DNA from: Mangrovimonas sp.
GTDB taxonomy: Bacteria; Bacteroidota; Bacteroidia; Flavobacteriales; Flavobacteriaceae
Direction: 5' to 3'
Assembly: GCA_020435705.1 (NCBI GenBank)
Contig: JAGQZG010000006.1
Coordinates: 1 to 36,116 of the forward strand
Length of the DNA stretch: 36,116 nucleotides
Positions 1 to 36,116 of this stretch are shown here, in pieces. The translations under genes were made by a program, and so were the position numbers. Each line of letters starts with the position of its first letter. Position 1 is the first letter of the stretch. The notes under the pieces are model-generated. The model saw nothing but the letters and a program-made list of their open reading frames with translations, did not search any database and had not been told where the DNA came from.

Positions 1-979
1 CCCTTATTTAGGTGTTGGTGGAGGTTATACTTGGGTTGACGAAATCGGCGCTGGTACCCTTAATGGTACACTAGGGATAAATTTTTGGTTTACTGAAAAC
101 ATTGGTTTTACTCTTCAATCTTCATACAAGCACGCCTTCGAAGATTACTTAAGCTCTCACTTCCAACATTATGCTGGTCTTACTGTTAAATTTGGTGGTA
201 AAGACACAGACGGTGACGGTATCTATGATAAAGATGATGCTTGTCCAGAAGTATTCGGTCTTGAGGCATTCAATGGTTGTCCTGACACAGATGGTGACGG
301 TATTGAAGATGCTAAAGACGACTGTCCTAATGAAGCTGGTTTAGCTGAATTCAATGGTTGTCCAGATTCTGATGGTGATGGTATTGCTGACAAAAATGAT
401 GACTGTCCAACAGTAAAAGGTCTTGCTTCTCTAAGAGGTTGTCCAGATGCTGACGGTGACGGTGTAGCTGATAGTAAAGATAATTGTCCTAACGAAGCTG
501 GTCCAGCTGCTAATAATGGTTGCCCTTGGCCAGATACTGATGGTGACGGCGTAGCTGATAAAGATGATTTATGTCCAGATAAAGTTGGTACTGTTGCTAA
601 TAACGGTTGTCCAGAAGTTACCGAAGCTGTACAAAAAGCTTTGAACGCTTATGCTAAAACTATCTTGTTTGACACTGGTAAATCATCCATCAAACCACAA
701 TCTGAAAAAGTTTTGGCTGACATCGTTGCGATCCTAAAAGAGTATCCAAATGCTAAGTTTACCGTTGAAGGTCATACTGATAGCGTTGGTAGTGAGAAAA
801 CTAACCAATCATTATCAGAAGCTAGAGCTCTTTCTGTAAAAGAATATTTAGTGGCTAATGGTGTTGATGAGTTTAGATTATCATCTAAAGGTTATGGTGA
901 GTCTAAGCCAATTGACTCAAACAAAACTGCTGCTGGTAGAGCAAACAACAGACGTGTTGAAATTAACTTAGTAAAATAA
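1..979 (+). CDS. OmpA-family outer-membrane protein with five TSP3 repeats (5' end missing)
   Basis: The reading frame is open from base 2, so only the N-terminus lies outside the window. The visible protein starts with the last strands of a beta-barrel (Gly/aromatic-rich, bases 2-200). Five thrombospondin type 3 calcium-binding repeats of the form D-x-DGDG-(I/V)-x-D-x-x-D-x-CP follow at 203-613. Each is 27 residues, except the fourth, which carries two extra residues (WP). A C-terminal OmpA peptidoglycan-binding domain fills 638-979, with a GHTDSVG motif and an RANNRRVEI end. In this family the barrel sits in the outer membrane and the OmpA domain grips peptidoglycan, so the role is mostly structural. 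The gene is followed at once by a strong terminator, so it ends its own transcript. A start at the internal ATG at 641 is not credible because coding is continuous upstream. Confidence 0.95.
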
Positions 980-1010
980 GTATTTCCTGAATTAGGAAAA
1001 CAACTATAAA

Positions 1011-1039
1011 AAAAGCGCCGAAAATTCGGCGCTTTTTTT
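1011..1039 (+). terminator. Intrinsic terminator of the OmpA gene
   Basis: The stem GCGCCGAA (1015-1022) pairs with TTCGGCGC (1025-1032), with only two bases between the arms. It is extended by flanking A and T runs and followed by seven T residues. It lies 32 bases after the OmpA stop. The next start codon is at 1051, leaving very little room for a promoter after the T tract. Confidence 0.95.
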
Positions 1040-1050
1040 ATTTTTATACT

Positions 1051-3804
1051 ATGCGATCCTTCCTCTTAACCGTTCTGGAATCTTTAAAAGACAATGGCGA
1101 AGACTTAACTTCCCTTACCTATATTTTACCTAGTAAAAGGGCTGGTGCCTTTTTAAAAAAAGAACTGGCTACTTTACTGAAAAAAACAACATTTGTCCCT
1201 GAAATACTAGCCATTGAAACCTTTACTGAAGAGCTTTCCCAATTAAAAAAACAAAGCAATAGTGATTTGCTCTTCAGCTTGTACAAAGCCTATCTAACAG
1301 TAACTGACGAAAAAAACGTTGAGCCTTTTGATTCCTTTGTTAAATGGGGTCAAATCTTATTACAGGATTTCAATGAAATAGACCGGTATTTGGTATCTCA
1401 CGATAAACTATTCGATTATTTAAATGCTATTGAAGAATTAAATCACTGGTCTAAAACCAATGATCAAACCAAGATGATAACAAACTATCTAAAATTTTGG
1501 GATAGTTTGCCTAGTGTTTATGAGTCTTTTAAAGAAGTATTGACGCATAACAATTTTGGGTATCAAGGTTTGATTTATCGTGAAGCCGTTGAAAATTTAG
1601 AAACCTATATTCAGAACTCTCCCCGGAAGAAGCATATTTTTATGGGCTTTAATGCCCTGAACAGGGCTGAAGAGACGATTATCCAAGAACTCTTGGAAAA
1701 CAATCTAGCCTCTGTTTTTTGGGATATTGATGTTGTTTTTATGGAAAATAAAATCCATGATGCTGGAATGTTTTTGCGCAATTATAAGTATTCTTGGCGC
1801 TATTTCAGGGAAAACCCTTTTCAGTGGACAGATACCAACTACTCTTCAAGTAAATCGATTTCAACCTATGGTATTCCTAAAAACACAGGACAGGCAAAAC
1901 AAATAGGCGCTCTCCTAAAGTCTATGCTCAACGATAACCCAGGCCTTCAAAATACGGCTGTAGTCTTAGCCGATGAATCTTTGCTCATCCCTGTTTTAAA
2001 TTCCCTCCCCACGGAAATTAAAGAACTTAATGTCACCATGGGGTTTCCTCTCAATAAAACCCCCTTAGCAACAACCTTTGAGCACATTCTCAAACTGCAT
2101 AGCCAACCTGTTGAAACGTTTTACTATAAGGACATTATAACACTATTGTCCAATCCCAATATTAGGCAGCTCTATTATATGAATACTGATCTTGCAGGGA
2201 AAATGATTCAATCTATAGAAGACAATAACTTTGTATATCTAACCCCAAAAGATCTAAATGAATTATCAAACAATATTGAGATAAATCTGGTCTTATTTTC
2301 AAATTGGAAAAATAACCCTGAATTAGCTATTGAAAACTGTAAATCCCTAATTCTGCGAATCAAGGAAAAACTTACAGAGAATAAGAATTCCAATTTATTG
2401 AATTTGGAGCAGCTCTTCAGGTTCAATGAGATATTCAATGAACTCCAAAGATTGAATGACAAAGACGAGTATATAAAAGACATAAAAACATTATTGGTCT
2501 TCTTCAAAGAGCTAATGTCCAATGAATCTTTGGATTTTCAAGGAGAACCTTTGCATGGTCTTCAAATTATGGGAATGTTGGAGACCAGGGTGCTTGATTT
2601 TGAAAATGTGATTATAGCCTCAGTAAACGAAGGCTTTTTGCCATCAGGGAAGTCAAACAATTCATTCATACCCTACGATGTAAAGATTGAATATGGGTTG
2701 CCCACTTATAAGGAGAAAGACGCCATTTATGCCTATCATTTTTATCATCTTCTTCAAAGAAGCAAGAACATCCATATTCTTTATAATACAGAAGTAGATG
2801 CTTTAAATGGGGGTGAAAAAAGCAGATTTATCTACCAATTACAAGTGGAGAGAAAACACACGCTAAACGAACATATTATCCTTCCCAAAACTCCAATGCC
2901 TGAAAAGCATTTAAAAGCAATTAAGAAAACACCCCTGGTCATTGATGAATTACAAACTTTGGCAAGTAAAGGGTTTTCCCCTTCATCATTGACAACCTAC
3001 ATAAGAAATCCCATAGATTTTTACTATCAAAAATTGCTGGGCATTAAAGAACATGAAGAAGTTGAAGAAACCATTGCCTACAACACGCTTGGGACAATAG
3101 TACATAATACTCTGGAAGACTTTTATCTTCCCTTTGTTGGCTTTTATATTTCAGTCAAGGATCTAGAAAGCTTATTGCCGCAAATAGATAATGTTGTGAG
3201 TCATCACTTTAAAGAGGTCTATAAATCTGGCGATATCTCAAAAGGAAAAAACCTCATTATTTTTGAAGTGGCCAAAAGATATGTCTACAATTTTCTAAAG
3301 CAAGAAATTAAGGATCTTAACAATGGGCATTCCATCAAAATTCTGGGTGTTGAATTAAATACTAACATGTTTTTGGAGGATCCCAAGTTACCGATACCCA
3401 TAAAAATTTCTGGGAAAATAGATCGGTTAGATTTGTTTGATGGCGTAACGAGAATTATAGATTACAAAACGGGGAAAGTGGACCAGTCTCAAGTTCAGGT
3501 AACGTTTTGGGAAGATATTATTACAGATTATACAAAATACAGCAAGCCCTTCCAACTCCTTCTGTATGCTCTTTTACTAAATTACAATAAGGAAATAAAG
3601 CTCCCTGTTGAAGCTGGTATTTTTTCATTTAAAAATTTGAACAGTGGCCTTTTAAAATTCTCCAAAAAAGACCCCGAACACTCTAGGGCACCAAAAGACA
3701 ATACTATTACCCAAGAAACCCTGAGTGCCTTTCAAGAGCAATTGATACTCCTCCTAAATGAAATTTATAATCCAACTTTTGATTTTATTGAGAAAGAGGT
3801 TTAA
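1051..3804 (+). CDS. PD-(D/E)XK nuclease family protein, AddB-like recombination subunit
   Basis: This 917-residue protein resembles the AddB/RecB-nuclease proteins of Bacteroidota: an inactive helicase-like body with a C-terminal nuclease. The nuclease motif is clear: D791 in GKIDRLD, then D804 and K806 in IIDYKTGK. Before it lie the conserved FSPSSLTTYI segment and the NTLGTIVHNTLEDF helix. The N-terminus (TYILPSKRAGAFL) has no Walker A motif, which fits a non-ATPase scaffold. The likely role is processing DNA double-strand ends with an AddA/RecB helicase partner, which is not in this window. The protein has only one Cys (in ENCKSL), so the four-Cys iron-sulfur staple of Bacillus AddB is absent; the usual first Cys position reads RNPIDFY. 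The ATG is the first in the frame after the upstream terminator. Confidence 0.85.
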   Translation: MRSFLLTVLESLKDNGEDLTSLTYILPSKRAGAFLKKELATLLKKTTFVPEILAIETFTEELSQLKKQSNSDLLFSLYKAYLTVTDEKNVEPFDSFVKWGQILLQDFNEIDRYLVSHDKLFDYLNAIEELNHWSKTNDQTKMITNYLKFWDSLPSVYESFKEVLTHNNFGYQGLIYREAVENLETYIQNSPRKKHIFMGFNALNRAEETIIQELLENNLASVFWDIDVVFMENKIHDAGMFLRNYKYSWRYFRENPFQWTDTNYSSSKSISTYGIPKNTGQAKQIGALLKSMLNDNPGLQNTAVVLADESLLIPVLNSLPTEIKELNVTMGFPLNKTPLATTFEHILKLHSQPVETFYYKDIITLLSNPNIRQLYYMNTDLAGKMIQSIEDNNFVYLTPKDLNELSNNIEINLVLFSNWKNNPELAIENCKSLILRIKEKLTENKNSNLLNLEQLFRFNEIFNELQRLNDKDEYIKDIKTLLVFFKELMSNESLDFQGEPLHGLQIMGMLETRVLDFENVIIASVNEGFLPSGKSNNSFIPYDVKIEYGLPTYKEKDAIYAYHFYHLLQRSKNIHILYNTEVDALNGGEKSRFIYQLQVERKHTLNEHIILPKTPMPEKHLKAIKKTPLVIDELQTLASKGFSPSSLTTYIRNPIDFYYQKLLGIKEHEEVEETIAYNTLGTIVHNTLEDFYLPFVGFYISVKDLESLLPQIDNVVSHHFKEVYKSGDISKGKNLIIFEVAKRYVYNFLKQEIKDLNNGHSIKILGVELNTNMFLEDPKLPIPIKISGKIDRLDLFDGVTRIIDYKTGKVDQSQVQVTFWEDIITDYTKYSKPFQLLLYALLLNYNKEIKLPVEAGIFSFKNLNSGLLKFSKKDPEHSRAPKDNTITQETLSAFQEQLILLLNEIYNPTFDFIEKEV

Positions 3805-3894
3805 CAAGCCTGTAATCTAATGAATAGCAGTAAATTAAAAAAATCGTATTACTTTATTTTGTATTTTGGTGGTTGATTGGGCAGAGTATTGAAA

Positions 3895-3925
3895 TGTAAC
3901 ATCTAGTCAATTTCTTGTTACACTC
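3895..3925 (+). promoter_or_regulatory. Predicted operator: 21-bp-phased direct repeat upstream of the left arm
   Basis: TGTAACA (3895-3901) is repeated as TGTTACA (3916-3922), exactly 21 bp later, in the 205-bp gap before the DUF2092 gene. A near-copy of the whole 41-bp stretch (30 of 41 identical) occurs at 12120. Two half-sites two helical turns apart is the usual architecture for AraC-type DNA-binding domains such as the one ending the HTCS at 8141-12124. That this HTCS is the regulator is inferred from position and architecture. Confidence 0.7.
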
Positions 3926-3952
3926 ATGAAAGTTGATTTGACTCTTTCTTGG

Positions 3953-3960
3953 CAATTTAG
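3953..3960 (+). promoter_or_regulatory. Candidate -7 element of the left-arm promoter
   Basis: CAATTTAG is a degenerate match to the Bacteroidota -7 box TANNTTTG. It starts 58 bp after the first base of the operator at 3895, the same distance as CATCTTTG from the operator at 12120. A weak -7 box with no clear -33 box fits an activator-dependent promoter. Confidence 0.45.
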
Positions 3961-4009
3961 CAACTTGATTAACTGTTTTTAAAAAATTAAACACCAAATA
4001 ATTAAAACA

Positions 4010-4735
4010 ATGAAAAAACTCTTCTTTGCAATGGCCCTTCTTGCTTTTATAGGTAAGGGATATTCACAGGAAAAAGAAATTGATTCCACTGCCATCTTCA
4101 TTTTAGATAAAATGAGTGATGTAATTGGCGATTTGGAATCAGTAAGTTTCAACATGGAGTCTGTTGTTGACAGATTTGATGCCGAAAAAAACATGGAAAC
4201 AAAACACGGCAACAGTTCCATATCCATGGTTGGACCCGATAAACTTTTGGCCATCTCTTCAGGCGATCGTGGTAATTACGGGTTTTGGTATAATGGTACT
4301 TACCTCACGTATTATTCTTTTGACGAAAACAATTATGTGACCTTAGACGCTCCCGATACCATTTTGACCATGATAGACTCCATGCATGTTTCTTATGGTT
4401 TTAAATTCCCCGCAGCCGATTTCTTCTATCCGTCTTTTACTGACGATCTTATGGATAGCTTTAATTCCATTAAATATTTAGGAAAGAAAATGATTGCAGG
4501 AGAACAATGTTACCATATTCAAGCTACAAGTCCTGATACTGATTTGCAGCTTTGGATAACAAGTACTGGTTATATGCTCCCCAAAAAACTAATCATTATC
4601 TACAAGAATGAAGAAGATAAAAGATACGAAGCAACATTTAACACTTGGAAATTGAACCCCAATATTCCCAGTTCAATTTTTGAATTTACGCCGCCACCAC
4701 ATTCAAGATTAATTAGTATCATGGCAAAATCGTAA
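4010..4735 (+). CDS. DUF2092 domain protein, exported (LolA/LolB-like fold)
   Basis: The 241-residue protein has an N-terminal signal peptide (MKKLFFAMALLAFIGKGYSQ). The mature part begins with IFILDKMSDVIGDLESVSF, continues with a GPDKLLAISSGDRGNYGFWYNG stretch broken here for brevity, and includes GEQCYHIQA and LQLWITSTGYMLPKKL. This layout matches DUF2092 predicted periplasmic proteins, whose fold is thought to resemble the lipoprotein carriers LolA/LolB. The biochemical role is not established. It is the first gene after the predicted HTCS operator at 3895 and lies 26 bp before the DUF6515 gene, so the two are probably co-transcribed. An envelope role is inferred from the signal peptide and neighbours. 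Confidence 0.75.
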   Translation: MKKLFFAMALLAFIGKGYSQEKEIDSTAIFILDKMSDVIGDLESVSFNMESVVDRFDAEKNMETKHGNSSISMVGPDKLLAISSGDRGNYGFWYNGTYLTYYSFDENNYVTLDAPDTILTMIDSMHVSYGFKFPAADFFYPSFTDDLMDSFNSIKYLGKKMIAGEQCYHIQATSPDTDLQLWITSTGYMLPKKLIIIYKNEEDKRYEATFNTWKLNPNIPSSIFEFTPPPHSRLISIMAKS

Positions 4736-4761
4736 CCAATTAACCCCTTAAATTAAACATC

Positions 4762-5778
4762 ATGTTTACACATATAACATCCATAAAAATCAAAACAGGC
4801 CTTTTTGTCTTTTTAATAGCTTTTTTGTTCCCTCTACATAGTCAAGCCCAAAGATTGGGACACGGAGCGTCCCGCGGTGGCGGAAGAACAATGTCCCGTC
4901 CAGCCGCATCTACCCATAATGTTAGCAGGCCTAAGTCAATTAATGGCGGGCACACTAAAACCAATACACGCGATTTTTCAAAACCGTCAACCAAAAATAC
5001 CCCAGCAACAAGAAACAATACTGCAGGGAACAAAAAAATTGGGGCCAACAATACAATCAAAAACAACTCTGGAAGCTCTAAGAGAACGTCCAACATCAAA
5101 AATAAAAGCAACAATAAAGTTGGTAATAAAACCAATGTTGGCAATAAAAACAGAGTTGGCAACAACAATGTGAATATCAATATTGATAATAGCAGGCACG
5201 TTAATAACGTACGCAATACAAGGGTAAGGAGCAGCTCGGTAAGGTACACAAGACCCCCCTATGTATATGGTGGGTTTCATTACTATTGCCACCATCCGTA
5301 TTTTTATTTTCCTTATCGTCCATTCTACTGGGGGCCATATTATCATCCTTGGGGATATTTTGTGACAACACTGGCTACCACAGCCATTATTGTGAGTATT
5401 ATTGACGACGATGATGATGACGATAAAGAAGAATACCACTATGACAATGGAACTTATTACTTAAAAACCGAAGATGGTTTTGTTGCGGCGCAAGCTCCTG
5501 TGGGTGCCGAGGTTCCGTCTATTCCTAAAGAAGCCGAACAAGTAACCGTAAACAATACGACCAATTACTATTATGGTGGTGCCTTTTATGAAAAAAATTC
5601 GGAGGGCTATGTCGTAGTACCAGCCACTGCGGGAACTATTGTCCCTAACCTTCCTGAAGGTGGTGAAGAGGTTAAGATAGGTGATCAAACCTATGTGCAA
5701 TTTGGTGATACGTACTACCAGCCCGTTCAAATTGAAGGAAAAAACATGTACGAAATTGTAGAGGTTAAAGAAGAGTAA
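4762..5778 (+). CDS. DUF6515-type exported protein with Asn/Lys-rich N-terminal half
   Basis: This 338-residue protein has a signal peptide ending near HSQAQ. Residues about 30-150 are low-complexity and rich in Asn, Lys, Arg, Thr and Gly. A Tyr/His/Pro-rich segment follows, then one hydrophobic helix (FVTTLATTAIIVSII) followed immediately by a run of Asp. The C-terminal third has three related units with YYxxGTYY/AFYE/DTYYQPV cores and a VGAEVPSIP or AGTIVPNLP motif between them, as in the DUF6515 family. No enzymatic motif is seen. The disordered basic half and Asp run suggest a cell-envelope protein with charged surfaces. It is co-transcribed with the DUF2092 gene and is followed by a strong terminator at 5798. 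The family assignment is from memory of the repeat motif; function is unknown. Confidence 0.65.
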   Translation: MFTHITSIKIKTGLFVFLIAFLFPLHSQAQRLGHGASRGGGRTMSRPAASTHNVSRPKSINGGHTKTNTRDFSKPSTKNTPATRNNTAGNKKIGANNTIKNNSGSSKRTSNIKNKSNNKVGNKTNVGNKNRVGNNNVNINIDNSRHVNNVRNTRVRSSSVRYTRPPYVYGGFHYYCHHPYFYFPYRPFYWGPYYHPWGYFVTTLATTAIIVSIIDDDDDDDKEEYHYDNGTYYLKTEDGFVAAQAPVGAEVPSIPKEAEQVTVNNTTNYYYGGAFYEKNSEGYVVVPATAGTIVPNLPEGGEEVKIGDQTYVQFGDTYYQPVQIEGKNMYEIVEVKEE

Positions 5779-5797
5779 AACTGAAATACTTATTTTT

Positions 5798-5829
5798 GAG
5801 GTGGCCAAAATTTGGCCACCTCATTTTTT
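5798..5829 (+). terminator. Strong intrinsic terminator between DUF6515 and DUF748 genes
   Basis: GAGGTGGCCAAA (5798-5809) pairs with TTTGGCCACCTC (5811-5822) around a single base, and a run of six T follows at 5824-5829. It lies 19 bases after the DUF6515 stop and 32 bases before the DUF748 start. The downstream gene therefore either has its own promoter or is expressed at a reduced level by read-through. Confidence 0.85.
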
Positions 5830-5861
5830 AATGTGAGCCAATCAATCAACCTGTCAAACTC

Positions 5862-8027
5862 ATGGCTTCAAGGAAACGCATAGTACGGATTTCTCTTTTG
5901 ACACTGCTAGGAATCATTCTTATAACTCTTGTTTTTTTGCCTTTGGCAGTTAAAAATTATGCTATAAAACACAGTAAAGAATTACTGGGTAGACAAATTG
6001 ACATTGAGAAACTTAAGTTCAACTACTTCACGGGAACTCTCAGAATATACGGTTTCAAAATGTTTGAACAGAATGAAAAAGATGTGTTTACTTCATTTGA
6101 TACTCTTATCGTAAACACCGAACCCTACAAGTTAATAAACAATACCAAATCCATTGAGCAATTTTACCTGGAAGGCCTTAACGTAAACATCATCAAAAAA
6201 GATTCGGCTTACAATTTTGATGATTTGATCGCTTTTTTCATGGCTAAAGATTCCGTTCCCAAAGATTCTTTAGAGGCAACTGTCTTTAAATATGCTCTTT
6301 CAAACTTAGAGCTCAAGCATGCCAGTTTCAATGTGTATGAATCTAATTTGGATCATACGACTACGGTTGAAGATCTTTCATTCTTTATTCCATTTATAGG
6401 CTGGGATCAAGAAAACAAAAGTACTGCCGATATTAAGTTCAACTTTAAAAAAGGAGGGTATTTTGAATCTTCTTTCAATGTTAATCCTACCAATGGTGAG
6501 TTTGATGCTTCTGTGGTGGTAAAAGATTTATACCTAGACCCTTTTTATAAGTATGCAGCACAATATGCCCTTATCAATACTCTGGAAGGGAGAGTGAGCA
6601 CCAAACTTAAAATTGAAGGCAACATTTACACCCCGCAAACCTCTTTGGTCTCGGGCAATGTTTCCTTGAATGATTTTTTAATGACCGATACAACTAACAA
6701 GAAAATATTAGGTTCAAAACAGGTAACCTGTGATTTGGAAGCACTGGATATTTCCAAAAACTCCTATAAAATTGAATCTGTAACTATTGATGATCCTTAT
6801 GCTTATTTCCAGTTGGATTCTATTTCGAACAATCTCTTTAGAACTTTTAAATATGACCCGAATGAGCCTTCTCATGAGGTAACTTCGGATACAATTTCTT
6901 CAAATGTATATTATGCCATTAACCATTTCAAAGTAAATGACGGTACCTTAGATTATACAGATAATTTAACTGGACAGCCCTTTGATTACCATTTAAGTCA
7001 AATTGATATCAATACCAACAACATTCTCAGTGACAGCAAATGGATAGATATTAATTCCCAAATGTTGCTTAACAATCGTGGCTCCCTAAATGCCCAGATA
7101 GGATTCAATCCTTCAGATCCTTTATATACCAATCTGGATCTTGAAGTGAAAAACTTTTTGTTATCCGATTTAAATATTTACTCAACCTATTATACTGGGC
7201 ATTCGGTTATTCAAGGAGATATGTTCTATTATTCGCATTCAACAATTACCAATGGTGATATTACTAGCGAAAATAAACTCGTTATTAAAGATGTATCTGT
7301 TAACAGTAACAAAAAAGGATTGGTTACACTCCCCTTAAAATTCGTAATCTATATACTAAAAGACAAAAATGGAGATATTGACCTCGATGTTCCCGTAAGA
7401 GGAGACCTCAAAAATCCCGAAATTGATGTTTGGAAAATTGTATGGACAACCATAAAAAAACTCATTTTCAATACTGCGGATAATCCCGTTAAAAGTCTGG
7501 CAAAGCTTGTAGATGCCAATCCTAAAGACCTTGAAAACATCTCTTTTGTTTATCCCGACACCATCCCTGGCGAATCACAACAAAAGCAATTAGACCTCAT
7601 CCTGAAGTTAGAAAAAATGAAGCCGGGATTGAAAATTGAAATGGGCTATGCGGCAGACACTCTTTACCTAAGAGAGCTTGTTTTGAATCAAAAAATAGCC
7701 GATTTGTATACCCGAAAAACTCAAAAAAAGGCGAGTAACGAGAAAGAGATTGAAACCTTTGTTTATTCTGAAATACAATCTGACACCTTGAAAATTGAAG
7801 ATGCTAAGCTACTGTTGATTGGTGGCGAAAACAGCTTAGACTCTTTAACACATCTCTACTCCAAATCCCTTAAAACAAATGTGAGTCGTTATATTATAGA
7901 CAAAGAGTTAAACTCCAAAATTATTGTTACTGATGCAAAAGAAGCTCCTGGGAAAAAAGCTAACGAGTTTCTTGTAAACTATTCCATGAAGGAAGAGGAA
8001 GCCAGTTCATCTCCAGAAGAACAATAA
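5862..8027 (+). CDS. DUF748 (AsmA-like) membrane-anchored envelope protein
   Basis: The 721-residue protein has one N-terminal membrane helix at about residues 9-28 (SLLTLLGIILITLVFLPLAV). A long periplasmic part follows, beginning RQIDIEKLKFNYFTGTLRI, a typical AsmA/DUF748 opening. The middle carries repeating beta-rich units and the LVTLPLKFVIYILKDKNGDI motif with DVPVRGDLKNPEIDVWKIVW, which is highly characteristic of DUF748. AsmA-like proteins are bridge-like or assembly factors that help lipids or outer-membrane components cross the periplasm; the specific cargo is unknown. A strong terminator precedes the gene. The HTCS gene follows after 113 bp with no clear terminator between. Confidence 0.85.
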   Translation: MASRKRIVRISLLTLLGIILITLVFLPLAVKNYAIKHSKELLGRQIDIEKLKFNYFTGTLRIYGFKMFEQNEKDVFTSFDTLIVNTEPYKLINNTKSIEQFYLEGLNVNIIKKDSAYNFDDLIAFFMAKDSVPKDSLEATVFKYALSNLELKHASFNVYESNLDHTTTVEDLSFFIPFIGWDQENKSTADIKFNFKKGGYFESSFNVNPTNGEFDASVVVKDLYLDPFYKYAAQYALINTLEGRVSTKLKIEGNIYTPQTSLVSGNVSLNDFLMTDTTNKKILGSKQVTCDLEALDISKNSYKIESVTIDDPYAYFQLDSISNNLFRTFKYDPNEPSHEVTSDTISSNVYYAINHFKVNDGTLDYTDNLTGQPFDYHLSQIDINTNNILSDSKWIDINSQMLLNNRGSLNAQIGFNPSDPLYTNLDLEVKNFLLSDLNIYSTYYTGHSVIQGDMFYYSHSTITNGDITSENKLVIKDVSVNSNKKGLVTLPLKFVIYILKDKNGDIDLDVPVRGDLKNPEIDVWKIVWTTIKKLIFNTADNPVKSLAKLVDANPKDLENISFVYPDTIPGESQQKQLDLILKLEKMKPGLKIEMGYAADTLYLRELVLNQKIADLYTRKTQKKASNEKEIETFVYSEIQSDTLKIEDAKLLLIGGENSLDSLTHLYSKSLKTNVSRYIIDKELNSKIIVTDAKEAPGKKANEFLVNYSMKEEEASSSPEEQ

Positions 8028-8034
8028 ATGAGGT

Positions 8035-8062
8035 AGTTACGGTTTGATCCTTATTTGTTAAA
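8035..8062 (+). promoter_or_regulatory. Weak candidate HTCS autoregulatory site
   Basis: AGTTACG (8035-8041) and TGTTAAA (8056-8062) lie exactly 21 bp apart upstream of the HTCS start. Each is an imperfect match (5/7 and 6/7) to the TGTWACA half-site at 3895 and 12120. Surrounding bases do not match the two strong copies, and no -7-like box sits at the same distance. It is recorded as a possibility only. Confidence 0.25.
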
Positions 8063-8140
8063 ATGTTTTCTTCCCTTATATGAATTCTCAATCATAAATC
8101 TTACTTTTAACTCTAATCAACCAAACCTTCTCTTGGCATA

Positions 8141-11100
8141 ATGTCCAAAACTAGAACCATTCTTGTTGTTCTATTTTTAATCTTTCCCCTATTAAAATTA
8201 ACAGGGCAAAGCTATCTCTTTGATGTTCAAAAAATTAATATTGAAAATGGTCTTCCAGACAGGAGTGCTTTTTATCTTGATGAAGATAACGAGGGTTTTA
8301 TTTGGGTAAGCTTACGTGGCAAAATATGTCGTTATGACGGCTATATGTTTAAAACCTACAATTCCTCCCAATTAAATATTGGTGATAATTATAGTGCTTT
8401 CATAGCAATTGATAGTATTGGCAACATACTTTACAGCGAAAATGATAGAGTGCGGGATAAGAACAGTGGCATTATAAACCCCTCAAAAGACAGTATCTAT
8501 TCCTTTGAGGACTTTTCAAAAGGATTATTAGAATCAAACAAAGTATTCAAACTCCATAAATCAACACAAGACAAAAACACTATTTACTTAAACACGTTAA
8601 AGGGAGAAGTATATAAGTATGACGGTTCCTTTCAAAAAATATATCAATTCCCCAATCAAAAAAAATACGTCTTCTCTTGTGAAAAAGTAGATGATGGCTA
8701 TTGGATTCTTGGCCAAAGTGTTTTAAGAAAAATAAATTTCAATCAAGAAGAAGTTGAAAGCTATTCTATTTCTGAGCCCTATGATTTATTGTTTGACATC
8801 AAAAGCTTATCGCCTGAGCTTGTCTTAGAAAGTAGAGACCACTTTAATGAAAAACGCTATTGGACACTAAAAAATAGTGCGCTTATCCCATATGAGCTGC
8901 CCAATGCAAAAGGAAGAGTCCAAATATTTGCTATTACTGAAGATTTAATTTACTATTCTGATGACAATGTGCTATACATTTCAGACAAAGTGGGCCGTAT
9001 ACTTTACACGTATAATGAGATAGATCTAGCGGGGACAAATTTCAGCTATATTGATGCATTCATAGACAGCCAGAATATTCTTTGGATAACCTGCGGAAAC
9101 GGAATCTATAAAATTGTTACCAAAAAATCTCTTTTTAAAACGTATCACAAAAATTATAGTATCCGAGGTATTTTTCAAGATGGGAACGAGTTATTCATTG
9201 GAGGTTATGGTTCAAATATCAAGATAAACTTACTTAACGGAAAAACTCAACCCTTTTTTGATGATAATTCTACTGCTGTTCATTTTTTAAGGGATCCAGA
9301 CCATCCGGATTCTTTATGGGTGGGCACTATTTTGAAAGAACTTTGTAAATACAACCCAAAAACCGACCAATACAAAACATATTACTCAAAAGAAAACCTG
9401 TCGCTTGATTTTCCGTTTATCAATTCCATAACAAAGAAACTCTGGGTGGGCTCCAGTGGCGGACTCTTTTACTTGGATAAAAACCTTAAAAAGCTTGAGT
9501 ATTTTTCAACCCCTGATTTGAACGAGAATGTAGCCGTAAAACACACTTATCAAAATAAAGAAGGTCTATGGATAGTCACCGATCACGGTCTGTTTTTAAT
9601 GGACGCAAAGTCGGAAACCATTGTAAAATACTTGTCAAAAAAAACCGGATTCCCAAGTGACCATTTATTGTACCTGTATGAAGACAAAGAAGGAATTTTT
9701 TGGATAGGCACAAAGGACATAGGGCTCATTAAATGGGATAAGAAGAAAGATTCTTTCCGAATATTCGATGATACTAACGGATTGTCCAACAATACCATTT
9801 ATGCAGTTTATGAAGACAATCATGATTTTTTATGGCTTACTAGTAATTATGGCCTAATGTCTTTTAATAAAAATAATTTTAACACTCGTGTTTACTTGCC
9901 TCAAGATGGGATTCCGCATGAAGAATTTAATACCTTTTCTCATTTCAAAGCTACAGATGGAACATTGTATTTTGGGGGGTTAAATGGCGTTATCTCATTT
10001 AATCCAGACGATCTTTATGGGAAAGAGCAAGACAACTTTCCTATTCACATCACCAATATTAAATTACTCTCCGAGACCAGTGATGATTTTATTGATAGGA
10101 CCAAAAATTTTCTTCAAACCAACCAAATAATCCTCAATCCCAATGATGTAAGATTGGAAATTGAAGTTAGCCTTTTAGACTTTACAAACCCTGAAACAAA
10201 TCAGTACACCTATCAAATAGAAGGCTTGCATAAACAATGGCTATTTGCTGACCAAAATAAAATTGTTTTGCCCAAGCTCCCGCATGGCGACTATATTCTT
10301 AATGTGAGAGGAAAAGGGGCTTCTGGGAACTGGTCCGCCAATATTCTGAAAATTCCCATTCATGTAAATACTCCTTTTTATTTAAAACGACTCTTTCTTA
10401 CTTGGGTTTCCTTGGGCTTTTTAGCCCTTGTGTTTATTTATATAAGATTACGTACCCGTAAATTAAAGAACGACCGAAAACGCTTGGAGGCCGAAGTGTA
10501 TAAAAGAACGAAACAAATAGAATGGGATAAACAAACCATTGCCTCTCAAGCCGAAGCTTTAACCGAATTGGATAAGGCCAAAAACCGGTTCTTCTCAAAT
10601 ATAACACACGAATTCAAAACACCGTTAACACTCATTATTGGGCCATTAGAGCAGCTTATACAAGAAGAACCCCCTCCAAATATTTTTAAAAGAAGAATTC
10701 ATGGAGTTGTAAAAAATGCCAAACGAATTCAAGATCTTATTAACCAGTTATTGGATTTGTCCCAATTGGAGAGTGGTCAAATGAAACTCAAGTACACTCA
10801 AACTGATATGATTTCGTACAGTAGAGATATTACAAAGAGATTTCAGGTTTTGGCCGAAAGAAAACAGCAAAAGCTATCCTTTCATTCTGAACTCCACCAA
10901 TGGCACATTGCTTTAGATGCTGATAAATGGCAAAAGATTTTGTTCAATTTGATTTCCAACGCCATAAAATTTACCCCTGAAGCAAAAAATATAGATGTGT
11001 ATCTGAACAGAATTTATCAGGGAAAGGATGAATTCATTTCTTTAAAAGTGAAAGATGAAGGTATTGGTATTGATCAAGAAAACATCCAAAAAATCTTTGA

Positions 11101-12124
11101 CCGTTTTTACCAAGTCGATTTATCCAACACAAAAGAACAACAAGGAACCGGTATCGGGCTTTCCTTAGTGTACGACCTCATAATATTACAGGGAGGAGAA
11201 ATTGAGATTGATAGCAATCCTGGTTTGGGCACAACATTCCATGTAAAAATTCCCGTCCCCAATAGTGAAAGTATAGACTTGAATAGTGATTCTCATATGA
11301 CCTTAATTGACTTGCCTAACATCGAATTACTCACTGAAAAAAATGTCCCATTAGCAACAAACGAAAGTAAAAGTTTAGAAGGAGAATCATTGGAAGTATT
11401 GATTGTTGAGGACAGCAATGATATGCGGGAATATATACGGCAGTGTCTCAAACATCTCAATTATAACATAACCGAAGCCATTAATGGCGAAGAAGGCTAT
11501 ATAAAAGCTCAAAGTATCGTGCCCGATTTGATTATTTCGGACATCATGATGCCAAAAAAAGACGGCTATAGCTTGGTTCAGGAAATTAGGGGCAACATAA
11601 GCACTTCTCACATTCCTTTAATTCTTCTAACGGCAAAAAGTTCTTTGGATAGTAAACTCAAAGGACTAAGACATGGTGCCGATGTATACCTCACCAAACC
11701 TTTTAGCCCTAAGGAGTTGATTCTTCGAATGGAAAAACTAATAGAAATACGTAAGCTTCTCCAGAAAAGATACACCAACGATTCCATAAAGACCAACAAC
11801 GCCATTTTTGAACAGGAAGATGAATTTATTGCAAAATTAAAAGCTTACATAATAGAAAATCTGGACGATCCCAATTTAAACGGCGATACCATAGGAAAAG
11901 CCTTGGCGCTCAGCAGGGTTCACCTGTACCGAAAATTAAAAGCACTAACCAATCAATCTATTACGGAATATGTGAAGACCATTAGATTGCAAGAAGCCTT
12001 TAAGTTAATACAGGAAGGAAAATTAAATGTTTCCGAAATTGCTTTCCAAACGGGGTTTACTTCCGTTAGCCACTTTTCCAGATCCTTCAAGGAAGCGTAC
12101 GGGAAGTCTCCTACCAAAATGTAA
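8141..12124 (+). CDS. Hybrid two-component system regulator (HTCS): sensor, kinase, receiver and AraC domain in one protein
   Basis: The 1327-residue protein has a signal peptide (to about residue 23). Two-component regulator propeller repeats follow (e.g. INIENGLPDRSAF, EGIFWIGTKDIGLIKWD, HDFLWLTSNYGLMSF), then a Y_Y_Y domain (about 675-745) and one membrane helix (about 751-771). The kinase has phospho-acceptor H823 in SNITHEFKTPLTL, an N-box at N940 and glycine boxes DEGIGID and GTGIGLSL. The receiver has phospho-acceptor D1134 in IISDIMMPKKDGYS and a C-terminal LTAK...KPF. An AraC-type helix-turn-helix ends the chain (about 1225-1327). HTCSs normally sense a glycan fragment in the periplasm and activate a nearby polysaccharide locus. 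Here the neighbours are envelope DUF proteins and a sulfatase, without SusC/SusD. Operator-like repeats lie before both flanking operons, and one overlaps this gene's stop codon. The ligand is unknown. Confidence 0.97.
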   Translation: MSKTRTILVVLFLIFPLLKLTGQSYLFDVQKINIENGLPDRSAFYLDEDNEGFIWVSLRGKICRYDGYMFKTYNSSQLNIGDNYSAFIAIDSIGNILYSENDRVRDKNSGIINPSKDSIYSFEDFSKGLLESNKVFKLHKSTQDKNTIYLNTLKGEVYKYDGSFQKIYQFPNQKKYVFSCEKVDDGYWILGQSVLRKINFNQEEVESYSISEPYDLLFDIKSLSPELVLESRDHFNEKRYWTLKNSALIPYELPNAKGRVQIFAITEDLIYYSDDNVLYISDKVGRILYTYNEIDLAGTNFSYIDAFIDSQNILWITCGNGIYKIVTKKSLFKTYHKNYSIRGIFQDGNELFIGGYGSNIKINLLNGKTQPFFDDNSTAVHFLRDPDHPDSLWVGTILKELCKYNPKTDQYKTYYSKENLSLDFPFINSITKKLWVGSSGGLFYLDKNLKKLEYFSTPDLNENVAVKHTYQNKEGLWIVTDHGLFLMDAKSETIVKYLSKKTGFPSDHLLYLYEDKEGIFWIGTKDIGLIKWDKKKDSFRIFDDTNGLSNNTIYAVYEDNHDFLWLTSNYGLMSFNKNNFNTRVYLPQDGIPHEEFNTFSHFKATDGTLYFGGLNGVISFNPDDLYGKEQDNFPIHITNIKLLSETSDDFIDRTKNFLQTNQIILNPNDVRLEIEVSLLDFTNPETNQYTYQIEGLHKQWLFADQNKIVLPKLPHGDYILNVRGKGASGNWSANILKIPIHVNTPFYLKRLFLTWVSLGFLALVFIYIRLRTRKLKNDRKRLEAEVYKRTKQIEWDKQTIASQAEALTELDKAKNRFFSNITHEFKTPLTLIIGPLEQLIQEEPPPNIFKRRIHGVVKNAKRIQDLINQLLDLSQLESGQMKLKYTQTDMISYSRDITKRFQVLAERKQQKLSFHSELHQWHIALDADKWQKILFNLISNAIKFTPEAKNIDVYLNRIYQGKDEFISLKVKDEGIGIDQENIQKIFDRFYQVDLSNTKEQQGTGIGLSLVYDLIILQGGEIEIDSNPGLGTTFHVKIPVPNSESIDLNSDSHMTLIDLPNIELLTEKNVPLATNESKSLEGESLEVLIVEDSNDMREYIRQCLKHLNYNITEAINGEEGYIKAQSIVPDLIISDIMMPKKDGYSLVQEIRGNISTSHIPLILLTAKSSLDSKLKGLRHGADVYLTKPFSPKELILRMEKLIEIRKLLQKRYTNDSIKTNNAIFEQEDEFIAKLKAYIIENLDDPNLNGDTIGKALALSRVHLYRKLKALTNQSITEYVKTIRLQEAFKLIQEGKLNVSEIAFQTGFTSVSHFSRSFKEAYGKSPTKM

Positions 12125-12150
12125 CATCTGGTCAACTATTGGTAACACGT
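12120..12150 (+). promoter_or_regulatory. Predicted operator: 21-bp-phased direct repeat upstream of the right arm
   Basis: TGTAACA (12120-12126) is repeated as GGTAACA (12141-12147), exactly 21 bp later. The first half-site includes the TAA stop codon of the HTCS gene (12122-12124). The shared core with the copy at 3895 includes TGTAACATCT, GTCAA, ACAC and TGAAA. The 85-bp gap between the HTCS gene and the next start codon would hold the whole promoter. Confidence 0.7.
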
Positions 12151-12177
12151 GTGAAAACTGTTCTGATGCCCTTTAAA

Positions 12178-12185
12178 CATCTTTG
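12178..12185 (+). promoter_or_regulatory. Candidate -7 element of the right-arm promoter
   Basis: CATCTTTG matches TANNTTTG at seven of eight positions. It starts 58 bp after the operator at 12120 and 25 bp before the ATG at 12210. The equivalent box at 3953 has the identical offset from its operator. Confidence 0.5.
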
Positions 12186-12209
12186 CACTGTAACCAAAAA
12201 TCCGTTCAA

Positions 12210-12488
12210 ATGACTAAAGATGAAGTAAATACCATACTTCAATCTATTATTATCAAAAACTTTCGTGTAGATGCGGAACATTTCTATTGGGACAAACCTA
12301 TAGAATCTATTAATGAAGATTTTAAAACTTTAGGGTATTTGGTTTTTTTGGAGCAACTGATCAACAAAAAATTCAAAACCAAGGTGCCTATTTTGGAAAA
12401 CATTATTTCCAACATCCACACGCCAAATGATATTTCTAATTTAATACTAAAAGAATTATCTGATTTAAAAAGACTTAAAAAAATTTAA
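12210..12488 (+). CDS. Acyl-carrier-protein-like small protein lacking the phosphopantetheine serine
   Basis: This 92-residue protein starts MTKDEVNTILQSI. I prefer the ATG at 12210 over the upstream in-frame TTG at 12183, because 12183 falls inside the predicted -7 box. Its length and helix pattern fit an acyl carrier protein. LVFLEQLINKKFKTKVP aligns without gaps with the helix II region of ACPs (LVELVMALEEEFGIEIP), and TPNDISNLILKEL matches helix IV. The DSL motif that carries the 4'-phosphopantetheine arm is replaced by TLG, so no attachment serine is present there. It probably cannot carry acyl groups in the usual way. It is the first gene of the right arm, 54 bp before the arylsulfatase. 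Function is unknown; a protein-protein docking role is a guess. Confidence 0.7.
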   Translation: MTKDEVNTILQSIIIKNFRVDAEHFYWDKPIESINEDFKTLGYLVFLEQLINKKFKTKVPILENIISNIHTPNDISNLILKELSDLKRLKKI

Positions 12489-12542
12489 TCCTTATATACT
12501 ATAATAGCAACCAAAAACATTAATTAAACTAACAATTGTATT

Positions 12543-14987
12543 ATGAACATTTCAATTTCTACACAATTTAAAAGACTGTTTTTATTTTGTGTACTGCTGA
12601 GCTTTCTACAAAGCTGTAACCAACAAAAAGCTGAATCTGAGCAAAAACAAGCTTCTAGAGATGATGCTTTTCAGGGAAAAATTGCATTGGACGTAAGGGA
12701 TTCTAAACCCGACTGGGGGCCTTATACGCCAAAGTCTGCTCCTGAAGGAGCGCCAAACATCCTTTTTATTCTGTATGATGATACGGGCTTAGCGGCATGG
12801 TCTCCATACGGTGGGCGTATCAACATGCCAACAATGGATAGGCTTGCTGCCAATGGGTTAACCTATACTCAATGGCATACCACGGCTTTATGTTCGCCTA
12901 CGCGATCAACCATCCTTACCGGTAGGAATCACCATTTAAACGGCATGGCTGCCATTACCGAAGCTGCCGATGGGTATCCTGGTGCGAATGGTAGAGTTCC
13001 TGCCGATTGTACACCTTTTGCCCAAATCTTAAGGGACAACGGATGGAGTACTTTTTGGGTGGGTAAAAACCATAACGTGCCTGAAAACGACGTGGCTCCT
13101 GGAGGAAGTAGAGCTTCATGGCCTACACAAAATGGATGGGATCGTTTTTATGGGTTCTTGGGAGGTGAAACCAACCAATGGTATCCCGATCTAGTGGAAG
13201 ACAACCATTTTGTTGAAGCTCCCTATAGCCCAGAAGAAGGCTATCACTTGTCTAAAGATTTAGCCGATCATGCCATAGGAATGATCAGAGACCAGCAAGC
13301 TACCAATCCTTCCAAACCTTGGTACATGTGGTACAACCCAGGGGCAAACCATGCGCCTCATCATGCACCTGAAGAGTATATTGCTAAATACAAAGGAAAA
13401 TTTGATGACGGTTATGACGCCTACCGTGAGTGGGTTGTGGCCCGAATGAAAGAAAAAGGCATTATCCCTCAAGATACTCAACTAACGCCTTTTAACCCGA
13501 TGCCTGAAGATATGGCTAACGCCGCAGACTATGTGCGCCCATGGAGCGAATTGAATGATGATGAGAAAAAACTGTTCTCTAAATTAGCCGAAGTGTATGC
13601 TGGATTCTCTGAATACACCGATGCTCAAGTGGGCAGAGTTATAGACTACTTAGAATCTACTGGACAATTGGAAAACACTATCGTGCTTTATGCAGCTGAC
13701 AATGGTGCCTCCGGAGAAGGAAGTCCTAATGGTTCTGTAAACGAAAATAAATTCTTTAACGGGTATCCAGACGAACTTTCCGAAAACCTTAAGTACATGG
13801 ATGTTCTAGGCGGCCCAGACACTTATGAGCACTATCCAACAGGTTGGGCTGCAGCATTCTCTGCACCATTCAAAATGTTTAAGCGTTACTCACAATTTGC
13901 TGGTGGAACTAACGATCCGTTAGTAATCTCTTGGCCAAAAGGAATTAAAGCAAGAGGCGAAATAAGAAATCAGTACCATCACTCTGTAGATATTGTTCCT
14001 ACCTTATTGGAGGTCTGTGGTGTAGAAATGCCAGAGTATTATAACGGCGTAAAGCAAACACCACTATCTGGAGTTTCTATGGCCTATACCTTTGATGCCA
14101 AACCAGACGATCCAACTCAGAAAAAAGTACAGTACTATTGTATGTTGGGAACTAGAGGTATCTATAAAGACGGCTGGAAAGCAGTGGCCATCCACTCACC
14201 AATTTCCGGAAAAGGACATTTTGACAAAGATGTATGGGAACTTTACAATTTAAATGAAGACCGCTCAGAATCTCACAATCTAGCCGAAGAAAACCCAGAG
14301 AAACTTCAGGAATTGATTGATGAATGGTTCAAACAAGCTGAAATAAACAAGGTTTTACCATTAGATGATAGAGTAGCTGCTGAGGTATTGGGTCAAGAAA
14401 GACCTTCTCAAGAACCTCCAAGAGATAGATATTTGTACTATCCTGGCACGTCTCCTGTGCCTGAAGGCGTTGCTGTAAACGTTAGGGGAAGAAACTACAA
14501 AATCCTAGCCAATGTAGAAATCACCGATGCTAACGCTTCAGGAGTTATATTTGCTCACGGCTCAAGATTTGGCGGTCATTCCTTGTTCATTAAAGATAAA
14601 AAACTGTATTATGTCTATAATTTCTTGGGTATTAAGCCAGAACAAGTCTTTGTTTCAAACGTAACCTTAAAACCTGGTAAATACACTTTCGGGGTTGAGT
14701 TTACTAAAGAAGGTACTGGAGACCACGGGGAATCTACGGGTCATACTAAGCTGTATATTGATGACAATGTTGTGGCTGAAGGTCCCATGAAAACACAACC
14801 TGCCAAATTCACCCTCTCTGGGGACGGTCTTTGTGTGGGCTACGATAGTGGAGATGCCGTAAGTGAATTGTACCAATCTCCTGGGGAGTTTAAGGGCGGC
14901 ATCATTGACGGCGTAGGTGTTACTGTTGAGGGTACTCCTTATGTAGACTTAGAGGCTGAAGCCAAACGGATGATGATGAGTCATTAA
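12543..14987 (+). CDS. Arylsulfatase, Cys-type, lipoprotein
   Basis: The 814-residue sulfatase has a lipoprotein signal (LSFLQSC, lipobox Cys near residue 25), so it is probably anchored in an envelope membrane. Active-site residues are in place: metal ligands D79-D80 in ILFILYDDTG, the formylglycine precursor C117 in CSPTR with R121, HHLNG just after, the K and H of GKNHN, and D386-N387 in AADNGAS. The layout resembles the large Pseudomonas AtsA-type arylsulfatases, with a C-terminal beta domain that includes GVIFAHGSRFGGHSLF and LSGDGLCVGYDSGD. It hydrolyses a sulfate ester; the natural substrate cannot be read from sequence. C117 must be oxidised to formylglycine by FGE or anSME. It is the second gene of the right arm and ends before a terminator at 15101. 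Confidence 0.93.
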   Translation: MNISISTQFKRLFLFCVLLSFLQSCNQQKAESEQKQASRDDAFQGKIALDVRDSKPDWGPYTPKSAPEGAPNILFILYDDTGLAAWSPYGGRINMPTMDRLAANGLTYTQWHTTALCSPTRSTILTGRNHHLNGMAAITEAADGYPGANGRVPADCTPFAQILRDNGWSTFWVGKNHNVPENDVAPGGSRASWPTQNGWDRFYGFLGGETNQWYPDLVEDNHFVEAPYSPEEGYHLSKDLADHAIGMIRDQQATNPSKPWYMWYNPGANHAPHHAPEEYIAKYKGKFDDGYDAYREWVVARMKEKGIIPQDTQLTPFNPMPEDMANAADYVRPWSELNDDEKKLFSKLAEVYAGFSEYTDAQVGRVIDYLESTGQLENTIVLYAADNGASGEGSPNGSVNENKFFNGYPDELSENLKYMDVLGGPDTYEHYPTGWAAAFSAPFKMFKRYSQFAGGTNDPLVISWPKGIKARGEIRNQYHHSVDIVPTLLEVCGVEMPEYYNGVKQTPLSGVSMAYTFDAKPDDPTQKKVQYYCMLGTRGIYKDGWKAVAIHSPISGKGHFDKDVWELYNLNEDRSESHNLAEENPEKLQELIDEWFKQAEINKVLPLDDRVAAEVLGQERPSQEPPRDRYLYYPGTSPVPEGVAVNVRGRNYKILANVEITDANASGVIFAHGSRFGGHSLFIKDKKLYYVYNFLGIKPEQVFVSNVTLKPGKYTFGVEFTKEGTGDHGESTGHTKLYIDDNVVAEGPMKTQPAKFTLSGDGLCVGYDSGDAVSELYQSPGEFKGGIIDGVGVTVEGTPYVDLEAEAKRMMMSH

Positions 14988-15100
14988 TGTTTAGGTTAGT
15001 CTCACTATGGATCCTTTAATAATGTATTTTAAAATAATGTTTTTAAGTGTTACCTAGATTAATAGCAACCTCTCTCAACATAGTTGAGGATTAACCAACT

Positions 15101-15149
15101 AAACCTGGCTTGAGATAGTGATCAATAAAGCCAGGTTTTGTACTTTTAT
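15101..15149 (+). terminator. Intrinsic terminator after the arylsulfatase gene
   Basis: AAACCTGGCTT (15101-15111) pairs with AAGCCAGGTTT (15128-15138) around a 16-base loop, with T-rich DNA after it. A smaller hairpin, CTCAAC-ATA-GTTGAG, lies just upstream at about 15074-15088. The 197-bp gap (14988-15184) therefore ends the sulfatase transcript and may hold a weak promoter for the next gene; no convincing -7 box was found. Confidence 0.7.
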
Positions 15150-15184
15150 CTAATTACTTTAGAATATCAAAACATTAACCAATT

Positions 15185-16362
15185 ATGCATCGTTCCATCA
15201 TTCCGTTATTTGGCTTGGCTGCTCTAATTTTATGTGTCGCTTCCTGTAAAGACGAAAAAAAAGAAGTAAGCGCATCTTTATCTTGCTATTCGTTGGATAC
15301 CAACAAGCTTATAGGGAAAATGTACCTGGACAGTATGCTTTTAAGGAAGTTTCGGAAATACAACTAGATTCTTCCGAAGGGCTTTCTTATAGTGGTATGG
15401 TAAAAATCACAGGAGGTATTTATACCATGGGCGGGAACATTCCCGAAGGTATGGAAGATTTGCCTTCAACAGCGTTACCACAACCAGATGAAACCCCACT
15501 ACATGAGGTTCAGGTTGGCGATTTCTGGATTGATGAACATGAAGTCACCAACGCGCAGTTTAAAAAATTTGTTGATGCTACAGGATATGTCACAACTGCT
15601 GAAATTCCCGTAGATTGGGAACTTCTGAAAACACAGCTCCCTCCGGACACACCCAAACCAAGTGACGAAGATTTACAACCTGGGTCGTTGGTTTTCCACT
15701 ACATAGATAAATCCATACCCAAAGACAATTTAGGAAATTGGTGGAAATTTGAGCATGGTGTGAATTGGAAACATCCATATGGGCCCGAGAGTTCCATTGA
15801 AGGAAAAGATAACTACCCCGTGGTGCATGTTTCTTGGTATGATGCTATTGCTTATGCCAAATGGGCCGGAAAACGATTGCCTACAGAAGCTGAGTGGGAA
15901 TACGCCGCCCGAAGTGGCAAAGCGAATACCATGTACCCTTGGGGAAATGAACGAATTAACCAAGGACAATACAAAGCCAATACATTACAGGGTGAATTCC
16001 CTTATAACAACACGATTGAAGATGGTTATGAGTATTTAGCTCCCGTCAAGTCTTTCTCACCCAATCCTGCAAAATTATATGATATGGCCGGAAACGTTTG
16101 GGAATGGACCTCCGATTGGTACAGTGCTAAATACTATTATGACCTAAGTCAGAATAATACCATTGCCAACAATCCTCACGGGCCTGAAAAATCATTTGAA
16201 GTTTACGACCCTTACGCAAACAACAAGACCATTAGAGGTGGTTCATTTCTATGCCATGACGATTGGTGTTCTGGTTTCAGAAACTCCAGACGAATGCGTT
16301 TAACTCCAGACAGCAGTATGGAACACGTTGGTTTTCGCTGTGTTAGAGATGTTCAACCATAA
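15185..16362 (+). pseudogene. Formylglycine-generating-enzyme-like (SUMF1 domain) lipoprotein, apparently frameshifted near its N-terminus
   Basis: From 15185 one frame encodes a lipoprotein signal ([20 protein letters not shown]) and stops at 15367. The SUMF1 domain lies in another frame, open from about 15250 to 16362, with only a TTG (15283) as a possible start and no signal peptide. Loss of one base between about 15263 and 15345 would split a single secreted protein this way. The domain aligns over its full length with [78 protein letters not shown] and VGFRC. The first catalytic Cys is kept (codon 16267), but the second, five residues later, is Asn (16282). It is therefore not a standard FGE. 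It follows the sulfatase it would be expected to mature. The frameshift could be a real mutation or an assembly error. Confidence 0.7.
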
Positions 16363-16410
16363 ATAAATAACAAATAATTATATTTTATAAATTAGTAAAA
16401 AACCGAAAAA

Positions 16411-17061
16411 ATGAAATCAAATAACCTATTATTAATCGCACTCGCACTTCTTTTATTTTCTTGCGGTTCTACGACAAAAATCACTGGTGCTTGGGCCAAT
16501 AAAGAAGTTTTAAAAAACAATTCTTATAAGAGTGTTTTTATTGCCGTTCTTAACGCCAATGTACAAGCCAAAAACATGCTTGAGAACGAGTTGGCTTTCC
16601 GTGCCAAACAAAGAGGTATTGCAGCAACCATGTCTCACGATGTTTTCATTCAGTCCTTTGCAAAGGAAAACATGCCTAAGAAAGAGGAAATAATGCCAGC
16701 TATTGAAAAAACAGGTGCCGAAACCATTTTTACAGTTTCTCTGCTAGATAAGGAAACCTCAACACGTTACGTTCCTGGTTCTACGTCTTATTATGCGCCT
16801 TTTGGTGTTGGTTACGGTTATTATGGTGGGTTTTATGGCTACTATTCTACTATTTACCCCATGGTTTATGAACCCGGATATTATACTACAGATAGAACTT
16901 ATTATGTTGAAAGCAATCTTTACGATGCCAAAACCGAAGAGTTAATATGGTCTGCTCAATCCAAAACTCTCAACCCATCCGATTTGGAACAATTTACCAA
17001 AGATTATATTGATGCGCTTTATGAACAGATGATCAAAGACGGTGTTTTAAAAAGCGAATAA
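16411..17061 (+). CDS. Lipoprotein with Gly/Tyr-rich segment, possibly DUF4136-like
   Basis: The 216-residue protein has a clean lipobox (LLLFSC, Cys near residue 18). An N-terminal domain has a KSVFIAVLNANVQAKNMLEN strand-helix pattern and VFTVSLLD-like strands. A Gly/Tyr-rich stretch (about residues 125-155: GVGYGYYGGFYGYY) is followed by YYVESNLYDAKTEELIWSAQ, typical of lipoproteins of the DUF4136/LPP type in which a helix follows a final W-S/A strand. It is probably tethered to an envelope membrane. No catalytic residues are evident. It lies 48 bp after the SUMF1 gene and 38 bp before the DUF481 gene, so the three may share a transcript. The family call is tentative. Confidence 0.6.
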   Translation: MKSNNLLLIALALLLFSCGSTTKITGAWANKEVLKNNSYKSVFIAVLNANVQAKNMLENELAFRAKQRGIAATMSHDVFIQSFAKENMPKKEEIMPAIEKTGAETIFTVSLLDKETSTRYVPGSTSYYAPFGVGYGYYGGFYGYYSTIYPMVYEPGYYTTDRTYYVESNLYDAKTEELIWSAQSKTLNPSDLEQFTKDYIDALYEQMIKDGVLKSE

Positions 17062-17099
17062 TCCTTAATCCTCCTATTCTATAGGTTTATTTAAATCCC

Positions 17100-18161
17100 A
17101 TGCCAATAAAATACATACATAAACGACTTGTAATTTTATTGGCATGTACTGTTTTGTTAGGTTCCTCTGCCCTAGCACAAAACGAGTCTGTTTTTCCAAA
17201 ATATCCTGACACCATAATTCTAGGGAACAAAGACAGAATTATAGGTGAAATCAAGAAAATGGAAAACGGTGTGGCTACTGTTAAAACAGATTATAGTGAT
17301 AAAGATTTTAATGTAAAATGGGTTAATATCACAGGGTTGAGCAGCCCTAGAACCTACTTGTTAATTCTTTCCAATGGCAACCGGTATAATTCAAAGTTAA
17401 TATTTAACTCTTCCAGTGGAAAAGTCACTCTTCATCAAGATTTCAATGATATTGTGGTCAATATTGAAGATATTGTGTATTTAAAACCTGTAAACAAAAA
17501 GTTTATCTCTAGATTTACGGCTTCTGTATCCGTGGGTTTCAACTTTACTAAAAGTAATAATTTAAAGCAATTGAACATCCGCAGTAATCTGGATTATACT
17601 TCAAATTTCTGGACGTTTTCAGGTTCCTATAATTCGGTTTTAAGTGAACAGGACGACACCGAAGATGTGAAGCGAACAGACGGTAATTTGGGTGTGCGGT
17701 ACTTTTTTCAAAACGATTACTTTCTAGCAGTGTCCTCTGAGTTTCTTTCCAATACAGAACAAAAACTGGATTTGAGGGTTGCTACCAAACTAGGGGGCGG
17801 AAAGTATTTCTTCCACAACAACAGATCTTATTTTGGAGGTGGTTTGGGACTTGTGTGGAACAATGAACGCTTTTCCGATGTAAACAACACTAGTCAAAAT
17901 AGTGTTGAGCTTTTTGGCTCCTTGGAATTGAATCTCTTCGATTTGAAAGATTTTCATATGCTCACTAACCTCACTCTATATCCTAGTTTAACTGAAAAAG
18001 GACGGTTAAGAAGCGATTTCAGCATTGACCTAAAGTACGATTTGCCTCTTGATTTTTTCATTAAGCTGGGAGGCACATACAACTATGACAACAAGCCCAT
18101 TGAGGGTGCTTCAAAAGATGACTATGTTGTCCAGGCCACCTTTGGCTGGGAATTTAATTGA
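17100..18161 (+). CDS. DUF481 (YdiY-like) outer-membrane beta-barrel protein
   Basis: The 353-residue protein has a signal peptide ending near SSALAQ. The first domain (about 30-130) is small and beta-rich, with PDTIILGNKDRIIGEIKKME and FNDIVVNIEDIVYLKP. From residue about 140 it shows alternating amphipathic strands with aromatic girdles (SVSVGFNFTKSNN, YTSNFWTFSGSYNS, DYFLAVSSEF, SYFGGGLGLVWNNE), ending QATFGWEFN, as in DUF481 outer-membrane proteins. The family is often described as salt-induced or of unknown function. Its place in the right arm fits an envelope module. No terminator follows, only a palindrome at 18169-18190. Confidence 0.85.
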   Translation: MPIKYIHKRLVILLACTVLLGSSALAQNESVFPKYPDTIILGNKDRIIGEIKKMENGVATVKTDYSDKDFNVKWVNITGLSSPRTYLLILSNGNRYNSKLIFNSSSGKVTLHQDFNDIVVNIEDIVYLKPVNKKFISRFTASVSVGFNFTKSNNLKQLNIRSNLDYTSNFWTFSGSYNSVLSEQDDTEDVKRTDGNLGVRYFFQNDYFLAVSSEFLSNTEQKLDLRVATKLGGGKYFFHNNRSYFGGGLGLVWNNERFSDVNNTSQNSVELFGSLELNLFDLKDFHMLTNLTLYPSLTEKGRLRSDFSIDLKYDLPLDFFIKLGGTYNYDNKPIEGASKDDYVVQATFGWEFN

Positions 18162-18168
18162 TTGATCA

Positions 18169-18190
18169 AAATACGAAAAGTATCGTATTT
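18169..18190. repeat. Palindrome in the DUF481-to-unknown gene gap
   Basis: AAATACGA (18169-18176) and TCGTATTT (18183-18190) form a perfect 8-bp inverted repeat around six bases. No T run follows, so it is a poor terminator. It could be an operator or processing site ahead of the gene at 18246. A candidate -7 box, GATATTTG (18211-18218), lies downstream. Confidence 0.5.
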
Positions 18191-18245
18191 CAACTTTGGC
18201 TTTTTGGTTTGATATTTGAAAACAATAGTTAAAAACTCAAATACC

Positions 18246-19016
18246 ATGAAACTAAAACTTACAGTCATCACATTATTATTTTTTGTTTGTAATTCATTTG
18301 CCCAGGAAAAGATTAAGTACACCGATGAAGAAAAAGATATGCTCAAAGCATATTATTTCAATGAAGGATTTAATACCCCTGCAACCAAAAAAGTGTCCAC
18401 CTTAATCATGAAAGACGGGACAACGCATAAGGGCTACTGTAAAGGTGTGGCAACAAAAAAAGGACAAATCAACCAAATCATTTTTAAAGACAGCGTAAGT
18501 GGTAAAAAAAATACGTACGATGCCGATAAAATAGCCGAAGCCTACCTCTTTGCCAGTGGTATGGAAAAGTTCAACAAAATGTCTAAAAAAATGAGCAACT
18601 ACGGCATGGGTAGCAGGAACAGCACAAAAAAACTCACTTCAAGCGATGAGATTTATTTTGTAAATCAAAAGGTTTCCTTGAAGAATAAAAAAGATGAAAA
18701 AGAGTTTTTAATGCAATTGGTAAATCCAGATTTCGCCGATTTCATTTCTGTTTACCATGATCCTTTTGCAAAAGAATCCGGTGGCGTGCAATTTGGCGGT
18801 GCCCCAAAAATTGGCGGTGGTGTTATTAAATCGTATTATGTTCAAAAAGGAGATCAAATTATTTGGCTTCACAAAAGTGATTTTGAAGAAAATTACGCTT
18901 TTCTCTTTGGCGATAACGATAGGTTTATGAAGAAATATCCCTACAATTCTATAAGCTGGGATTGGTTTAGCGCATTAGTCTTTGAATACACACGAATGCA
19001 GCTGGAAAATCAATAA
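18246..19016 (+). CDS. Exported protein of unknown function
   Basis: I place the start at the ATG at 18246, giving 256 residues and a clean signal peptide (MKLKLTVITLLFFVCNSFAQ). A TTG at 18216 would add ten residues ahead of the signal and falls inside a candidate promoter box. The mature part has VSTLIMKDGTTHKGYCKG and YDADKIAEAYLFASG, suggesting a small beta domain of the kind that asks for a 'metadata' string, and later a Gly-rich loop (VQFGGAPKIGGGVIKSYYVQ) leading to an aromatic C-terminus (SISWDWFSALVFEY). I recognise no family. It may be the last gene of the right arm or a separate unit, and it ends 32 bases before a terminator. Confidence 0.65.
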   Translation: MKLKLTVITLLFFVCNSFAQEKIKYTDEEKDMLKAYYFNEGFNTPATKKVSTLIMKDGTTHKGYCKGVATKKGQINQIIFKDSVSGKKNTYDADKIAEAYLFASGMEKFNKMSKKMSNYGMGSRNSTKKLTSSDEIYFVNQKVSLKNKKDEKEFLMQLVNPDFADFISVYHDPFAKESGGVQFGGAPKIGGGVIKSYYVQKGDQIIWLHKSDFEENYAFLFGDNDRFMKKYPYNSISWDWFSALVFEYTRMQLENQ

Positions 19017-19048
19017 CATTGATCTTTCATTAATTTTCATTATTCCAT

Positions 19049-19076
19049 AAAAAAACCCGCTTGTTGCGGGTTTTTT
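19049..19076. terminator. Bidirectional intrinsic terminator
   Basis: AAAAACCCGC (19051-19060) pairs with GCGGGTTTTT (19066-19075) around TTGTT. A-rich and T-rich flanks on both sides let it work in both directions. It ends the unknown gene on the plus strand. It also lies directly downstream of the minus-strand tRNA-Ala, whose 3' end is at 19078. Confidence 0.92.
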
Positions 19077-19077
19077 G

Positions 19078-19151
<74 letters not shown>

Positions 19152-19265
19152 GATATGGTTTTAGCATAAAAACCAAAACATTAACAAGGCGAAATTACCA
19201 CATTTTTTAAAATCTGTAAACTTTATTTGTAAAAATATATGTTTAGATTAATTTGATTACTAATA

Positions 19266-21617
19266 CTATGCCGACTTACACTGTGCTTTACAGCATTTTT
19301 CAATTTTCTCCATTAAGATAGCCTTATTAATAGGCTTAGTCATGTAATCATTCATACCAAGATCCATCACTCTGTTTTTGGTTTCTTGCATGGCATCTGC
19401 AGTAACAGCAATAATTGGTATGTTTTCAATGATTTCTCCTAGCTCACCACTTCTGATAACCTTGGTGGCTTCATAACCATCCATTACTGGCATTTGAAGA
19501 TCCATTAAAACCAAGTCGAAAATTTCTTTCCTCAATAACTCAATAGCTTCTTGACCATTTTCAACAAGAGAAAAGCTAATATTGCTTGAACACCCCAAAA
19601 ATTTCTTCATGATCATTTGATTCATCAAATTGTCTTCCACCACTAATATTCTGAGAGAATCCGTTAAAGGCTCTTGCTTTTGGATCAGCTCAGGCTTACT
19701 AACAACTTCCAGTGGGATTTCAATAAATACTGATGTGCCAACACCCAATTTACTTTCAATGTCTATTTTTCCTTTGAACAATGTTGTTAAATGTTTTGCA
19801 ATTGTTAATCCCAGACCAATACCTCCAAACCTTCTTTTATTATCATACTTCATTTGATTGAAACTATCAAAAATAAATTGTTTGGCTTCATCAGCAATTC
19901 CAATTCCAGTATCTGAGATAGCTATAGAGAACTTTGTCTTGTTAAAAAGACCATCAATGCAAGTAATTTTCATTTTAACCGTCCCCTCCATGGTAAATTT
20001 AACCGCATTACTCAACGTATTATTTATAATTTGTATAAAACGCTCAGGATCTCCTTTTACTTTGGCGGGAATACTATAATGCATATCCAAAATAAATTGA
20101 AGGCCTTTTTTTTCGGCTTCAGTTTTCCAATTGTTACTTATTTGATTGATTAAAATAGAAGGATTGAAGCTTTCGCTTTTAAGTTCTAATTCATTTTTCT
20201 CGATTTTTTCAAAGTCAAGAATATCATTTACACTACTAAGCAAACTCAAGGATGCATTTCTAATGATTTCATAGTTCTTCTTAGTCTCAACATCCTTGTT
20301 CAACTTAAGTTGTTCTTGGGAAACGCCCATAATGGCATTTATTGGCGTTCGCAATTCATGACTCATATTGGACATGAAATAGGTTTTCAATTGGCTTATT
20401 TCTTCCGATTTTTTAAGTGCCAATTCTTGTGATTCTTCTTTTTCCAATCTTAATTTTCGGATCAAATTTGACATCGAAAGGGATAAGAAAACAACTTCAA
20501 ACCCTGTTCCAAATTTTGCGCTATTTAAAACAAAAAAGTTGTTGGGTAATAAACTTAAATTATTCATCACAAATCCAAGCAATCCAATAACCAAGAAAAA
20601 AATACCTATTGAAAAGTATGGATCAATTTTTTGCTTTTTAGCACGCATTAAACCAATAGTTCCAAGAATTAACAATAAGCTAACGAGACCATTTACGTTA
20701 CTAATTGGATAGGTATATTCTAGAGTAGTCTTTGAGATGAATACCATTACAAATAACGCTGCAATGATAACATATACTGCTTTAAAGCCCTTGAATAATT
20801 TAGGTTGAAATACTTTTATCTTTAGGAAATGTTCGCAATACTTTAAAAGAAATAAATTAGACAACAATGCGGTTATCATAACCATTCTACTATTTATATA
20901 TCCAGCTTGCGGGAAAACATATTGAAAAATAAGTCCGTCAAGAGTTGCTTGCATTAGACCAATTGAGAAAACGTAAATGCCATAATAGAAAAATGTTTTT
21001 TCCTTTAAACTTCTGTAGAAAAAAAGATATACCAACCCTGCTAGGAAAAGTATTCCATAGAAAAAGCCCATAAAAAGTTGTTGCTTATAATTTTCAACCA
21101 GAAACTCAGTTTCTGAATAGAGTTTCAAGGGCAAATTAATAGTTTCTCCATCGCTACTCAAGTGCAAATAAAATTGCTCTATGCTGTTTGGCTCAAGACT
21201 TATTTTAAATACAGTAGATCGGTGATCTACTTGGCGCTCCCATTTAGGGATTTGATCACCACTTTTGAATTCGGATATAGAATGGGAATAGATTTGATAA
21301 AGATTGGCTATATCGGTTATTGGCCTAGCCGTTTCTAAATAATACTCTTTTTCTTGATTAGTACTATTCTCAAGTGAAAATCTAAGCCAAAAATTATTGG
21401 ATGTAAACCCAATACTGTGATTTTCTGAATCTAATGACTTGTAATTCAAATCACTATTATTCATTACCTGATGAATAGTTAAATCGTTTTTACCAACATC
21501 AACAAACTCTGCATATTGATATAATTGTCCATTAGATGTATCGGGGTTAAAAGTGCCGTTTTGTGAGAAAAGATTATGCCCAATAATGAGCATGACCGAT
21601 AGGTATAGGTTTTTCAT
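19266..21617 (-). CDS. Hybrid sensor histidine kinase with 7TM-DISM sensor and receiver domain
   Basis: The 783-residue protein has a signal peptide (to FSQ) and an extracytoplasmic 7TMR-DISMED2 domain (about 25-170, with FTSNNFWLRFSLEN). Seven membrane helices (about 178-390) and a short coiled coil follow, then HisKA with H420 in MSNMSHELRTPINA. The ATPase domain has NTLSNAVKFT, SDTGIGIAD, FDSFNQ and GGIGLGLTIA. The C-terminal receiver has D706 in LVLMDLQMPVMDGYEA and the KPI signature. The DISM sensor is thought to bind carbohydrates or other small ligands. There is no DNA-binding domain, so the signal probably passes to a separate phosphotransfer or response regulator protein, not seen here. 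It stands alone, with its 3' end facing the tRNA gene. Its ligand is unknown. Confidence 0.95.
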   Translation of the reverse strand: MKNLYLSVMLIIGHNLFSQNGTFNPDTSNGQLYQYAEFVDVGKNDLTIHQVMNNSDLNYKSLDSENHSIGFTSNNFWLRFSLENSTNQEKEYYLETARPITDIANLYQIYSHSISEFKSGDQIPKWERQVDHRSTVFKISLEPNSIEQFYLHLSSDGETINLPLKLYSETEFLVENYKQQLFMGFFYGILFLAGLVYLFFYRSLKEKTFFYYGIYVFSIGLMQATLDGLIFQYVFPQAGYINSRMVMITALLSNLFLLKYCEHFLKIKVFQPKLFKGFKAVYVIIAALFVMVFISKTTLEYTYPISNVNGLVSLLLILGTIGLMRAKKQKIDPYFSIGIFFLVIGLLGFVMNNLSLLPNNFFVLNSAKFGTGFEVVFLSLSMSNLIRKLRLEKEESQELALKKSEEISQLKTYFMSNMSHELRTPINAIMGVSQEQLKLNKDVETKKNYEIIRNASLSLLSSVNDILDFEKIEKNELELKSESFNPSILINQISNNWKTEAEKKGLQFILDMHYSIPAKVKGDPERFIQIINNTLSNAVKFTMEGTVKMKITCIDGLFNKTKFSIAISDTGIGIADEAKQFIFDSFNQMKYDNKRRFGGIGLGLTIAKHLTTLFKGKIDIESKLGVGTSVFIEIPLEVVSKPELIQKQEPLTDSLRILVVEDNLMNQMIMKKFLGCSSNISFSLVENGQEAIELLRKEIFDLVLMDLQMPVMDGYEATKVIRSGELGEIIENIPIIAVTADAMQETKNRVMDLGMNDYMTKPINKAILMEKIEKCCKAQCKSA

Positions 21618-21751
21618 GTTTAGATCTTAGGGGTTGTATAAATACAAAATATCTGCCCATGAAAATATTTAATTCGATAAATAGCCAGAAAAATCCCTTT
21701 AAGCGGTTAAAAAACACCTATTTAACATAGGATTTTATTAAACGAAAAAGT

Positions 21752-22549
21752 TTATTTTAATTCGCTAAGCACCAATACAGGTAATGTAGAACTATGAAAA
21801 TCTTTTTTCAAAATCGTATTGTTTTCCCAAAGTTTCGTGAAAAATCCACGTTTTCTTCTCACCACACACAACATGTCCGGACTGTACTCTTTGTAATTTT
21901 CCAAAACCCCTTGAAAGGTGGTGGCATTTTCACTATGTACAATTTTGGTGGCTAATTGAGCTAACTCATCCTTAACCGCAAAATCCCCTTCATTATAATA
22001 TGGTGTTTTTACCAATAATAAAGTCATTTGGGATTTAAACTGTTCCATTATTGACCGAAGCGGCCCTAAAGATTCCTCTTTTTTTAATATAGCCGATTTA
22101 ACCGCCATTAAAATATTGGCGTAGGTTTTAAATTTTAGCCCTTCTGGAACTATCAAAGCGGGAATACTTGTTTGTTTAATAATTTTCCCGGAAGTTTTTC
22201 CTAAATAAAGCTCTTGATTGGTTGAGTTGGTTTTGGGTTCAATCAATAGAAGGTCTATATCCAACGTTTTGCATACTAATTCCAACGTATCTATCAAAGC
22301 GCCCTTAAAGGTTTTCACAATTACTTCAACACCTTTGGTATCAACTTTTGAGACGTGTGATTCCAAAAAAGCTTTGCTTTCCCGTTCCAAGATATGGTCT
22401 ACCTTAATCATGGTTCCTGCTTTGGTGTAAACGTTATACACTTGTACCACGTATAGTTTAGCACCAAAAGCTTTGGCAAAGTCTATCGCATACTGCAAAT
22501 GGTTTACGGCATTTTTAGAAGACCCTACTGGAACTAGAATATTTTTCAT
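21752..22549 (-). CDS. Universal stress protein (tandem UspA domains)
   Basis: The 265-residue protein has two Usp units. The first (1-140) opens MKNILVPVGSSKNAVNHLQYAIDFA and ends with a GKTSGKIIKQTSIPALIVPEG segment, shown here split: GKTSGKII, then SIPALIVPEG. The second (about 145-265) opens ANILMAVKSAIL and ends STLPVLVLSEL. The classic ATP-binding motif G-x2-G-x9-G-(S/T) is not intact in either unit, so nucleotide binding is doubtful. Such tandem Usp proteins are common in Bacteroidota and respond to starvation or redox stress. The gene is divergent from the GNAT gene with 22 bp between starts, so its promoter must lie in the GNAT coding region; a perfect -7 box is there at 22578. Confidence 0.9.
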   Translation of the reverse strand: MKNILVPVGSSKNAVNHLQYAIDFAKAFGAKLYVVQVYNVYTKAGTMIKVDHILERESKAFLESHVSKVDTKGVEVIVKTFKGALIDTLELVCKTLDIDLLLIEPKTNSTNQELYLGKTSGKIIKQTSIPALIVPEGLKFKTYANILMAVKSAILKKEESLGPLRSIMEQFKSQMTLLLVKTPYYNEGDFAVKDELAQLATKIVHSENATTFQGVLENYKEYSPDMLCVVRRKRGFFTKLWENNTILKKDFHSSTLPVLVLSELK

Positions 22550-22571
22550 ATCAAAATTTAAGGCTAAATTT

Positions 22572-23096
22572 ATGGCACAAAATTACACAATATTCATGAC
22601 TTGTAGTGCAACTGAGAAAGATATTGATTCGCTTCTGGAAATTACGTCGGCGTGCGCATTGCACATGCAAAGCCAAAGCATTTTCCAATGGAACGCATTG
22701 TATCCCAGCAAAGAGACCTTTGAAGAAGACATCAAAAGGCAGGAACTCTTTGTCTTCAAACTTGATACTAAACCCATAGGTTGTATAGTTATAAGTACTT
22801 TTATGGATGACGAATACAAGGAGGTTAACTGGTTAACTCCAAATGAAAACAATGTATACATCCATAGATTGGCCGTTCATCCTGAACAACAGGGAAAAGG
22901 CATTGCAAGAAAACTGATGGCGTTTGCCGAAGAGAAATCCAGATTGGAAAAAAGAACCTCTGTGCGCTTGGATACCTTTTCGCAAAACCTTCGAAATCAA
23001 AAATTTTACGAACAACGAGGTTACCAGCGCTTGGGAGCTATTTATATCCCACAACAAAGTGAGTTTCCTTTTTATTGTTATGAATTGATCCTTTGA
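22572..23096 (+). CDS. GNAT-family N-acetyltransferase
   Basis: I start at the ATG at 22572 (174 residues). The longer frame upstream runs into the divergent Usp gene and adds no family sequence. SATEKDIDSLLEI is the usual first strand-helix of the fold. Motif A, with the acetyl-CoA pyrophosphate loop, is IHRLAVHPEQQGKGIARKL. The C-terminal QNLRNQKFYEQRGYQRLG is the typical motif B. The protein transfers an acetyl group from acetyl-CoA to an unknown amine. Its stop overlaps the start of the MATE exporter by three bases, so the two genes are translationally coupled. Confidence 0.92.
   Translation: MAQNYTIFMTCSATEKDIDSLLEITSACALHMQSQSIFQWNALYPSKETFEEDIKRQELFVFKLDTKPIGCIVISTFMDDEYKEVNWLTPNENNVYIHRLAVHPEQQGKGIARKLMAFAEEKSRLEKRTSVRLDTFSQNLRNQKFYEQRGYQRLGAIYIPQQSEFPFYCYELIL
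22578..22585 (-). promoter_or_regulatory. Candidate -7 box for the universal stress gene
   Basis: On the minus strand this reads TAATTTTG, a perfect TANNTTTG match, 29 bp before the Usp start codon. It lies inside the first codons of the divergent GNAT gene. Confidence 0.5.
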
Positions 23097-24427
23097 GTAG
23101 CAATATCAGTTTTAAACATATAAGCAAACTAGCCATCCCGGCACTCATTTCGGGCGTTTCGGAACCCATTTTGTCGTTAACCGATGCGGCCGTTTTGGGA
23201 AACGTTAAACTCAACCCCACCGAAGCATTGGCCGCCGTAGGGATAGTCACCACCTTTATGTCTATGCTCATTTGGGTCTTGGGTCAAACCCGAAGTGCCT
23301 TGGCTTCTATCATTTCGCAATACGTGGGCGCCAATAATATTGACCACGTAAAAAACTTACCAGCCCAAGCCATTATGCTTATCACCTCTTTGAGTCTGGT
23401 AATCATTGCCTTGACTTACCCTTTTGCTGCTTATATTTTTAAGTTTTACAATGCTTCCCAACTTATTTTGGACTATTGTGTGGAATACTATAGAATTCGG
23501 GTTTTTGGCTTTCCTTTCACCTTGTTTACAATTGCTGTCTTTGGAACCTTTAGAGGACTTCAAAACACCTTCTACCCTATGGTTATAGCGCTTATTGGAA
23601 CGGTAACCAACATAGCCCTGGACTTTCTATTGGTTTATGGTTATGAAGACCTTGTTCCTGCCATGCATGTTAGAGGTGCTGCGTATGCCAGTGTGATCGC
23701 TCAAATACTTATGGCTATTGCTTCGGTTGTTTTTCTTCTTAAAAAAACCAACATTCCTCTTTGGGTAAAATGGCCTTTGAATCAAGAAATTAAACGATTC
23801 CTGCTCATGATTGCCCACCTCTTCGTGAGAACACTGGCTTTAAATGTAACTTTATACTTAGGCACAAGTTATTCCACCTCTTTAGGAAAATCTTATATCG
23901 CGGCCTATACTATTGGAATAAACCTATGGTTTCTGGCGGCCTTTGTGATTGATGGTTACGCATCGGCTGGCGGCATTCTTTCGGGTAAATTGCTAGGTGC
24001 CAAAGACTACAAAACGCTTTTGTTACTGGGCAAAAAACTGATTAGGTATGGTGTAGTTATAGGCGTCATTTTAGGTCTTTTAGGGGCTTTACTGTACCAT
24101 GCTATTGGAAGGATTTTTACTCATGATGAAATGGTTTTGACCGAATTTTACAAAATATTTTGGATCATCTTGGCCATGTTCCCGGTTTGTGCAATTGCTT
24201 TTATTTACGACAGTATTTTTAAGGGACTTGGTGAAATGAAAACACTTAGAAATCTTCTCCTCATAGCTACTTTTCTGGTGTTTGCTCCCGTTTTATATCT
24301 TTTGGATTTATTTGACTGGCAATTATACGGCGTTTTTACGGCGTTATACGCTTGGATTCTAACGCGAAGTTTTCCGTTGGTCTATATTTTCAGAAGAAGA
24401 TTCAAACGGCTTTCGGAAAATGTGTAA
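23093..24427 (+). CDS. MATE-family multidrug/antimicrobial exporter (DinF-like)
   Basis: The 444-residue inner-membrane protein has about twelve hydrophobic helices in two related halves. Conserved MATE segments include ISKLAIPALISGVSEPIL, TDAAVLG, FRGLQNTFYPM, GYASAGGILSGKLLGAKDY and DSIFKGLGEM. It should use a sodium or proton gradient to export organic cations or drugs. The only start that keeps the first helix is TTG at 23093, which overlaps the GNAT stop (TTGA, 23093-23096); the next Met is more than 50 residues in. The two genes form an operon. Two small membrane-protein genes follow on the same strand. Confidence 0.93.
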   Translation: MSSNISFKHISKLAIPALISGVSEPILSLTDAAVLGNVKLNPTEALAAVGIVTTFMSMLIWVLGQTRSALASIISQYVGANNIDHVKNLPAQAIMLITSLSLVIIALTYPFAAYIFKFYNASQLILDYCVEYYRIRVFGFPFTLFTIAVFGTFRGLQNTFYPMVIALIGTVTNIALDFLLVYGYEDLVPAMHVRGAAYASVIAQILMAIASVVFLLKKTNIPLWVKWPLNQEIKRFLLMIAHLFVRTLALNVTLYLGTSYSTSLGKSYIAAYTIGINLWFLAAFVIDGYASAGGILSGKLLGAKDYKTLLLLGKKLIRYGVVIGVILGLLGALLYHAIGRIFTHDEMVLTEFYKIFWIILAMFPVCAIAFIYDSIFKGLGEMKTLRNLLLIATFLVFAPVLYLLDLFDWQLYGVFTALYAWILTRSFPLVYIFRRRFKRLSENV

Positions 24428-24436
24428 CTTTGATTC

Positions 24437-24601
24437 ATGTTTTTAATTTCGCTACTGCAACAAGTCGACATCGAAGAAAAAATCAAAAATGCTCCAGATA
24501 AAGGTTATGAAATAGGTGTGTTTGTTGGTTCTATGCTTCCCTTTATTGTTTTGGTTCTTGTTGCTTACGGCATCTACAGGTACAACAAGAATAAAAATTG
24601 A
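24437..24601 (+). CDS. Small membrane protein, 54 residues
   Basis: The ATG at 24437 lies nine bases after the MATE stop. The 54-residue product starts MFLISLLQQVDIEEKIKNAP, a short amphipathic helix. GYEIGVFVGSMLPFIVLVLV then begins a single membrane helix, and the end is basic (YRYNKNKN). This gives one helix with a positive C-terminus, presumably cytoplasmic. I recognise no family. Spacing in the MATE operon, and a second tiny ORF right after it, support a real gene. Confidence 0.6.
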   Translation: MFLISLLQQVDIEEKIKNAPDKGYEIGVFVGSMLPFIVLVLVAYGIYRYNKNKN

Positions 24602-24610
24602 TAAAAAGTA

Positions 24611-24688
24611 ATGGGAAACAAACTTTTTTTGATCCTTGCCATTGTATTGGTAATCATCTATATATACAACCGAAGAAGAAAATACTAA
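24611..24688 (+). CDS. Very small membrane protein, 25 residues
   Basis: The ATG at 24611 starts nine bases after the previous stop. The product (MGNKLFLILAIVLVIIYIYN, then RRRKY) is one hydrophobic helix with a strongly basic tail. It ends at 24688, directly against the stop codon of the opposing oxygenase gene at 24689. The hydrophobic-basic layout and operon spacing suggest it is translated, but it is too short for certainty. Confidence 0.45.
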   Translation: MGNKLFLILAIVLVIIYIYNRRRKY

Positions 24689-25333
24689 CTAGCGTGTTTT
24701 TAGCCAGCCTGTAATGCTCAAACGCTGACTTTCCAAAACAGGTTTTACCTCATGTTCCAGTTCTTGGCTTTCAAAGATAACCACTCTTCCGGGCATTGGA
24801 TACACTATTTTGGGAACTTCATGGGTATTCTCCTGAAGGTAAAGCACCAATTCGCCACCGTTTTCAGGTTTCCAGGTTTCATCATTAAGATAAAACACAA
24901 ACGACAGTTTTCGCCTATCGTCATTTTGAAAAGTGTCTAAATGCCTTTTGTAGAATGTTCCTTTGGGATACAATGCATAGTGAAACTCCTTTTGCAAAAT
25001 TCCCAAAAAGCAGGTTTTGTTCAGGTAACGCACCAAATCGTTTACCTTGTTGAAAAAAACAGCTTCGGTTGCGTCCATTTTAGACTCATCCATCCAAAGG
25101 ATAAAATCACCTCTAATGGACTTGGCAATCATTTCATTGGTACGGTTACCAATGGCCGCTTTCTTAAAATTGTCCTCTTCGTATTTCGTGAGTAAAGAAG
25201 CCCTTAAAATAGCCACTTCCTGTTCAGAAAAAAACGCATCGGCTATACTGTAACCAGATTCCAAAAGATCTGAAATAATACGCTCATACAACGGATTTTC
25301 AACAAAATCCAATTGCTCAAAAAGTTCGTTCAT
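24689..25333 (-). CDS. 2-oxoglutarate/Fe(II)-dependent oxygenase (prolyl 4-hydroxylase type)
   Basis: The 214-residue protein has the double-stranded beta-helix signature: iron ligands H131 and D133 in YKRHLDTF, H194 in LEHEVKPV, and the 2-oxoglutarate-binding R204 in SQRLSITGWL. YLNDETWKPENGGELVLYL is the conserved core of the P4Hc family. Such enzymes hydroxylate a protein or small molecule; the substrate here is unknown. It has its own promoter, with a perfect -7 box at 25358, back to back with the queD promoter. Its 3' end abuts the 25-residue ORF with no spacing. Confidence 0.9.
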   Translation of the reverse strand: MNELFEQLDFVENPLYERIISDLLESGYSIADAFFSEQEVAILRASLLTKYEEDNFKKAAIGNRTNEMIAKSIRGDFILWMDESKMDATEAVFFNKVNDLVRYLNKTCFLGILQKEFHYALYPKGTFYKRHLDTFQNDDRRKLSFVFYLNDETWKPENGGELVLYLQENTHEVPKIVYPMPGRVVIFESQELEHEVKPVLESQRLSITGWLKTR

Positions 25334-25357
25334 AAACCTAAATCACAAAAAAGTGCG

Positions 25358-25365
25358 CAAATGTA
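25358..25365 (-). promoter_or_regulatory. -7 box for the 2OG oxygenase gene
   Basis: On the minus strand this reads TACATTTG, a perfect match to TANNTTTG, 25 bp before the start codon. A TTTG lies 22 bases further upstream as a possible -33 element. Confidence 0.6.
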
Positions 25366-25396
25366 ACCTAAAAACACATTGCTTTTACAAATTCAA

Positions 25397-25404
25397 TACC
25401 TTTG
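25397..25404 (+). promoter_or_regulatory. -7 box for queD
   Basis: TACCTTTG is a perfect TANNTTTG match, 21 bp before the ATG at 25425. A TTG at 25379 may be part of a -33 element. It is divergent from the box at 25358. Confidence 0.6.
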
Positions 25405-25424
25405 TAACTAGAAAAACCAAAGGA

Positions 25425-25874
25425 ATGAGCACCATTCGCATTACCAAACTATTTTCTTTTGAAACAGGCCATGCACTGTATGGTTATGATGGCAAGTGTA
25501 AAAATGTCCACGGCCATAGCTATAAACTTTCCGTAACCGTTATTGGAATCCCCATTGCCGATACCAACCATGTAAAACACGGAATGGTAATAGATTTTGG
25601 AGATCTTAAGAAAATAGTCAAAGAAGAAATTGTGGATATTTTTGACCACGCTACGGTATTCAATAAAAATACGCCACATGTAGAGCTTGCCAAAGAACTG
25701 GAAGATCGTGGCCATAAAATATTATTGGTTAATTACCAACCTACCAGTGAAATGATGATCCAGGATTTTGCCCATAAAATAAAAGCCCGATTGCCAAAAG
25801 ACATCAACTTGCATTCATTGAAATTGCAAGAAACCGATAGCAGTTATGCCGAGTGGTTTGCCAGTGACAATTAG
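25425..25874 (+). CDS. queD: 6-pyruvoyltetrahydropterin/6-carboxytetrahydropterin synthase (QueD)
   Basis: I choose the ATG at 25425 (149 residues), which follows AAAGGA and a -7 box; the longer frame adds sequence foreign to the family. Zinc ligands are H16 in FETGH and H29 and H31 in the VHGHSY motif. The catalytic Cys is C25 in GKCKNVHGH. FDHATVFN and LQETDSSYAEW supply the remaining active-site acid and base. The enzyme makes 6-carboxy-5,6,7,8-tetrahydropterin from dihydroneopterin triphosphate, the first QueD step of queuosine synthesis. Other queuosine genes are not in the window. A pterin (PTPS-type) role cannot be excluded, but the short C-x3-HGH spacing is usual for QueD. Confidence 0.88.
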   Translation: MSTIRITKLFSFETGHALYGYDGKCKNVHGHSYKLSVTVIGIPIADTNHVKHGMVIDFGDLKKIVKEEIVDIFDHATVFNKNTPHVELAKELEDRGHKILLVNYQPTSEMMIQDFAHKIKARLPKDINLHSLKLQETDSSYAEWFASDN

Positions 25875-25918
25875 TGTACGGTACCTTAGTGGACATTCAA
25901 TAATGACTCCTAAAAAAC

Positions 25919-25933
25919 ATTCGTGTATTCGTG
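25919..25933 (+). repeat. Short tandem ATTCGTG repeat before lpxH
   Basis: ATTCGTG (25919-25925) is repeated at 25927-25933 with an 8-base period. It lies just ahead of a near-consensus -7 box, TATCTTTA (25945-25952), which is close to the lpxH ATG. From memory, similar ATTCGTG pairs occur between genes in flavobacteria. Confidence 0.4.
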
Positions 25934-25956
25934 GCTAAAATCTTTATCTTTACTTT

Positions 25957-26709
25957 ATGAACATTCCCAAGGGAAAGAAAATATACTTCGCCTCCGATAA
26001 CCATTTAGGCGCACCAACAGCCAAGGATTCACTCCCTAGGGAAAAGAAATTTGTCGCTTGGCTAGATGAAGTGAAAAAAGATGCGGCCGCTATTTTCCTG
26101 TTAGGTGACTTGTTTGATTTTTGGTTTGAATACAAAACCGTGGTGCCCAAAGGTTTTACCCGAACCTTGGGAAAACTGGCCGAAATTTCGGATTCTGGCA
26201 TTCCTATTTACTATTTTGTGGGGAATCATGACTTATGGATGAATGGTTATTTTGAAGACGAATTGAACATTCCCGTATACCACAAACCGAAGGAATTTAC
26301 CTTTAATGACAAAACGTTTTTTATTGGTCACGGCGACGGTCTTGGCCCTGGAGACAAAGGTTACAAGCGTATGAAAAAGGTGTTTACCAATTCGTTTAGC
26401 AAATGGTTATACCGCTGGTTACATCCTGACTGGGGCGTGAAATTGGCACAATACCTTTCCGTAAAAAACAAATTGATATCCGGTGAGGAAGACGCCAAGT
26501 TCTTGGGTGAAGAAGGAGAATGGTTGATTCTTTATTCCAAAAAGAAATTGGAAGAAAAACATCGTGACTTTTTTGTGTTTGGCCATCGCCATTTGCCCCT
26601 GGAAATAGATTTGGGCAACAACTCGAAATACATCAATCTAGGCGATTGGATCTCGCACTATACCTATGGTGTCTTTGATGGGGAAAAGATGGCATTGAAA
26701 AATTACTAA
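25957..26709 (+). CDS. lpxH: UDP-2,3-diacylglucosamine diphosphatase (lipid A synthesis)
   Basis: The 250-residue protein is a calcineurin-like metallophosphoesterase with all metal motifs: SDNHLG (residues 13-18), GDLFDFW (50-56), GNHD (89-92), GHGD (124-127) and FGHRH near the C-terminus. The insertion with SKWLYRWLHPDWG supplies the lipid-binding lid. It cleaves UDP-2,3-diacylglucosamine to lipid X and UMP at the inner face of the inner membrane, the fourth step of lipid A biosynthesis. The first motif has Asn (SDNH) at the variable position. The gene converges on the MFS gene and overlaps it by four bases. Confidence 0.92.
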   Translation: MNIPKGKKIYFASDNHLGAPTAKDSLPREKKFVAWLDEVKKDAAAIFLLGDLFDFWFEYKTVVPKGFTRTLGKLAEISDSGIPIYYFVGNHDLWMNGYFEDELNIPVYHKPKEFTFNDKTFFIGHGDGLGPGDKGYKRMKKVFTNSFSKWLYRWLHPDWGVKLAQYLSVKNKLISGEEDAKFLGEEGEWLILYSKKKLEEKHRDFFVFGHRHLPLEIDLGNNSKYINLGDWISHYTYGVFDGEKMALKNY

Positions 26710-27971
26710 TCCTCCTCATGTTCCTCCATATCCTTGGTTAAGTCCAAACGTCTAAACGTAGGGGAAACTAAGCCCGTTGTTAGCACCGTAAGCAAGGTCA
26801 TGGAACCACCAAAAACAACGGCCGTAACCGTTCCCATAAGTTTGGCCGTCAAGCCACTTTCAAAGGCCCCCAATTCATTGGAAGAACCCACAAACATAGA
26901 GTTTACAGAAGACACGCGACCCCGCATATGATCGGGGGTTTTTAATTGTAAAATGGTTTGCCTGATCACCACCGAAACACCATCAAACACCCCGCTTAGG
27001 AATAGAGCCACCAGCGATATCCAGAATAGGGTTGACAAACCAAAAACAATAATGGTAAGGCCAAAACCAAAAACAGCTCCCAATAGTTTTATTCCTGCTT
27101 TTTTATTCAACGGAATGTAAGCGGTAATCATCATCGTAATAAAAGAACCCACTGCGGGTGCCGCTCGAAGCACTCCAAATCCTTGTGAGCCAACCTTTAA
27201 AATATCCTGGGCAAAAACGGGCAATAAAGCGACCGCGCCACCAAACAATACGGCAATCATATCTAAGCTCAATGCGCCTAAAATAGCTTTGTTTCCAAAG
27301 ACAAAATTCAAACCTTCTTTTAGACTTTGACCTATAGGTTCTCCAATTTTAGGGTTCATAATTGGCTTGGGTGGAATGTTGAGCAAGGCTATCAACCCGA
27401 TCAAAACCACTCCAAAAATCAAGCACATCGACCAGTGAACCCCAATCCAATGGATAGAAAACCCAGCCAAAGCGGGTCCTAAAACCGCTGCCATTTGCCA
27501 TGTGCTACTACTCCAAGTAGCCGCATTGGGATAGAGTTTTTTGGGTACAATTAAGGCAACCAATGAAAAAACGGTTGGCCCGATAAAAGCCCGCACAAAC
27601 CCACCGGCAAATACCAAAAAATAGATGGAATACAAAATAATCTTGGTATTCCAGCCGCCCACAATTCTATCCCAAGTGAGCAAAAACAATCCGAGGCTTA
27701 TTACCGAAAATGCTACAATACACTTAACCAACAGGTTCCGTTTTTCCTTTTGATCTACCACATGGCCTGCATAAAGTGCCATGGCCACGGCAGGAATAAC
27801 TTCCATAAGACCAATAATTCCCAGTGATAAAGGATCTTTGGTAAGCGAGTAGACTTCCCATTCAATCACAATGAACTGCATGGACCATGCAAAAATCAAG
27901 GCAAATCTAACGATCAAAAAAATGTTGAATTCTTTAATGCGAAGGGCCGCATAGGGATCTTTTTTCGCCAT
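26706..27971 (-). CDS. MFS transporter (EntS/MFS_3-like)
   Basis: The 421-residue protein has twelve predicted membrane helices. YAGHVVDQKEKRNLLV is the MFS loop between helices 2 and 3 (D-x-x-x-R-R type, here D-Q-K-E-K-R). GPALAGFSIHWIG and RVSSVNSMFVGSSNELGAF match the MFS_3 group that includes enterobactin exporter EntS. It probably exports a small molecule by proton antiport; the substrate is unknown. A perfect -7 box lies at 27992, 21 bp before its start. Its 3' end overlaps lpxH by four bases. Confidence 0.9.
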   Translation of the reverse strand: MAKKDPYAALRIKEFNIFLIVRFALIFAWSMQFIVIEWEVYSLTKDPLSLGIIGLMEVIPAVAMALYAGHVVDQKEKRNLLVKCIVAFSVISLGLFLLTWDRIVGGWNTKIILYSIYFLVFAGGFVRAFIGPTVFSLVALIVPKKLYPNAATWSSSTWQMAAVLGPALAGFSIHWIGVHWSMCLIFGVVLIGLIALLNIPPKPIMNPKIGEPIGQSLKEGLNFVFGNKAILGALSLDMIAVLFGGAVALLPVFAQDILKVGSQGFGVLRAAPAVGSFITMMITAYIPLNKKAGIKLLGAVFGFGLTIIVFGLSTLFWISLVALFLSGVFDGVSVVIRQTILQLKTPDHMRGRVSSVNSMFVGSSNELGAFESGLTAKLMGTVTAVVFGGSMTLLTVLTTGLVSPTFRRLDLTKDMEEHEED

Positions 27972-27991
27972 ACCTGTGGAGAATTAAGCAT

Positions 27992-27999
27992 CAAATGTA
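27992..27999 (-). promoter_or_regulatory. -7 box for the MFS transporter gene
   Basis: On the minus strand this reads TACATTTG, a perfect TANNTTTG match, 21 bp upstream of the ATG. A TTTG lies 15 bases upstream. Confidence 0.6.
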
Positions 28000-28037
28000 C
28001 AATTTGATTTTTAGCAAATGCTGGTTTTATGAAGAAA

Positions 28038-29141
28038 TTAAGGGTTAGTGAACTTAAACTCTACCCTTCGGTTTATTGCTCTATTCGTTTCGGAGCTGTT
28101 AAGAACTTTAGGTTGGGAACTTCCATGTCCAAAAAATATAATTCGGCTCGCCTCTATTTCTTTTGAAATAAGATACGCTGCCACAGCGCCCGCCCGCAGG
28201 GTCGATAAGGTCTTGTTTCTTTCATCTGTACCAACATTATCGGTATGCCCGTGGATTTCTATATGACTTGTGGGGTGCTGTTTTAAATACTGTACAAGCC
28301 TGTCCAGTTCTGGATAAGAATAATCTTGGATGTCATGTTTATCGAAGTCAAAAACAAGGTCCTTAAAAACGTAGGTTTTTTCCATTTCGAATTCAATGTT
28401 TTCAACCACAGAAATTTCATCTATGTAATAGTAAGAAAAAGCATGGTCAAAGTCCTGTTTCAATTGATGGTATTCCGTTTCTGAATTTGCATTGAAATTG
28501 CCTATCGTGAAAAAAGTTTCAAAGCCTTTGGCTTGATAGGTAAAAGATATTTTTTGCCAGGATTCCATCTCTTCAAAATAGGTGTGGGATTCCACTGTTT
28601 GGATTCCATAGTCTTTTACTCTCAGTTCGTTTAGGTTAATATACTTTTCCGAAAGGTTGGAAAATTTGTTCTCTTCGGCATTGGGGTTACTAAACATGGA
28701 TGTATTGGAAGAGGGTTTCCCAATGCGTTCGGCGGTAAAAATAACAGTGATGTTTTTCAGGGAAAGCGTTGAGGCTTCTGCTAAACTAATGTAAAAGGAA
28801 ACTTCATACGTTTTGTCTTTAACCAACGTATCTTTTAACTGTCCTTGTACATATTCTCTATACTCTTTTTCTGCATAACAATATAACCCTGAATATCCCG
28901 CACCAGAAAACGGGTGTTGTCTCCCGTTATAATTTTGGTAGGTTTCGGCAGACTTACCACAAGCCCTGAAATAATCGGTAGAACCATGGTTGGGGCAAGA
29001 CCAGAAATATACATTGTTGTTAAGCATTCCCAATTTCCACGGACATTCCTTGAATTCCTCAAAACTGGGATTTAAGACCAAGTTTTGTGAGAAAAGAAAC
29101 GTCTCAAACAACATGAAAATGAAAAGTAACTTGTATTTCAT
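28038..29141 (-). CDS. OmpA-family exported protein with N-terminal galactose-binding-like domain
   Basis: I start at the ATG at 29141 (367 residues), which gives the cleanest signal peptide (MKYKLLFIFMLFETFLFSQ); an ATG three codons upstream is also possible. The N-terminal domain (about 20-255) begins LVLNPSFEEFKECP, a jelly-roll type opening, and has several Cys (CPW, SCPNHG, ACGK, YCYAE). The C-terminal OmpA domain (about 265-367) has LVFDFDKHDI, EIHGHTDNVGTDERN and RAINRRVEF and should bind peptidoglycan. It has no transmembrane barrel. It probably sits in the periplasm or on the outer membrane and links a ligand-binding domain to the cell wall. It lies 27 bp downstream of recJ on the same strand. 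Confidence 0.88.
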   Translation of the reverse strand: MKYKLLFIFMLFETFLFSQNLVLNPSFEEFKECPWKLGMLNNNVYFWSCPNHGSTDYFRACGKSAETYQNYNGRQHPFSGAGYSGLYCYAEKEYREYVQGQLKDTLVKDKTYEVSFYISLAEASTLSLKNITVIFTAERIGKPSSNTSMFSNPNAEENKFSNLSEKYINLNELRVKDYGIQTVESHTYFEEMESWQKISFTYQAKGFETFFTIGNFNANSETEYHQLKQDFDHAFSYYYIDEISVVENIEFEMEKTYVFKDLVFDFDKHDIQDYSYPELDRLVQYLKQHPTSHIEIHGHTDNVGTDERNKTLSTLRAGAVAAYLISKEIEASRIIFFGHGSSQPKVLNSSETNRAINRRVEFKFTNP

Positions 29142-29168
29142 TCCAAACAAACGAAAAATAACTGCTGT

Positions 29169-30863
29169 TTATTTTAAATCCCTAAGCTTCAATTGTAATG
29201 AAGTCGTGCCATTCCAATGGTTCTCATCTATGGAATAGACTATCTTGAAAGGCTTCCGGTTGGTAATCAAATTGTATTTGTTGCCCAAACCAAAGCCTAT
29301 GGCTACAATTTTCTGGTCACTTTGTGGCGTTGAACTCACCGTAATCCTCAAATGACTTCCATCGTCTCCCACGCATTTCCCAAAGCCCGTATCATACACC
29401 TTCTGTGTCATGAAAATGGGCGTCATGTTGCCTGGGCCAAAAGGCGCAAACTGTTTTAATATCCTGTAAAATTTAGAGGTGACATCCTCAATGTTCAATT
29501 CGCTATCAATTTTGATTTCGGGCGTCAGCAAACTTTGGTCTATGGTTTTGGAAACCTCCGTTTCAAAAGCTTGTTTGAAAGCTTCATAATTCTCTTCTTT
29601 TAAAGTTAACCCCGCAGCGTATTTATGCCCGCCAAACTGCTCAATATACTCGGCACAGGCTTCCAAAGCATTGTACACATCAAACCCACTCACCGACCGC
29701 GCCGACGCCGCTAGTTTATCCCCGCTTTTGGTAAAGACCAAAGTGGGCCTATAGTAAGTTTCGGTCAATCGAGAAGCCACAATACCAATAACACCTTTAT
29801 GCCAAGTTTCACTGTAAACAACAGTAGTAAAACGTTCCTGTTCTTTTTGTTTTTCAATTTGCTCCAGAGCTTCTCTTGTAATCTGTTCATCGGTTTCACG
29901 TCTTTCGGTATTAAAACTGTCTATTTCCAACGCATAATTTACAGCCAAATGGTATTCGGTTTCTGTTAATAAGGTAACCGCATAATTGCCATGTTTCATC
30001 CGTCCCGCAGCGTTGATTCTTGGGGCTATAACAAACACCACATCAGTAATGGTAAGTTCCTGTTTTTTAATTTGATCTATAATGGCCTTGATGCCAACTC
30101 TCGGATTGGTATTAATCACTTGAAGTCCAAAGTAAGCCAGGGCTCTATTTTCACCGGTTATAGGTACAATATCGGCTCCAATAGCAATAGCAACCAAATC
30201 GAGATAGCCTGTCAACTCTTCAACAGAGTGCCCATCTTTTTGCGCTAAGGCCTGAATGAGCTTGAACCCAACACCACAACCGCAAAGTTCTTTATAAGGA
30301 TATTCGCAATCGTCACGTTTGGGATCCAAAACGGCTACCGCTTGTGGGATTTCATCCCCAGGTCTATGGTGGTCGCAAATAATAAAATCGATGCCTTTTT
30401 CTTTGGCATACATTACCTTATCCAAGGCTTTAATCCCGCAGTCTAGTGCAATGATAAGCGTAAACCCATTGTCTTCGGCAAAATCAATTCCTTGAAAGGA
30501 AATACCATAGCCTTCATCATACCGATCAGGAATATACGTGGCAACCGTTTCAGTTTTGGTTTTTAAATAGGAGCTCATTAGCGAAACGGCCGTGGTACCA
30601 TCCACATCATAATCTCCATAAACCAAGATATTTTCTTCCTTGGCCACGGCTTTTTCAATGCGATCCACAGCTTTCCCCATATCTTTCATCAGGAACGGAT
30701 CGTGTAAATCGTCTAAACTTGGTCTAAAAAATTTCTTGGCTTCTTCATAGGTTTCAATGCCCCGCTGTACCAATAAGGCGGCGATTTGTTCTTCAGTTTG
30801 AAGGGCTTCTTGCAGAGACCTAACTTTAGTAGGTTCGGGTTTGGGTTTAAGGGTCCAGCGCAT
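29169..30863 (-). CDS. recJ: Single-stranded-DNA-specific exonuclease RecJ
   Basis: I use the ATG at 30863, giving 564 residues beginning MRWTLKPKP, the usual family start; an ATG six codons upstream is possible. The DHH-family metal motifs are D84-Y-D86-V-D88-G and D164-H165-H166, with LDCGIKALD between. GAD (in AIGADIVP) and GRMKHG follow. The C-terminal half has GGHKYAAGLTL, the DHHA1 motif, and an OB-fold (KFYRILKQFAPFGPGNMTPIF). RecJ degrades 5' ends of single-stranded DNA in mismatch repair, base excision and recombination at stalled forks. A REP-like hairpin lies just upstream. Confidence 0.96.
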   Translation of the reverse strand: MRWTLKPKPEPTKVRSLQEALQTEEQIAALLVQRGIETYEEAKKFFRPSLDDLHDPFLMKDMGKAVDRIEKAVAKEENILVYGDYDVDGTTAVSLMSSYLKTKTETVATYIPDRYDEGYGISFQGIDFAEDNGFTLIIALDCGIKALDKVMYAKEKGIDFIICDHHRPGDEIPQAVAVLDPKRDDCEYPYKELCGCGVGFKLIQALAQKDGHSVEELTGYLDLVAIAIGADIVPITGENRALAYFGLQVINTNPRVGIKAIIDQIKKQELTITDVVFVIAPRINAAGRMKHGNYAVTLLTETEYHLAVNYALEIDSFNTERRETDEQITREALEQIEKQKEQERFTTVVYSETWHKGVIGIVASRLTETYYRPTLVFTKSGDKLAASARSVSGFDVYNALEACAEYIEQFGGHKYAAGLTLKEENYEAFKQAFETEVSKTIDQSLLTPEIKIDSELNIEDVTSKFYRILKQFAPFGPGNMTPIFMTQKVYDTGFGKCVGDDGSHLRITVSSTPQSDQKIVAIGFGLGNKYNLITNRKPFKIVYSIDENHWNGTTSLQLKLRDLK

Positions 30864-30882
30864 ATTTAAAATTAAATTCATG

Positions 30883-30958
30883 TGTCATGCGAGCTCCTGT
30901 CTCCCGACAGGCAGGTGTGAAAGCTCCTTTGAGGTTCTTCACCACGTTCTGAATGACA
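30883..30958. repeat. REP-like intergenic element
   Basis: The 76-bp element starts TGTCATGC and ends GAATGACA, so its ends are inverted copies. It holds a CCTGTC-tccc-GACAGG hairpin (30896-30911). On the minus strand it opens TGTCATTCAGAACGTGGTG, close to the widespread intergenic motif in which 'TGTCATTCTGAGCGAAGTGAA' variants recur. A related hairpin is at 31604. It fills the recJ-osmC gap. Confidence 0.6.
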
Positions 30959-30964
30959 ATTATT

Positions 30965-31387
30965 TTATTTCTCGTGGTAATGGATTTCAATTTTCATTTT
31001 GGCAAAGTGGCGGAACATTTCCATCACGCCACAATATCTTTCAACCGAAAGATTGACTGCTTTTTCAATTTTATCCTTTTGAAGATTGGTTCCGTAAAAG
31101 TGGTAATCAACTGATACTTGATGATAATATTTGGGGTGTTCCTCTGTCAATTCTCCTTCAACATCTATATGGAAAGAATCTACCTCTACACGCATTTTTT
31201 TCAATAAGGAAGCCACATCTATCCCCGAACAGCCCGCTAGTGATGATAGCATCAAGGCTTTGGGACGAAGCCCATTACCATCGCCGCCAACATCTTCATT
31301 GGCATCCATGGTGAGCGTTAATCCGCTAGGGTTATCCGATTCAAATTGTAGGTTTTGTTTCCAAGTAGTTACGACTTTATGAGACAT
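30965..31387 (-). CDS. OsmC-family peroxiredoxin-like protein
   Basis: The 140-residue protein has the OsmC/Ohr two-cysteine layout: C53 in SSLAGCSGIDV and C119 in VERYCGVM. FESDNPSGLTLTMDA and RPKALMLSSLAGC are typical. The family reduces organic hydroperoxides in the cytoplasm using these cysteines. This one belongs to the short YhfA-like branch more than to Ohr, so the oxidant is uncertain. A perfect -7 box, TATTTTTG, lies upstream at 31412. Confidence 0.9.
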   Translation of the reverse strand: MSHKVVTTWKQNLQFESDNPSGLTLTMDANEDVGGDGNGLRPKALMLSSLAGCSGIDVASLLKKMRVEVDSFHIDVEGELTEEHPKYYHQVSVDYHFYGTNLQKDKIEKAVNLSVERYCGVMEMFRHFAKMKIEIHYHEK

Positions 31388-31411
31388 TTTTTAAGTTTTT
31401 TCTTGTTATCT

Positions 31412-31419
31412 CAAAAATA
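31412..31419 (-). promoter_or_regulatory. -7 box for the OsmC-like gene
   Basis: On the minus strand this reads TATTTTTG, matching TANNTTTG fully, 25 bp before the start codon. Confidence 0.5.
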
Positions 31420-31603
31420 CTACAAAAAATAGAATACGCCGCTTGTTGGTTTGCTTTGCTGATGGATCTTACTGAAAATCGCTTAGTTATACTTCATTTA
31501 TTATTAGTCAAAATGCTCATTACCAAGAATGGAGGAAAATTAAAATTAATGGCTTTACATTGCAGAAGAAATTAAACCATGAATCAAATTATAGATTCTG
31601 AAT

Positions 31604-31648
31604 TCACACTTCGACATCTACCTGCCGGCAGACAGGAGCTCAGTGTGA
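31604..31648. repeat. REP-like hairpin related to 30883
   Basis: TCACACT (31604-31610) pairs with AGTGTGA (31642-31648). Inside is CCTGCCGGCAGACAGG (31621-31636), the reverse-complement relative of the CCTGTCTCCCGACAGG core at 30896. GCTCAGTGTGACA at the end is a common REP-type motif. The rest of the 277-bp gap 31388-31664 is AT-rich; I see no gene in it. Confidence 0.55.
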
Positions 31649-31664
31649 CAATTAAGAAGGCGAT

Positions 31665-32336
31665 TTACTTCTTCCCGCCAACCACCACCACAATTTCCCC
31701 TTTGGGTGGTTTTTGGGTGTAGTGTTCCAGTACCTCTTGGGCGGAGCCACGAACGGTTTCTTCATACAGCTTGGTTAATTCCCGGGACACAGAAACGGGA
31801 CGGTCTTCCCCAAAATAAGCGCAGAAATCGGTGAGGGTTTTGAGCAATTTATGTGGACTTTCATAAAATACCATGGTACGGGGTTCTTCGGCTAGTTGGG
31901 TCAATCTGGTTTGACGGCCTTTTTTAACGGGCAAAAAGCCTTCAAACACAAACTTATCGTTGGGCAGGCCACTGTTCACCAAAGCGGGTACAAAAGCGGT
32001 GGCGCCTGGCAAGCATTCTACTTCAATATTGTTTTCAATGGCTGCCCTTGTCAACAAAAATCCGGGGTCGGAAATGGCTGGTGTGCCCGCATCGCTTATT
32101 AAGGCAATTACAGTCCCGCTTTTTAATTTGTTTATAAGTCCTTCTAATGTTTTATGCTCGTTGTGCATGTGGTGCGACTGAGCAGGCGTGGCTATGTCAA
32201 AATGTTTAAGAAGTTTGCCGGAGGTTCTGGTGTCTTCGGCTAGAATTAAATCGGCATTTTTTAAAACCTCAATGGCGCGAAAGGTCATGTCGTTAAGGTT
32301 TCCTATAGGTGTGGGAACTATGTAGAGTTTGCTCAT
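31665..32336 (-). CDS. rsmI: 16S rRNA (cytidine-1402-2'-O)-methyltransferase RsmI
   Basis: The 223-residue protein is a tetrapyrrole-methylase-fold enzyme that methylates the ribose of C1402 in 16S rRNA near the P site. Family motifs are present: LYIVPTPIGNLNDMTFRAIE at the N-terminus, LAEDTRTSGKLLKH, ALISDAGTPAISDPGF (SAM binding), LPGATAFVPALVNSGLP and FYESPHKL. A C-terminal KPPKGEIVVVVGG completes it. The start is at a good ATG, with a hairpin-rich gap upstream. Confidence 0.96.
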   Translation of the reverse strand: MSKLYIVPTPIGNLNDMTFRAIEVLKNADLILAEDTRTSGKLLKHFDIATPAQSHHMHNEHKTLEGLINKLKSGTVIALISDAGTPAISDPGFLLTRAAIENNIEVECLPGATAFVPALVNSGLPNDKFVFEGFLPVKKGRQTRLTQLAEEPRTMVFYESPHKLLKTLTDFCAYFGEDRPVSVSRELTKLYEETVRGSAQEVLEHYTQKPPKGEIVVVVGGKK

Positions 32337-32367
32337 GTGTTAGTGATTGAACGGTTTGTTTGAGCTC

Positions 32368-32457
32368 TTTTTGTTTTGTTTGCCCTGTTCACTGCGCTCC
32401 AGAGGACAAAACAAAAAAGCGAGTAGTGAAAGCACGGCCCAGACCGCAGTGTCTGGG
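32368..32457. repeat. Two inverted repeats in the rsmI upstream gap
   Basis: TTTTTGTTTTGT (32368-32379) pairs with ACAAAACAAAAA (32406-32417) as a perfect 12-bp stem around a GC-richer 26-base centre containing CACTGCGCTC. CCCAGAC (32438-32444) pairs with GTCTGGG (32451-32457). Either could act as a 3' stabiliser or terminator of the gene at 32464-33189, but no clean T tract follows the second on the minus strand. They resemble REP-type intergenic elements. Confidence 0.6.
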
Positions 32458-32463
32458 AACACC

Positions 32464-33189
32464 CTAATTAAACCTCCCTTCAATAAGTTCCATTAAGCGG
32501 TCTTCATACTGTTCTTTCCCGTCCCAATCGTAGTCTGGTTTGACAATATTTTGGATGAAATTACTGGCTTCGGAATAATTGGAGGAGGTATTTATTTGGG
32601 AAATCACACGCTCATAATCTTCGACTTTCCCTTCAAACAAATGTTTTATGAACGCGAGCTTGTCATTAAGTCCAATGTTCAGGCCACCGGATTTAAGTTT
32701 GTCGTTCAGGGATTTTTTCTCGTTCACGTTTTTGGAAACCGGTTCAAAAATGGGCATTTCCTGAAACTCCTTAGCAATGTCTTCGTGGTGTATTTTATAA
32801 TGGTCCGGTTTTTTGGTGGTTTCCAAAATAACATCCACTTCTTGTGCCTCGTGCGGCATTTGGGCCACAATATCCTTAATCTTTTCAATGGCGGGTTCCA
32901 TGATGTCGTCATGCTCTACATCGTCAAGATTAATATAAACTTTGTCTTCTACTTCTATATTGTCGCTTATCTTGTTGTTGAAAACCTGGTCTATCGATTC
33001 GAAAAACGAAGTGTCGTGACCTATGGTTGGCGTTTCTTCTTCGTAATTTTCCTGGGCAAATTTTAAAACTGAAAGTTTTTCGTAGAGAAGAGCCGCCTCG
33101 GCATGCATTCGTTTCACATCTTCCTTACCCTTGAGTTTTAAGATTCGATGTGCAATACTGATTAATTCCGATTCCAGTTTCTTCTTCAT
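32464..33189 (-). CDS. Conserved unknown cytoplasmic protein
   Basis: I take the ATG at 33189 (241 residues, MKKKLESELISIAHRIL). An ATG seven codons upstream is also possible. The N-terminus is helical and charged (LKLKGKEDVKRMHAEAALLYEKL). The middle (60-165) is acidic and probably disordered. A helical C-terminal domain (LNDKLAFIKHLFEGKVEDYE, then a region ending EDRLMELIEGRFN) ends the chain. There is no signal peptide or membrane helix. Similar proteins are familiar as unnamed conserved proteins in flavobacteria, but I know of no function. It is divergent from tdk. Confidence 0.65.
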   Translation of the reverse strand: MKKKLESELISIAHRILKLKGKEDVKRMHAEAALLYEKLSVLKFAQENYEEETPTIGHDTSFFESIDQVFNNKISDNIEVEDKVYINLDDVEHDDIMEPAIEKIKDIVAQMPHEAQEVDVILETTKKPDHYKIHHEDIAKEFQEMPIFEPVSKNVNEKKSLNDKLKSGGLNIGLNDKLAFIKHLFEGKVEDYERVISQINTSSNYSEASNFIQNIVKPDYDWDGKEQYEDRLMELIEGRFN

Positions 33190-33290
33190 AACTTTTAAAT
33201 TTATTGCCAAATAGCCTTTTGATTTTTCCTAAATTTACGCCACCTTTATGCAAACGAAAATTTCTCTCGTTTTAGTGTTAAAATTACAAA

Positions 33291-33944
33291 ATGTTTCTTG
33301 AAAATACGGTAAATCACAAAGAACAATTTGGCTGGATTGAGGTCATTTGCGGTTCCATGTTCTCCGGAAAGACCGAAGAATTGATTCGCAGACTCAAACG
33401 TGCGCAGTTTGCAAGGCAAAAGGTGGAAATCTTCAAACCTGCAATTGACGTGCGTTACGACGAAGAAAAAGTCGTGTCCCACGATGCTAATGAAATACGT
33501 TCTACACCCGTTCCTGCGGCGGCCAATATCCCTATTTTGGCCGATGGTTGTGATGTGGTAGGAATTGATGAGGCGCAGTTTTTTGATGATGAAATTGTAC
33601 GGGTATGTAATGATTTGGCCAACAAAGGGGTGCGTGTCATTGTGGCGGGTTTGGATATGGATTTTAAAGGCAATCCGTTTGGCCCCATGCCGTATTTAAT
33701 GGCCACCGCCGAATATGTTACCAAAGTGCACGCCATTTGCACACGAACTGGCAACTTGGCCCAATACAGTTATAGAAAAGCAAAAAGTGACGATTTAGTG
33801 CTTTTAGGGGAAGTTGAAGAGTACGAACCATTAAGTAGAGGTGCTTTTTACAAGGCTATGACACGTGATAAAATACGCAATATGAAAGTGAACGATGCTG
33901 AAGAAATCTCGTCTAAAACCAAAGAAAGTGATGCCAAAAATTAA
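33291..33944 (+). CDS. tdk: Thymidine kinase (type II)
   Basis: The 217-residue enzyme phosphorylates thymidine to dTMP for nucleotide salvage. The P-loop is GSMFSGKT (residues 21-28); FKPAIDVRY and the DEAQFF motif (Walker B and catalytic Glu) follow. [17 protein letters not shown] is the conserved lasso region. The zinc site of type II kinases is largely lost: ICTRTGN keeps one Cys of the first pair, and LSRGAFY has neither residue of the second pair. The alr start lies inside its last codons (14-base overlap). Confidence 0.95.
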
Positions 33945-35037
33945 GGAAACTACGCTTGAGATAGACCTAAAAGCGCTACGGCATAACTTTGAATATCTTA
34001 AATCCAGAATGTCTCCTAAAACAAAATTTTTAGGCGTTGTCAAAGCTTTCGCTTATGGCAGCGATTCTGTTCTCGTTGCAAAAAAACTGGAAACCCTTGG
34101 TGCAGACTATTTAGCGGTTGCCTATGCCCAGGAAGGAATTGTGCTTCGTGAAGCGGGCATTAGACTTCCCATTTTGGTACTTCATGCGTTACCCGTTAGT
34201 TTTAACGAAATTATTGATCGCTGTTTAGAGCCCAATATTTACAGTTTTCACACTCTAAAAGAATTTATCAAAACCGCTTCGGAAAAAGGCCAAAAGGAGT
34301 ATCCCATTCATCTTAAGTTTAATACGGGTTTAAATCGTTTAGGCTTCAACACTTCAGATATTGAGATTGTTGCAGCATTGCTTTCTGAAACCACATCGGT
34401 TAAAGTGAAAAGCGTATTTTCCCACATGGCGGCAAGTGAAGACCCCAGCGAAAAGCCTTTTACGCTCAAGCAAATTGACCGTTACAAAACCATTGTTGGC
34501 CAAATGGAACGTCTCTTAGGCTATGCCTTTATTAAGCACATGTGCAACACTTCGGGGATTTTAAACTATCCCGAAGCGCATTTTGATATGGTGCGCAGTG
34601 GCATTGGGCTTTATGGTTTTGGCAATTCAGAAAAAGAAAACAAAAACTTCAAACCCATTGGAAGGCTAAAATCCATCATCTCACAAATACATCATTTAGA
34701 TGTTGGTGAGAGTCTAGGTTACAATATGGCTTTTGTGGCTAAAGAGCCCATTAAAACGGCCACCATTCCTATAGGCCATGCCGATGGTATTGGTAGGCAA
34801 TACGGAAAAGGAAAGGGGTTTGTGGTTATTAACCATAAGCCAGCTCCTATTTTGGGAAACGTGTGTATGGACATGATTATGGTGAATATTACCAATATTG
34901 ACTGTTCTGAGGGCGATGAAGTTGTTGTGTTTGACGCCCATTACACTGCTGAAGAATTTGCCTTAACCGCCCAGACCATTTCCTATGAAATCATTACGGC
35001 TATCTCCCAAAGGGTCAAACGCGTTGTGCTGGAGTAA
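33931..35037 (+). CDS. alr: Alanine racemase
   Basis: I start at the ATG at 33931 (368 residues, [20 protein letters not shown]), which fits the family and overlaps tdk by 14 bases. The PLP-binding lysine is K38 in [10 protein letters not shown] (usually VVKANAYGHG). The catalytic tyrosine of the partner monomer is Y264 in [39 protein letters not shown] and [13 protein letters not shown] are typical. It interconverts L- and D-alanine for peptidoglycan synthesis. The overlap suggests translational coupling to tdk. Confidence 0.95.
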
Positions 35038-35117
35038 TTGTAAATAAATTATTTTCCGTTTTAACATTTTTTCGTTTTTTTAATTAACTTTAGATTCACT
35101 AACTAAAAATTAAAATT

Positions 35118-35519
35118 ATGGGAATGCTAAAAGAGTTTAAGGACTTTGCCATGAAAGGCAATTTGGTTGATATCGCAGTCGGTTTCGTTATGGGTGCGGC
35201 ATTCAACAAAGTTGTATCTTCCTTTACGGGTGGCATCATATCGCCATTAATTGGCTTAATTTTCAAATCAGACTTTAAGAACTTAAAGTACGTTATCACC
35301 GAAGGTGTTGCCAATGCCGATGGTGTTGTTGAGGGTGAAGTTGCCATTCATTGGGGCGAATTTCTTACCAATGTTATTGATTTCATTATTGTGGCTTTCG
35401 TGATGTTCATGATTGTAAAAGCAGTGAACAAAATGAAAAAACCGGAACCACCTGCACCACCTGCTGGTCCATCGGAAGTTGATCTTTTAATTGAAATCAG
35501 AGACGCACTTAAAAAGTAA
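35118..35519 (+). CDS. mscL: Large-conductance mechanosensitive channel MscL
   Basis: The 133-residue inner-membrane protein has the MscL layout: an amphipathic N-terminal helix (LKEFKDFAMKGNLVDIAVG), TM1 (VGFVMGAAFNKVVSSF), a periplasmic loop, TM2 (FLTNVIDFIIVAFVMFMIVK) and a C-terminal bundle helix (SEVDLLIEIRDALKK). It opens under membrane tension to release solutes in osmotic downshock. A near-consensus -7 box, TAACTTTA (35085-35092), lies upstream, and a terminator follows the stop. Confidence 0.96.
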   Translation: MGMLKEFKDFAMKGNLVDIAVGFVMGAAFNKVVSSFTGGIISPLIGLIFKSDFKNLKYVITEGVANADGVVEGEVAIHWGEFLTNVIDFIIVAFVMFMIVKAVNKMKKPEPPAPPAGPSEVDLLIEIRDALKK

Positions 35520-35547
35520 CCTGCCGTTACACTATATATTCTAACCA

Positions 35548-35575
35548 AACCACCCAGAAAATGGGTGGTTTTTTT
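35548..35575 (+). terminator. Intrinsic terminator of mscL
   Basis: AACCACCCA (35548-35556) pairs with TGGGTGGTT (35562-35570) around GAAAA, followed by a run of T to 35575. It isolates mscL from the asd gene. Confidence 0.93.
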
Positions 35576-35637
35576 GTAAAATATTTATGATTACACTATG
35601 ATTTATTAGCTATTTTTACACCTTAAATTTTAATTTG

Positions 35638-36116
35638 ATGAAAGTAGCAGTTGTAGGTGCCACGGGCATGGTAGGTGAGGTCATGCTGAAAGTTCTCACA
35701 GAAAGAAATTTTCCAGTAACAGAATTGATTCCGGTTGCCTCCGAAAAATCGGTTGGAAAAACCATTTCCTTCAAAGGAAAAGATTTCAAAGTCGTGGGCT
35801 TGGAAACAGCCGTGAGCATGAAACCCGATGTAGCTTTATTTTCCGCAGGAGGTTCTACGTCTTTGGAATGGGCCCCAAAGTTTGCCGAAGTGGGTACAAC
35901 GGTTATTGATAATTCATCTGCTTGGAGAATGGACCAAACCAAGGCTTTGATTGTGCCCGAAATTAATGCTTCTATTTTAACCAAAGAGAATAAAATCATT
36001 GCAAACCCAAACTGCTCTACCATTCAAATGGTAATGGTTTTGGCACCCTTGCACAAAAAATACAAAATCAAACGCATCGTGGTTTCCACTTACCAATCGG
36101 TTTCAGGAACAGGTGT
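35638..36116 (+). CDS. asd: Aspartate-semialdehyde dehydrogenase (3' end outside the window)
   Basis: The frame from the ATG at 35638 stays open to the window end, giving 159 whole codons plus part of one. The N-terminus MKVAVVGATGMVGEVMLKVL is the NADP-binding Rossmann motif. VALFSAGGSTSLEWAP, VIDNSSAWRMD and VPEIN are typical. The catalytic Cys is C126 in NPNCSTIQM. The enzyme reduces aspartyl-phosphate to aspartate semialdehyde, leading to lysine, diaminopimelate, threonine and methionine. Diaminopimelate for peptidoglycan gives it a loose functional link with alr upstream, but the mscL terminator separates them. Confidence 0.96.
   Translation, partial: MKVAVVGATGMVGEVMLKVLTERNFPVTELIPVASEKSVGKTISFKGKDFKVVGLETAVSMKPDVALFSAGGSTSLEWAPKFAEVGTTVIDNSSAWRMDQTKALIVPEINASILTKENKIIANPNCSTIQMVMVLAPLHKKYKIKRIVVSTYQSVSGTG

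Follow-up and report, generated by a model that had tools for sequence, protein, structure and literature searches.

Predicted operators with a 21-bp direct repeat before two operons flanking an HTCS gene in Mangrovimonas sp.

We analysed a window of 36,116 nucleotides from Mangrovimonas sp. (contig JAGQZG010000006.1), in which two similar DNA elements, each followed by a presumed operon, lie on either side of a gene encoding an HTCS with an AraC-type DNA-binding domain. These elements are, very probably, activator sites of that HTCS, which would switch on the operons beginning with the genes at 12210 and 4010. The original prediction, that this HTCS controls both operons, has gained for the right operon, a well supported target whose site is kept in orthologous loci; the left site is known from one genome only, where its promoter box is poor. 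We infer binding and activation at both elements from sequence features, and the extents of the two operons are likewise presumed.

Table 1 Predicted regulatory elements and genes of the window, with the orthologues of the 92-aa gene in other genomes
Feature	Coordinates	Strand	Remarks
Left operator (predicted)	3895-3931	+	Half-sites TGTAACATCTAGTCAA and TGTTACACTCATGAAA, 21 bp apart
-7-like box of the left promoter, CAATTTAG	3953-3960	+	Operator start +58; weak match to TAnnTTTG
Periplasmic DUF2092 protein, first in the left operon	4010-4735	+	PF09865
DUF6515 protein, usual partner of DUF2092	4762-5778	+	PF20125; pair conserved
DUF748 protein, presumed same operon as DUF2092/DUF6515	5862-8027	+	PF05359
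HTCS: Reg_prop/Y_Y_Y sensor, HisKA, HATPase, receiver (D1134), AraC-type HTH	8141-12124	+	Domains, orthologues
Right operator (predicted)	12120-12156	+	Half-sites TGTAACATCTGGTCAA and GGTAACACGTGTGAAA, 21 bp apart
-7-like box of the right promoter, CATCTTTG	12178-12185	+	Operator start +58
Small 92-aa protein, predicted acyl-carrier-protein-like fold	12210-12488	+	Present only with an HTCS orthologue
Sulfatase, presumed same operon as the 12210 gene	12543-14987	+	PF00884, orthologues
FGE-sulfatase-domain protein, possibly in the 12210 operon	15283-16362	+	PF03781; gap of ~300 bp upstream
Orthologue of the 92-aa gene, L198	12967-13221		
Orthologue of the 92-aa gene, L199	12220-12462		
Orthologue of the 92-aa gene, L200	6969-7221	-	

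Two similar elements flank the HTCS gene

The gene between the elements encodes, in a single chain, the sensor, HisKA, HATPase, receiver and HTH_18 domains of an AraC-type HTCS, as had been proposed, and D1134, previously suggested for mutation, is the receiver aspartate, in the motif DIMMP. The 41-bp blocks starting at 3895 and 12120 are identical at 30 of 41 positions (31 with a shifted 41-bp window), in agreement with the initial count, whereas the best 41-mer match in 1000 dinucleotide shuffles of both upstream regions never exceeded 28. Both contain two directly repeated half-sites whose starts are 21 bp apart, the arrangement of an HTCS operator: TGTAACA at 3895 and TGTTACA at 3916 on the left, TGTAACA at 12120 and GGTAACA at 12141 on the right. 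The distance of exactly 58 bp noted initially between the start of each element and its box, at 3953 and 12178, was also verified. The right element begins within the HTCS gene and includes its stop at 12122-12124. Kindred variants of the left box, which is weak by itself, occur at the same offset in two other loci (TAATTTAG and TACTTTAG, in L029 and L317). Another candidate site, upstream of the HTCS gene at 8035, has three mismatches to the TGTTACA pair and was not called.

Promoters of Bacteroidota use a -7/-33 consensus. In the mechanism that we propose, each half-site (approximately TGTWACA, then CA at positions 14-15) would bind one AraC-type domain of the HTCS, and the spacing of two helical turns would keep both halves of a dimer on the same side of the DNA, the downstream half-site falling roughly at the -33 region of the promoter, next to RNA polymerase. 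A periplasmic signal would lead to phosphorylation of D1134 and release of the DNA-binding domain, and the freed HTCS would bring RNA polymerase to the -7 box at its fixed +58 position, turning on the small-protein/sulfatase operon and the DUF2092-DUF6515-DUF748 operon. This resembles AraC at araI1-I2, where two direct half-sites are also 21 bp apart and the downstream one abuts the promoter; unlike AraC, the HTCS is a membrane protein, presumably regulated through phosphorylation.

The right element is conserved with the HTCS and a small gene

Among 397 Flavobacteriaceae genomes, full-length orthologues of the HTCS occur in three further genomes, belonging to three other genera (43-44% identity in the search, 42-44% when aligned). 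In all three orthologous loci the element lies upstream of the operon at -5 from the HTCS stop, the stop codon being held within TG-TAA-CA, and is followed by a box at +58 and then by the orthologue of the 92-aa gene. The expectation that relatives keeping the HTCS would also keep the site is thus borne out at the right-hand position. The 92-aa gene itself was found in exactly the same 4 of 397 genomes as the HTCS orthologue, the other ten matches of its search being weak (E > 0.001). When the four right-hand promoters are compared with one another, 28-35 bases of the 42-bp operator block are identical, and the box, at +58 every time, retains 7-8 of its 8; the 16 bp that separate them keep 4-10, and identity drifts toward random both there and in the 24 bp after the box.

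The genes further downstream vary: the window has the sulfatase there, and G129 has M20 and amidohydrolases together with OprB and a HAD protein. In G343, a distant second site, built in the same way and with its box at +58, precedes a lipocalin/OmpA/NlpE gene set, a predicted two-site layout that mirrors that of the window. No HTCS orthologue was found in the searched sister species of the three genomes with an orthologue (G129, G343 and G156), so the distribution of this HTCS is sporadic. In a Saprospiraceae relative (L063), whose HTCS is 38% identical, the 277 bp after the HTCS stop do not contain the element. A family-wide scan for element plus box returned only G000 and G129 and missed the element-bearing G156; it is weak evidence because the box of the search pattern was one base out of register, which costs three mismatches. 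The sulfatase also has sporadic orthologues (72-82% identity; L149 14464, L154 12148, L170 2957), closer than those of its neighbours, which suggests its transfer between genera.

A scan of the 2.77-Mb Mangrovimonas genome, proposed with the original prediction as a search for many copies at unrelated genes, found the full element just twice, with up to three mismatches allowed; since this draft assembly is 84% complete and split into 346 contigs, further copies may be missing from it. A bare TGTWACA pair lies directly downstream of three other HTCS genes of the same genome (L313, L318 and L324), so that the pair without the rest of the element is not unique to the HTCS studied here. The L324 HTCS (contig C303) has a VQLY helix and a TGTAACA pair 26 bp past its stop, lacks a good box at +58, and is followed by a sugar-porter-like gene.

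The small protein encoded at 12210 belongs to no known family. Its AlphaFold2 model is mainly helical (pLDDT 87), and the top Foldseek matches of this model in the PDB are acyl carrier proteins (6lvu, TM-score 0.71/0.82, E 1.8e-3), which share its predicted four-helix fold. Sequence-profile comparison with the E. coli acyl carrier protein gave no match, so the likeness is one of predicted fold alone. Instead of the DSL-motif serine of acyl carrier proteins, the four orthologues have an invariant Asp-Phe-x-Thr-Leu, which opens the second long helix, and the serine that would be modified by phosphopantetheine is not conserved among them. Our guess is that this protein is an interaction module that carries no acyl group and might act on the HTCS.

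The left element and its operon

The alternative that survives best, although we consider it rather unlikely, is that the HTCS acts at the right element alone, the left one having arisen by chance or duplication and having little effect. The weak left box, the TGTTACA form of the second half-site and the lack of a matching site ahead of DUF2092 in the relatives that were compared all point this way. Nevertheless, the left site retains a half-site, the 21-bp spacing and the box at +58 amid surrounding DNA that is otherwise unrelated, and the analogous distal second site in G343 favours a real left site. Control of both operons by the HTCS is the reading that we prefer for the window. It does not extend to DUF2092 operons in general: as those of the relatives examined lack the element, this operon is not generally under HTCS control.

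DUF2092 and DUF6515 genes are adjacent in many Flavobacteriaceae (L143-L169, L171 and L172), some of these pairs lying near sulfatase, HAD or DUF748 genes; such pairs elsewhere are accompanied neither by this HTCS nor by the element.

Spacing and recognition helix in other HTCSs

HTCSs are numerous sensors of Bacteroidota, most of them without a known target. Across HTCS-family loci, KGTWACA pairs peak sharply at a spacing of 21 bp, with 31 counts (symmetric pairs being scored twice, once per strand) versus 0 to 4 at other spacings. Those beside HTCS genes lie between -5 and +86 bp from the HTCS stop, and in 16 of 18 such loci a box of the form [TCA]AnnTTT(A/G) follows at +58, with no other offset within 40-82.

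In G129 and G343, which belong to different genera, a 21-bp repeat resembling TGTAACA precedes genes for single-component AraC proteins (L208 5001, L210 6382). In principle, such sites could thus serve another AraC protein, and an AraC-family regulator other than the intervening HTCS might bind the two elements. We regard this as quite improbable: at the single-component genes the box-like sequence lies near +48, not +58, the element, the HTCS and the small gene co-occur in 4 of 397 genomes, and many HTCSs carry a repeat of their own adjoining their stop codon. It is less probable still that a dimeric repressor or a Crp-like factor binds the elements as inverted repeats (TGTAACA-N14-TGTTACA) since, although the two heptamers at 3895 are mutual reverse complements, those at 12120 and in all orthologues are directly repeated, and the CA at positions 14-15, which forms the outer contacts, is directly repeated too.

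Recognition by the HTCS itself, as we propose, would fit a relation between the half-site and the first recognition helix of its AraC-type domain. In a first set of HTCSs, a TGTTACA pair accompanied the MQLH helix in 14 of 15 cases and a TGTAACA pair the [IV]HLY helix in 4 of 4, compared with 0 of 48 for other helices. The prediction was then recorded, and 100 new HTCS 3' flanks were collected, 99 of them usable. In this held-out set, five of seven MQLH HTCSs had the TGTTACA pair and a sixth (L308) had it with two mismatches, versus one TGTWACA pair among 91 HTCSs with other helices (1 of 92 counting the single VHLY case, L253, which was without the element). Pooling both sets, the TGTTACA pair is found with 19 of 22 MQLH helices and with 1 of 139 others, [IV]HLY excluded (Fisher p ~1e-20, a statistic that ignores shared descent); helix and half-site may co-vary merely as common markers of a clade. 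Eight further HTCSs combine the 21/58 geometry with other half-sites, TGAMAAAATA with SDSQLY helices and TGRAACA-like sequences with [ST]QLH helices; other periods between 15 and 29 bp occurred in at most one locus each.

We give about even chances to a general rule in which HTCSs throughout Bacteroidota share one invariable layout, with half-sites at 0 and 21 and the box at 58, and their first recognition helix dictates which half-site is read (MQLH for TGTTACA, [IV]HLY for TGTAACA, [ST]QLH for TGRAACA-like and SDSQLY for TGAMAAA). If true, this cis-rule and its link between helix and half-site would make the targets of many orphan HTCSs readable from sequence, and it would show HTCS control of gene sets beyond the classical sugar loci.

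Relation to known HTCS operators

The element was initially not known to have been described, a view that stands only in part, given that the 21-bp direct-repeat architecture is published for Bacteroides HTCSs. Ravcheev et al. (2013; PMC3878776) predicted direct repeats averaging 21 bp for 16 HTCSs of B. thetaiotaomicron and reported motif groups that track HTH clusters; thus, both the architecture and the idea that the motif follows the domain were already known. HTCS receiver-HTH fragments have also been found to bind predicted promoters once inhibition by the receiver is relieved (PMC11253607). As in the B. thetaiotaomicron operators described by Ravcheev et al. (PMC3878776), a direct repeat of ~21 bp precedes operons adjoining an AraC-type HTCS in our window. 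However, the operons described there are SusC/SusD polysaccharide loci, whereas neither SusC/SusD nor a TonB-receptor family was found among the 19 genes scanned around our HTCS (2-27971), which thus lacks the adjoining SusC/SusD pair of a polysaccharide utilization locus. Our system differs further in the overlap of the operator with the HTCS stop codon and in the +58 distance to the -7 box.

We saw neither a fixed distance to a -7 box nor a residue-level code in Ravcheev et al. (PMC3878776), and a literature search combining TGTTACA and Bacteroides yielded, among the matches listed, no paper recognisable by title or abstract as dealing with HTCS operators. Relative to the literature that we found, the +58 box beside many unrelated HTCSs and the prediction of the half-site from the helix thus appear to be new.

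As to the genes that follow the MQLH HTCSs (L012, L014, L018, L021, L313, L317 and L318), they are no obvious sugar-uptake loci; on a reading of their sequences, they apparently encode secreted or surface proteins, either repeat-rich or small and periplasmic.
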